DNA of 64,000 nt from Diadema setosum. Lineage: Eukaryota; Echinodermata; Echinoidea; Diadematoida; Diadematidae. The notes beneath the pieces were generated by a model. It saw nothing but the letters and a program-made list of their open reading frames with translations, ran no database searches and was not told the DNA's origin. The stretch is from positions 5,918,200 to 5,982,199 of the forward strand of contig NC_092689.1 in assembly GCF_964275005.1 (NCBI RefSeq). The letters run 5' to 3'. Position 1 is the stretch's first letter; each line of letters starts with the position of its first letter. Below, piece by piece: positions 1 through 64,000 of this stretch. The position numbers and the translations under genes are program-made.

Positions 1-548
1 TAGACATGTGGATTGAGTGAAGGCAATTAGTATATAGAACACATCAGTGAAAGTTTGGGGGAAATTAGACCGTCCGTTCAAAAGTTATGAATTTTTTTAA
101 GTATCTGCGCAGTCACTGCTGGATGAGAAGACTACCACAGTGTATGATGTCACATGCGTTCAACGATATAAGGAAAATAAAAAGAGAATTTCACAAAATA
201 TCACTTTTTGAATAAAGTGCACATTTCGTCAACTATAGTTACTGACGTATGTTAAGGGTAATATTATTCCCCTTACCTTTTGAAAGAGAGAAGTCGAGTG
301 TTCTTTTGTTATGCGAGAAAAGTAAAAATATGTTGAATTTTCTTTAATATTTCTTTATATCGTTGTACTCATGTGACATCACAAGCCATAGTAGTCTTCT
401 CATCCAGCCTTTAGTAAGCAGAAACTTTAAAAATTCATAACTTTTGAACGGATTGTCTGATTTTCCTCAAACTCTCACTGATATGTTCTACTAACATTGC
501 TGCATTCACTAAACCCACATGTCTATGAAGGTGAACTTGTCCTCTAAG
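1..548. mobile_element. TTAA-type MITE of the 'AAGTTCACCTTCAT' family, left end outside the window
   Basis: Inverted-repeat element. The left half has GTGAAAGTTTGGGGGAAATT followed by GTTCAAAAGTTATGAATTTT, and the right half carries the reverse complement (AAAATTCATAACTTTTGAAC near 428-447), ending in GAAGGTGAACTTGTCCTCT. Better-preserved copies lie at 11604-12162 and 14969-15508, with diverged copies near 3660-4085 and 39340-39615. No coding capacity is seen. Kolobok- or piggyBac-type non-autonomous transposon is inferred from the TTAA target sites of the other copies. Confidence 0.75.
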
Positions 549-1670
549 CTGTCAGATGCTATAGATTACAGATACGATCGCCAATCCACTTGCCTTGTCT
601 GGTACAGAGGACCACGTTCGGAACATAATGTCCAATTTTATGTGCTAGGTCTGCTGTGAAAGAGGGGATTTGTAAAATGCGTGATTCATCAAAAATGCGG
701 TCTTATCCAGTTGCCACAATATATCATTGTTATCCATGATTACGGAAACAACAAATCCGAGAGCACTTGGCACAAATATTGTATCTTGATCATTCTATAT
801 GCGGTTTCTGGTACTGGGATATAATTTCAATGCTGATGCTGCTCTTCGCCCATCATACAATAATTTCATCTTTAGATGCTTCTCATCATTTTTCGCCGGC
901 TCTGTTGGCGTTCGCGGTGCTTCTCTACCATATACTGCAGCACATAATACAAACACTTTCTGGTCCTACAGATTAGTATCATATAGATAGAGAACGACCG
1001 TTATGAACGATTACAATGTTCACATTCTGTCGCGTTAGAATCACGGGCATAATAGGTCCATGGTTATATCAATATCAACTAACGTCGTGAATACTAAACG
1101 ATGACCACCTAATCATTCGGCCATGGCATACAGACCTATAAAATTGTGGGCGGCAGAGGTATAGTTCACGGTCGTCTCTATGGATATTGGTCGCGGATTG
1201 TCCTCGGAGGAAAATTAAGATTCAGTAGAATTTTTAGCTGAAGAAGTGAGTTTTCCTGTGGATATTCACAACTATAATGATAGTTACACAGATGTGGATT
1301 TTTCGGGGTATTTTCCCTCTGTATTTTAGCGAAAGGCCACAGTTAGAGGCAGGGTGCCTGACACTGGACTAGAGTTTACATAATTATGAAAGTACCCTTG
1401 TATAGAGGACATCAGTGTGAATACCGTCGCAACAGAAAAAAAAAAACAAAAAAAAAACCGTAGGCTCAGTATAGGGAAGAAGCTCATGCACAGCCAATGT
1501 GAAACAATACAGACAAATTCTATCGTTGTTCCCGCCATGCATTCGAAGCTGATTAATTTTGAGTTAGGTCCTAAAGCTAAATTGTGCAAAACATAACATT
1601 CACTGATTTGGATCGATTTGTATGTCGATCCCCATCCCTTAAAACTAATCAGTTTGTGTTTATCTTTCAG
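549..1670. other. Intron or 5' region of the lectin gene, no exon recognised
   Basis: About 1.1 kb upstream of the C-type lectin exon. A poly-A/poly-T patch lies around 1434-1458. Short open frames occur on both strands, but none resembles a known domain. Earlier exons of the lectin gene (signal peptide, start of the lectin fold) should lie here or beyond the left edge; I could not identify them. Confidence 0.4.
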
Positions 1671-2322
1671 GATGATGCATGGGGGCACGATTCAGACAGC
1701 CTCTACCGGCACTATACAAGTCACGGATTCTGGCGGTCTAAATCAGACAGGGGCCAACATACGCTGCCAGAATGAGAAGGCTGGAGCGAGTCTAGTCACG
1801 CTGAACTCTGAAGATGAAAATAACTTCCTGTATGGGTGGATACTATCTACGAACGTGGACCCAGGACATGTTTGGCTTGGTCTTCACATTGATGCGGGTT
1901 CAATGACGTGGAGATGGTTCAGCGGTGAGAACGTCACACACACCAATTGGGAAGACCCTCAAGCGACCATTGGGCCGTTTCAGGAACCCTTTGGCGCGGT
2001 TATATTCGAGGCTAGTATACAGAACCAGCCGCAGGGGCCAAATACCATCGACATTTCTTCCCAATGGAGGATGGAAGAGGCTAGAACCTTCAGGTCCTTC
2101 GTTTGTGAGTACAGGCTGCCGACCGCCACCAATGCCACGACCAACAACCAAGGCGCAATGTTAAGAGAATACAACCAGCACCCTGAGCAAAGACCGCTGA
2201 ATAACTTCGCAGCTGGCATTGCAGGACTAGCTGGCTCTCGCCTTCATGAGGTAGTTCGAAGCCAGCGTTATCGACGCCCACCCACTAACAGGCACCATCA
2301 TTCATATGCAGTTCTTCCTTAG
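1671..2322 (+). CDS. C-type lectin-like domain protein, last exon (partial gene)
   Basis: Terminal coding exon of a C-type lectin-domain protein. These are usually secreted or membrane proteins that bind carbohydrate or protein ligands. The acceptor is the pyrimidine-rich tract ending TTTATCTTTCAG at 1670, and the frame stays open to TAG at 2320-2322, about 217 codons. Visible hallmarks in order: RCQNEKAGASLVTLNSEDEN (first conserved Cys, the 'A-x-L-v-t-l-x-s-x-x-E' helix region), VWLGL (the WIGL core motif), MTWRWFSGE and TNWEDP (the W-x-W-s and n-W positions), then FVCEYRLP (final Cys). The central Cys pair normally found before the last strand, and the EPN/QPD-type calcium triplet, are not evident. 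Sugar binding is therefore uncertain. About 60 residues of Asn/Arg/His-rich tail follow the fold. Upstream exons are not seen in the window. A lectin-like domain of a larger receptor cannot be excluded. Confidence 0.8.
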
Positions 2323-2475
2323 GTCCGCCTCCGTCCTATACTCGAACACTCCTCTCACTTCACCCAGAAAGGTGGACGACCCTCCTCCTTTATATAGCTG
2401 CTTTACATATTACAGCGCGCCATTCTCTACTTCTATATCAAGAATCGATGATCCTCTCTCACGGACAGAGTTTAA

Positions 2476-2874
2476 AGGGATGGTATAGTTCTGGTTGAGA
2501 TGGAGATTCAGGTTTCAATTTTTACGAGGTAATTAAAAACTTTTTATTTGGAATATTAAAGAGCACACAATTCTAAGAGGAAGTCACAGTTTAGGGCCTA
2601 TTTGAAAAAAAAAAGTTTTGAAATGACCGAGATATCCAAAAATAAAAGAGGTCCTGATAAAAGGTTGGTCCCACCTTTTATACATTAGGACAGCTTTGTT
2701 TTACTTTGTTTCTGTTTTTTGATATATCAGCCATTTCAACACCGATTTTCATCTAACAAACTTTGAATTCCTCTCAGAATTGTATACTCTTGAATATTTC
2801 ATATAAATGGTTTCTAATCATCTTGTAAAAAGTCAAAACCTGACCCCATCTCTACCAAAAACTGTATCATCTCT
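2476..2874. mobile_element. TTAA-flanked MITE of the 'AGGG...ACAGTTCTGG' type
   Basis: About 400 bp bounded by TTAA at 2472-2475 and 2875-2878. The ends are inverted: AGGGATGGTATAGTTCTGGT on the left, and the right end reads AGAGATGATACAGTTTTTGG when reversed. A relative with the same end pattern lies at 56959-57338. It sits just after the lectin stop codon, so it may lie in the 3' UTR. No ORF of note. Confidence 0.75.
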
Positions 2875-3084
2875 TTAACCTGCATTAAGCTGGCCTCCGA
2901 AAACACAACGTTGAAGGGATGGCTTAAATATTATCTTCCAGCATATCAAGCCGAAATATGTGTATAGTCATGAACTTGTCTATTATAAACGCATGTGCAA
3001 AGGAAACGGCCCTACTTTAATAGGCAAATAATAGTTTAAAGATGTCAGTTTGATTACTTTGCCTTTATATCCTTATATATGTGA

Positions 3085-3090
3085 AATAAA
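3085..3090 (+). terminator. Candidate AATAAA polyadenylation signal of the lectin gene
   Basis: Canonical AATAAA within GTGAAATAAAGTG, about 760 bp past the lectin stop and beyond the MITE. It is the first perfect hexamer I noticed on this strand, but transcript evidence is lacking. Confidence 0.35.
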
Positions 3091-3659
3091 GTGATTTTCT
3101 TTCGATGAAAGAAAATGTCGTCTTATGTCTTAGTGTCCAATCTAACATTTTTAATCTCATAATCATGCTATATAGATTCGTACAACTAAAGCAAATCACA
3201 ATGCTCAATATACTCACTTATGGCCGATCCAAGATCTACAATTTGCACCCTGATGAAAACAAACAAGTTAATCACACATTATATTTTACTGGTCACTTTT
3301 ACACCTTACATAGACAATCAAGTACAAAATATTTTTTTTTTCTTCCAATAAACATAAAAATAAATGGGATTCATCGGTTTATATAAGTGATTAAAATCTA
3401 CGGCTGATATGAAATCTATGGTATACCCAAGTAAAGCTAACCACCCAGAAAAGGACAAAAGAACCCGGTAATGCTTAATCTAACTGAAGAAATCGTCGGA
3501 TTGCTTTCAATTTTACATTTGTTCATGAGACGTTAGAAAATATTTCTTCAGAAAAATGAATTATTATTTTTCAGTGAATTTGCTTATTCGTTACTTTGAT
3601 GTGAACACTACATTTCTAGATTTCTGCAGGAAGAGTCGTGACTTTTGTAAGGAAACCAA

Positions 3660-4085
3660 GCTCAAAGAAAAATGTGGATTGCGTGAAAGCAGCAACATCA
3701 TATTAGAACATAATTATCAGTCAAAGTTTGAGGAAAATCGGACAATCGCTGCAAAAGTTATGAATTTTTTAAGTTTTGGTGTTGGAATGACTGGATGAGG
3801 AGACTGCTTGAGTTTATGACATCATGTGTGGACAACAATTATAATGAAAATGATACAAAATTCAACATGTTTTACCAGCGTAATGAAAGAGCACTTGACT
3901 AACCGCTTTCTGAAAGCAGGGGGAATTTATTACAACCCTTCACATATTATATCAGTATCAAGTTGATGGAATGTGTAATTTCAGTGACAAATTAATTATT
4001 GTTGAATTTTTCCTTTATATTGTTGTCCACAATGACGTCATGAACTCTAGTTCTTGAACTCGTCTTGAACTCGCGAGCATCACCG
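3660..4085. mobile_element. Diverged copy of the 'AAGTTCACC' MITE family
   Basis: Contains the family blocks TCAAAGTTTGAGGAAAATCG, AAAAGTTATGAATTTTTTAA and CTGGATGAGGAGACTGC, in the same order as 11604-12162. The ends and the right half are poorly conserved, so the borders are approximate. Confidence 0.55.
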
Positions 4086-4179
4086 AATGTATGAACCTCT
4101 CACCTTTCCACCACTATGGTTCCATTCTTGGTGTTTGTATTAGATGCGTATAATTCATTCTATAATCAACATTTATATA

Positions 4180-4376
4180 CAGTGGACTCCCGTTATAACA
4201 AATTAAGTCCTCGGAGCCAGCTGTTTTCTTTCGTTGTATTGAATTTTCGTCGAAAATTAAATTTTAAGAACACTCTGAATATAATCTAAGACGATAATTT
4301 TGGACATGAGTTTTTACTTCGTTGTAATGAAAATTTCGTTCATTATAACCGTGTTTATTATAAGGGGCGTGCATTG
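4180..4376. mobile_element. TA-flanked short TIR element (pogo/Tc1-mariner-like MITE)
   Basis: A 197-bp element between TA dinucleotides (4178-4179 and 4377-4378). The left end is CAGTGGACTCCCGTTATAAC; the right end, reversed, reads CAATGCACGCCCCTTATAAT. The interior has CTCGGAGCCAGCTGTTTTCT and TTTCGTTGTA motifs. A second copy of the family is at 40388-40578. TA target sites and these 'CAGT...CTCCCGTTATAAC' ends fit a pogo/Tc1-mariner deletion derivative. Confidence 0.7.
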
Positions 4377-4387
4377 TATACCTATAC

Positions 4388-4390
<3 letters not shown>

Positions 4391-4442
<52 letters not shown>
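4391..4442. repeat. (TA)n microsatellite
   Basis: About 26 TA units, with a shorter TA run at 4512-4530 in the same AT-rich stretch. The long tyrosine/isoleucine reading frame here on the minus strand is a by-product of the repeat. Confidence 0.95.
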
Positions 4443-4444
<2 letters not shown>

Positions 4445-5157
4445 CCTATATAGTATTCTCTCTGATATGTCTTATATGTATTCATATACATACACACATA
4501 TCATAGTACATTATATATATATATATATATGATATGCAAAAAATAATAATGATGATAACACGCACAATCCTTGTCATCATTACTAATATCACACACCATG
4601 CATTCCATTCCAAGATGACAAACGCCACCGGTAGGCTAGTGGGTCCTATACCACCATGCAATTTTGCCACTATGACATGCTACACAAATTTAGGCCTACA
4701 TGTATATAATTGGCTTAAATATCAACCAATTCAGTTGTTGAATAAAAATATACAATTTAAATCTCACTTAATGACATTTCAACCAATCACAAGTCGTGGC
4801 GGTTTTATTACAATCCTTGGGATTACATAACCTAAACTCCACAATATTTTTCGACATTCTCAGTCCTATATCTGTGAAGCTGGCGCTTAGCAAATTCTTT
4901 GATGATTCCACTGGCAAATCAAAAACCCATAATAGGGGAAAACATTCATTTCATTTCATTTCAATTTATGACGTGGAGTACCATGTTTTCGTGAGACAAG
5001 CACTGATATTTCAAGCCAATTAACTTGGTATCGCAGACACAACTGGTAAATTCGGTTCCACCTCTCTTTCTCCCCATTTCTTCATTTCGTGTTCCTTTTT
5101 TCCCCAATAGTGCATGTTAGGCCTACATTATAAAAGATCCGAACCACATACCCAGTA

Positions 5158-6194
5158 TTATAGAATGGGTAGCGAGAATTCTGCAATCTGATTGGTCGAG
5201 AGCTATGTGTTCATTTTTACTGGCTGCACGCTGAGTCACAGTGGTAAACATGTTATCGCGCACTTAGCAAGAGTACGCGTACTTGTAACAAAGGTTCGCG
5301 CACTAAAGCAAGCGTTCGCGCACTCAGCTTGGCCATGCATCCAGTAAAAACTTATGCATGGCTGGCCATGCATCCAGTAAAAACGGTAAGTACGGGTATG
5401 CATGCCCTTTACGGAAAGCCAAAAGGAAATGCATCCAGTAATTTTGTCATCGGGTAACACGATAGAAAACTGGGTTTTTGACAAGAAAATTACCCATTCT
5501 ATAAATCAAATGACGCACATGTCTTTTCGTGCGTCAGTCGGAATATAGTGTGCATGCGGTAACTATGGAATTTTAGCCTAAACCCACTCGGCTTCGCCTC
5601 GTGGGTTAAGCATTCCATAGTTACCTTATGCACACAATATACAAATGACGCACAGGTCTGAGTGCGTCAGTCGGAATTGTGTGCATAAGGTAACTATGGA
5701 ATGCTTAACCCACGAGGCGAAGCCGAGTGGGTTTAGGCTAAATTCCATAGTTACCGCATGCACACTATATTCCGACTGACGCACGAAAAGACATGTGCGT
5801 CATTTGATTTATAGAATGGGTAATTTTCTTGTCAAAAACCCAGTTTTCTATCGTGTTACCCGATGACAAAATTACTGGATACATTTCCTTTTGGCTTTCC
5901 GTAAAGGGCATGCATACCCGTACTTACCGTTTTTACTGGATGCATGGCCAGCCATGCGTAAGTTTTTACTGGATGCATGGCCAAGCTGAGTGCGCGAACG
6001 CTTGCTTTAGTGCGCGAACCTTTGTTACAAGTACGCGTACTCTTGCTAAGTGCGCGATAACATGTTTACCACTGTGACTCAGCGTGCGGCCAGTAAAAAT
6101 GAATACATAGCTCTCGACCAATCAGATCGCAGGATTCTCGCTACCCATTCTATAATTCCGACTGACGCACTCAGACCTGTGCGTCATTTGTATA
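5158..6194. repeat. Roughly 1-kb near-perfect inverted repeat (foldback element)
   Basis: The left arm at 5158-5637 is the reverse complement of 5677-6156 with few differences. Matching 82-residue reading frames appear on the minus strand at 5236-5484 and on the plus strand at 5829-6077. The arms begin and end at TATAGAATGGGTA. The 39-base centre (5638-5676, ATACAAATGACGCACAGGTC onward) recurs in inverted orientation directly after the right arm (6156-6194). Nested shorter palindromes include GACGCACATGTC...GTGCGTCAGTC and CCCACTCGGCTTCGCCTCGTGGG. The mirrored frames are not treated as genes. Confidence 0.9.
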
Positions 6195-6297
6195 CTGAAA
6201 GACACCATTATCTTGCATTGCCAGCTGTACGATCAACGATTGAGTAGATGGCTCGCTGCTGCTGGCCAGCTACTACCAACATAAACTATATAGCTAC

Positions 6298-6332
6298 GTA
6301 GTACCATGGACCGGTAGGGTCCATGGTAGTAC
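6298..6332. promoter_or_regulatory. Palindrome GTAGTACCATGGA...TCCATGGTAGTAC upstream of the ankyrin gene
   Basis: Thirteen-base arms (6298-6310 and 6320-6332) around the spacer CCGGTAGGG, ending 38 bases before the ankyrin ATG. The same two arms, letter for letter, flank a different 12-base spacer at 37622-37659, upstream of RPL10A. It could be a protein-binding site in promoters or a tiny inverted-repeat insertion. Confidence 0.5.
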
Positions 6333-6370
6333 CAACCACACCCTCTCTCTGAGTAATCCGCGAAGCTAAG

Positions 6371-6421
6371 ATGGAAGCGTGCAGTGACCTAGCAACAGCG
6401 GCTGCCAGTGGCGACATAAAT
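6371..6421 (+). CDS. Ankyrin-repeat protein, exon 1 (start codon)
   Basis: First coding exon of a six-exon gene encoding a predicted 214-residue ankyrin-repeat protein. ATG at 6371 gives MEACSDLATAAASGDIN, then the donor GTGAGG at 6422. This is the usual way ankyrin proteins begin: a short acidic/alanine helix (LATAAASGDI) that leads into the first repeat helix in exon 2 (LVKRLVRDGADVN). Joined exons 1-6 keep frame at every GT/AG junction. No signal peptide or membrane segment is evident, so a cytosolic or nuclear adaptor is likely. The named orthologue is not recognised; a small ANKRD-type protein is the best description. Confidence 0.8.
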
Positions 6422-7052
6422 GTGAGGATATATTTGTTTTTCGTCAAGTCATTGATTTCAAACCACTATTTTTCACCGAAACACTGCATTCCGACACATT
6501 TTTTTTACATTTTAAGTGTTTCTACTAGGTTTTGTAATATTCTATGACTGTTTTATGCTTTCACTGGAATGGTCGTCCCGTATGATACATGTACCGTAGT
6601 CCCGTGCCTGTTATTATTTGTTAGTGAGTCTGTTACTTTGGAAGGTCACAAGCATGCACGCACATTGTACATTCATGTAGCTAGAACTGAAGGCTGAAGC
6701 TGTGCCTTTGAGTGAATTCTATACTATGCACATATTAATTTCATCATCAAACCTCAGCTCGACAGGATGTGGATTGGACTTTAGTTAAAAGGATATTCAG
6801 GAAAATAGTTGAGCACATAAACTGATAAAACTAAGTCTAAATCTATATAAATTATAGATCTAGACCTAGTGTCTAGTAGTACTCTAGATGTAAAATCATG
6901 AAAATAGTGGAATTCATCTCAAATTTCTCCAACTACAGGGGTCTAAATAAATTCATAACTTTGGAATGATTTTTTTTCATCTTTTACCAATGTGTTACTG
7001 ATATTGCTGCTTTCACTCAATCCTCATTTACACTGTAATTGGGCATTTGTTT

Positions 7053-7352
7053 GGCTATCCTGGGTTTTAGGGGTCTAAATTATTTTGGGCTTCTAACTTC
7101 ACAGTCTTCAGCACAGGCATAGATACGGACTATGGAAAGCCAAATAGGGTTAGGGTTAGGGTTATAGGGTTAGGGTTAGAGTTATAGGGTTAGGGTTATA
7201 GGGTAAGGGTTAGGGTTTTAGGGTTAGGGTTAGGGTTTAGGTTAGGGTTAGGGTTATGGTGAAAACCATTTTGGCTTTCCATAGTCCGTATCTATGCCTG
7301 TGCTGAAGTTAGCAGCCCAAAATAATTTAGACCCCTAAAACCCAGGATAGCC
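7053..7352. mobile_element. 300-bp TIR element with 8-bp target duplication and telomere-repeat core
   Basis: Exact 8-bp direct repeats ATTTGTTT (7045-7052 and 7353-7360) flank inverted ends beginning GGCTATCCTGGGTTTTAGGG. The arms are about 90 bp each, nearly perfect, and reach GGACTATGGAAAGCCAAA. Between them lie about 110 bp of TTAGGG repeats with variants (7147-7257). An 8-bp duplication fits hAT-like insertion. There is no transposase, so it is non-autonomous. Confidence 0.9.
7147..7257. repeat. Interstitial TTAGGG telomere-like repeats
   Basis: Roughly 17-18 units of TTAGGG with one- or two-base insertions (TTATAGGG, TTAGAG, TTTAGG), inside the inverted arms of the element at 7053-7352. 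As it lies in an intron and between TIRs, it is not a chromosome end. Confidence 0.95.
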
Positions 7353-7646
7353 ATTTGTTTCCTTGAACAAAAGACAACAATGTTTCTGCATCGAGATTCA
7401 TGCCTGAAGGTATTTTCGTGAAACTTTAATAGTGTAATGTGTGTTAGATAATAATAATATGTACCATGAGAAAGAACTATCCAAAATATATACTGATGAC
7501 ACTATGAGCTGGTTATCTTCTGGATCCCCGTTCGATCATTGACAGCAAGCCAGTGGATCTAGTGGTTCAGTGAATGAAACATTGGATTACTGTCATTTGT
7601 GAGATCTCCGTAATACACATACTCGTGCTTCTGCTTTCCTTTTCAG

Positions 7647-7771
7647 TTGGTGAAAAGACTTGTGAGAGATGGGGCAGATGTCAACCAGAAGTCGAGAGAT
7701 GGCTTCACACCACTGTGCAATGCAGCATTCTGGGGTTACAGCGACATTGCAGAATATCTCCTTAAGCATGG
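7647..7771 (+). CDS. Ankyrin-repeat protein, exon 2
   Basis: Encodes residues 18-58 plus the first two bases of codon 59. The acceptor is TTTTCAG and the donor GTAGGTG. It holds the end of a first degenerate repeat (LVKRLVRDGADVNQKSRDG) and the core of a full ankyrin repeat: DGFTPLCNAAFWGYSDIAEY followed by LLKHG. The consensus positions G-x-TPL-xxAA-xxG-xxxIxxxLLxxG are all present. Confidence 0.9.
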
Positions 7772-7814
7772 GTAGGTGCGCTCTCACAGCACAACTCCTT
7801 CCAAAAGGAGTTTA

Positions 7815-8190
7815 CCTTTAACCCCTTTACGGTGCCCAGATATTTACACCTTATCTTGCTGGGCTTTGTCATTACTATTCGGTTATCCATCTAACCTCGA
7901 CCTAGTGGTGAAGTTAGCAAGCTCACTCAGGGGTAGCCCAAGTCCAAGAAAACCTTAGTGACACATCAAGGGATTAAGTAATCTGATTACTTTATCCCCC
8001 CCAATCCCTCAATGTGTCACTGTGGCCTTCATGGACTTGGGCTTCACCTGAGTGAACTTGCTCTTGATTCCTTGACTATTAGTTTCCAGACATCTGCACC
8101 CATGGGCAAAGACAGCACTGTATCAAGTGTACTGGTAGGCGAACAAAGCACAGTAAGGATAATGCAAGGGGTTAAGACAGTGGGTGTGCA
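7815..8190. repeat. Inverted-repeat element in ankyrin intron 2
   Basis: The central arms pair. CACTCAGGGGTAGCCCAAGT (7922 onward) with CTTAGTGACACATCAAGGGA matches, reversed, AATCCCTCAATGTGTCACTG and GACTTGGGCTTCACCTGAGT (about 8001-8055). Outer sequences (TTTAACCCC near 7815, AAGGGGTTAAG near 8165) also pair loosely. Probably an old MITE; borders are approximate. Confidence 0.6.
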
Positions 8191-8662
8191 AATATTTAAC
8201 CCCAATTCAGCATACTGTAAGGGATGGACTGTCAGACTTCCTCAAAGTTGTCAAGTGGTCACAGCAAAATAGTACCAGTAGTCTTGATCAGATTATCATT
8301 TCATAAGCCTCTATCTTTTCAATTTTTTTTTTTTTTTTGTGAGGTTTTGTTTTGTTGTTTTTTTTTATTCTTTGGTAAAGAGGGCACTGGAGTATGAGTG
8401 TTTGAGTTCTTAACATATGTGTAATTTTTTTTTAATTTATTTTTTAACATAAAGCCTTTAAATCAATAGATGTAAATTGTGTGAGTATTTAATAATGTCC
8501 TTTTGCACTCTGTCTGAATCATGCAGAAATTTGTGGTTACGAGAGGCAAAATTGATACAAAAACTCTGTTATATGTGACTGACGTTATGGTACACAACAT
8601 GTCCATTTTAAAAGCCTTTTTTTGTCTATGTGCTTGTTTTGATATCCTTTGATCTTCTGCAG

Positions 8663-8797
8663 AGCGGACGTGAATCTGAGTAATGGCGGAACCCTGTGGA
8701 CCCCATGTCACTGTGCAGCTTTCCAAGGCCATGGAAAAGTACTGATGAAACTCTTGGAGGCCAAGCCTAATTTAACACTCAAGGACAACAAAGGACG
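8663..8797 (+). CDS. Ankyrin-repeat protein, exon 3
   Basis: Completes Gly59 and encodes residues 60-103 plus two bases of Arg104. The acceptor is TTCTGCAG and the donor GTAAGAT. It reads ADVNLSNGGTLWTPCHCAAF then QGHGKVLMKLLEAKPNLTLK, a second full repeat (W/TPxHxAAxxGHxxxxxxLL), and DNKGR, the start of a third, partial repeat that continues in exon 4. Confidence 0.9.
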
Positions 8798-9724
8798 GTA
8801 AGATGATGTTCTAGAAACATTCTGTTGCACGTCAATCAGCAGACAGCAAGAGATGATATAACACATACACAGAATATACTATCTAAGCTTCATATCCACT
8901 TGTCTGCCAAACCTTCTGTCACTTTTGTCCACCCACAAATTTATGCTCCATTTCTGTAACTCAGAGACAGGTCAAAATTTCAATTAACCATGAGAGAATC
9001 AGCTGTCTTATTCTCTTTGTATTTGGTGATGTCATGAAACACTTCATGAAGCGTTTTATTTTTTTATTTTTGGGTTGTTTGTTTTTTTAACAAGAGTTTA
9101 AAACTGTCTGCATAATGTAGAGACTCATTGATTATGGACTGCGCATTCAGTAGCCTTTTTCTTCTTCTTTTTTTAATGGATGCAGATGATGTATAAAAAG
9201 GCTGTCTAATGTTATCAATTATGAGGAATGTGTGCAGCCTGCCTGACAAGAAAAACGTGACATTACTAATTATAGCTTGACAGCTGCTGTACCCTGTACT
9301 GCAACTGTTCAGAGGAGCTTCTTTCTATTAAAAGGGTTTAGTTTACACAAAGATCATGGGAATATCATTACAAGTGAAAGTCACGGTTAGCTCAACAGTG
9401 TCAATATCAATGTCTGTATGAAGTAATGAGGTATTCCCAAACCATCAGAAAACTGTCTGTAAAACACACATATACACACAACACACACAGACACACACTT
9501 TTATTCAAAAATCTTTATTTATTGACATTCAAATCAATACTCTTATGATATTATCAGCTGGTGCCACTAAACAAACTGAAAAATCACACATTTTTTAATG
9601 CAAATAGCAACAGTGTTATACCCTGAAAGTACTACCTGCCTTGCATAAATAATACTTTCTTAAAAATTGAAATTAAACTTAATATTTCAACACCTAGCAT
9701 TCCAGTCACCAAGAATTAATCATT

Positions 9725-9726
<2 letters not shown>

Positions 9727-9759
<33 letters not shown>

Positions 9760-9769
9760 AAAAAAAAAA
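9727..9769. repeat. (GA)n followed by poly-A
   Basis: About 14 GA units then about 15 A. On the minus strand this gives the artificial F/S/L-rich reading frame. Confidence 0.95.
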
Positions 9770-9979
9770 CTCCAAGCACAATTGTACGGCGAAACAGAAT
9801 GTCATCATCTTGTAAATTGCCCAAAGGAATCCACTCTCTCTGCGGCTCTCCACAGCTGCCCCTCCTGACCCTGTAATCTTTTCTTTTTTTCCCAGTCCCC
9901 CCATCCCCTCTCTTCCCCTCCCCCTGCACCTGTCAACTTCCCCCCTCCCGCTTTCTATACACAAACATCTTACACACAC

Positions 9980-10340
9980 AATTATATACACACACACACA
10001 CACACCCACACACACAGACCCACACACACAAGCACATCTTGTACATACAAAAACAAAACACGCATACTCACAACACACAAAACTCACACACACACTACAC
10101 GCAGAAAAAAAAAGAAACGAACAAACACATGCACCGGCAAATGCATTTTGTGACATAAACTGGTATTCTGCTTCTGCCCACACATTAGCCTACCACAAAG
10201 AGTGTAAAATCGTGGAGATAGACTCGTTGAAGAGGAGCACACTGGAAAATGTAGGGAAAAAAGAGAGGACAGACTGCGAGAGAAGAAGAGAACAAGAGAG
10301 AAAAAGAGATTGAAAGAAAGAGAGGGAAAATGAAAGGAAA
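9980..10340. repeat. CA-rich then purine-rich low-complexity tract
   Basis: Imperfect ACACAC runs at 9985-10090, then AGAGAA-rich sequence at 10240-10340. Reading frames over this stretch are compositional artefacts. Confidence 0.85.
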
Positions 10341-10463
10341 GAGATGGAGATACAATTCCTCTCTTTACACGGAATACAAATCAAAGACCAAAATTCATTT
10401 TATGAATAACATCATGATTCGTTTCAGCAGATTATGTAAAACTTTCCACTGTTGTATTAAAGG

Positions 10464-10876
10464 TGCATAGTCCCGGTAGTGTAGGAGGGCGCTGTTGATG
10501 ATACTGCCGATCACCGTTAGCATTGATACAAAGATTACCAAAGTTTAGCCGTCATCAAGAGTAAAGTGCGTAGGTGTTGCTAAGTAACGTTGCCTTTGTT
10601 GTCTTCTCTGCGCATCGTGCAGTCTGTAGTAATGCCAGGGTACGTGCATATGTGCTTGTTATTATGACATCACAAAAGAAGTTTGCTAAAGCTGTCATCT
10701 CCCTCAGCCGAATCTGTGATCCGACCACTGACTACAGTGAATCGGACTTCTTCGGACTCGGGAAAGTGGGCCAAAGCATAAGCGCTAAAGAGGAGTCAAT
10801 AGCGTATGTCTCTATAGGAAACTTGCGCCGTGCGCCCGCGTACGCATTTGACTAAAACACCAGGACCATGTTTAAA
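10464..10876. mobile_element. Candidate TTAA-flanked MITE with 'GCATAGTCCCGGTAG' end
   Basis: The left end TTAA/AGGTGCATAGTCCCGGTAGT is matched weakly by the right end ACACCAGGACCATGTTTAAA in reverse. The interior carries a 93-codon frame at 10574-10855 with no recognisable domain. The inverted ends are diverged, so the call is tentative. Confidence 0.45.
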
Positions 10877-10920
10877 ATGTAAATGTAAATGTAACTTCCC
10901 AGCCCTTGTCGCTACACATG

Positions 10921-10925
<5 letters not shown>

Positions 10926-10967
<42 letters not shown>

Positions 10968-10968
10968 A
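10926..10968. repeat. (CA)n microsatellite
   Basis: About 20 CA units preceded by GCGCGCG. Confidence 0.95.
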
Positions 10969-11603
10969 TACAGGCAAGGAGCATGTAAAATGCAAGCTGG
11001 GAGTTGCATTCACCAAACCATAATTATGCTCGTTTACCCATGGAATTAGGAACTTCCTTTACTAGTGCACTTACAATTTTTGTATGTTGTGTGTATTTAT
11101 ATCATCATTGAGGCAGTACAATGTTCTGACATCATAAATGCAGCAGAGATATTCAAAACTGGTGGGTTTGTGTGCAGTTTCAGTATATCATGGAGCTAGT
11201 ACGTTTATGGTACCATCACTGGTAACAGTAATGCATATACATAGGTCTACAGACAATCTGCTTTATGAGGAAGTGTTAAAATTGGGGAAAGTTTCAGTTA
11301 CTACTGAGACACAGTGTGGTTATGACACATCTGTCATACTGTACTCCATCACTTAAATTCCCGCAAGGCTCAACAGTAACATCGCCCTCTGAAAGTGACC
11401 TCACACCCCTATTGCACTTTTTCCTTTTATGTCAGCAGTGAAAACCAAACCAACCCAAACAAAACCAAAACAAACAAAACCAAACAAAAGCAAACAAAAG
11501 AAAACAAAAGAAAACTAAAATAACATGACAGAGAGAGATAGAATATCCAAAATGACAGTACCAATGCATCAGTGAATGCATGCCAAGAATGTGGCTACAT
11601 TAA

Positions 11604-12162
11604 AGGACAAGTTCACCTTCATTAACATAAGGATTGAGAGAATGTAGCAGTGTTAGTAGAACACATCATTGAAAGTTTGAGGAAAATCGGACAATCCGTT
11701 CAAAAGTTATGAATTTTTCAATTTTTTGTGCAGTCACCGCTGGATGAGAAGACTACTGCAGTGTATGATGTCACATGCGTACGACAATATAAGGAAAATA
11801 TAAAGAGAATTTCACAAAATTTCATCTTTTGAAAAAAGTACACATTCCCTTGACTCGTTACTGACATATGTTATGGGTAATATTATTCCCATTGCCTTTA
11901 GAAAGAGGCAAGTCAAGTGCTCTTTTATTGTGCGAAAATAGTGAAAATATGTTGAATTTTCTTTACATTTTCTTTACACTGTTGTACTCATATGACATTA
12001 TGAGCCTTAGTAGTCTCCTCATCCAGCGGTTCCAACACAAAAATTTTAAAAATTCATAACTCCTGCATCGATTGTCCAATTTTCCTCAAACTTTCACTGA
12101 TGTGTTCTACTAATATCGCTGCATTCTCTCAATCCTTATGTTTATGAAGGTGAACTTGTCCT
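11604..12162. mobile_element. Complete TTAA-flanked MITE (559 bp), best copy of the family
   Basis: TTAA at 11600-11603 and 12163-12166. The termini AGGACAAGTTCACCTTCATT and ATGAAGGTGAACTTGTCCT are inverted. Inner blocks (TTTGAGGAAAATCGGACAAT, GTTCAAAAGTTATGAATTTT, CTGGATGAGAAGACTACTGC) are repeated inverted in the right half, so the element folds back over most of its length. No transposase frame is seen. TTAA duplication fits Kolobok or piggyBac mobilisation. Confidence 0.88.
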
Positions 12163-13249
12163 TTAATGAAATGTACAATGGCCCAAAACTGACGATCAAC
12201 CAATCAGAAACCTTTGCATGTTCCATGGTATTTGTAGTTATTAAATATCAGGTTTTCTTTTGGTTTTATATTGATAGTAATGCAGTGTTAAAGTAAGATG
12301 AGGGAAATTGGTTATAAGACCAAAATTCATAGCAAATTCTGAAAATTAAAAGTTACCCTCATTTTCTCTGCCCCATAACTCTTTACACCCTTATAGCTGT
12401 GTTAGTAGCTCAAGTGCTTGTTGTCTGCAATATTTGAATCTAAGTTTGCTTCTCCACCCAGACCAATGATAAAAAATTAAGTGTTGATTTTCTAGAAAAG
12501 TGCTTACTTTGCTTTAACTTACCATAAAGTTTGAAAATGCCTTGGTTGCATAATAATGATCATCCTCCCCATCTTTGCCATAAAGTTTCTGACTGACGCA
12601 GTGTCACCAGCACAAGGTCAATCTTTTTGAGAGGTTTTTATTTTTATCTTTATTTTTATTTTTTTTTTTTGGGGGGGGTGGGGTAGGTAGACAATAATTT
12701 GATATCTGCTGGTATACTTGAGTCATTCATTGGGATGTCAAGGTTCATTTGAATCAACCAAATACACAATGGTGCATGAACACGCCCACTTAGAACACAA
12801 TGGAGGGTTGATGTAAGTTGTACCGTAGTGGTGTGATATTCCATTAAGCTTCAAGGCTGTTTGTGACAGTGTTCACAGGCAGCTTGCTATTTACATACAG
12901 TCTAGCGTTATCCACATAATTATTTTGTAACTAAAGACTTCCTTTGTACAATTATATAAGCTAAAATTAATCGGGAAAAAGTGCTTATCTGATAGGGACA
13001 CCCGATGAAGCTGTATTTATCGAATACCTTGTCAGACCCCAGTTTTGTGAAAGTCTGTGTTAGTTTATTATTGTTTGTTCTAGAAACTCTTTGTTTAAAT
13101 GGGACAGCATTAGTTGGGATTAATTTCCTTGTGTGCATCTTGTTTGTGATGAGTTTGCGGAATGAGGCTGCCAAACAGTCATCCCTGTTGTAAGATCTCA
13201 CGAGCTTCTGTGAAATAAAGTTGCAATGACTGACTGACTAATTTCACAG

Positions 13250-13361
13250 GACGTCATCAGACTTTGCGTCTGCCCTGGAAGCGATATGGCCGTTCTTTGC
13301 CACCGAGGGGTGCAAGAGGACGCCAAAGGCAGAGCTCGTCCGACTGGATATTGTTAAAAAG
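13250..13361 (+). CDS. Ankyrin-repeat protein, exon 4
   Basis: Completes Arg104 and encodes residues 105-141: TSSDFASALEAIWPFFATEG then CKRTPKAELVRLDIVKK. The acceptor is AATTTCACAG, the donor GTATGC. The third ankyrin repeat ends here and the chain leaves the repeat fold. The segment WPFFATEGCKRTPKAELV is compact and looks like a conserved capping region, but I do not recognise the family name. Confidence 0.88.
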
Positions 13362-13393
13362 GTATGCTGCTTAAACACATGATGGTGTGTTAA

Positions 13394-14333
13394 CCCTATA
13401 AAACCCAAGGGGGGGGGGGGGCACATTGTGCCCCCTATCAGATTTTCATTTGCCACTCCTTTGCCCTTTATCCAATTTCAACCAAATTTGGTGGCTTTTC
13501 CTAAAATCTTATTGCAAACATTGTGATATATAATTTAGTTATATTTGATATTGCTGGTTGCCATGGCAACCATAAACTCACAACCATGTCAGTCAGATTT
13601 TGCGTATTTTTCTGTTCCAATTTCAATTAACAATATTATAATGTATGAAATGGGCGTTTCTTTGCTGATTTTTGCTGAAGAAGCAAAATGTGAAATAATT
13701 ATGGCCCTGAAATGTTTTTCCTATTATTTCCTTGGTTTATATGTGACAGAGACATAAAACAATAGATATAATAAAGATAATTGAAAACAACAGTATTTTC
13801 CAAAGATTGCCCTTCTATTTTGTGTCATTTTGATTCCTTCACCCAAGTTATGCCTGTAATATCATTTGTGTATCATAATCTGCAAACTTAAAATTCCAAT
13901 ATCACAAACAATGCATCACAGGTCTCATAATGTATTTCCTTGTTGTTATGAATAGCGCCCCCATGTGGTGACCTTGAGAAATTTCAACCATAACAAATAA
14001 TGAGATTCGACTTGTATATCATTTGTGGCAAATATGAAAATGATTGATCTATGATAAGACATATAATAGTAATACACAGGGGATAAAGAAAAATCATGTC
14101 TTTAGCACATTTCCTAAATGTATTTCTTTATATTTTGGTAAATAGCGCCCTCTATGGATGACCTCGAAAAAATTCAAATATGCAGTCAGGTAGAGTATGA
14201 GTTGCTCTACCCATGTGCCAAATACGACGATGATACATCAAACAATAAAAAAGTTATATAGGGGGCACAATGTTGCCCCCCCCCCCCCCCCCTTGGACCT
14301 GGGAAGGGTCAAAATAGCTTGGGCTTTATAGGG
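13394..14333. mobile_element. TTAA-flanked G-tract/C-tract element, copy 1
   Basis: TTAA at 13390-13393 and 14334-14337. The inverted ends are CCCTATAAAACCCAAGGGGG (left) and CTTGGGCTTTATAGGG (right). A 12-G run sits near the left end next to GCACATTGTGCCCCCTAT, and a 16-C run near the right end next to GGGGGCACAATGTTGCC. Related to 32921-33661 and 51722-52527. Confidence 0.85.
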
Positions 14334-14337
14334 TTAA

Positions 14338-14964
14338 GGACTCACCCAGGCTAGTACATGTGGTAGATGATGAATTCTTGACCAATGGTGAGCTTTGCTG
14401 TGCCCTTTCTTTAGAAAAAAGACCCTATCCTAAACAGACCAGTTGCAAGACTTCATTACTTGTACAGCCAGTAATAGAAGACCATTAAAGATACAGTCAA
14501 ATAATGCTTGTGAAACAGTATCTAAGCTGCTGAATTCACAAATTGAAAAAGAAAAAGAAGAATACCTTGTCCAACCATTAATGGGCATACTAATTTAATG
14601 CTGATTTGATAGTGTAAGGATACAACTGTATAAGTCATCCATGCTCGAGGAAGTGTGACTGTATCAATTTTGTTTTTACTTGTATGAGAAAAATAACTTT
14701 GGACTATGAAATTACAGTACTGTACGTTGTTTGTTTGTTTTTTTTTTCTATCTCCTTAGGAGTATCCAGTTTATAGAATATTGTTTTGTTTGCAGTGAAA
14801 GTTAGATTTCATTGTTATGCTGGAAGTCATATTTGATAAAGCATGCTATTCTGAAATATCAACATACAGCCAGTAATAATATCCTGCACCAGACTTTCCT
14901 TGGTCAGGAGTTTTAAAATCAATCTTTAAACTTATACAAATGGTTTCAGAGGTCACTGAACGTG
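14338..14964. other. Intron 4 spacer, nothing recognised
   Basis: AT-rich unique-looking sequence between two TTAA elements. A poly-T run sits near 14740. No exon-like frame. Confidence 0.5.
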
Positions 14965-14968
14965 TTAA

Positions 14969-15508
14969 AGGTCAAGTTCACCTTCATATACATGTGCAAC
15001 AATATTAATAATTAACGTTAGTGAAAGTTTGAGGAAAATCGGACAATCTGTTCAAAAGTTATGAATTTTGAAGTTTCAGTGCCACCATTACTGGATGAGA
15101 AGACTTCTACAGCTTGAGATGTCACATATGTAGAATGATACAACTGTAAAGAAAATATAAAGAAAATCGGACATATTTTCACTTTTCGTGCCTAATAAAA
15201 GAGCATTTGACTTGCCTCTTGCAGAAGGCATGGAGAATCATTTACCCTTTAACAGACACCAGTGACAAGCTGAGGGAATCTGCACTTTTGTTTATATTTT
15301 GTGAAATTCTCTTTATATTTCCCTAGATCGTTCTGCGCATGTGACATCATAAACTGTAGTAGTCTTCTCATCCAGAAGTGATTGCGCGGAAACATAAAAA
15401 ATTCATAACTTTTGAACAGATTGTCTGATTTTTCTCAAACTTTCACTGATATGTTGTACTATTGCTGCATTCACTCAATTCACATTTATATGAAGGTGAA
15501 CGTGCCCT
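14969..15508. mobile_element. TTAA-flanked MITE, same family as 11604-12162
   Basis: TTAA at 14965-14968 and 15509-15512. The left end is AGGTCAAGTTCACCTTCATA and the right end TATGAAGGTGAACGTGCCCT. It carries the same inner blocks (GAGGAAAATCGGACAATCTG, AAAAGTTATGAATTTTGAAG and their inverted partners). Second complete copy within the same gene. Confidence 0.87.
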
Positions 15509-15652
15509 TTAATTAAGGAATATTTCTTTCTGCCATTCTTAAAGTTGATTTTGGAAGGTTTCTCATAGGAAGCCTTGACGCTGTCCTTCCTTGAAGCCCT
15601 CCTGTCATGTACTCCGCTCTCTCATGCCATTTGGGATGTGCTTCCCTTACAG

Positions 15653-15772
15653 GTGAAAGACTATGATCCAACTATACCTCGCTCAGACTATGCACATTTC
15701 TCCAGACCCGGCTCAGCGTATGTGATGAAATCACAGCCAATGAGAGGAGGCACCGACTTGGATTATAAACGT
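15653..15772 (+). CDS. Ankyrin-repeat protein, exon 5
   Basis: Encodes residues 142-181: VKDYDPTIPRSDYAHFSRPG then SAYVMKSQPMRGGTDLDYKR. The acceptor is CTTCCCTTACAG, the donor GTAAGT. It is non-repeat sequence rich in Arg, Tyr and Ser; the SRPGSAYVM stretch looks like a linear motif of unknown role. Confidence 0.88.
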
Positions 15773-15906
15773 GTAAGTTAATACACTAAAGCCATTATTA
15801 CCTACTACAGTATCCCACAAAATGACAGGTGCATTGTATTAAAACATACAGGATGTAAGTAGTAGCAGTAATATCAATGATGACTGTGGTGAGGTTGATG
15901 GTGATG

Positions 15907-15963
15907 ATACTACTACTACTACTACTGATAATACTAACAATAATAATAATGATAACAACAATG

Positions 15964-16016
<53 letters not shown>

Positions 16017-16041
16017 TATGATGATAATAATAATAATAATG

Positions 16042-16078
<37 letters not shown>

Positions 16079-16092
16079 TAATAATAATAATA

Positions 16093-16143
<51 letters not shown>

Positions 16144-16145
16144 TG
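15907..16145. repeat. (AAT)n then (ATT)n trinucleotide microsatellite
   Basis: About 240 bp in intron 5. AAT units with GAT interruptions run to about 16092, then switch to ATT units, making the two halves complementary. Long poly-isoleucine frames on both strands come from this repeat. Confidence 0.97.
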
Positions 16146-16622
16146 ATAATTATTTTTTTTAAACTCAAGACCTTCTGTGTAGCAGCCAAGTACCTTGTCC
16201 ACTGGAGCAAAGTACTCGCAGTGTTTATAATTTGTTTCTTTCAAAGTCAACTTTTAAGTATTGAATGGATCCACAATACAACTTGTATGGTGACATCAAG
16301 GGAATGTGGTATAGAAAATTAAGGGTTGAATCCCTGCAGCAACCCAACCATCTAACAAATTTAATTAAAAATGTGGGACGGAAAGCCAGACGAAAGATGA
16401 ATTTAGATATTTCTTGTGAGTGTGTTGTTTTACTCCAGTTGTCCTTGCAATTTCAGAGTACACTTACATAATTTTCTTTAAAGAAATGAATTGATGTTAC
16501 ACTTTTAAACCTGCCTTTGTTACTTCACAATTGACAAATGCTCCAACAATTCACATTGCTGTTTACATGCATGCCAAGCTTCGTTGTCCTTGCTTGACAT
16601 TTTGTGATTATTCCACTGACAG

Positions 16623-16724
16623 AAACTGGCGGAGAGTGGAGACGTTCTTTCCATCGAGGAGGAAGGACCGCAGGATTCATCCAGCAACTCGTCTGATCCT
16701 TCCTTCAACATCTGGCGGAGATGA
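16623..16724 (+). CDS. Ankyrin-repeat protein, exon 6 (stop codon)
   Basis: Encodes residues 182-214: KLAESGDVLSIEEEGPQDSS then SNSSDPSFNIWRR, followed by TGA at 16722-16724. The acceptor is CCACTGACAG. The C-terminus is acidic and serine-rich and ends in an aromatic/basic FNIWRR motif. Total predicted length 214 residues, about two and a half ankyrin repeats plus a roughly 110-residue unique tail. Confidence 0.85.
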   Translation, partial: KLAESGDVLSIEEEGPQDSSSNSSDPSFNIWRR

Positions 16725-17718
16725 TGCAGCATGTTTCTCTAGGCTCTTTGGGAACGTCATGAACTAATTCAAGAGTAATATGTGCACGCTTACCGCGATA
16801 CATAACTCTGTAACTGGAATGGATATCCCAAAGGATTGGACCGTCATTGTTTCCATTGGCAACGCTGAGTCTGCAGCAGGCATGGCCAGTTAACCTGAAT
16901 GGATTTCATGACATGGAGAATCTCAGCCTGCCGAAGTGTGGTAGCATCACAAGTTATTTGAGAGAGAGTAGCTAGAGGCCATCATGTATACACTGTACTT
17001 AATTTCACACATTTTTCTGTTTGTTCAGTTCATTTTTCCCCAAATATCCACAATATGGTAACATACAAATGTAAGATGATTAAGGTGAGTTTGCATGATG
17101 TGAAAAATGGCTAAATTTGCGGTCAGTATCACCGAAACTCAATATAATCATGCAAAAATGGATAGGTATTGAAAAGCAACCCAGGTGCATGCTCCCATTG
17201 TTTTGTATATTGCATGATACGGCTGACACAATAAACTGCACACCTCACTTTGCTATTTGACGAGTGCAGGCCATCTCAAGTCACTATTCCGTGTTACATC
17301 GGTTTTGAATTTCCTGTTCTGATCTTTGACAGAATCTGCGCAGATTCAAAAAAAGAAAAAAAGAAGAAGATTAATTGTACACGAATGTAATCTGTTTCAG
17401 AGTGGAGTTTAAAGGGGTAGAGGTTTTGATCTGTTACGTTGTCTGAACATGAAGTGCACTAGATATTGCATGTTATGATTACTGATATATAAAACATTAA
17501 TTGTAAAATCAAAGTAAATTGAAACTAACTTTCCACAGGGGGATGCAATTTATGTTTTAGGATGAATTTAGCATAAGCAACATGTTGGTGAATTGTTGAA
17601 GCTTGCAAGACAGAGCTGCATGTAATATCTTGACTATACCAGAGATGGCTTCTCTGCAGGATTGTATTCATTATTAACTTCTCTGTTCATCAGGAGAGGT
17701 AATTACAATAAGTAAATT
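16725..17718 (+). other. Probable 3' UTR and downstream flank of the ankyrin gene
   Basis: No further coding signal. An AATAAA hexamer at 17230-17235, about 510 bp after the stop, is a reasonable polyadenylation signal. Confidence 0.5.
17230..17235 (+). terminator. Candidate polyadenylation signal of the ankyrin gene
   Basis: AATAAA in ACACAATAAACTGCAC, followed by a T/G-rich stretch. Position fits a 3' UTR of about half a kilobase. Confidence 0.45.
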
Positions 17719-18374
17719 GTGACCCGCCACTACAAAAGGATCTGAAAGTCGCCGACAGCTGAACTGAGAAAATCGTGTTCGAAGTCGGATCATCAAAATC
17801 GGTTACAACCATCGAAGTTTTGTTTTTGACATGATTTTGTAGTCTCATGTTGCACCTTAGTCATCTGCTGAAATTTTGAAGCTAAATGAGCAGAGGAAAG
17901 GTAAACAAATTAGCATTTTTCTAAGCCATGATTTTCAGACTTTCAATGGAACAGAAACTATCCGAAGATTTGGATTTAGAGCCGCAGATAGACTCCACCC
18001 CTAGCAACGAGAGAGTGATCTTATTGGTCAGTGCGTGGCACCCTGGTTACTTATTGGTCATGCGTAGACCGCTGGCGCTAAGCTTGAATGAACATCGCGC
18101 AGGTTGCTAGGAGCATACCTGCTATTGTGAAGAGGTGAAAACCGTCTTACCTCCCCTTGATCATGATTGCGTCACAAGGAAAACTTTGAAGGTGGTTTTC
18201 TCGAAACGCTGATTTCCTAGACCACTCGACATGCTCTCATAAAATCATCAATATTTCCACAATCCACTGCTTTTATGAGTGAAATTAAAGTGAAAGAGTA
18301 AGGGAGTAATTTTGTGTCATTTTCAGAAAATCAACTTCCCCCGACTTTCGGATCCTTTTGTTGTAGCGTGTCAC
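17719..18374. mobile_element. TIR element with GTGACCCGCCACTACAAAAG ends
   Basis: The left end GTGACCCGCCACTACAAAAG followed by GATCTGAAAGTCG pairs with the right end CGACTTTCGGATCC plus TTTTGTTGTAGCGTGTCAC. About 655 bp, flanked by AATT on both sides (duplication length ambiguous, since the ends themselves extend the palindrome). No transposase frame. Confidence 0.8.
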
Positions 18375-19408
18375 AATTATTTGTGTTCAAGGAGTCTCCT
18401 GTAGTATAAAGCCAGACACTGCATTTGGCTCGCCAACCCGGTGGCTGTATATTAGCAGGGAAAGCAATATCACTCAGAGTCAAGTGCAATTTGTCATAAA
18501 AACTACAATTTCTCTTGATTGATATCGCTATTTTTTTTTTTTTTTTTTTTGGTGAATTCTAAACTTTTATTGGTGTTTTCTTGTCAAAGGGGGACTCAGT
18601 CTTTCAATAATTATGCAAACATAAATAGTATTCAATCGTATTTTAATGAAGATGCTATGTATGTTGTACAATGAGAACACATATACCTTGAAAATTTTGA
18701 TAATGTAACAAAAATGGTACTGAGTAGCATTATGTAGCTGCCAAATCTTAAGCTACAGGTTGCCTACATTCACACTACATGTATCCTCTTAACAGAGTTG
18801 ATACATGTACATACAATGCACATTTTGTACTTTCAACTCGTGAATATTCAGTTTCTTCATTGAAGTTGTACTGTACATGTACGATTATGGATTAACCTGC
18901 ACAGTACAGATTTGCTTTTTGATTTATTGTAGTTTCCCCTTTTTTAGATTTCCTATGAATATGTTGTACAGGAAGTACATCATTCATGATGCTGTTTGTG
19001 TTGAATCTTGAACGATGAAGCACAAAATTTTGAAAAGTGAAGCAAAATAAAATATGGAAAAAAAAAAGGACTGTGGGCCCATTGGGTTTTCTACTTTTTA
19101 CTTGTGTAACCAACAATAGCCTCCAATGTTTCCAGCTTTCAGATGCTACAAAATAGATTTCAAATGAAATTACTGCTACGTAGATATTTCAGTCGAGCTC
19201 TCTTTGTTGCTGTTTTCTAGAATACTCAATGCTTCACGATCAGACGTGTCTTTTGTGTGCTATGTGAACACACCTTTCTGAGTGGACTTTACATTTATGT
19301 AGATACCACAGTCAATGGTCTACCAGCAGTGAAGTACAGTACATTGTATTATGGAATAAGTTTCATCTGGTAGTCCATGTCCTTTAGCCCAAAGAAGAGT
19401 TAAACTAC
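18375..19408. other. Intergenic spacer, nothing recognised
   Basis: AT-rich sequence with a poly-T run (18533-18550) and repeated TACATGTAC-like stretches around 18770-18880. A 74-codon frame on the minus strand (18892-19116) has no recognisable domain. Confidence 0.5.
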
Positions 19409-20092
19409 GTGTAACCCTGAGTCACAAAATCAACAAAAAAATCACCAGACTAGATTTCTAGTTAAGGGCAGATCCTGAAGGAGCAGACTTTTAAGCTTTA
19501 AAATGATGTGTAACTCAGTTGAAATGGACTCCCCTAACCTATCTAAATACTGGAAAGAAAGCACACACTCTACACTGGAAAAGTGTGTAGGCCTGCTGAG
19601 AAAGGAGGCTCTGAAATATAGGGTCTACTCAAGCACTTAATCTTACCAAGCTGTGCAAGTTGTGCATTGAATGGGACAAAAAAAAAAAAAAAACCCAGGA
19701 TGTAACACACCATAGCAACAATAATGAATGGATTATCAGATGAAGCTGAAATTGAGAGTCAGTGACTGATACCAACTTTCAAAGCAGTAGCATCATCCTT
19801 TCCAAAGTTGTTACGAGTTGGTAGTGAAGAGTGTGTAACAAAAAGGGTTTTAAAGAAATGAAAAGGGGACTCCAAGACATAACTAATCACACTATCCCAC
19901 AAAATAAGTGTTTTAGAAAAACTGCTAAAAATCCAGTTTCACCTGTGTTACGAGTCCAAACTTTAGAATGTAGAATTACTCTTTAAGAAAATATGAAAAA
20001 CTTTAGATTGACTAGGTTGACCTGATGCACATAAAATCAGGGCGTGCAACTTTTTGTTGATTTTGTGATGCACGGTCAGTCGTCACAAATGT
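19409..20092. mobile_element. Roughly 680-bp repeat 'CACAAAA-CAACAAAAA', copy 1
   Basis: Begins TAACCCTGAGTCACAAAATC with CAACAAAAA and ends with the inverted form TTTTTGTTGATTTTGTGATG CACGGTCA. Interior landmarks are GGACTCCCCTAACCTATCTA and AATGGATTATCAGATGAAGC. Two further copies lie at 23085-23780 (inverted) and 23784-24432. Inverted ends of about 30 bp and no ORF point to a non-autonomous DNA element. Confidence 0.8.
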
Positions 20093-21603
20093 GCATTAAG
20101 TATTATGAGGGGAAAGCGTTGTTAGCAGGCAAGTCACCTCATGTGTAGTTGATATTTTATGTTACCTTTCTGTTACATTTGGGTAAGTGCATTTACTAGT
20201 TGCACTTATTATCATTTTTTGACATACATGTATATGGCTCTCCTGAAACCAGACGTAGTCTCCATGGAACATATTTGTGACGACCAGATACAGACCGATC
20301 TTTCGGTCAAGGATTTAGCCAACTGTCACCATAGGCAGGTTCTCAAGCTCTTTGTCACTGGCTTGTCAGAGGTCGACTATCTGTCGGGCAGCATTTCCAT
20401 ATTTCTGTCTCCAGAAATAACTGCATCCTATGAGAAATTGATTGCATAGCTTTCAGACTCGGAGGTCATTAGTACTGTAGACACAGACCAGTGCATTACT
20501 TCTCTTGGACAAACAAGCTTTCAAGTTTATGTATCATGTTCAGAAGTCATTAGCAATTTCATTCCCATGTTCAAGATTTGAATTATTTAAACAGAGTGGT
20601 AGAACTTTCATCAGAATCAGACATTTCATGAAAAAGATATTGAAATGTTAGTTTTTCATGCTTTCACGAAACAGTAATATTACTGTAGTGGCAACCACAT
20701 AATGATAACAATACAGTAAAAATACAGTTGTATTATAGTTGGCCGAGAACTGGAAGGCAGAAGGGTACTATCGCATTTTGAGATTTGAGCATAAATAAAA
20801 ATGAAACAATCAAATTTCATGAAATCAAGCATTTATTTAATCAAGAGTGGGCAGATTTATAATTGTTCCAAAATATCAGAAATAGTGCACTTATGGTTTG
20901 GATTTTCAACATTTTACTGAAAATGAAAATGATTTAAAATCGACACCATAATGTAGATGTCAAGCTCTAAATGTGATACTAATGACTCAATACCCCTAAA
21001 ATTGCAATAACACCCTTCTTGTTCTCAGCCAACAATATGCAAATTGGGTAATGATGCCATTGCCTCACAAGTCTCAGGGCTGATGCAAACATACACTACT
21101 TCTTGGTTTGCTGTATTAAAATCAATTATTATACACACTCAATGAGCATCCCTCATATCAAAGTTTAGTGTTGTAGACACCGTGCAATAGAGATGTTGGG
21201 GGAATGGGTTGTAATTGCCAGATTTTCGAAGGCATTTTTTTTTTTTTTATCTTTATTTTTTACTTTGGTACAGAAAGTAAATGGGAAAGTTTTGAGTTGA
21301 CATCATCACCTAACCACCTATTTCCCCACATGTGGTTGTCACCAACAAAGTAATGCATCACTTCTGTGAAAACATGTTAAACATTTTCTGTTTGCCACTG
21401 ATGAAAATTTTGCCAGTCCGTTTGGTCTGATTTTCCTATTATCTAATAATCAACTTGAATCTGAAAGTATGTAGAATTGCATTTCAAGACACAGCACACT
21501 GATGGTCTAGGGAGTAAGGTCATGCTAGAGTATATGTACAATGTATGTCCTTGTGTGTGGTGTTTGTCTCTAAACATACTCCCAACTGGTACTACATGTA
21601 TTA
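20093..21603. other. Intergenic spacer
   Basis: Unique-looking AT-rich sequence. A 96-codon frame at 20159-20449 is the only one of note; it lacks a known domain and splice context, so it is not called. A T-run lies at 21236-21248. Confidence 0.45.
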
Positions 21604-22902
21604 ACTAGAAATGTCGCTTTGGCGACTGGTATGCCTCCGCCATAATGCATGATTTTCCCAATAGGTCTAGATAGTACATGTGGACAATGTGTGATTACAT
21701 TTTCACAAAATTGGCAAAATATTGAAATGACAACTTTGTCACAAATGTGTTGAATGTTCACCTTCCTTGACCTAGGTTTAATTGGATGAATAGGAGAGCA
21801 TGTATCTAGGGATTTAAGGACTTTAACTTGACTTTGACCCATTCATACATTTAGGCATTGAGTAATTTTCAAGGTGCAGGTGTGGAGAAAAAGTGCAATT
21901 TCTGAATTGAATAGTAAATTGTTACCATTTTCATCTGGCCCTTGACCCTAAAATTCATAAGATAATCACTTTCAGGTAGAACATGCATAATATGTACTAA
22001 GTTTCAAGATAACTTGAGCCACTTCGAGATATGGAGGAAAAAGTTAGTTCAGCACTTTCACTTGATCTTTGACCTATTGACCTTTGAGGCAAAAAAAGAA
22101 GAAAAAAAAAACTTTCCAGAGAATTTCTATTAGGTTACACATGCATACACCAAGTGTAAAAAAATAATAACCCTGCTGGCATTGCATAAATATGAGGGAA
22201 ATAGTAAAATTTTGAAGTGTTGCACTTGACCTTTGACCCCTGACCTTTGACCCCATGAACCCTACATTCTCTAGATAATCACTTCCAGTCAGTACATGTA
22301 TATACTATGTTCCATGAAGATACCTTGAACAATTTTCCAAGGCACGGAGAAAAAAAAGAAGTTTTGATATTTTTACTTGACCTTTTGGCCTTTGACCTTT
22401 GACCTCATGACCCAAACTTTCAGCAGAGAATCTTAATTGGGTAATACATGTATACACTACGTTTCAAGAAAATATCTTCAGGCATTCAATAGATATGGCG
22501 AAAATAGTGAAATTTCATGTATTTGACCCTGACCTTTTGACCTTTGACCTTTGATCTCATGACGCAAACTTTCACCAGAGAATCTTAATTGGGTAATACA
22601 TGTATACACTAAGTTTCAAGGAAATATCTTCAGGCATTCAATAGATATGGTGGAAATAGTTAAATTTTATGTATTTGACCTTGACCTTTTGACCTTTGAC
22701 CTTGAGCATGTGCACCCAAAAGTTGATAGGCACAACTTCACCCCCTAATACACATACATGCCAAGTTTCATTAGGATACCTCAACAGGTTTTGATAGTTA
22801 CCTTGTCCACAAAATTCATTACGGACGGACGGACGGAAGGACGGACGGACGGACAACCCGAAAACATAATGCCTCCGGCACCACTTCGTGGCGGAGGCAT
22901 AA
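21604..22902. repeat. TGACCTTTGACC-rich interspersed repeat, copy 1
   Basis: Starts ACTAGAAATGTCGCTTTGGC and GACTGGTATGCCTCCGCCAT, then about seven degenerate modules of roughly 115-150 bp. Each module contains 'TTTGACCTTTGACCT', 'AGAATCTTAATTGGGTAATA', 'TACACTAAGTTTCAAG' and 'GATATGGCGAAAATAGT' variants. It ends with (GGAC)n at 22823-22854 and a hairpin CCTCCGGCACCACTTCGTGG with CGGAGGCATAA. An inverted, shorter copy is at 60890-61692. No coding capacity is seen. Confidence 0.85.
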
Positions 22903-23084
22903 AAACCAATATTGTCCTACCTGTATTAAAAGGTACATTGTAGTTTTGTCCTTCAGCAGACATTGAAACTGAAATTTTCTGTTTCAAGTGATGCAAGTTC
23001 CCTTGCCTTGAGATTGGTCAATACCATGTACCCTGCCCTCAAATCCACCCTTTGAACCCACACTGCTTCTTCACATCTGCACGG

Positions 23085-23780
23085 AACATTATGTGACCGT
23101 GCATCACGAAACCAACAAAAAGTCACACCCCTTGATTTTACATGAGGACTCAAAAGTGAAATGGATCAACCAAGTCGATCTCGACTTTTTCATATTTTCT
23201 GAATGAGCTATCCTTCTTCTGCATTATTCTAAGTTTGAGATCATAACATGAATGGGAAAGTGTGTTTTCAGCAGTTTTTCTACAACCCTTTTCTGGGGGA
23301 GAGTAGAATGATCAGTTATGTCTTAGGGGCCTCTTTTCATTTCTTGAAATCCCTTGCACACTCTTCACTTTCAAGTCTAATAACTTTTGAAAGGGTAATG
23401 CTACTGCTTTGAAAGTTGGCATTAATCATGAACAGAATGTGTTAACAGAACAAGCTCAATTTCAGCTTAATCTGATAATTCCTTCATTGTTGTTGCTTCT
23501 GTGGTTTACATCCTGTGTTTTGTCCCTTTCATCGCACCACTAGCAAGGCTTGGTAAAGATTAAGCGCTTGAATAGACTGTACTTCAAAGCCTTTTTTTCT
23601 CGGCTCAAACATTACCAGTGTGTGCTTTCTTTCCAGTATTTAGGTAGGTTAGGGGAGTCCATTTGAATCGAGTTATAAATGTACATCATTTTAAAGCTCA
23701 GTCTGCTCTTTCCGAATATGCCTTTAATTAAAAATTCATGTCTGGCGACTTTTTGTTGGTTTTGTGATGCAGGGTCACAT
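23085..23780. mobile_element. Roughly 680-bp repeat, copy 2 (inverted)
   Basis: Reverse-complement orientation relative to 19409-20092. It opens GACCGTGCATCACGAAACCA then ACAAAAAGTC and closes TTTTTGTTGGTTTTGTGATG CAGGGTCA. It contains the reversed landmarks TAGGTTAGGGGAGTCCATTT and ATCTGATAATTCCTTCATTG. Confidence 0.85.
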
Positions 23781-23783
23781 GTA

Positions 23784-24432
23784 TGGCCCTGGATCACAAA
23801 AGCAACAAAAAGTCACCAGATATGATTTTAGTTAAGAATAGATTCTGGCTTTAACATAATGGTGTATAACTCGACTCAACAGACTCTCCTAACCTACCTA
23901 AATATTGGAAAGCACACACTCTGGAAAAGTGTGTACATGTACTGAGAAAAAGAGGCTCAAAAGTACAGGGTCTATTCAAGTGCTTAATCATATCGAGCCG
24001 TGCTCTGCATAATGAATGGAACAAAAGGCAGGATGTAAAAACTTGTAATAACAATGAAGGGATAATCAGATCAAGCTAAAATTGCTCATGCACTAGTAAC
24101 AAATTCTATCATTGACTAATGCAATTGTACTAACATTCTAAAGTTACTAGAGTTGAAAGTGAAAAGAGTGTAGAGGGTATTTAAGAAAGAGGACTTTGAA
24201 GACACACCTGATCACACTATTCTACAGTACAAAAAAAGTCTTCTAGAAATACTGCTAAAAACACAATTTCCCGTTGGATTTATGATCCCAAACTTTTGGA
24301 TAAGAATTGCTCTTTCAGAAAATCTGAAAAAAAACCCCTCCTGATTGACTAGGTTGACCCGTTTCACCCATTTTGAGTCCTCGCGCAAGATCAGTGCGTG
24401 TGATTTTTTGTTGGTTTTATGATGCATGGTCA
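23784..24432. mobile_element. Roughly 680-bp repeat, copy 3 (direct), abutting copy 2
   Basis: Opens GGCCCTGGATCACAAAAGCA and closes TTTTTGTTGGTTTTATGATG CATGGTCAG. With copy 2 it forms a head-to-head inverted pair about 1.35 kb long. Confidence 0.85.
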
Positions 24433-25300
24433 GATATGGTGTATGTATCACCAAATTCAATGCATACCTTGAAAGAGTACTAACCTGTGGGAAATCAGCC
24501 ACACATGCAACAAATCCCAGCTCCCAATAAGCATTCAACTGAAAAAAAGAAACACAACATACACAGAGCATATTCACCTCCTCTCACCTCCACTTGTCGC
24601 AACGCTACATTTCATTGCCAACCACTCACACACCAACACATCCTTTCCCAGCAGCAAAGGAGGCCCAAGCTAGCAACCTCTCCCATCAACTCTCAAGTCA
24701 GTAATCCACATCAGCTCTCAAACTGGAAGTGTGTGTCAGTTTGTCCAGTATCAAGTAAATGAAAATGCCTCATGCCTCATTCAAGTTACCCAATACTTTG
24801 ATTTCAAGAGCTTGAGCATGATTGTGCGTCTATGAAACGAATGCCCAATCGCAAATACAATGTCTCTACGCTCCTGTTAAAACATGCCCCACACGGCAGA
24901 AGGCCAGCTTTTGTGGGGCACCTCCATTGATTCCCCCCCCCCCCAAAAAAAAAAAAAAAAAAAAAAAAACTATTCAGGCCAACAAGAACATTTAATTTAT
25001 GCTCTCCAAATGCAGTTTCATACTGAAATGACTTGCATCCAAACATTTCATCCATACTGACTCTTGGACTTTTTGAAAAGAACAATGCCATTCTTGTCTG
25101 CTCTTGCATTTTGCTGCAGTTTATTATCATCACATCAAATGCATGTTACAGGATCATGTCTTGTCTCAGTTGGGTTAATGTGCTGGCAAAGTCGAGCATA
25201 AACCAGTCCTGTTTTTATTTGCTAGAGTCCACAGATGTTACAAATTGCAGTGTATTCATCCAATCATTTTGGTATGATGATAATAGCAGTGGTAGAGCTC
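24433..25300. other. 3' flank of RPL10A
   Basis: Includes a C-tract followed by poly-A (24934-24969) and otherwise unremarkable sequence. A minus-strand AATAAA (plus TTTATT at about 25214-25219) lies about 85 bp past the RPL10A stop and is the likely polyadenylation signal. Confidence 0.55.
25214..25219 (-). terminator. Candidate polyadenylation signal of RPL10A
   Basis: Reads AATAAA on the minus strand, about 82-87 bp downstream of the TAA. A short 3' UTR like this is typical of ribosomal protein genes. Confidence 0.55.
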
Positions 25301-25471
25301 TTAGTAGATGCGCTGTGGGCGGCCCATGGTGCTCTTGATGTACAGGGAGCGCACGTTCTGCCAGTTCTTCTTCAGCAGGGAGACGAGGAAGTTGATCGCA
25401 AGGTTGATGTTGCTGACCAGGTCATCTTCGTCCATCTCCACGTGTCCCACTGCCACGGCCAGGCACAGAAC
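25301..25471 (-). CDS. 60S ribosomal protein L10a (uL1), exon 5 with stop
   Basis: Encodes the last 56 residues and TAA (25301-25303): [56 protein letters not shown]. Human RPL10A ends in the same way (KSTMGKPQRLY). Acceptor CTCTCTAG. This segment forms the C-terminal part of domain I of the L1 fold, which binds 28S rRNA at the mobile L1 stalk. Confidence 0.97.
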
Positions 25472-26327
25472 CTAGAGAGGGTCCATAGCGAAACATGGAT
25501 TACTCAAAGATTTGTGCAGCTAGTCAGTGTTCATGAGTCAACAGGCACAGTACCCCACCAGACATAATCTAAAAGAATTTGTGGCAGAACTGTTATGGGC
25601 TGCCACAAACTCTGGTGGACTTGTACGAGATGTGGCTTTGCTATATCACTCATACTGGCTTGTTGGCAAAAATCAACGTTTATCTACATTTCTTCTTTTT
25701 TTTTTAGTTCAATAAAACGGGCACATATAAGAACTGTAGTTCTATGTAAAATACTATTACTGCATACACCACAAATAGTCTGATGCCCTTTTCACTTTGT
25801 TGAAACCTTCATCACTTTAACATCATTGGTCCTTAACAGTATCTGTTCATGGGTCCACTTCTAATTTTGACCCTTGCGAAAATACAAGCGTCCAGAAATC
25901 TTGGCATATATTATATCACTCAGTATAGACAACCGCACCAAAAAATGAAATAAATTGCCATATCTGACAGTTGTATGGTGCCTATTAAAGCACACATAAT
26001 AAATGAAGTTCAGTTGCCCATCTCTGTTTGGGCCATGTGCAGCACCTTAACCGAGGGATGCCAACCTTATATACAGCACTACGCTGTTCTGAGGGCTGAC
26101 ATTTTTTATTTTCTATTTATTACTATGCAATGAAATTATTTTAAAAATCCATGAACTTGCAGCATTTTTGCAAAAAACAGTAGAACTACAAAAAAGGTGA
26201 TAGTTGACATCTCTTGTAACCAGTTGCATGCTGTACATAAAATTCCAGTGATTGGAGCATGTAATGCCTGTGACCTTCAGTATATCATGGAATATTCTCA
26301 GATGGAGTCTTGCTTCTACCAACGCAC
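25472..26327 (-). other. RPL10A intron 4
   Basis: About 860 bp, donor GTGCGT (reversed at 26327) to acceptor CTCTCTAG. AT-rich; no snoRNA with clear C and D boxes is seen. Confidence 0.7.
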
Positions 26328-26500
26328 CTTCTTCATCTGGAACTTGATGGTTGCCTTCACCTCTTCCACCTTGGCGACCATGGAGTCAGAGTGGGTGAGG
26401 AGAGTCGGGAATTTACCCGCCTTGTTCAGTCCTGGTCCCAGGATTCGGGGAATCTGCTTGATCAGGGAGTCCGAGGCCAGGAATGCATCATAGCGCTTGG
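26328..26500 (-). CDS. 60S ribosomal protein L10a, exon 4
   Basis: Completes an Ala codon and encodes 57 residues: [57 protein letters not shown]. Contains the L1-family signature [16 protein letters not shown], the most conserved part of the protein. GT/AG boundaries keep frame with exons 3 and 5. Confidence 0.98.
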
Positions 26501-27085
26501 CTGTTCAATGGAATGTACAGGAAAACAAAAATAACATGTAGACAAATAGTAACTGAAAATGTGTTGTCAGAAAAAAGTATTTAAGATAATGGTGAAAGAA
26601 TTGCCCTTATAAAAGGAATTTAAACCATGAACATAGAGCCATAGTCTGGATATTAGGAAGTAAAATTTTTCTTGCCAACAATTCACTTTCCACTCAACCT
26701 TGCCCAACTTGCCTCTCAAGTGCTTTTACCCTTCGGTTCGTCTCATTACCAGGCATGTAGGAGTCGCGACAGCAATTCAGAATCCTATTTTCTGCTTACA
26801 CAAAATATCTGCCTAGCTATGGCCCATTCTGTAGTTGAGATAACACTTGCCATCATAATGTGTGTGTGATTCATCTAGACTGATCTGTGCATTCTCAGTG
26901 TAATTCTAGAGCTAGCAGAGTTGTTCATCACCAAATGTATTTCAGGTAATACATGCAAAACATCATTGAATGCACAGCCAACAGCACTTAAGCAGCAAAA
27001 TTCTTGCTATTCAAGCATCGTACCCAAACACTGCACAACAAAAGTTATTGCTACATAATGTTTAGACTTGCCATTTTGTCCCATT

Positions 27086-28154
27086 TAGTCCATGGGCCAG
27101 GCCAGATATTGGTACCATCTGAGGTGGCAAAACCTTTTTGGTGTCATTTTGTTTGTCGGGCATAGATATGCTTATCAAGCTATGATAGCATTTCCAAATG
27201 AGTAGCTTAGTCCTAATAAATGAATTTTTAACCCGTTTGGTTCCGCTGTTATATCCCTTTACTTCTGAATTGAAACTAACCGCTATAGAAAGAAGAGCAC
27301 TGTCTTCTGTATGTCCACAGGTGTTCTGTTGTAAACACGGTGCGCGTAGTCTTTATTCAAGGCAGCGAAGGGAATATCCAAGGGTTATGATGTCCACAGC
27401 GCTTAGTCTTTATTCAAGACGGCGAAGGGAATATCCAAAGCTAATGATACAGTGTATATCCCTCTATCTAAAAAGCAAACAAAAAAACAATTCCTAGTGG
27501 ATTCTGCCGTATTTTTCAATTATACATCACTTTCCGGTGAAAACGCTACGGTGAAAACGCTAATGCCACGTCACTGTCGCTTTATTTCCATCCAACAATG
27601 AAAGATAATGCAGAAACAATGTACTGGTACACTACAATACATTATAATAAATAATATTGTACATGAGCAGAGTGATTTTTGTTTCAAACTGATGAATTTG
27701 TTGAAATGGTAGTGTAAAAACAGTATAGATAATCCCTTTTATTAGGAACTTTAGATATAATAGCATCCACGAGGAATTGCTTTTTTGTTTGTTTTTTAGA
27801 TAAAGGGATATACACTGTATCATAGGCTTTAGATATTCCCTTCGCCGTCTTGAATAAAGACTAAACGCATTGCGTTTACAACAGAACACCTGTGGACATA
27901 GCATGAGCTCCATGGACATACAGAAGACCGTGCTCTTGTTTCTATGTCGGTTAGCCTCGATTCAGAAGTATAGGGATATAAAAACGAGACCAAATTGGTT
28001 AAAAATTCATTTATTAGGACTAAGCTACTCATTTGGAAATGCTATCATAGCTTGATAAGCATATCTATGCCCAACAAACAAAATGACACCAAAAAGGTAT
28101 TGCCACCTGAGATGGTACCAATAACCAATTTTTCCCCTCTTGGCCCATGGACTA
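27086..28154. mobile_element. Palindromic 1.07-kb element in RPL10A intron 3
   Basis: The left end TAGTCCATGGGCCAGGCCAG mirrors the right end TTGGCCCATGGACTA. Arms of about 400 bp pair over GAGGTGGCAAAACCTTTTTG, GCTTATCAAGCTATGATAGC and GAGTAGCTTAGTCCTAATAA. Inside the left arm the unit AGTCTTTATTCAAGACGGCG AAGGGAATATCC is tandemly duplicated (27347-27441). The twin reading frames on opposite strands (27198-27497 and 27829-28032) reflect the palindrome, not genes. Confidence 0.85.
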
Positions 28155-28501
28155 ATTACTGAAACTTTCATTACAGTTCTGCAAACATACAGGCAATTTA
28201 AAAACAAACAAACAAACTCCCCCATTCATAATTTATAGCAATGGAGGTCTCGCAATCAAATAACTATCAGACAGTGGACCCTACTCTAGAACAGCCTGAT
28301 GTGCTTTTCACTTAAGAGTCTGTGCCATAGTGTTATTAAAGAGGCAAAAACAAAATTCCCCAGAGTACAATCTGTATCTCCGCCACAAGTTGTTGCAAGC
28401 TTCACAAGCAGAGAATTAAATGAGAACCACAACATGCTGGTCACACCAGATATCTGATGGCCCGCATCAATCCAAATTGACAGTGACTTCTCTAGACTCA
28501 C

Positions 28502-28650
28502 CGAGCTTCTTGACGAGCTTCTTGTTCTTGTTGAGCTTCTTCAAGGCTTCGACGTCCATGCAGGGGATGCCGTTGGCCTTGGCCTCGTCGATGTGCTGCT
28601 GATCTCCCAGGATGCACATGGAGAACTTGGGACGGGGAATGTGCTTCAGC
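28502..28650 (-). CDS. 60S ribosomal protein L10a, exon 3
   Basis: Completes a Lys codon, encodes 49 residues and the first base of the next Ala: [49 protein letters not shown]. Nearly identical to the vertebrate protein (RPKFSVCVLGDQQHCDEAK). The acceptor is CTGTGGCTAG, the donor GTGAGT. Confidence 0.98.
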
Positions 28651-29249
28651 CTAGCCACAGCAAAATCACACCAGACCAACATGTTATCATGATTGTCTAT
28701 TATCACAAGGAGTGAATTCAAAAAATAATGTTTTCGGGTCTTGGTGGTGGTGGTGCTATAACGCAAGTCAAACATACAGAGAGGAATCTAATAAAAGGTC
28801 AGATAAAACAAAACCACCAATACCTTCATGCATAAAAGGTGATTTTGCAGGTCTCAACTCTATACATTTCCTTGTTTTAGCACCCTGACAAAGTGAGAAA
28901 CTTGATATTACCACGTATTAGAAGCAATTGTCTGGTTTCTGGGTGCTCATCATGATGAGGACCCCAGTATAGGTAGTATTTATACCAAGGTAGCACTGTT
29001 GTCCAGCTCTTCCTCTCATTTCCCCATTTCCATTGGTTTTTGCTCTCCATCCCTTGCATGTTTCAGACATATTCTATTTCTGCCATGTTTTGCTTCAATC
29101 CTCTCATGCTTCAACATTGGATAATGTGGGGAAAAGGATTTTTCACTGACAATAACGAGTTCCCAGTGACATAGCTGACATTTAGGCAAAATTGAACTAC
29201 TTCAATAAAAGTGACACAAATAATATACAAATAATGAATATTTATGAGT

Positions 29250-29372
29250 GCAATGGACAGAATATTTCATGAGGTGAAAGATGAAATGATCCATTCAAGG
29301 AGGCGCAGCCGAGTTGAATGGATCAAACATTTCATCTTTCACCAAATGAAATATTCTGTCCATTGCACGAAT
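29250..29372. repeat. Hairpin-forming inverted repeat
   Basis: AGTGCAATGGACAGAATATT TCATGAGGTGAAAGATGAAA (left) pairs with the reversed right arm TTTCATCTTTCACC... ATGAAATATTCTGTCCATTG CAC. The loop region is GGAGGCGCAGCCGAG. Probably an old foldback MITE fragment. Confidence 0.8.
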
Positions 29373-29394
29373 GAAAAACATTTATTTGTTTTAA

Positions 29395-29713
29395 ATAACG
29401 CCTAAATAGATCCATGTCATTTGATGTTTAATGAATTTAGAAACAGGAGAGGATCTGAGATAGCGAAAGTGCTCACTGCAATGAGCGCTTTACGCTAGCG
29501 TGCTGTCGCATACACACACTGCAAACACAAGCGTTTAACACGCGTAGTGTGCCGGGCTCTCAGCAAGCGTGCAATGGAGCAAATCGTATGGATCCAAAAT
29601 TACATGGTAAATAAAGCCACAACTGCACGGATAATGACGTCATAGTGAAATGGGCCGAATGATCAATGTCAAACAACCAATCAAATTATAAGATCTCTTC
29701 AGGCGTTATATAA
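29395..29713. mobile_element. Small TIR element with ATAACGCCT ends
   Basis: The left end ATAACGCCTAAATAGATC pairs with the right end AGATCTCTTCAGGCGTTAT. About 320 bp. The interior carries GCGCTTTACGCTAGCGTGC and ACACGCGTAGTGTGCC. The target-site duplication is not clear. Confidence 0.6.
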
Positions 29714-30375
29714 TACTGACAGCAATTTGGATAATCATGAGTTATCTTTACAAGACCTCAGTTGAAGACCTATATGTTATAAAATCTTCTAATTGGCCAT
29801 GTTCCCCTTTAACAAGTTGTTCTTATTTCAAATGAAGACCAGTGTGCATTCTCAGTGTAATTCTAGAGCTAAGCAATTGTGTTCATCAAAATGTGAACTT
29901 CAGTTAATACATGCGATGACATCCTTGAATGCACAAAGGCTCAGATCATATCAGCACACTATTTCCCTTTGAACACTGGTGAAGTGATATGGCAGTGCTT
30001 ATGAAAGAAGAATGACTTCTCTCTCGATCATCCATGCAATGCCAGTGTCAAAGATTATACAGCTGTACACATAACAAACAGACTACCTCACATGTTTACA
30101 GCGGCTTAAAGCCTTCCCATTTGATTTAAGACCCTGGGTAGAGGTCCGTTGGCTGGCAACACCTCACATCAGCATGACGAACACAAAGTGGAGAAAAAAA
30201 TGACAAGACATGAAATGAAAACAAAGGGGGGGGGGGAGGAGATACAGAACAAAGAAACTATAGGAGAAAGATAGAAGCACATAGGTGTGGAAAGCATGAC
30301 ATGGGCTGCCAAGCCAACTCCCTGGCTAGCAGCACTAGCCAGGTTCAGGAGTGATAATTGGCCCTCTGTTCCTAC

Positions 30376-30528
30376 TTGACGGTTCCGGAGAAACGCTTAT
30401 CCTTCTGGGGGTCATAGTTCTTGAGGTTGACCTGCAGCTCCACCGTCTCCACAAACTTCCTCTTCTTCTCCTGAGAGCCCTTCTGGACCTCCTGCACAGC
30501 CTCGTAGAGCAAATCTCTCGAAATCTTA
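30376..30528 (-). CDS. 60S ribosomal protein L10a, exon 2
   Basis: Completes Ser2 and encodes residues 3-52 plus two bases of a Lys codon: [50 protein letters not shown]. Human RPL10A reads [20 protein letters not shown] here, so the match is unmistakable. Acceptor TCTTCTGCAG, donor GTAGGA. Confidence 0.98.
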
Positions 30529-30586
30529 CTGCAGAAGACACATAAATTGACCAATAAAATTCACATCAGTTCATGATTCTTATTTA

Positions 30587-31290
30587 GGCCAAAAAAAAAA
30601 ATTGTTGCATTGGCGTAACATGAGATTTTCAAATAGGGTCGGTCGGGCGGATTTTTTTTTTTTTTTGCTACCTGCATTTTACGTGTAAAACTCGTGCTCA
30701 GCTCAGTAAACAGTTACAACTGCTGCACCGAATGTGCTGTGTTCATCTATTCTACAAATCATTTATGAGGCCGATATTACTGGAATTATACCCCTTCACA
30801 GAATTTAAAGATGTTGAAATCCCTATCCTGAATGTTTTCACTTCATATTTTACTATTTTGACTTTGATAAGATAGATGCAAATTGACCCATATGTACGAT
30901 CTTTTCATCGCACACGGCGATCTCTATTACAGTCCCACACATACAGATTCGTGTAAGTTCTCCACACAAGAAACCTATGGCAAAACTGTGCACAATACAT
31001 CGCAGTCTGAATGCTACGTATACACTGAATAAATCTTGTTAGAGTACGTGTCCGTGTTGGAAACAGATGACATACTGATCAAGGAAGGCTTATGCGAGGC
31101 GCTAGATCTCTCCCTCGTACATCCGATATCCCTAGAGCCGTTTCCACTTCCAGGTTTGTGCGATCGCGATCGCAATCAACAAGATATTTGATATCGATAG
31201 CAAAAAATAAAAATAAAAAAACATGGGGTCGGCGGAATTTTTAGGGTCGGGCGGGTTACGCCAATGCAACAAATTTTTTTTTTTTTGCCT
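30587..31290. mobile_element. TIR element with GGCC(A)nTTGTTGCATTGGCGTAAC ends
   Basis: The left end reads A-run then TTGTTGCATTGGCGTAACAT and GGGTCGGTCGGGCGGATT. The right end is the reversed partner: GGGTCGGGCGGGTTACGCCA, ATGCAACAAA, T-run, GCC. About 700 bp with an AT-rich middle and no ORF. Confidence 0.8.
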
Positions 31291-31450
31291 TATGATGTGG
31301 CAAAGAAAATTTGGACTGTGGAATCTTATAAAAATTCGTAATCAATTGGAAGTCCCCCAAAATCATTCAATCGAAACTTTGCTAGGTTAAGCCTACCACG
31401 ATTCGGTCACCCACAGGAATTCAGTCACTTCTCACTAATCAGCGCCAGTA

Positions 31451-32745
31451 ATGCACTTGTCAATGTAATGACGCACCCCACTACCCCCGGACATGGGTGC
31501 GTCATGGTCATTTTTTGACTGACCACACGGGGTTTTGACGGACACCACAGTCACTTTTTTGACGGACAAAACGCTGCAAGTGACAAACACCACAGTCACT
31601 TTTTTGACGGACAACATGTTGAAAGTGACGCACACCTCGGTCACTTTTTTGACGGACATCCTCGGTACATTTGACGCACCCCTGAAAATACTGAAACGAT
31701 TTTTGCATACGTTTTATTCAAGCAATTTCATTTTCTTTTGGTTCGTAAACATAATTTGTAAAAGTTTCGGCAAGTTTCCCTTACCCTGGCCCTGTAGGCA
31801 CCGTACCGTCATTCACCGTATAATACATTACGCTGCTGCTACGATATTCCGTAAGGGAGTATGTATTCTGTGCATGCAATCCATACATGACAATCACATG
31901 TGTGCAGATGCGCTGTGTGTGCGCGGTCATTGCTAGTCCGGTGGATGCATACTGCAGCGCAGGTCGGTACACACCACGCCACGGCATTCCCGCGAGTAAC
32001 TATACACAGCCCAGTCGCTGTACGCAGAGATTCGCACAGCGTACTCTCTAACAGCATCGCGCGTCTGGTCGGGCTATCGCACGAGCAGAAAATGGCATGC
32101 AGCAGGCAGTTTCTTCTGCTGCCGCTTCTTTTACAGTCAAAAATTTGCCTTTGTCACCACAAAACATTATTTAGACGCACATTGTATTGGAATATAAACG
32201 AATTTTCTTCGATAGCAATGTGTGTTGGTGTTGCATCGCAATATGCAAGTGTTTGACAGTAAGGTTGAAATTGTTACATCGCTGAACAGTCCCTGGTTTG
32301 AGATTGAGTGTGCATGATTTCATGGGTTTGTTGGAGGGAAAATGTGAGGAGAAAGAGGGCTTTTAAATTATTTGCTTGCCACATTCTGGCAAGCATTTTC
32401 CCCTCTTATTCCAAAACGCTTCCCGACTTCGATTTTCACTTGCCGCGTGAAAGCGCTCACTGTAATTTCACTCGCGGTACGTGCATCCGGTGCAGGTAGC
32501 GTGCAAAAATGTGTGCAGTTTTCCATAGCCAAGTTGCGTACCATGCACTCTCCTCGGTTCAGAATAATGCCAGTTATTTCCCATAGCCAAGTGACGTACC
32601 ATGACGCACCCCTCGGTCAAAAATTTTGACGGACAAAGCTGGTAAAATGACGAACACCTGGGTCACAAATTTGACAGACCAAACGAGTAAATGACGCACC
32701 CAGGTCCGGGGGTAGTGGGGTGAGTCATTACATTGACAAGTGCAT
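31451..32745. mobile_element. 1.3-kb TIR element with internal 45-bp repeats
   Basis: The inverted ends are ATGCACTTGTCAATGTAATG plus ACGCACCCCACTACCCCCGG (left) and CCGGGGGTAGTGGGGTGAGT plus CATTACATTGACAAGTGCAT (right). Near the left end, GTCACTTTTTTGACGGACA recurs at 31550, 31595 and 31640, an exact 45-bp period, with a degenerate unit before it. Matching GACGCACC/TGACGGACA pieces recur inverted at 32590-32700. The 15-residue periodic frames here are repeat artefacts. Confidence 0.82.
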
Positions 32746-32920
32746 AAGTTCTACTGTCACACCACATGCTAATCACATCATTTCACATACTGGCACTGTC
32801 GTTCACATTCACAACAGGAAAGTCCCTTAGTCCCCTCCAAAAAAATCCATCCAAAATCCCAAATTTTTGCAGTCAAAAATGCACAATTAGTGCAACTTTC
32901 CCAAAGCGCACACGAATTAA

Positions 32921-33661
32921 CCCTAACTAGGCCGGGGGGGGGGGGGGGGGGGGGGGGAGGGGGGGACGTTTCGCGCGATGTATCGCTATCGCGAGAAGCT
33001 ATCGCCGCGACGTTTCATGACTTTTTTCTTTCGAGTCTCCCGCATCTTTTGACACCAAATTTACGATGCCCGGGTGCGCGGTTCCGAAGTTGCGCATAAA
33101 TATGCACGTGCATGTCAGACCAAAAATTGCTCAAAAACGTGAATTTGTGTACAATTACAATGCAAACTGTGTTTACAGGCAAATTTCATATAAGCATGAT
33201 TATTTCGGGGTTTTATTGATTAAAATCAATTAATAATGCATTTTCTTGTTCGGAACAATGTCACAGACAAATTTCATCGAAAATACAATGGAAAACATAA
33301 AGTCGAAAAAACAAAGAAATACATAAGAAATTCAAAAAACAATAAAATACTTAGGAAATTTTTTCTGATTGCGCAATTTTTTTTCTCTTACATTTGCTAA
33401 GGACACTAAAAAGAATATTTACACAAAAAAATGTGCCTGTTTTGAGCTTTATTTAGTGATTTATACCAAATTGTCTGATTTCATGCATCATTATGCATAA
33501 ATTAGCATAATTTAGTGTAAATGATAATTTTTGAAAAAATTAACTTCATGGTACTTTAGATTACATCATAGGCAATGCGTGTGCCAATTTTTTCATCGCG
33601 GGAGGCCAACCCCCCCCCCCCCGGCTCTATCATCTACCTGAATAGCCCAGCCTAGTTAGAG
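32921..33661. mobile_element. TTAA-flanked G-tract/C-tract element, copy 2
   Basis: TTAA at 32917-32920 and 33662-33665. The ends CCCTAACTAGGCC and GGCTGGGCTATTCAGG... (reversed CTCTAACTAGGCTGGG) are inverted. A run of about 25 G and 5 more near the left end is answered by a 14-C run near the right. Interior CGACGTTTCGCGCGATGTAT and TTTCATGACTTTTTTCTTTC closely match copy 3 at 51722-52527. Confidence 0.87.
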
Positions 33662-34768
33662 TTAAGCCCTGTTTTTATAGTATAGGTCGCTGAAAAAGCA
33701 CTAAAAATTGAAAAATATGCCGTTCTCGTGCAAGACTTTTTACTTATTGCAAGCTAATAAGAGTGTGATTGCAGCCACAAAAACACCAACGAAAAACAAA
33801 ATTTCCATACATATTGATGCAGTGACTCAACATAAAAGGGTTGAATGCAAGTGCCGACTCGCAAGAATTCGGTCACCAATGGGTACCTCTACGTCCTTGA
33901 TGCAATTCTGCGCCAGCAAGGCATAGGTCTAGCGCAGCACATTTTTCAGTGGCCTTGAGTGCGCATTGGCTTTGTTTGAATGCGCATTTCACCAGACCGA
34001 ATTCTGATCGCAATGACCGTACAGTCTACTCTGGGGAATTTTCAAGGCAATATATTTGGGGATTTTGTGAAATTCTATGTTTTCAATAAAATAAAAATTG
34101 AAATCACAGAAATTTTATAAATTTAACATACATTGCTGTAGATATGATTTATGTCAATGTAGGCATATAGGGGTCTACTGTATTATCTTAATTATAAAAA
34201 ATATTGCAGAAAAGTTTAAATGACCGAATACTGGGGTTTTTACCCTATTTATTTCAAATCCATATAGCAACAAAGACGAGAATGGAGTGGGAAAAAATTA
34301 GGAAAATATAAAGTCGTCTAGAAGTAGACCCTAGATGTGATTGAAATGAGGAGGTAATTGCCATAGAGGTCTAGAATAAGAACCCCAATTTTATTATGCT
34401 CATTCACAATATTACGAAGTTAAATTTAGCGCTCGAACAACTTACTAGTACTTTAGTCAATAAACATAAGTGTACCGATATAGTGATTGTATGGAGCATT
34501 TGGCTTGCCGTAGACGTTCGTGCGGTCATTTTTCAAACGAAGGCGGCAATGAATTGGGGAGCGCTGCAAAAAAGTGGAGGAAACAACCAGAAAACAGGAG
34601 GAAACAGTGGAAGAGGCGAGTCAAAATGTTGACTGATTAATCCTGTATATATCTTTTTCTAGACTGGTTTGAAAACCAAGCTGGAAAAAATAATAACCAT
34701 TTTTATGCGGGGGGAACTGGGTCGAAGTTGCGTTCAACCAGAACAGTTGAAATCGTCGCAATAGCGTA

Positions 34769-35295
34769 CTGTATATGCTATAATTTTCGCGTACATAAAT
34801 TTTCGCGAATTGCCGCTGTCACACATTTTCGCGAGTGGTTAAATTCGCCATTGGAGGACCAGAGAAAATATGAAGTGGCAAAAAAAGTGTGAATTTTCAA
34901 CTTACTAGCAAATAAGAATGATACTAGTTATACACTGCATGAAAAAAACTTACCAAACTCTCCGAACTAGTTAAGTTAAAATTCAGCATTTTTGAAGTGG
35001 TCAAGTCCATCGCGCTAGATTTGTGACGAGTGGTCCTCTTGCGATAATGGATTGGCTCTCTACAGTATTCGTAAGTAGACGTGGACGTGCTATATGCACG
35101 TAAACAAGCTTAGCCAGTATGGTCTGTTCGGAAAGCCGTGACATGGTATACTAGTAGTACTGAAATGTTCATATCATCAAGGCAAGGAATATATTTTGGA
35201 AGGTAATATTTTCGCGTGTTGTTAATTTCGCGAATAGCTCCCGACTCGCGAAATTCGTGAAAATAAAACCCCCGCGAAATATATAACGTATACAG
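34769..35295. mobile_element. TA-flanked MITE with CTGTATA / TTCGCG ends
   Basis: Inverted ends CTGTATATGCTATAATTTTC GCG and (reversed right end) CTGTATACGTTATATATTTC GCG, between TA dinucleotides. Multiple AATTTTCGCGA motifs sit inside both ends. About 527 bp, no coding frame. Mariner-like target choice is inferred from TA. Confidence 0.8.
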
Positions 35296-35544
35296 TATGT
35301 ATCAATGGTGTCTGTCTAAAGAAGCGAAAAACTGACCCAGCACATGTCATTATAAATGAGAAGATTTTCGCGGAATTAGACATAGGCCTAGATCTAGAGT
35401 AGAGTCTAACTTGTCGGTCAAATCCCCACAGCGATGTATACTATCAACTTCCGTCTGTCTACGGAGGAGAGCGATAACGTCATAAAAGTAAAAGACTCCT
35501 CCGGACAGACAGATCTTTCTGTCTAGGTCTACACAACAGCAGAG

Positions 35545-35972
35545 GCTCCAACCCCACGCACCTTCTGATCTGGAGATTCTCCCGCCTGAAACCCCTAGCA
35601 AACGGGAGACTCCAACTTGATGTGCGCGAAGCGCATTTCACGAGCGCGAAGTTCCCTGCGGCAGGGGTCTAGGGCCCGCTTGGGCCCTGGAAAGCTCTTC
35701 TAATAATTACGGCTCTTGATGCTCTCTCGTGCTATGCAAAGCCATGAAGCTACGCTTCATGTAGTATTGTAGCTTCATCATCACGATCATGTGTATGGTA
35801 AGGCTTATTTTTCAACATACAAAGACAAAAAGTAAGGAATCATTTCAAGCGGGAGACACAGAGCCAGGGCGGGAGAAATTAAATCTCACGCGGGAGAACG
35901 GGAGATTTTGCAAAAATGGGCTTTCAGCGGGAGATCTCTTGTCGAAAGCGGGAGAGTTGGAGTCTCTACAGG
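35545..35972. mobile_element. Candidate TIR element with AGAGGCTCCAACCCC ends
   Basis: The left AGAGGCTCCAACCCC with GGAGATTCTCCCGCC pairs with the reversed right end (GCGGGAGAGTTGGAGTCTCT). The interior holds repeated GCGGGAGA motifs and a GC-rich block (GCGCGAAGCGCATTTCACGA, CTAGGGCCCGCTTGGGCCCT). Borders are approximate. Confidence 0.55.
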
Positions 35973-37444
35973 AACAGTTTAGTGTCAGTAGCTCTGTATC
36001 CCGCGACACGGGCCATGGCTACTAGAGTAAAATATCCCGTTTGCGGCAGTTTAAGCATTGTTAAGGGTTTTTCCAACTTGTAAACAAATCAGGCAAATTA
36101 TTTTCAACCATTTCATATATCATAGGCAAGATTATTAATTAACGCAACTGTTTTCATAAAAGAAATTTACCATTGACCAACGCAGTTTTCATGATTTACG
36201 AGGGCAAAACCCGGCACAATTTTCGCCGATAAGGGCGATATGCGACGTAGTATTTCTGCTTGCGGCACGATGTACAATCCCTATGCATTACGCGCGTGCT
36301 CCGCGATCTGTAGCTGAACGCCTTCACATGTCTCGCGAACATTGCGTAAGCGCCAATTCCCATTGCGAAAGCACGTGAAAATAGCGGGCGCACACGCATT
36401 GGCCGCAAACAAGATCGCAAATCGGGCGGTGTTGTTGATGTCCTTCTCGTGTTTTTCTCATTTTTTTCGATGGTAACATCCACTTTCCGAAAAAAAATGG
36501 CGGTCCACATCGGCTCGCGAAAGTTCTATTTTACGTGAGGATATGTTTTCAAAATCCATGAACATCGAGCAAACGACAAAAAATCCAGTTTCTTGGACCA
36601 TTGTTTGTTAACTGTTATGTTAAGAAGTACCGAAAATTTCATTTTGGATGTGATATGTTGTCATTTAGGTGAGAAAATTTCACTTTCGTCAGAGATCGTG
36701 CCCATTTTAATGGTTGGTTTTTGTTGATTGCTAGTGTGTTAGTATATGTGTAGTGTGCATACTCGGTGCAGTGCTGTGTTTAGCGGTATATTACCGTGTA
36801 TGCTGTACCTGCCGCGAACGGCTGCAAGGCCGCATACTGCCGTAGTTACTCTATATGTACAACACACGTGCACACTCAGGTGGTGTGGCTGCGCTGCGCT
36901 GGCTGGGCGCTGGATGGTAGAGACACAGTATAGTGACAGTGACAAGCGTGTGCACTACACACGGCTTTCTGTCTGATAAGGAGTGAATGATTCACATCAC
37001 GTTGCAAAATTGTTCATTTTCAGGACTTTGGCAGCTACTTTTGCTCCGAGTATAGAATTCAGAGGGTGTGGGGGGGGGGGGGGGAAATAGGCGTCCGGTA
37101 GCACTCTCGCTCTCCTACGACCATTGACGACCGCAGAACTACTTTGTACTTACATTACGCAAACCGGTTGCGTGTGTCTAGTAGTAGTAGACACGTAGGT
37201 CTACGTACAATATGTACAGTTTGTAGGCTCTATTAGAATGTATGGGAAATGCAATGGTCACGGAGCGTAACATACAAAACCAACGGTTAAACTACGTTAA
37301 TCACCCCTTTCGTATTCTTTTTTTTTGACATAAACCAAATAAGAATTTAAGCATATCATCAAGCAATGTCAGAATTAGTTTTTGAATAAAAAACGTTCCC
37401 TATCTGACTCGATGGGGACAGATTTTTAAGGTACTAGACTGTAC

Positions 37445-37449
37445 CTCAT
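37445..37449 (-). CDS. 60S ribosomal protein L10a, exon 1 (ATG AG)
   Basis: On the minus strand the sequence reads CTTTCTTTTCAGTTGTTGCA, GCCGTGCAAGAAAG, ATGAG, then a GTAC donor. ATG AG joined to exon 2 (T AAG ATT) gives Met-Ser-Lys-Ile-Ser-Arg-Asp, matching the start of L10a (human MSSKVSRD). Human RPL10A also splits after ATGAG. L10a (uL1) forms the L1 stalk of the large ribosomal subunit, which guides E-site tRNA exit. The five exons total 216 residues, versus 217 in human. The donor context is not strong, so this exon is slightly less certain than the others. Confidence 0.82.
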
Positions 37450-37483
37450 CTTTCTTGCACGGCTGCAACAACTGAAAAGAAAG
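37450..37483 (-). promoter_or_regulatory. 5' UTR with TOP-like pyrimidine tract of RPL10A
   Basis: A CTTTCTTTTC tract (37474-37483, minus strand) begins about 34 bases before the ATG. A C-initiated pyrimidine tract at the cap site (5' TOP) is characteristic of ribosomal protein mRNAs and links their translation to growth signalling (mTOR/LARP1). The start site is inferred from the tract, not measured. Confidence 0.6.
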
Positions 37484-37621
37484 ACACATCGCTGAGGGCG
37501 CTCTTCATGACTACAATGCAGTGCCGTATATACAATGCAGTGCCGTCACTGCTACAATGGTGTGTACACGTGTACTTTATTTGATCGAATTTTCCTACTT
37601 GCCGCGGACTGTACACGTAAT

Positions 37622-37659
37622 GTAGTACCATGGAGCTACTAGTAGCTCCATGGTAGTAC
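37622..37659. promoter_or_regulatory. Palindrome GTAGTACCATGGA...TCCATGGTAGTAC upstream of RPL10A
   Basis: Arms 37622-37634 and 37647-37659 around the spacer GCTACTAGTAGC, itself a palindrome. It lies about 140-175 bp upstream of the inferred RPL10A cap site. The arms are identical to those at 6298-6332. Confidence 0.5.
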
Positions 37660-39339
37660 AATTACTCGTATCAACCCAAAAAGATTTTTCTCCTCCAACC
37701 AGAGAGATTTTTCTCCTACTGCGGAAAATCTCTTTGTATTCAACAAGCTAAATTTGCGCTTGCGCTTCTATACAACGTAGTTTGATTTTGGACCTACTGC
37801 ACATGGACTAAATCGCTCGTTATTAAAAACACCTGTTTCTGTCGAATGCGTCACAAAAACATTTAACATGCTTTCCTGCTTTGATCTCGCCATGCTAGCA
37901 AGTCTGGATAAAACAAGACGGCGCTTTTAAAAGTAGCAATTCAATTCAATTCATTTTATTTACTCCTGATGCCAAAAGCAAAAATAAATAAATGAATAAT
38001 AATAATAATAATAAATAAATAACAAATAATAAAAAACACTGATAAAATACAAACTCTCGCTCTTATTCCCCTTTGAACCATATTCATTTTGATACTCCGT
38101 ATATGACCCTCTAGTTATGAAAAAAAAAAAAAGCAGACCAAAACCGAGCAGGCTAAATAAATAAAAAATGAAAAAATAAAAAATGTCACTGTTTGTTTTT
38201 TTTTTTTACCCAATGTGTATGCATTCCTTGGCAGTCTGTGTTCAAATACTGTCACATGCCTGTATCTCTTAATAACTGAATCTATTTTTAATGAATAACA
38301 CGTCATTTATATATATATTTTTTATGTTTTATTGAAAAATCATACAGAATCACACTATTTACAACAATTAACTTGATTGGAATAACACAATCACTGAACA
38401 ATGTAGAAGAATTGTAAAAAAGAACGTACAAAAAAAAAAAGGCAGAACATTAGGTTACCATATACAAATCAGATCTCGTTCAAGAGCGATATTCCGAGAT
38501 GGGGAAGGAGAATAAAACAAACAAACACGCAAATAAACTAATTAACAGTTTCATCCTCCCTTCCAACTGAAAAAAAGTGCGTGCACTGCAGAGACTGGAA
38601 CAAGCCAAACCAGGGGGCGAGAAGATCTACATTACCCAAACATAACTTGAACTTCCACAACAACTACACCTCCCCCCCCCCCCCACACACACACACACTC
38701 GCACCCCACACATCCTTGTCTCAACACAATGATCCCCCTCACGCCCCACACACATACCCTTAAATGTAGATGTAGATCACTCCACCACCCGACCTGGCCC
38801 AATCCAGCCACAATGTACTCTGTATAATGTCCTGCAAACCCTATACATTTGTACATCCGATGGTAAAGTTTAAAAACAATCATTATCAATTCACGGGAGG
38901 TCAGGTCATGTCAATGCCAAGAAGGCTACCATCTCAGAAATCGCCCCTGAAGAGCCCGAATCGACAACAAAATTAATGGCAGCGTTACTAGTACAGTGTA
39001 TATTGTACTACATACACTACATGCGACTACAAATGAATAACGCAATATGGCCTTCTATATAAAAAACCAACCAAACAAACAAACAAAATATGGCACCAGT
39101 AAAAGCAGTCAATGTACTTGGTCTATTACAATGGCCTGAGGATTGCATGGAGGAGTTAAATCTCAAAACGCCATTTCTTGAAATGGGAAGTTAATTTATT
39201 TTTCTTTTTTGCTATATAATATTCAATTTCCTTCTGTTTTTCGTCATATATTTTTTATATAAAGATTGTAATTCCGGGAATATATTTCTCCCTCGATCTG
39301 TTATGGCAGATCTGGTGAAGAGAAAAGATGGAAGACTTC
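37660..39339. other. Upstream flank of RPL10A, low-complexity tracts
   Basis: An ATTCAATTCAATTCATTTTA stretch (about 37938-37962) resembles, in reverse, the LINE tail at 49730-49755, and an (AAT)-rich patch follows. Poly-A/poly-T runs lie at 38118-38210, and a C-run followed by CACA at 38673-38700. No gene recognised. Confidence 0.45.
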
Positions 39340-39615
39340 ACGAAAGTGGTTACTCAAGAGCTCTTTCATTTTGGTGGAAAAAGGAATTTTTGTGAAATTC
39401 CTTTTATATTTTCTTTATACCACGTTGTCCTCTAATACATCATAACCTCTATAGTAGTCTCCTCATCCAGCGGTACCAACACCAAAACGTTAAAAATTCA
39501 TAACTTTTGCATCGATAGTCCGATTTTTCTCAAATTTTCACTGATGTGTTCTACTAATGCTAATGCTTTTACTCAATCAACATTGCTCTTTGGGTTTGTC
39601 TTCCCTTTAAAGGTC
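39340..39615. mobile_element. Right-half fragment of the 'AAGTTCACC' MITE family
   Basis: Contains AGTAGTCTCCTCATCCAGCG, AAATTCATAACTTTTGCATC, TTTCACTGATGTGTTCTACT and a TTCCCTTTAA end. These match the right half of 11604-12162. The left half is missing. Confidence 0.65.
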
Positions 39616-40387
39616 TACTAAATATAAGAAATCAGTACAGTTGAATGAAATATCTGGATGGACAAAAACAGAGGCGGCTTGCTGCACAGGTTCAGGGAAA
39701 ATTAGATAGCAACACCCAAATTTCAAAAATGCGTAATTTTGACAGTGTGCAACAATTTTCTTCAAAGCTTACTGAACTGTTCTTTTCATATTGCTGTATT
39801 CACTCAACTAACATGTTTAGCTGGGGTGCTCCCCTTACAGAAGCTGTTAAAAAGATCTCACCATTTCTAACTTTTACGCTTGTCTATACCGAGTAAGATG
39901 TGAATGCCTATATCCGCTGAGAGACACAGGTCAACAGATTTCATACCAATTTAGAACAATGCACATAATACATCCACTGAGAATAAGATTTTTGTTCTAT
40001 TGAGTACATTCATTCTAAAGTGAATTGAGGGGAATGTATACCTATGTGTAGGTCAGTGGTGGTGGGGGGGGGGGAGGAGGTATATTATCATGTTTACATA
40101 ATATTTAGGTAGCTTACGAAGATGTGCCACCTAACTTTATAGAGCTGTTAATCGAAGAAATAAACACAAAATCTACACGCTAAGTGGACTGCTCATAACA
40201 GAGGTTGATGTCTTTGCATCAACTCAACGTGCAAGTGTCTCTTGTCATTGCTGTGTTGGGCAAGCTGTGGTTAATCATAATGAGGTAGGTCTATATATTC
40301 CATAAAGGCTAAAGCCCCTATATGGAATAACTCACCGTTTGCCAAGATATTAGCCACATAACTACCCAGATGGGACCCAGGGGTGTA

Positions 40388-40578
40388 CAGAGAACTCTTG
40401 TTATAACTATTCCTCGGGACCGGCAGTTTTCTTTCGTTATATCGAAATTTCGTTGTAACCGAACAAATAAACAATAGAAATGCATAGAGGGAATAATGTT
40501 GCGGCCTAAATTGTTACTTCGCTATAACCGGAATTTCGTTATAACCGTGTTCGTTATAATTATAACGGGAGTACACTA
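40388..40578. mobile_element. TA-flanked pogo/mariner-like MITE, second copy
   Basis: Left end CAGAGAACTCTTGTTATAAC; reversed right end TAGTGTACTCCCGTTATAAT. TA at 40386-40387 and 40579-40580. Interior CCTCGGGACCGGCAGTTTTC TTTCGTTATA parallels the copy at 4180-4376. Confidence 0.7.
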
Positions 40579-40589
40579 TACCTATATAA

Positions 40590-41098
40590 TTATATAATGT
40601 GCCATTTTGGACCGCCATATGGGTCCCATGTAAATCTTATGTGCACTGAAATCCTCGAGGGCCCCATAATGCATACCCATGTGGGACCCATGGTGAAACC
40701 CCGTCCAAAGCCCACAGGTGGATGGATAACCCACAGTGCCCACATATTTCCACACTTATATAGGTTATCCATATGGGCCCCATAGAAACCGATATGGGCC
40801 ATCTGGGATCACCCATGGGCCCCACATAAATCTTGGGTACAAAATCCTACGGGCCTCATATGGGCATACCCACGGTGGGACCAAGTGGTGAAACCCCACC
40901 TGAGCTCTTCGGGAAACCGATGGTGCCCACTTATTTACCACATAGGGCCTGCATTACCCAGATGGGTCCCATTCAGAACCCATATGGCCATTTGGATCGC
41001 CAATAGGGTCCCATGTAATCTTGGGTGAAACATCCTAGGAGCCCCATAGGCCCTGATATGCATACCCATGTATATGATCCATGGTGAAACCATGATCG
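40590..41098. repeat. Roughly 195-bp satellite with CCATATGGG motifs, left part
   Basis: Monomer landmarks: GGGATCACCCATGGGCCCCA, CATAAATCTTGGGTACAAAA, GGGCATACCCA and ATGGTGAAACC. The last recurs at about 40691, 40886 and 41082, a period of about 195 bp. The array is cut by the LINE and resumes at 49763. Frames on both strands (40590-40825) are repeat artefacts. Confidence 0.88.
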
Positions 41099-41147
41099 AA
41101 GCTGAAATCAATCCGCTGGGGAGACAGACCAGCCAGAACCCAACACA

Positions 41148-41701
41148 ATGATGGACATTGAGACCATTGTCATGATTGTGGAAGCCATTATCAGGGCATT
41201 CACGGACAAAGGACTGGTTGAAAATCGCCTTGCCCCTGCCCTAGGACCGGTGTTAGCGCCATGCAGCGCTACACAACTGTTTCATGTTGGAACTGGAGAA
41301 AAGGGATGCCCAAATCAAACATCTGGAAAACATTGTCTGACGTCGAAGCTCGTGTAGAAGAACTGGAACAATATTCCAGGCGGAACTGCTTGGTCATCCA
41401 CGGGATTAAAGAAAATCCGCAGGAGAACACTGACACCTTACTCTGTCAAGTTGCGAAGGACCAACTGGAAGTAGAAATCCAACCACAGGATATCGACAGA
41501 TGCCACAGGATCGGCGAGAGGGGCAGACTTGAAAGGAAAGGTCATGCTCTTCCTCGTCCCATCATAGCCAAGTTTGCCACCTACGGTCCCAGATCTCGAG
41601 TCTATGCCGCCAGATCGAAGCTGAAATCAACCCGCATCTTCATCCACGAGAACCTAACCAGTGGCAGACAGAAATTGCTGAGGAAAGTGAGAGCAAAATA
41701 A
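41148..41701 (+). pseudogene. LINE ORF1 (coiled coil plus RRM-like 'YSRRN' domain), frameshifted
   Basis: A start at 41148 (MMDIETIVMIVEAIIRAF) runs into a different frame by about 41280. The downstream frame (to 41701) reads DVEARVEELEQYSRRNCLVI, HGIKENPQENTDTLLCQVAK, DIDRCHRIGERG, RPIIAKFATYGPRSRVYAAR and TRIFIHENLTSGRQKLLRKV. The coiled coil followed by EQYSRRN-LVIHGI and the R-P-I-I-x-K-F motif is the Transposase_22/L1-ORF1p-like layout seen in ORF1 of many invertebrate LINEs. It would bind LINE RNA as an RNP chaperone. One or more frameshifts separate the start from the domain. Confidence 0.75.
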
Positions 41702-42559
41702 CCCCACCCACAAACAAGGTATGGACACAAGACGGCAAAATTACACACAACATCTGCACTGTATCTAGCGACACAAAATGACTGGACGGAACACTGCAAA
41801 CGAACTCGAGAACGATGAGTTGCCAGGGACGCTCACCAGCCCTCATGATGTAAACAAACATGGCCCGTATGTATGTTATTCGAACTTGTGAACTTTTGAA
41901 CTCGAACGTTCGTCTTTCCTCTACCCTGTACTCTGCTCGATTGTGTTACTATTCTTTGCCATCATTACTTGCGTTACGTAATGTGTGTGCATGTGTATGT
42001 GTGTAATGTAGTTTATCATGAAGTGTAACATTTTGTCAGTCTGTCTCAACTCTGTGAGAGCCTTTCAAAAGAAACGTACCTGTGTAGTAGTAGATCGCCT
42101 TGTCATGAAACTTGCTGTACATCTAGTATGCATTCACCCTTACCTTGAACTCCTGGATTTGTTTCCAATGCACTGCAAACGAGCTACATTTCAAACAAAT
42201 CCTCGATGATGATGAATTTCAAAGAACAATTTACACGTTTTTCAATTACTCGAGTCATTTTTGCTCTTCACGACTTGATTCTTTTGCTTTTGATGTATTT
42301 GGCATGAATGTAGAGGAAGGTTGGTCTGCCGGTAACTTATAGAAAATCCTTGTAATTATTATTTCAATGATACTTTTGATAGAAAGTTTAATCAATGTGG
42401 AGGTGTACAGGCATTTTCTGTTTTTCATCTTAATACGCAGCTGGAGTTTGTTTGCTAAATTTGACTCCATTTTTGACTTTCTTGACAGTTTATGTCACAA
42501 GTAATTTTCAGTTTATGCCTTTTCTGAAACATGGTTTAATTCCAATGTATACCGTCTAG

Positions 42560-42967
42560 GCTACTATGAAAGGCTACTCCTTTGTTACCATGTGAACATC
42601 GGAGAGGTGGCGGAGTTTATCTGTACGTTGATGAGAGATTCATTTTTCAAGTGAGAGGTGACTTGCCGTTTTCAAACGAATCTGGAGATACAATGTTCGT
42701 TGAGATCGAAATGGAAATCAAGAACATCATAGTAGGTGTGGTTTACAAGGCGTCCAACTCGGATGATGCAGAAGCTTTCAATGGAATGCTGGAGAATTCT
42801 GTAGCAAGTACGGCCAGAGAGAACAAGTTGTGTTATATTGCAGGTGATTTTAACTTTGATATTTTGAAGCACTCCATTAATTAATGTACGATGATTTTCT
42901 TAGCATTATGTATACACATGGCTTGTTCCCCTTAATAGCAAAGCCTACCCGAGTGACATCCTCATCA
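42560..42967 (+). pseudogene. LINE ORF2, endonuclease (APE) part
   Basis: The readable stretch at 42582-42884 includes HRRGGGVYLYVDERFIFQVR, DTMFVEIEMEIKNIIVGVVY and LCYIAGDFNFDILKH. GGGV-x-iYV, vgvvYr and AGDFN are core motifs of apurinic-type LINE endonucleases, which nick the target DNA. The N-terminal part between 41800 and 42560 is degraded (FAFSETWFN-like pieces near 42518). The frame is broken and then interrupted by the insertion at 42971. Confidence 0.75.
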
Positions 42968-42970
42968 TTA

Positions 42971-43932
42971 AAGGGGGTATCTCACTGAGCGGCGAACGTT
43001 TGCGAACGTAGCGAATTTTGGGTTTCGCCAGGGTTCGTATAGGGTTGCAGAAGGTTCGTTAACAGTTGCAAGAAAGTTCGCAAACGGTTTTTCTTGCCGC
43101 AAGCAGTTCTTCTTGTCGCAAAGAAGTTTTGAACATGTTCAAAATTTCTTTGCGAATTTGTATTTTCGATAACAGTTGCAAAAATTCGCAAAACACTCGT
43201 AAGAATTCGCAAACGGTCGTAATACGGTGTCGCTAACATTTTTATTTGATTCGCCACTGCTGGCGAACAAGTAGTTCCTATATAAAAGCTCCTAAACAGG
43301 AAAGGATCCACTCTTAGGAAAGTTCTTGAAGCTCTCGATATCTCCATCATGTAATCCTCTGCAACAACCACTCTCTGACCCAAACAGTCTTTCTTTTCTT
43401 CTTTCTTGTTTTTCTTGCTGCACGATAGCTGTAGCAGCAGCCAGGCAAAGCAGCCTTTCAAGGATAGCAGCACGTTGAGCCTCTCCTTGGCAGAAATTCA
43501 TTTACAACATATTCTCGAAATCCATCTTGAACGGTGGTCAGAAGAGATCTGAATGCAGTGGAAGGTTGTACGTTCGTTTTATGGGTCTGACTATACATAA
43601 TCGCCTGGTACTTTTCCAGGTCCAAAAACATTCGCAAACTGTCGCAAGGGATTTGCAAACAGTTGCTAATATTTGCAAAACTGTCGCTAACATTTCCAAC
43701 ACTGTCGCTAACATTTGCTAACAGTCGCTAATAGTCGCCACCTGTGTTTCGCAGATACTTTCGCAGACATTCGCTCAAGTGTTGCTAATTGTAGCTAAAC
43801 ATCGCTAAAAGTCGCTAACTGTCGTTAATGGCAGAAGCGAACCTTGATTTTTCGCAAACATTCGTCAGAAAAATTGGCGAATCTCAAATTCGCTACGTTC
43901 GCAAACGTTCGCCGCTCAGTGAGATACTAGCT
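42971..43932. mobile_element. 962-bp PIF/Harbinger-like non-autonomous element inserted in the LINE
   Basis: TTA at 42968-42970 and 43933-43935 is the apparent 3-bp target duplication. The inverted ends share GTATCTCACTGAGCGGCGAA CGTTTGCGAACGTAGCGAAT, more than 35 bp without a mismatch. Subterminal DNA is full of TTCGCAAAC, GTCGCTAACA and GTTGCAA motifs in both halves. A minus-strand frame around 43292-43658 (REYVVNEF, QQEKQERRKERLFGS) could be a remnant of a transposase N-terminus, but no catalytic domain is present. TTA duplication and end style suggest Harbinger. Confidence 0.8.
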
Positions 43933-43935
43933 TTA

Positions 43936-45656
43936 CATGTATTGATAATATATTTACAAATGTCTTGGACAAGTCCATTACTCCTGGTATCATACTTTCA
44001 GATATATCTGATCACCTACCTATTTTTCAAGACACAACTTTTGATTCAACTGATATGAAACTGGACAAGAGCCGTCAATACTTTGAATGTTGAACTGGTC
44101 AAAGCTTTGCAAACAATCTGAATTACTCAGATCTTATCCAAGACCTTCGTTCTGTTAGTTGGTCCTGTGTTGATTTTTGTAACGATGTAAATATGTCATA
44201 TAATGTTTTTCTTGAAACTTTGGGTCAAACTTGTAACAAACATGTGTTGAAATCAGCCCCGAAAGTTAAATGTAAGAAAATAATTGCAAGAAAACCTTGG
44301 GTAACGAAAGGCATTCTGAAATCCATAAACAGGAAACAGAGATTATTTCGTGCATATATTAACACGCCTTCTGGTAAAAATAAGCTATAATCAGCGGTAT
44401 AGAAATAAGTTAAATAGTATAATACGTGCTTCAAAGCAAACATATTTCACAAACTTAATCATGAGAAATAAAACCAACCTTTGTAAAACTTGGAAGATTG
44501 TTAATGAAATTTTGGGGAGATGTAACATATCCAAGCTCCCAAATTCTGTTTAAGTGCTCGGAAAAAGATTGAAGATGACAAAGAAATTGCTAATGAGTTC
44601 AATAAGTATTTTTCTGATATTGGAGTTTCTTTTGGTAACAATGTTGACACTGGTAAAAAATGTTTCAAAGGTTTTTTGAACTCCAAAATTTCTGAATCAG
44701 TTTTTTTTTTTCATACCTACTGACGAGTCAGAAATAATTGAGATCACAAAAAGTCTGAAAAGTTCAGCTTCCTGTGGACATGATGGATTCGAGAATTATT
44801 CACTTCATTGCTCAGCCATTGTGCCATGTTTTTAACCTTTCACTTTACTCAGGCATAGTTCCAGACTCCCTTAAGCTAGCTAAAGTTATATCTTATCTCA
44901 CAGAAAATTACAGACCAATCTCACTCCTCCCTATACTCTCTCTAAAATCCTCGAGCGTATTATGCACAAAAGATTGTACAAGTACCTGTCAGAAAAGAAC
45001 AATTCCGACCATCTTGCTCTTCTGAAACAGCCCTTTTACATGTCGTGGAGCAGATTACAGTTGCTTTAGTGAAAAAAAGAAATTCCTTTGGCCATTTACG
45101 TCGACTTGTCCAAAGCATTCAATTCATTAGACCATGGTATTCTGCCATACACAAATTAGAACACTATACGGCATTCGAGGTGTACTCCTTCGCTGATTCG
45201 AAAGCTAGCTATCTCAGTAGTCGAAGTCAATATACTAGTTTTAAGGGCACCTACTCAGACATTCTACCAATAACGTGTGGGGTACCACAAGGGAGCATGT
45301 TGGGACCACTTTTGTTTTTGGCATACGTGAATGACATCATCAATGCATCCAGTGTACTTCGTTTTGTACTGCATGCGAACGACGTAAAACATTTTGGCTT
45401 CTCATTCTGCATAACAATATTGAATAAAATGACGAACGATGAACTGCAAAAAGTCTGTGATTGGTTTAATTAAAGCTAGCAGATTACAAATGAATGCAAG
45501 TAAAACAAAATATATGATATTTCAGTCCTCCGGAATGAAGCTGTCACATAATGATATGATGATAAACGCATGTATGCTATTTCCAGAGTTGATTCAATTA
45601 ATTTTCTTGGGGTTATTATAGATGAGAGATTATCCTGGAAAATTCACATCAGTCAC
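43936..45656 (+). pseudogene. LINE ORF2, reverse transcriptase (first part)
   Basis: Resumes with CIDNIFTNVLDKSITPGIIL and SDISDHLPIF (end of the endonuclease). It continues with KKIIARKPWVTKGILKSINR and KQRLFRAYINTPSGKNKL, then RT blocks: SCGHDGF, YVDLSKAFNSLDH (RT motif with catalytic Asp), TCGVPQGSMLGPLLFLAYVN DI, VLHANDVKHF (the A/F-DD box, here AND) and NASKTKYMIF. Several stops and frame shifts occur, and the second Asp context is altered, so it is inactive. It ends at FLGLLIDERLSWKIHI, where the 3.3-kb element sits. Confidence 0.8.
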
Positions 45657-45667
45657 ATTCATGGCAA
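45657..45667. repeat. 11-bp target-site duplication, left
   Basis: ATTCATGGCAA, identical to 48984-48994. Removing 45668-48994 restores continuous LINE sequence (HISHIHGKIS). Confidence 0.85.
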
Positions 45668-48600
45668 CGGCGTAAATCCGTACTGAGGAGTGGGGGGGAT
45701 GGTCACCATCACCACGCTTACAAGCCCATAACCGGACCGGCGCAGCCTTGGGGGGAGGGGGGGGGGGGGGAGAAGCTTCTCTCCCCTCACACGCACACTT
45801 TACAGGGATCGGATGTCCCACTCTTTTGCATGAAATATAAAGTGGGAGGAAAGTGGCAGCAAAAATATGAAGACTTTTTGTTCTTGTTGTTGCTTTTTTT
45901 TTTGCTTGTCAGATGACTTGCGGCGGAAAATCAGACCTTAAAAGTATGAAGACATTTTTTGTTTTTGAAATATCTGTGAGAGAGAGCGGAGCGACCGGGT
46001 TAACGGGGGGAGGGTGTGTATGGGGGGGGGGGGGGAGTGTCCCTCTCCCACACGAGGAAGATTTTGCATTTTCAGACCTGAAATTCAGCGATCTGGTGCA
46101 CACTTTTAGTGAAATTTTTGTTTGTTTTTTCTTTAAAAAAAACCAATAGAAAATGAAATATTCACAATATATTATTGAATGACTAAATCGTGGTATTTCA
46201 GCTCTTGCTCCGCCTGTGCGACATCACTGCGAAGGCCTACTAAATAGTGGGGCCTATCACCAGCGTAGACAAGATTTGATCTTGGGGGAGCGGTTATGAG
46301 ATCGTGAGGGAGCGAAGCAAGCGAGGGGGGGGGGGAGGGTATGGTAGGGGGGTTTCTCCCTCCCACGGTGAAATCTTTTTACATTGAAAATTTTGACATT
46401 TTACAGTCCAAAAACTGCCGTTTGTAGCTATATTCTTCGCTTTGGAAATTAAGGGGGGGCACACCGTGCGCAACTGCTGTCAATCACTGCATGGCAGCAG
46501 CATCAGGAGAATGGCATAGCGATTAAATGCGAGCGAGCGGAGCGAGCGAGCTTGAAAATTTTGACATAATGCTTTTACATGCTAAAAACTGCCGTTTGTA
46601 ACTATACTTCTTCGCTTTGGAAATCAAGGGGGCCGCACCGGGCGCAACTGTTGTCAATCACTGGCAGCAACATCAGGAGAATGGTATAGCGATTAAATGC
46701 GAGCGAGCGAAGCGAGCGAGCTTGAAAATTTTGACATTTTACAGTCCAAAAACTGCCGTTTGTGGCTGTATTTTTTTGCTTTGGAAATTAAGGGGGGCGC
46801 ACCGTGTGCAACTGCTGGCAATTACTGGCAGCAACATCAGGAGAATGGCATATAACAATTAAATGCGAGCGAGTGAAGCGAGCGAGCTTGAAAATTTTGA
46901 CATTTTACAGTCCCAAAACTGCCGCTTTTGGCTGTATTTTTTCGCTTTGGAAATTAAGGGGGGTGCACCGGGTGCAACTACTGGCAGTTACTGGCAGCAA
47001 CATCAGGGGAATGGCATAACGATTGAATACGAGCGGGCGAAGCGAGTGAGCTTGAAAATGTTGACTTTTTACAGTCCCAAAACTGTCGTTTGTAGCTATA
47101 TTTTTCGCTTTGGAAATTAAAGGGGGGGGGAACGCACCGGGCACAACTGCTGGCAATTACTGGCAGCATGCAACATCAGGAGAATGGCATAACGATTAAA
47201 TGAAAGCGAGCGAGTTTGAAAATTTTGACATTTTACAGTCCCCAAACTGTCGTTTGTGGCTGTATTTTTTCTCTTTGGAAATCAAGGGGGGGGGGGGGAC
47301 ACACCGGGCGCAACTGCCGGCAATTACTGGCAGTAACATCAGGAGAATGGCATAACGATTAAATGCGAGCGAGCGAAGCGAGTGAGCTTGAAAATTTTGA
47401 TATTTTACAGTCCCAAAAACTGCCTTTGTGGCTGTATTTTTTCGCTTTGGAAATTAAGGGGGGCGCACCGGGCGAAAACTACTGGCAATTACTAGCAGCA
47501 ACATCAGGAGAATGGCATAATGATTAAATGCGAGCGAGCGAAGCGAGCGAGCTTGAAAATTTTGACATTTTACAGTCCCCCAAACTGTCGTTTGTGGCTG
47601 GTATTTTTTCGCTTTGGAAATTAAGGAGGCGCACCGGGCGAAAACTATTCGCAATTACTAGCAGCAACATCAGGAGAATGGCATAATGATTAAATGCGAG
47701 CGAGCGAAGGGAGCGAGCTTGAAAATTTTGACATTTTACAGTCCCCAAACTGCCGTTTGTAGCTATATTTTTCGCTTTGGAAATTAAGGGGGGCGCATCG
47801 GGCGAAAGCTGCTGGCAATTACTAGCTGCAACATCAGGAGAATGGCATAATGATTAAATGCGAGCGAGCGAAGCGAGCGAGCTTCAAAATTTTGACATTT
47901 TACAGTCCAAAAACTGCTGTTTGTAGTTCGTAGCTATATTTTTCGCTTTGGAAATTAAGGGGCAGGGGCGCACCGGGCGCAACTGCTGCCATTCACAGGC
48001 AGCAGCATCAGGAGAATGGCATAGCGATTAAATGCGAGCGAGCGGAGCGAGCGAGCTTTAAAATTTTGAAATTTTACACTCCAAACACTGCCGTTTGTAG
48101 CTATATTTTTCGCTTTTGTTTGTCCCACTTTTACGGGGGAACCATCCCCCCCCCCCATCGACGCCTCTGCATAATTATGAGGGTGCTTTTGTTAAGTGAA
48201 AGATCTGCTGCACACTCTTTGATAAATTAGGGAAATATACGTCAATCTCAAAAGTGTACATGCAAAGTCTATCGAAAGGGATCCTGTATAGCGGAGCTTT
48301 TGCATGTTTATGATTGCAATACAACGATCTGGTGCATAGTTCTGGCAATATTTGGACAATTTTCCATTAAGAAAGTTCGAGATTTGTCCTCATCTCGGGA
48401 ATTGCTTGGGGGATAAACCATGATTTGTCTGCCTAAACACTCAGGCCGTAGGGGCGGGGCAAATGCCCCTTTGGGTATGCTCATAGATGTATTCTGACTG
48501 AGTCACCAGTCACTGTCGTTTCTCAGGAATGATTCAGGAAATGGAGGGGGTTCAATTATGGCGATATAGTTTTTGTTATTGTTTGTTTGTTTGTTTTCCT

Positions 48601-48983
48601 ACATATCTTGCAGATGGTCCCCAGTTACTCGCGTCATAGCATGTTTACATTATAGGCCTATACTATTCGACGTTGTCAACGTCTGAGCCATACCTTACAG
48701 TGTATGTCGATGTTACTTTCTTCGCGAGCGAGCGAAGCGAGCGAGCGCTTGAGAAAATTATGTATACATTTTCCTACAAGATAGAATACTGTTCAGCTCT
48801 GTTACCTGTCTGAAGGCCGGCGTACAAACGTCATGCAATATGCCAAAATTGATACAATCACATTTCTACTTCCTCCATTTTTTTCCCAAAATTCAGGGGG
48901 GGATGATTGTACAGGCCATCCCCCCCTCCTCCATTTCAGGGGGGGATATATCCCCCCCATCCCCCCCGGGATTTACGCCCATG
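45668..48983. mobile_element. 3.3-kb Mutator-like (MULE-type) element with internal satellite
   Basis: Flanked by the 11-bp direct repeat ATTCATGGCAA. The short inverted ends are CGGCGTAAATCCG (left) and, reversed, GGGCGTAAATCCCGGGGG (right). A 9-11 bp duplication is typical of Mutator-like elements, so that superfamily is suggested. The inside has G-runs and C-runs at both ends (45753-45770, 46021-46035, 48142-48156, 48898-48968) and an array of about 168-bp repeats (46290-48115). No transposase domain is readable; it looks non-autonomous. Confidence 0.7.
46290..48115. repeat. Tandem array of about 168-bp units inside the Mutator-like element
   Basis: The junction GCGAGCGAGCTTGAAAATTT recurs at about 46551, 46721, 46887, 47051, 47215, 47387, 47552, 47718, 47882 and 48056, that is spacings of 164-174 bp over about ten to eleven units. 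Each unit contains GACATTTTACAGTCC, AACTGCCGTTTGTAGCTATA, TTTTTCGCTTTGGAAATTAA, a variable G-run, CGCACCGGGCGCAACTGCTG and AACATCAGGAGAATGGCATA. Frames across it are repeat artefacts. Confidence 0.95.
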
Positions 48984-48994
48984 ATTCATGGCAA
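48984..48994. repeat. 11-bp target-site duplication, right
   Basis: ATTCATGGCAA, copy of 45657-45667. Confidence 0.85.
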
Positions 48995-49450
48995 GATCAG
49001 CGTATCCATTGGGATGTTTATAAGCTTCGAGTGATATTACCAAGGAAAACCTTATTAATGTTACACAACGCCCTTGTCTTGCCTTACGTAGATTACTGTA
49101 ACTTGGTTTGGTCTGGAGCCACTGAGCGTGACTTGAATCGTCTTTAGCTACTAGTATTCGATTGTGTAAAAACTCTATCTTGCTCACACTCCTTCTCTTT
49201 TCAAAGACGTATAGGCTGTTTATCCCTCAAAGATCTTTCATAGAACGAGTATTTTTATGTTTAGATATGTACATTCGATATTGCCGTGTTTGTCTTGCCA
49301 TTATGCCGATCTAAGATGAAATATAGGAAATCAGTGCATAAAGGTGCAAAAAATATAATGATATGGAATTCATTGGAATATAAACTTAAGTGCATTATGA
49401 GTTTAAATCATTTTAAGTTGAAATTGAAACAATATCTCTGAATCTTACGA
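48995..49450 (+). pseudogene. LINE ORF2, C-terminal part
   Basis: After the insertion the LINE continues: VYKLRVILPRKTLLMLHNAL, VLPYVDYCNLVWSGATERDL NRL. This is the conserved region after the RT palm in jockey/CR1-type LINEs (L-Y-x-alivlPhl-YC-vWg). Then SFQRRIGCLSLKDLS, PLCRSKMKYRKSV and WNSLEYKLKCIMSLNHFKLK LKQYL, the usual C-terminal end. Stops break the frame. A T-rich 3' UTR follows to the tail at about 49755. Confidence 0.8.
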
Positions 49451-49762
49451 TTAATTACTTTTTATCAAGATATTGGAACATTATACATTCATGACGTTCT
49501 GTTTTGTGTTGTATTTATGTATGTTTGTTTTTGTGTGTATTTTTGTCTATTATTGAGTATAATCTAGTGTTATCATGTAACATTTTGTATTTTGTATTTT
49601 CGTGTCAATCTGTTTTTTTTTTATGTACTTCTGTATAGGGAATCACAATCTTCAAGCCACTGGCTTTTTCATGGTTTTCCTCGACATTTGATTATTGTAC
49701 AAATATTGGCTGTATTGCTTTTATGAAATCAATAAATTGAATTGAATTGAATGAATGAATGA

Positions 49763-50395
49763 AAGAAACCCCATGCACCCAAAGCCCACACGGGATACAT
49801 AATAGTGCCAAAATATTGCCACAGTTATAGGTTATCAATATGGGCCCCATAGTAAACCGACATGGGCCATCTGGGATCACCCATGGGCCCCACATAAATC
49901 TTGGGTACAAAATCCTAAGGGCCCCATATGGGCATACCCACGGTGGGACCCATGGTGAAACCCCATCTGAAGCCCATAAAACCCACTTGGTGCCTACTTA
50001 TTTAGGCCTACCACATAGGCTACAAATGGGTTCCACCATCGCAGGAACCCACGTTGTGTGTCATTTGGGATCGCCCATATGGGTCCCATGTAAATCTTGG
50101 GTGCAAAATCCTAGGGCCCCGTATGGGCAGACTCATGTTGGACCCATGGTGATTTCCCTGCTGAAGCCCATATGGGGAAACCCTCATAGTGCCCACACCA
50201 CATACATTACCCACATGGGCCCCATTGAGAACTCATAATTATGGGCCATCTAGCTGGGATCGCCCATATGGGTCCCATGTAAATCTTGGGTGCAATATCC
50301 TACGGGTCCCATATGGGCATACCTATGTGGGACCCATATTTTAACCCACTTCGGGCCCATATGCAACCCATAAGCCTATGGGCATGTTACCTGGA
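49763..50395. repeat. Roughly 195-bp satellite, right part
   Basis: Same monomer as 40590-41098: GGGATCGCCCATATGGGTCC, CATGTAAATCTTGGGTGCAA, GGGCCCCATATGGGCATACC, GACCCATGGTGAAACCCC. ATGGTG landmarks lie at about 49952 and 50146, with a degenerate equivalent near 50338. Together with the left part this gives roughly six units. Confidence 0.88.
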
Positions 50396-51717
50396 TAAGT
50401 GATTCTATTACCGATTTATATTGTTTCTATTGATCTTTATTGTGAGCAATCATTACGGGTCTGTATACATACCGGCAATATTACTGTTAATTAAACTGCC
50501 TGAACATCAATCTATTGAACATCAATCTATTGGTTCTTTTGTGCGATCATTCTCAGTGTGATTTTGGTCGTAACACAAGGGTGTCACGACATACTGTATG
50601 GCTCCTGCGTCAATTGCTCTGGTAAGCACTTAGGGGGATAGGGCTAGGGTTGTGATAGTATATGGTTAAGCGGTTTAAAGAATAATGATGTGAGGATTCA
50701 GGTTAGGGTTATGTTCGTGTGGGTATAATTTGGCTTGCTTATAGCTTGCAAAGTATTTCATATATATAGGAACCGGACTTGAGAGATGTGGCTTTTTAAG
50801 TATATGGCCGATGGGGGAAGCCTGACTAAGGAGGTTCATCTGGCTGTGGAATTCAAACAGCCCAATAGAATGTCACCGGGCACAGGTGCATTTGTGCCTT
50901 ATTTGATGAATCTTGGGGTTTGATGTCGCCGTCTTTCTGGGCAATAAGCAGTTCACAATTAGCACTAGTCTGCAATGACCTCTCAAACCACAGACTTTGC
51001 AAAACATGGACTAATCTTCAAGAAGAGCAGTTGAAAACAGCCATGCAGGAAGTGGTAATTTACATGTCAGTGCTGCATAAATTAATGGCCTTTGTTAATG
51101 TTGCTGAAAAGAATGCACATTCACCTGTATACCAATCTGCACCTGGTTCATTTATAACACAGTTGTGCCCTATCTAGGCTTTGAATACCTCAGTTGCAAA
51201 TCCATTTCAAGAGAAGGTCTGCAATGACCTTTATCTGCACATGCTCAGATTGGAACTGTGAACTGGCTTATCTGAATTAAGGTTTATTTGAACGCCGCTA
51301 ACATTATAGGCCTAATGTCGGCCATATTTTGCTTAGTTATCTATTTGATAAATAAGTGAAATGAACTTTCACATAATGATAAAGCATATCAAACTAAGGT
51401 AGGCACCTTAATCTCGTTCAGAAAATAAAAATGTGTAAAAATGTAGATCTGAGCAGAACATTGAAGTATTTGAAACTGCCATCACTGGAGAGCCGCGCTT
51501 TTATGATTTTCCGATCCCTCGGATAAAGTTCATTTTAGCGATAATTCTTACCATCCTTTTGTATCAGCCAGGCCGGCGTCGCATTTGGGAAAAGACACGT
51601 AAAGTCGAGTAATTTAGATTTTGATTCATTTTTTTTTTGCATTTTTTTTCAAGTTGCTCATCCTGGTGCCTGCATCATGTAGACCTGTAATTAGGCCTAC
51701 CCTTAACCGTTCTTCTC
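50396..51717. other. Intergenic spacer
   Basis: No gene recognised. A short near-repeat GGTCTGCAATGACCT occurs at about 50967 and 51217. An 85-codon frame at 50920-51177 has no known domain. Confidence 0.45.
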
Positions 51718-51721
51718 TTAA

Positions 51722-52527
51722 CCCTATTCCCACCGGGGGGGGGGGGGCATTTTGCCCCCCCCCCCCCCCACGACGTTTCGCGTGATTATTCCGCAAGGCG
51801 TGATGCTCTCGCTGCGACATTTTATGACTTTTTTCTTTCAAGTATCGCGCAACTTTTGAGACCAAATTTGTCGCTCCCGGGCATACCGTTTGGAAGCCAC
51901 ACCCCTTTGAAAAAAAAATTTGTCAACCCAAAAATTGCTCAAAAACGTGATTTTGTGTACAAATCCAATGTAAATTGTGTTTTTGCAATTAATTCATATA
52001 AAAACAAATATTTTTACTTTCAATGGCTGATAGTGATTTATTTTAGCCTGATTATGCTTTTAAAAAGTTCTGCGACAAATATTGAGGAAAAAACCCAACA
52101 AAAACAAAAAGTAAAAAAGAAAGAAATACATAATAAAGTCAATAAACAATAAAATACATAAGAAATAATTATGAAGCCGAATTTTTGCTTCAATATTATT
52201 GTTGAGGATATTGAAAAGAATATGTTCACCAAAAATTAGAAGTCTTGGAGCTTTGTTTTTTGATTTATAGGCAAAAAAAAATTATTTTGCATAAATTAGC
52301 ATAAATTAATTAATATAAAATACATAAATTAAATTTGAAAAATCTAACTATACTCCGGTCTTGTACATTACATTGGCCTCTACCTCAGTGCAAATTTTCG
52401 CGAGGATCGCGCGATTCACGACCAAGATCTGAAGGGGGGTGGGGGGGGGGGGCAAAGGCCCCCCCCCCCCCTCCCCCCCCCCCCCGGGTGGTTTCAAGTC
52501 CCTCAAAAAAACCCGATGGGATTAGGG
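51722..52527. mobile_element. TTAA-flanked G-tract/C-tract element, copy 3
   Basis: TTAA at 51718-51721 and 52528-52531. Ends CCCTATTCCCACCGGGGGGG and (reversed) CCCTAATCCCATCGGG. A 12-G and 14-C pair sits at the left, G-run plus C-runs at 52436-52486. Interior CGACGTTTCGCGTGATTATT, TTTTATGACTTTTTTCTTTC and AACTTTTGAGACCAAATTTG align with copy 2. Confidence 0.87.
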
Positions 52528-52691
52528 TTAAAAGCGACAGCGAAAGGTTGCCTTCCTCGGAAAGGGGCTGGTCATCATGGAATGACATCAAATGATATCC
52601 TACAAGTAGTACATTATGATCTTTGATGACACGTACCATTGTCATATTAGTTGTGTTGGGCAGCTCCAGTTTAGCGCGCACGTGGTATATA

Positions 52692-53360
52692 CACTGGACA
52701 GCAAAAGATAAAGTACCCACTTCTGTCAAAGGCCGTACATAAAAATTCACCACACCACCTAGAAATAAACAATTATGGTACACAGGTATGCTGCAATATC
52801 CATTTGTAATCACATACCCAATGCAAGTGATTATCTTTATTACAAAGAAAAAAAATGACATGCACAGCATCTTGGTCAATGAATCAAAAGTCCCACACAA
52901 CAGCACTTTCCACCATGCAAAAATGGCCACTGAATGGATAACATTTCTAAACAACCAATATGTCAAATGAACATCTGTTTTGTCAAAATGATGTTAATGA
53001 GTGTATTCTGTATTTAGGGATGCTACCCTTCCTGATTTTGCTAATTCTCAGAATAAAATCAGTTAGCTCTTTAGACTGGACATTACTTTATACTCTGGTC
53101 TAAGCAAGCTTCCATTAGAAAATAATGACACGTCTTGTAAGGCTTGTTAGGCTCATTCTGTTACAATTTGTGACTTTTGATTCAGTGACCAAGATGCTGT
53201 GCATGCCATTTTCTTCTTTGTAATAAAGATAATCACTTGCTATATGTGATTACTAATGGATATTGCAGCATACCTGTGTACAAAAATTGTCTATTTCTAG
53301 GTGGTGAATTTTTGTGTGCAGCCTTTGACAGAAGTGGGTACTTTCTTTTGCTGTCCAGTA
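52692..53360. mobile_element. TA-flanked palindromic element, 669 bp
   Basis: Arms of about 200 bp. Left CACTGGACAGCAAAAGATAA AGTACCCACTTCTGTCAAAG pairs with the right CTTTGACAGAAGTGGGTACT TTCTTTTGCTGTCCAGTA. Inner blocks ATTCACCACACCACCTAGAA, GTATGCTGCAATATCCATTT and GACATGCACAGCATCTTGGT also pair. TA flanks (52690-52691, 53361-53362) suggest a mariner-type target. Confidence 0.85.
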
Positions 53361-53514
53361 TACTTCAAATATTTTTGGGCGGAGGCATCAAACATGGGAT
53401 CAAAGGTTGTGACTCCATCTCTTGAACCTCTATGGTCTGACATCATTCCTGCATGTTTACAATAACTGCATATGAGCAGTCCAAGACTAGACCTACTGGT
53501 ATATGGTTATTTTT

Positions 53515-55281
53515 AGGTGATCCGAGAATCCTCTCGGATCACCTATTGTATCTGTACGGATTCTTTCTTTCTTTCTTTCTTTATTTCTGGACAAAAGTTG
53601 TGCAGGGGTTAGCTCAGAAAGTGCATTGCCTCTCAATGTCAAACTTATACCATTATGTATCATGTCGCAAAGACGACAGCGCAAGTAAAATCATAGTGAT
53701 CAGTCGACCGTGACGTCACTATGACGTCATTATAAGAAAACACATTTTCATGCATATCTCATTAATGGAATGGAATATTTCAATGAAATTTACGTCACAT
53801 ATATTTCAAGTCAAGCGGATTCTACTCATGTTCTCAAAATTCATTTTTCTTTCAAAACGCGCGCGTACGCGGGCGTTGAAATATTTGTATGCTCCAATCG
53901 AGCTCAAATTTTTTTTGCACACGTTTCACACCATTTGGAGCATTTTTTGACAAATTGAAAAAATTGGACGGACGCGTACGCGCGCGCACATATTCGCACG
54001 CACAGCTAATATGAAATAGAAATTTTCAATTTTTTCACACCAATCGGATGTCCATGTCAAGGAATATTTCTACCAAGTTTCAAGTCGATCCGATTCAATA
54101 TGACGTCATAAGGGCCCGTCAAAGTTGAAATTCCGCGCGCGCGTCAATGGCGATACACAGTGCAACTATGCCAAAAAACCGCCAATTTTAAATCGGATTT
54201 TACTCGTCAGGATGGACGGTGACCCCCCATTTTCTTTACATATTATGAAAGCTGATGAGTTGTACATGTCATTTCATGGGCTGGCTATGCTGACAAAATG
54301 ATTGAAAGATATCAAATTTCTTAATAAAGTAAAAAAAGTAAATTTTCAAAATGACGTCCAAATTTCAAGTTTACTCGAGCGTATCGCACTTGTCCTTTGC
54401 CAATTTTCACCCAAATTTCAATATGTTGTAGCTTATGAAATGCTCTTTCATAAATGTAATTACGCAATTTTGATTAGATGACCACATCACCTCGAAAAAA
54501 TGGATTGAAAGTAACCTTGTCAAATTTGACCAGTTTACGTGTAATCTCTATGGGAGTGCAATTTTTATGGAAATGAAAATTGACATGACTATCTTTATCG
54601 AGCACTAGCTCACTTATGCTTCGGTGAATTTCTCTAAGATTTTACTATGTTGTAGCTGAGACGTATCATGGCTATCGTAAGTGTGCCTTCGTTTTTTTCA
54701 TACGATGTCGGGATCACGTCAAAAAACTTACTTGAAATTAAAGTTTATCTTCGATGTATTGAAATATTTCTTTCTTTTTACAACTTTATGTGCAATAACT
54801 CAAGAAAAACATACCCTATCACCACCATATTTTGCACATGTTTAGTTCATGTCACGAACATTATTTCATAAAATAACAACTACTTGATCAGACGCCATCT
54901 TGGGTATGTAAATTAGGGTCAAAGGTCATAGATGTTTCAACCTGTATCTTGGTGAATACATGTCCTATCTTTAACATATTTTGCACACGTAAAGACCATG
55001 TTACAGGGATCATTTCATAAAATAACCACTTTTTGCTCAGATGCCATCTTGTCTGTGCAAAGTGGGGTCAAAGGTCATATGTACTTCTTTTTCTATCTTC
55101 GCTATGAGGTGTTATCTCTATGGGAGGGAATTTTTTAGATGTGAAAATTGACATGACTCTCTTTATCGAGCACTATCTTACTTATGCTTTGGTGAATTTC
55201 TCTCAGATTTTAATATGTTGTACCTGAGACTTTGCAGTATCAGGACTCGAATCATTGATTAAAAAAAAAATCGGATCACCT
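53515..55281. mobile_element. 1.77-kb element with AGGTGATCCGA ends
   Basis: The left end is a perfect 12-bp stem hairpin, AGGTGATCCGAG/AATCCT/CTCGGATCACCT (53515-53544), followed by (TTTC)n. The right end is a single TCGGATCACCT. The interior has two diverged copies of CATCTTG...TAAATTAGGGTCAAAGGTCATA (54895-54935, 55045-55085) and of ATCTCTATGGGAG...GAAAATTGACATGACT (54545-54590, 55120-55160). No coding frame of note. Superfamily is unclear. Confidence 0.7.
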
Positions 55282-55990
55282 TAATTTGTCAGTGATGACA
55301 TATTACAATCTCTAGTTTATTATTATAATTGTCATTATTATTTTCTATGTATTTATCTATTTATTTGGCAATTCTACATAAGATACAGTGGTCAGTGGTC
55401 AACTCTTTCCTGATCAGCTTCTAAAGATTGTTATATTTGTTCAGCAGCAAGCAATGAAAAACACAAAGTAACTTTATGATACCCAAATTGAGATTGTATC
55501 AACCAAAGATCCTGTAGGATTTTTGATTGAAGTATTACACTGTATACGCACGTGCGCAGTTAATCGGTCAAAGGTCAAACGTACGATGCGTGCGCTGAAA
55601 CGGTGTGCATGCAAGCTGCGTGCATCGAGAGAGATGGTCACGCACAGGTGCCAGATTCGAGCGGAGACCACACAAATTTGAACGTGTGGTGCCTGGTCAA
55701 TACACTGTTGCACTACACCCATGGCCATGCTGACGGATATGAGGCTGTTGATTATTTAAGTGCACACATTCTGTATGTAGGCGTACTGCACTGTAGCAGC
55801 AGTGCAGTGTACTAGTATTCTATGCAAAAGTTCTGTTGGAGAGAGCGCTAGCATAGTCAGAGCAGAGGCAGTCGGAACCATTTGCAACAACGTTGGAAAG
55901 GTCGTGGTTGTTGTTAGTATTGGTCTACATATTTTGAGAGTCCTAGGAAAGCAGATTTCGGCTACTCTGATGATTTCGGGAAAAGAAGTC
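55282..55990 (+). other. Upstream region and 5' UTR of TNPO3
   Basis: Open sequence between the repeat element and the TNPO3 ATG. No TATA box stands out at a usual distance. The reading frame is open far upstream of the ATG (from about 55802), but similarity to transportin-3 starts only at 55991. Confidence 0.45.
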
Positions 55991-56113
55991 ATGGAATCGG
56001 CATCGGCCCCGCCTGTTGAGACAGTTTCACACGCCATTCATGCCCTCTACCACAATCCAGATGCAGCAGAAAAAGAAAGAGCATCTCTTTGGCTGCAAGA
56101 ATTTCAAAGATCG
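55991..56113 (+). CDS. Transportin-3 (importin-beta family), exon 1
   Basis: Start of TNPO3, the nuclear import receptor for SR-type splicing factors, which releases cargo on RanGTP binding in the nucleus. The ATG at 55991 gives MESASAPPVETVSHAIHALY then HNPDAAEKERASLWLQEFQR S. Human TNPO3 starts [20 protein letters not shown] followed by [20 protein letters not shown], so this start is preferred over the in-frame ATG eight codons upstream (55970s). The donor is GTAACG at 56114. It encodes the first HEAT helix pair of the Ran-binding N-terminal region. The window holds six coding exons (about 293 of roughly 920 residues). Confidence 0.93.
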
Positions 56114-56958
56114 GTAACGAGGCTCAGAAATTACAAGCCTGATTTCTAAGTGATAAGTTAAAACTAATGTAAAATTCAGTATTTGCTCATAAGGGTCTGT
56201 AACGTTAGAAGTCTACACTGTGTGTTACAGAAAGTTGAATTTCCATCTGACTAGGGCCTAACCATGCATGCTAACTGTAGTGTTAACAGTTACATAGAAA
56301 TCAGATAAAATTTTAATCACTGCACTGATGATATTAGTAGAATGTAAATTAGAGTTGTTACCTTTATATAGAAGAATTAATTTACAAAATTTTAACTCAC
56401 AGGCAGATGAATGGGCAGTCAGCACGCACAGGTCAGTCAGTGTCTTTGCATGGACGATTTTCTAAATTCTATTCTAAATTCTAACGTTACAGACCAGTCT
56501 GCACAGACAGTGACAACCATGACAACACTGACACCAAGCCAGTGCTCTGATGCTTAATATGTAGGAATTAGTTTCAACATGTTCATAATCGTATCCATGT
56601 AGATAAAGCAAACCACCCATAAATTCAACCATAACGCTGTCCAAAATTTGACCGCCCTCTACATAAATGTCATATTAAATAAGTAAAACCTACGCCTTTT
56701 GCGTGATGGTCAAATTTTGGCGCAGGAGGTCGAACCTTGGATAATTTGCTTTATCTTGAATTGTCCAAAACCAAATTGCACCAAACTCACAGGAAATACT
56801 TCATTGCTTATTTCCAGTCACTTGACTCTTGTAAATGTTCAATTTGAACCAAATCGATTGCAGGTACAACATTGTAAGCATTGATAAGATATTGGCATTG
56901 ACCTTTGTGTTGCACAATAACAAAACGGCTCACTCTGCCTGAGCAATTTCTATGTTAA

Positions 56959-57338
56959 AGGGTGTGTACAGTTCTGGTCGGGGTGAGGATTTACAGTAGC
57001 TTTTAACGTTTTGCGAGATATTCAGAAACCATTCTATGAGATGTCAAAGAGCATGCAATTCAAAGTGGTATCAAAATTTTATTTGATGAAAATCGGTTTT
57101 GAAATGTCTGAGATATCCAAAAACAAGGTGAATCAGAGATCTTACAAAGGTGGGGCATGTCGCCTTTTATCACTTTTGGGGATATCTCGGCCATTTGAAA
57201 ACCAATTTTCATCAAATAAACGTTGAATCCTTCTTGAAATCACATGCTCTTTCATATTTCATAAGAGGTTTCTCATTATCTCACTTAGGAATGTTCAAAG
57301 CATGAATCCCCACCTCAACCACTACTGTACAGTCCCTT
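56959..57338. mobile_element. TTAA-flanked MITE, relative of 2476-2874
   Basis: TTAA at 56955-56958 and 57339-57342. Left AGGGTGTGTACAGTTCTGGT, right end reversed AGGGACTGTACAGTAGTGGT. Inner inverted blocks GAAATGTCTGAGATATCC and GGGGATATCTCGGCCATTTG. Confidence 0.8.
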
Positions 57339-57616
57339 TTAATATGCATGTATATGTAATGCTGCCTGCACAATCTGAAACTGACGTTAGCCGTCTAGAT
57401 ACACCAGTTCTAGCTATGAATGTGACACATCTTTCGACTCTTGGGTAAAGACAAGTTTAAGTAACTGAGAGCTAAAAATCAATGTACGGATACGAGATAC
57501 AATTTCGTTATATAGTACAAATTAAAATGTCAATAGTAATAGTATTGCAATAAATGTTTCTGTTGTACGCTGAAGAACATCTAGGCTACCAATTACTTTT
57601 AGACTCTCTTCACCAG

Positions 57617-57780
57617 CAGGGGCGGATCCAGGAATTCCGTAAAGAGGGGGCGTGTTTACAAAAATAAAGGGGGGGCGCACGCACCCCTCCCCCCATTTAT
57701 TTTCTTTTTATTTCTTTTGTTTCAACAAAAAATAAAGGGGGGGCGTGCGCCGGTTGCTGTCCTCCCTGGATCTGCCCCTG
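57617..57780. mobile_element. 164-bp TIR element with CAGGGGCGGATCCAGG ends
   Basis: Left CAGGGGCGGATCCAGGAATT pairs with right CTCCCTGGATCTGCCCCTG. Flanked by ACCAG on both sides (57612-57616, 57781-57785), so a 5-bp duplication. Inside, AAATAAAGGGGGGGCG is duplicated. Ends of the CAGGGGCGGA type are common on hAT-like MITEs, but the 5-bp flank does not fit the usual 8 bp. Confidence 0.75.
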
Positions 57781-57868
57781 ACCAGTGAACTGAAACTTTA
57801 TTTCCCTTACTTGCACTAAAGGTCGATATTTGTTTTATATTCATTGGTGTGTCATCTTTCCATAACAG

Positions 57869-57958
57869 CTCTACTCGTGGGAGATCTCAGACCAGTTACT
57901 CCAAATGAAGCAGGATGTGGAGACATGCTACTTTGCTGCCCAGACAATGAGAACCAAG
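57869..57958 (+). CDS. Transportin-3, exon 2
   Basis: Thirty codons: [20 protein letters not shown] then [10 protein letters not shown]. Human: [20 protein letters not shown] then FAAQTMKMK. Acceptor CTTTCCATAACAG, donor GTACCG; phase 0 on both sides. Second HEAT repeat. Confidence 0.97.
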
Positions 57959-57990
57959 GTACCGTACAGATGTAGATATAATAACAACAT

Positions 57991-58198
57991 ACTGTAAAAG
58001 TGGAAATTTATACAAATTTGCATTATTTTTTCATGCTGGACAGGGTAAAGTGAATTTCTTAGGTTTTTGATTGCATGGAATAAGAATATGAACAAGTATT
58101 ACTGTACATGTACACATGGCATGCCTTCATTTTCACACTAGTTTCATGGTGCAAAATATGCGAAAATTTCGATACTGCGAAAATTTCCACTTTTACAA
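57991..58198. mobile_element. Short TIR element in TNPO3 intron 2
   Basis: ACTGTAAAAGTGGAAATTTA (left) pairs with GCGAAAATTTCCACTTTTAC A (right). About 208 bp. ATTTTCGATACTGCGAAAAT is an inner palindrome. Confidence 0.7.
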
Positions 58199-58850
58199 TG
58201 CCTGCAAAGTATTCCTTCATTGGTACTGGTAGGAATATTCCTTTTTTCAAGGAAAAGAAGTTTTGTTCAACTTTATGTTCCAATTTTGTGTGAACACTTG
58301 CCAATAGAGATGTACACTGTGTGGGAGATGGGTGAAATTCCTGTTTTAGCAATTTGATTTTATCTATTACATTTCATGGATGGTATACACCACTGTTTAC
58401 AGACTCGTTGACCAAGACAATATGTAGGGTGATAATTCAAAAGGTAGTCAGATGGTAAAAACAATACTTATTCTTCTATCAGAAATTGTTCAACACCATT
58501 AACATTGGCAGGCGCTGATCGATTCAAGTTAAAATCTGTGGTGTTTTGACGTCCTGAGATGGAGTTCTTCACATTATTTTTGAAGATATTTGTGAATCAT
58601 GAGTGATTCCCATCCCAAGAACAATAATTCCTTACAATGCTGTCTCTGTTTCTGAAGGCCGTCAGGTTTCAGTGCTGAGCAGTGTACAATTGTACATTAC
58701 ATTGTAGGCTACACTGTATTATTATCATTATAATTATTATTATGTGCTCATCACTCGCTTGTCAAAGTTGGATTCTGTTTGCAAGATATGTATCCACTGT
58801 TTCTTGAAGAGATTAGATGTGTTTCATTCTCTCCCCCTTTCCCATTTAAG

Positions 58851-59038
58851 ATTCAGTATGCTTTCCACGAGCTGCCAGTGGAGTCTCACAACATGTTGCG
58901 TGACTCCCTCATCAACCACCTGCAGACCATGAGCGACCCCAAGTTCCATGTCATCACCACACAGCTCTGTCTCGCCCTGGCCGACTTGGCCCTGCAGATG
59001 ACACAGTGGAAGAACTCTGCTGCTTTTCTCATACACAG
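58851..59038 (+). CDS. Transportin-3, exon 3
   Basis: 62 codons plus two bases: IQYAFHELPVESHNMLRDSL, INHLQTMSDPKFHVITTQLC, LALADLALQMTQWKNSAAFL, IH. The human protein reads [20 protein letters not shown] and VTQLALAIADLALQMPSWK. Acceptor CCATTTAAG, donor GTACAC. HEAT repeats 2-3. Confidence 0.97.
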
Positions 59039-62003
59039 GTACACAACATTTATGTGGGCTTCACCTTTCCCGTCCCCACCCCAATATAGAAGTATTAAGC
59101 CATGAGTGGTCAAATGCTGGTCATTTATGGTCATCCGTCTCTGTGTGACAGTCTGATTGTTCATTGCATTTTACTAATGATACTTATGCACACTAATTGG
59201 TGTAGGCAGCATAATGCGTGAGCAAAAAAAAATGTCTAAGTGTGTCGACAGAAGTGTTCTGTTACTGAAAAGAAACATAACGTGTGATACATGTATGCTC
59301 CAAGTCCATACTGCTGATTTATTGTACCAGGTAGTGATTATTTGGAGAAAGTTGTGGGACATGGGGTCAAAGGTCTGTCCAATGATGTGAAACTTTCATC
59401 TTACATCTTGCATTGTCAAGATGTACCACATGTATGCAATACCTACTGGGAAAATATAGTGATGTAGTGGAGACTTACCAGTCTTATACAATTTAAATCT
59501 AATTCATACAATTCACTCTGGAAGTCACAGAGCAGCATTTGTATCCATTATCAGGGTCCCTGCAGTCATGGAAGATCTTTAAAAAGTCATGAATTTTAGA
59601 CCTGGGGAAGTTATGGTTGAAGGAAAGAATAACAAAAAGTTTTGAAAATGGTTTTGCTGAAATTTTGTGCCCATTTTTTATTTTACCGATCATTCTTTAT
59701 GAGTTTCAAATTTCATGAATTGGCATATATGTTTGACTGCTTTACTTCCAAGTTTATATTGTGTTGCTGAAAAATTGTCAAAATATTTTGCATTCCACTG
59801 CCTGGTTGCAGAATCATGGACAAGTCACGGAACTTATTATTGTACGTACGTGTAGCTGGTGCAGGAACCCTGATTTGTCCGTGTTGGCAGTTGACCAAAC
59901 TGTGTTATGCTTTAAAAAAAAAAAAAATGTCTGCCTCCTTCTGTAAGTCTTAAAGTATCATGAGAGACATTCCATGCTGCCACTGCTTGTCACCTCATTC
60001 TTGTGACCTGTCTCATAATGATGTGGTTAAACAAACACTACCACATGTGCAACAGCAATGGCATGTTATTCTGTTGGAGTTGCTCCAAGTGTTTCCTTGC
60101 ATTCTGCCCTGCCTGTCACATAGATAAGGACAATTTGAGGCCTCCCCCTGTTTAAATAGATTCTTTCAAGCAGCATGTAGCCTTTTTTCCATGTAATTTA
60201 GTCAGACTTGTGTCAAAGTCTTTTTTTTTTTCTAGGAATATAGTCTTGATGAGCCAAGGGGCACTCGTATTCTGAAAACGTGATGTGTGTTTAATAAGAA
60301 AAGGGGAATGTTAGATTTTTTGTTGTTGCAATGACGAAAATTTCATGTCATAGCTCAAATGTAGAATGCTCTCAATGAATGATTAGAGCGGTAAAATATA
60401 AAGTGCTTAATGCGCAGTAAAGCAGCTTTTTTTTTTTTTTTAATTAATCCTTATTTCCCCTTCACATATTGATGGTGACTTTTTTGATTCAGCAATTGAA
60501 TAGTAGGATATCATGAAGCCACCACAGTAGAATGTTGAATTGTTTTGTTTTTGTTTTGTCTTTGCTTTTTTTTTGCACATAGTATTTATAAACAGTAAGA
60601 CACAAAAAATGCATGTGGCTTGAAGTTTCCTATTTAATTCATGGTTAATTGACAGATCACAGATCTACCATTGATTTGATTAATATTGTAAAAAGTTGTT
60701 GAAGGCCATGATATGTGCTGCAAAACTTTCGACCTGGATAGGACTGTTACACTGCGTAACTTCCTTTTTTTTTTATTAGATAAAAAAAATGAACGAAAAA
60801 AAGTAGATTTGGCAGTAATTTGATTATCGAAAAATTGATTGATGACTCCTTTGATACCATCGTGTACATTTAATATCAAATTAAGTTTCTCAAGACAGAG
60901 TTTTGGGTCATGAGGTCAAAGTTCAAAAGTCAAAGGTCAAGTTAAAATGTTAACATTTGAATTTTTTACTCCATTTCTCGGAAATGGTTCAGGGTATTTT
61001 TGTGGAACTTTAATAGTACATGATACATGTATGCATGTACTGACTGGCAGTGATTATCTAGGGAATATGGGGTCATGGGGTCAAAGTTCAAGGTTAACTC
61101 CTCAAAATTTAACTCTTTTCCCTCATACTTAGTCAAGCCTTAGTGTATGTGTATTACACAATAGAGATTCTCTGGAAAGTCTTTTGCCAAAAAGGTCAAA
61201 GGTCAAAGATCAAGTGAAAGTGCTAAATTTCACTTCTTCCATATCTAGGAAGTGGCTCAAGGTATCATCATGAAATTTAGTACATATTTTTGCCTGTTCT
61301 GCCTGACAGTGATTCTCTTGAGAATTTTAGGGTCATAGGGTCAAAGGTCAAGGATCAAAGGCCAGGTTAAAATGCTAACAATGTACTATTTAATACTGAA
61401 ATTACACTTTTCTCCATACCTTGAAAATTGCTCAATGCATATAAAACTTCGAAAAGGGTCAAAAGGCAACAAATCCCAAATACATGCTCTCTTAGAAAAT
61501 ATAGTCGTTCATCAATTAAACCTAGTTCAAGGAAAGTAAACAGTCTACACATTTGTGACAAACATGTCATTTTAATATTTTGCCAATTATGTTAAACTGT
61601 CATCACACATTGCCAAGACGTACTATAGACCTAGTATGAAAATCATGCATTATGGCGGAGGCATACCAGTTGCCATAGCGACGTTTCTAGTTCAGTCATA
61701 GCATAATTGCGTTGTTTGTTTGTTTGTTTGTTTTTTTCTGACAGTTAATCGAGATTTTCCACTGGTTGTAAGGTAATTAGGATGCGTTACACATACATTT
61801 TACATATTAGTTCCTATTATTGTGGCAGTGGATTCATATATTCAAAATATATTCATGTATTTGTATGCAGGATGTGCATTTTACCACACAATGATTGGAT
61901 AAAGTTTGGAGTGATATGAGGATGGAGTTGAGCTTTGTGTCCAGGGATGAAAAGAGATAACAGATACTTATCAACTGAAAAAATAATCTGCGTCATTCCA
62001 CAG
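59039..62003 (+). other. TNPO3 intron 3 (about 3 kb)
   Basis: No exon between. It carries poly-A/T runs (59910-59925, 60427-60442) and the inverted TGACCT-rich repeat at 60890-61692. Confidence 0.75.
60890..61692. repeat. TGACCTTTGACC-rich repeat, copy 2 (inverted, partial)
   Basis: Ends GCATTATGGCGGAGGCATAC then CAGTTGCCATAGCGACGTTT CTAGTT, the reverse of the start of 21604-22902. Modules with GGTCAAAGGTCAA at 61193-61205 and 61338-61350. The (GGAC)n end seen in copy 1 is absent, so this copy is truncated. Confidence 0.85.
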
Positions 62004-62163
62004 GTTTTACAGCAGCAATGCCACCCACATCCCTCTCCTCATCGAGCTGCTGACGATCCTTCCAGAGGAAGTTGATAGCCACTCCTTGAGGCTAGGCCTG
62101 AACAGGAGAGAGGAATTCAGGACAGAGCTGGGTGAAACAGCAGCCACAGTCATCGAACTGCTG
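62004..62163 (+). CDS. Transportin-3, exon 4
   Basis: Completes an Arg codon and encodes 53 residues: FYSSNATHIPLLIELLTILP, EEVDSHSLRLGLNRREEFRT, ELGETAATVIELL. Human: [20 protein letters not shown] then RIGANRRTEIIEDL. Acceptor CATTCCACAG, donor GTGAGT. Confidence 0.97.
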
Positions 62164-62361
62164 GTGAGTGCCACAGACAGATGATGTTGAAACAACAGCA
62201 TCAATGGCAACCATCAAGTTGGATCAACGTGAATAGAATGGAAGATTTCATTGCTTGTTGTATTTCCCTGCATCATAATGTAGCTGCAGAAAAAGTGGCT
62301 GAAGTAGTAGCAGTGATAGAAGAAGTGGTAGACATAGCAGTTCTGCTGCTTCTACTCTTAC

Positions 62362-62540
62362 GTTGTAGTAATAGTAGTAGTAGTAGTGACAGTAGTGGTA
62401 GTAGTGGTAGCAGTAGTATTACATAGTAGTAGTAGTAGTAGTACGAGTAGTAGTATCAGTAGCAGCAGTAGTACACATAGTATTAGTAGAAGTAGTAGTA
62501 GTATCAGCAGCAGCAGCAGTAGTACAGGTTGTAGGTATAG
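62362..62540. repeat. (GTA)n/(GCA)n trinucleotide repeat in TNPO3 intron 4
   Basis: Imperfect TAG/TAGCAG repeat of about 180 bp, giving serine- or valine-rich artefact frames. Confidence 0.92.
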
Positions 62541-63021
62541 TAATATTAGTTGTTATACCAGGTACTAGTAGTGCTAGCAGTGGTGGAGCACAATAGGTAT
62601 TTAAACAGATGTGATGATTACCATTGTAAAAACAAAAACAGAGAAAGGAGAAAGATTGAATCCTCCAAAGAAATGATTTTGCTTTTGATGTACTGTAGCA
62701 GTGTTACCTAGACATCATGAGGACTGTTCGTAAAATCGTCTTTTTAACCTGAAAGAAAAATAGTGCTTTGCCAGTGTTTTCAGTGAAATATATGTGCCAT
62801 TGTATGTTTAGGTATTCTATGATGTCTATGTATATTATTGGTGTTTAAAAGATGGCAACTTTAGAATGTTTTAAGATATGTTGTAAGAGTTTCTCCATAG
62901 AGATATGTGCCTCTCATATGTATTTCCTCCTATGTTTTGCCAGCAATCTCTTTGCTCCTGCAGTGTATTTCTTAACCCATTACATATCGTTTTTCCCCTT
63001 TTATGTTCACTATAAAAACAG

Positions 63022-63165
63022 ACTGCATGTTCAGAGAACTACTTGAATGACCAGAGGTTATTAGGCAAGATCTTCAAGTGTCTGGCCAGCTGGTTCTACA
63101 GTCGGGTGTGTCCGAGTGAGGAAGTTTCACAGAGCAAGATCATTGCCCTTATGTTTGAACTCCTG
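63022..63165 (+). CDS. Transportin-3, exon 5
   Basis: 48 codons: TACSENYLNDQRLLGKIFKC, LASWFYSRVCPSEEVSQSKI, IALMFELL. Human: [20 protein letters not shown] then LGSWFNLGVL and LLALLFEVL. Donor GTAAGT, acceptor AAAAACAG. Confidence 0.96.
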
Positions 63166-63784
63166 GTAAGTAGAATGACTTGATATTATCTTTTCAGGTT
63201 TGTTTGTTTGTTTTTAGGGAGGGGGTAATTTTTCCATGTTTTCCCTCATCCATATTCTTTTAGAGAAGTTAAAATGTTTACTTATTTTATCTTTGTTTTT
63301 GTTTTGTTTTTGTTTTTTTGTTTTTTTAACAAGACCAAATCACTCTTCATTTTTCTTCATTATCAAATACACCAAAGACAACATGCTGGGTTTTCATATT
63401 CACTTGAGACCAAATGGTCATATTTGGTATACCGTATTCGCCGATGATAAGGCCGCAGCGTGGGATAAGCCACATCTCGACTTCGATGATGAAAAACAGA
63501 AAATAGAAATCTGTGTGGTTGTGTTCTGATTAAAACTTCATTACTTCTCTACATTATATTGCTGAGAAAGTTTCTCCATCTTTCCATGGGTTTTCCAGCA
63601 ATAATGTATGTTTGTTTTATATGAAGTTTTACTGGTTGATGCAAAGTTCATGTCAGGATTTTGAATATTTCTATGTGTAGGACTCTAATAGTGAACGTAT
63701 GCAGTGGGATAGTGGCTATCACGTGATATGGTTTCCATATTTTTCTGACTTTGATTACTCCTTGGGCTCCTCTCTCTATGGCAG
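63166..63784 (+). other. TNPO3 intron 5
   Basis: A poly-T/TTTTG-rich tract lies near 63282-63330. A 97-codon frame at 63236-63529 is open by chance within the intron; its end (GTATTCGCCGATGATAAGGC) may be an old repeat fragment. Confidence 0.7.
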
Positions 63785-63960
63785 AAAAAGCCTGACACGC
63801 CGTCCATGTTGCACGAGGCTGCAGGAGACTGCCTGTGTGCTGCCCTCTATAGTATGGAGGATGTAGAGGAGCATCTCGCGCTGGCCAAAGTCCTCTACCA
63901 GGGCATCATCCTGCTCCCGGAGGCGTATGCCATGGCTGTTGCAGAGGAAGACGTTGACAA
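63785..63960 (+). CDS. Transportin-3, exon 6 (gene continues beyond the window)
   Basis: 58 codons plus two bases: KKPDTPSMLHEAAGDCLCAA, LYSMEDVEEHLALAKVLYQG, IILLPEAYAMAVAEEDVD, then split Lys. Human: [35 protein letters not shown] and AYHMAVAREDLDK. The donor GTGAGG at 63961. The cargo-binding and C-terminal HEAT repeats lie to the right of the window. Confidence 0.96.
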
Positions 63961-64000
63961 GTGAGGACCCTGCAAGTTTGATATTCTGCCCAAAGTTTTG

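What the first reader, a model, noticed from the sequence alone, without database searches (positions are those of the whole stretch)
40590..50395. Four-layer nest: satellite, then LINE, then two different DNA transposons
A roughly 195-bp satellite is interrupted at ATGGTGAAACC by a LINE whose tail is followed by GAAACC and the same satellite. Within the LINE, a TTA-flanked Harbinger-like element splits the endonuclease region, and an ATTCATGGCAA-flanked 3.3-kb element splits the RT. Deleting each insertion with one duplication copy restores the underlying sequence. The order of events is therefore readable: satellite first, LINE second, the two DNA elements last.
Basis: partly seen in the sequence, partly recalled or inferred. 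Interest (0 to 1): 0.7.

Follow-up and report, generated by a model that had tools for sequence, protein, structure and literature searches.

The report
Nested transposons inside a tandem repeat
A short, old stretch of tandem repeats, apparently in an animal genome, was broken by a now worn-out retrotransposon, which was itself later broken by two unrelated DNA transposons; the layering is real and readable, but nesting of this kind is ordinary.

Summary
A ~193-bp tandem repeat (spacings 190-196) is interrupted by a decayed ~4.4-kb APE-type LINE (41092-49764); taking out the insert with one GAAACC copy gives a spacing of 193 across the site. Inside the LINE, a 962-bp element with 50-nt inverted ends (94%) flanked by TTA (42971-43932) splits the endonuclease: the left part alone scores E 0.18 for Exo_endo_phos_2, both parts 1.1e-4. 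A 3,316-bp element, E3 (45668-48983), flanked by a perfect 11-bp duplication, splits the ORF just behind the RVT_1 match; the frame is continuous across the joined site.

Corrections. Nesting is three deep, not four: the two DNA elements are siblings and their mutual order is unreadable. A further insertion was missed: a ~191-bp TA-flanked MITE-like element (40388-40578) in the same repeat, which continues weakly to its left. The TTA join is one base out of frame. GAAACC overlaps the LINE tail. E3 lies behind the RVT_1 match.

The own genome could not be searched, so copy numbers, ages and empty alleles are untested. Mechanisms are standard; interest is low. E3's superfamily is the main open point.

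The parts
40333..40385 (+). leftmost weak remnant of the tandem repeat, left of the MITE-like element (approximate start)
   Evidence: SW score 55 for window 40251-40385, 0 of 1000 controls reach it; alignment; nhmmer only E 0.41 for 40340-40382
   Evidence: second copy at 4178-4386, 66.8% over 217 columns (alignment); monomer-model positions 65-113 on its left and 123-190 on its right. Against: the best inverted match was 17 columns inside it, not at its ends
40597..41091 (+). tandem repeat, left block, anchor positions 40671, 40864, 41060; ends in GAAACC
41092..49764 (+). LINE insertion (about 4.4 kb of its own without the two inserts): ORF1-like region, APE endonuclease, RT, TTGAA/TGAA-repeat tail; many stops and frame changes
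41092..41116 (+). 5' junction piece; 41090-41116 nearly repeats internal LINE sequence 41610-41635 (27-column alignment, one mismatch, one gap)
41222..41701 (+). ORF1-like reading frame (class recalled)
   Evidence: no Pfam match
42606..44045 (+). APE endonuclease, split by the TTA-flanked element
   Evidence: Exo_endo_phos_2 E 1.1e-4 with both parts, 0.18 with the left part alone; the shorter left piece and the right piece apart gave no such match at E 0.1; extent
42971..43932 (.). 962-bp PIF/Harbinger-like element, TTA at 42968-42970 and 43933-43935, inverted ends of 50-62 nt
44989..49144 (+). RT and C-terminal part of the LINE, split by the 3.3-kb element
   Evidence: RVT_1 E 1.6e-14 on a pieced read-through; frame continuous across the 11-bp site; extent
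45668..48983 (.). E3: 3,316-bp DNA element, 11-bp duplication ATTCATGGCAA, short inverted ends GGCGTAAATCC, G/C-run subterminal sequence
   Evidence: no stop-to-stop frame of 120 aa or more lies wholly inside it
46384..48116 (.). 164-bp tandem array (10.4 copies, 85% matches) inside E3
49771..50366 (+). tandem repeat, right block, anchor positions 49932, 50127, 50317
   Evidence: the last piece 50315-50366 is weak (E 0.013)

Best explanation
An old tandem array of ~193-bp units was hit by an APE-type LINE through target-primed reverse transcription, leaving a duplication of at most 6 bp (GAAACC). A non-autonomous PIF/Harbinger-like element inserted at TTA in the LINE's endonuclease region, and a second DNA element (E3, 11-bp duplication) inserted just behind the RT domain, both by cut-and-paste, in an order that cannot be read. 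Apart from these, a small TA-flanked MITE-like element hit the same array further left. Shown: junctions, duplications, restored phase, an endonuclease match that needs both parts, continuous frame at E3. Inferred: the enzymes and routes, the classes of the elements, and when the LINE copy decayed.
For: Spacing 193 across the LINE site against 190-196 elsewhere; Exo_endo_phos_2 E 0.18 for the left part, 1.1e-4 for both; frame continuous through the 11-bp site; inverted ends 50 nt at 94%; E3 ends 11/11; RVT_1 E 1.6e-14; PIF/Harbinger elements make 3-bp TTA/TAA duplications (passages of PMC2213677).
Against: No second copy of the LINE body, the TTA-flanked element or E3 was found in the window (blastn at E 1e-3; LINE peptides by tblastn), and the own genome was not searchable. 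The TTA join is one base out of frame. GAAACC overlaps the LINE tail, so the duplication may be shorter. The outermost 6-7 nt of the two TTA-flanked ends match poorly. The endonuclease score stays below Pfam's curated cut-off (22.5 against 27.4 bits).
Confidence: 0.93

Rival explanations
1. One or both DNA elements were already in the source LINE and were copied with it in trans, so the LINE came to the array last.
For: No independent copy of the LINE could be compared (own-genome searches unanswered).
Against: Inference: such a source has a split endonuclease and ORF2, so it would need helper protein and a transcript about 4.3 kb longer. Single DNA insertions with their duplications intact are simpler.
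Confidence: 0.04
2. The repeat blocks on the two sides are not one array; two arrays were brought together by rearrangement or assembly error.
For: Monomers are only 70-90% identical and the array is short.
Against: Phase is kept across the junction (193 against 190-196), and GAAACC stands on both sides of a LINE that ends in its own tail.
Confidence: 0.04
3. The tandem repeat is not a satellite but an internal part of a further, larger transposon. This would leave the nesting as described and change only the name of the lowest layer.
For: The array is short, and its units hold palindromic CCCATATGGG motifs.
Against: No inverted ends around the array are seen, but the only check was the list for 40300-50700, which showed the 25 longest of 67 pairs.
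Confidence: 0.2

Closest known systems
Nested transposable elements used for relative dating (TinT, PMC3014933: abstract and outline seen; interruption analysis, PMC2517846, and REANNOTATE, PMC2672092: search listing only)
   Same: Element-in-element insertion gives a direction of time; the host sequence is recovered by taking out the insert.
   Different: TinT counts thousands of events; this is one locus, and its oldest layer is a tandem array.
PIF/Harbinger non-autonomous elements (passages of PMC2213677, a plant study)
   Same: 3-bp TTA duplication and inverted ends; a WVREWL-like stretch on the minus strand (motif recalled).
   Different: No transposase domain could be shown; a ~21-bp tandem repeat lies inside it; the ends (50-62 nt) are longer than the 14-25 bp given for autonomous elements.
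Mutator-like elements and Rehavkus (passages of PMC6446971)
   Same: E3 has an 11-bp duplication (8-11 bp in MULEs) and carries a tandem array (Rehavkus has a minisatellite before its 3' inverted repeat).
   Different: E3's exact inverted ends are about 11 nt (Rehavkus 26-400 bp, with 9-bp duplications, in arthropods and annelids); its array is central; no transposase was found.
APE-type LINEs (CR1/L2/Rex1/Jockey-like; clade recalled, not tested)
   Same: ORF1-like frame, endonuclease, RT, short tail repeats.
   Different: Clade not determined; the copy is heavily decayed.

Membership tests
APE-type non-LTR retrotransposon (LINE) | reverse transcriptase domain | tested here: met
   RVT_1 E 1.6e-14 (54.5 bits, cut-off 29.6) on a pieced read-through with X at the breaks; the ORF 44946-45470 alone E 1.7e-4, 21.8 bits, below the cut-off
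APE-type non-LTR retrotransposon (LINE) | endonuclease domain upstream of the RT | tested here: met
   Exo_endo_phos_2 E 1.1e-4 and Exo_endo_phos E 2.6e-4 with both parts; both below the curated cut-offs
APE-type non-LTR retrotransposon (LINE) | target-site duplication and short-repeat 3' tail | tested here: met
   TTGAA/TGAA-repeat tail and GAAACC on both sides; the length of the duplication is ambiguous because the tail overlaps GAAA
PIF/Harbinger | 3-bp TTA/TAA duplication | tested here: met
   definition from passages of PMC2213677
PIF/Harbinger | terminal inverted repeats | tested here: met
   50 nt, 94%; outermost 6-7 nt match poorly
PIF/Harbinger | PIF/Harbinger transposase (autonomous copies) | tested here: not met
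   No Pfam match for the longest minus-strand frame or for two typed remnants; only a recalled WVREWL-like stretch. This copy can at most be a non-autonomous relative
Mutator-like/Rehavkus (for E3) | 8-11-bp duplication | tested here: met
   11/11; range from passages of PMC6446971; Rehavkus itself is given as 9 bp
Mutator-like/Rehavkus (for E3) | inverted ends of Rehavkus length (26-400 bp) | tested here: not met
   11 nt exact, then only a gapped G-rich extension
Mutator-like/Rehavkus (for E3) | MULE/Rehavkus transposase | tested here: inconclusive
   no frame of 120 aa or more lies wholly inside E3; shorter frames were not scanned and an autonomous partner was not searchable
pogo/Tigger-like MITE (40388-40578) | TA duplication and matching inverted ends | tested here: inconclusive
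   TA on both sides and a second copy with similar ends, but the best inverted match is internal (17 columns); both copies are followed by TATACCTATA, so the right boundary is uncertain; the class is recalled

The most novel reading that the evidence does not exclude
E3 belongs to an undescribed lineage of cut-and-paste element, with 11-bp duplications, very short inverted ends and a resident 164-bp tandem array, that spreads satellite-like arrays through its genome.
Probability: 0.1. Interest if true: 0.4.

Novelty: new member of a known kind. Interest (0 to 1): 0.17.

Why it matters
It is a clean single-locus example in which three insertions can each be undone on paper, and a fourth (the MITE-like element) probably so; the order repeat, LINE, DNA elements is fixed without any clock. 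It changes no view of how these elements work. E3's class, and whether such elements seed tandem arrays, is the part worth a second look.

Tried and rejected
Looked for the inverted ends in print: GGGCGTAAATCC, TCTCACTGAGCGGCG and their reverse complements are in 0 papers of the held library. Three further word searches and one search gave only the papers cited here; nothing on this locus was seen in the listings. Exact scans of viral contigs for the two end sequences gave 0. The 18-mer of the TTA-flanked end matched 6 bacterial or archaeal contigs; I took these as chance matches without testing that, and read none of them. A LINE peptide search of viral contigs matched 7 stretches by pattern, none confirmed. 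Pfam for the minus-strand remnant of the TTA-flanked element gave none. PDB by sequence gave only weak R2 matches for the RT, E 0.13 and 0.17.

Errors of my own: the first join of the array kept five bases too many. One search corrects spacings and identities, but the profile used for the nhmmer results was built with the uncorrected monomer and was not rebuilt. The control part failed; one search replaced it with a different scoring (Smith-Waterman against four intact monomers).

Full report
Where it lies. The window looks like animal DNA (inference): two SNORD45 matches, a reading frame matching transportin-3 and a C-type lectin domain. The species was not determined. Everything below rests on the window.

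Layer 1, the tandem repeat. Anchor positions lie at 40671, 40864, 41060, 49932, 50127 and 50317. Spacings are 193, 196, 195 and 190, and 193 across the LINE site if the insert and one GAAACC are taken out (199 if both copies are kept). Ten pairwise comparisons of five monomers, one of them joined across the site, give 70-90% identity; the closest pair, m1 and the interrupted one, has 167 of 186. The array is short, about 5-6 units, and Tandem Repeats Finder did not list it at score 50.

At 40388-40578 lies an element of about 191 bp with TA on both sides; a second copy is at 4178-4386, 66.8% identical over 217 columns. Monomer-model positions 65-113 lie to its left and 123-190 to its right. 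The left piece is weak on its own (E 0.41), but against four intact monomers it scores 55, which 0 of 1000 control stretches of the window reach, maximum 44. Against: the inverted-repeat alignment of its two halves found only 17 internal columns, not its ends, and both copies are followed by TATACCTATA, so the right boundary may lie further out. The pogo/Tigger label is recalled.

Layer 2, the LINE. It runs from 41092 to 49764, about 4.4 kb of its own. Its pieces: an ORF1-like frame at 41222-41701 (no Pfam match), an endonuclease (Exo_endo_phos_2, E 1.1e-4 with both parts, below the curated cut-off) and an RT (RVT_1, E 1.6e-14 on a pieced read-through). It ends in a TTGAA/TGAA-repeat tail. All three frames of the joined copy are full of stops. 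GAAACC on both sides is the likely duplication, but its GAAA overlaps the tail. At the 5' junction a 27-column stretch repeats internal LINE sequence near 41610-41635, perhaps filler from a template jump; this is unproven.

Layer 3a, the TTA-flanked element, 42971-43932. The inverted ends match over 50 nt at 94% and over 62 columns at 90%, but the outermost 6-7 nt differ. The left part of the endonuclease gives E 0.18, both parts 1.1e-4, covering profile positions 6-116 of 117; the right piece alone gave no family at E 0.1. The join is one base out of frame, so position is restored but the frame is not; the LINE changes frame elsewhere too. PIF/Harbinger elements make TTA/TAA duplications (passages of PMC2213677). 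A minus-strand stretch reads WVREWL, which I recall from such transposases; Pfam found nothing.

Layer 3b, E3, 45668-48983. The 11-bp duplication is perfect and the ends share GGCGTAAATCC in inverted order, followed by a gapped G-rich match; the exact repeat stands 1 nt from the duplication on the left and 4 nt on the right, so the ends are not quite symmetrical. The reading frame is continuous across the joined site. The site lies at residue 204 of the read-through, while the RVT_1 match ends at 190, so E3 sits just behind that match. It holds a 164-bp array of 10.4 copies. MULEs make 8-11-bp duplications and Rehavkus carries a minisatellite, but Rehavkus is given 26-400-bp inverted ends and 9-bp duplications (passages of PMC6446971). 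E3 is MULE-like at most.

What follows. The order repeat, then LINE, then the two DNA elements is well supported; the order of 3a and 3b is open, and so is that of the MITE-like element relative to the LINE. Nesting as a clock is established practice (PMC3014933, abstract and outline; PMC2517846 and PMC2672092, listing only). Nothing here needs a new mechanism. Unexplained: E3's class, the repeat at the LINE 5' end, and whether the 193-bp unit forms long arrays elsewhere.

Noticed in passing
40388-40578 and 4178-4386: Two copies (66.8% identical) of a TA-flanked MITE-like element; the first also seems to interrupt the tandem repeat. Both are followed by TATACCTATA.
   Followed up: partly
41090-41116 and 41610-41635: The LINE's 5' junction carries a near-identical copy of internal LINE sequence (27-column alignment, one mismatch, one gap), perhaps junction filler.
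   Followed up: partly
26889-26971 and 29846-29930, minus strand: Two SNORD45 snoRNA matches above the Rfam gathering score.
   Followed up: no
37939-37960, minus strand: A second TTGAA-repeat LINE-type tail (22 nt, 95%); the LINE peptides had no match there by tblastn at E 1.
   Followed up: partly
55781-56149: Reading frame with a match to transportin-3 (PDB 4c0p, E 1.7e-6); Pfam gave none.
   Followed up: no
1597-2322: C-type lectin domain (Pfam, E 8.6e-7).
   Followed up: no
7144-7260: Interstitial TTAGGG-type tandem repeat.
   Followed up: no
51735-51769 and about 52438-52471: Two low-complexity G-run/C-run stretches in inverted order, perhaps the ends of another G-rich element, perhaps only simple sequence.
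   Followed up: no
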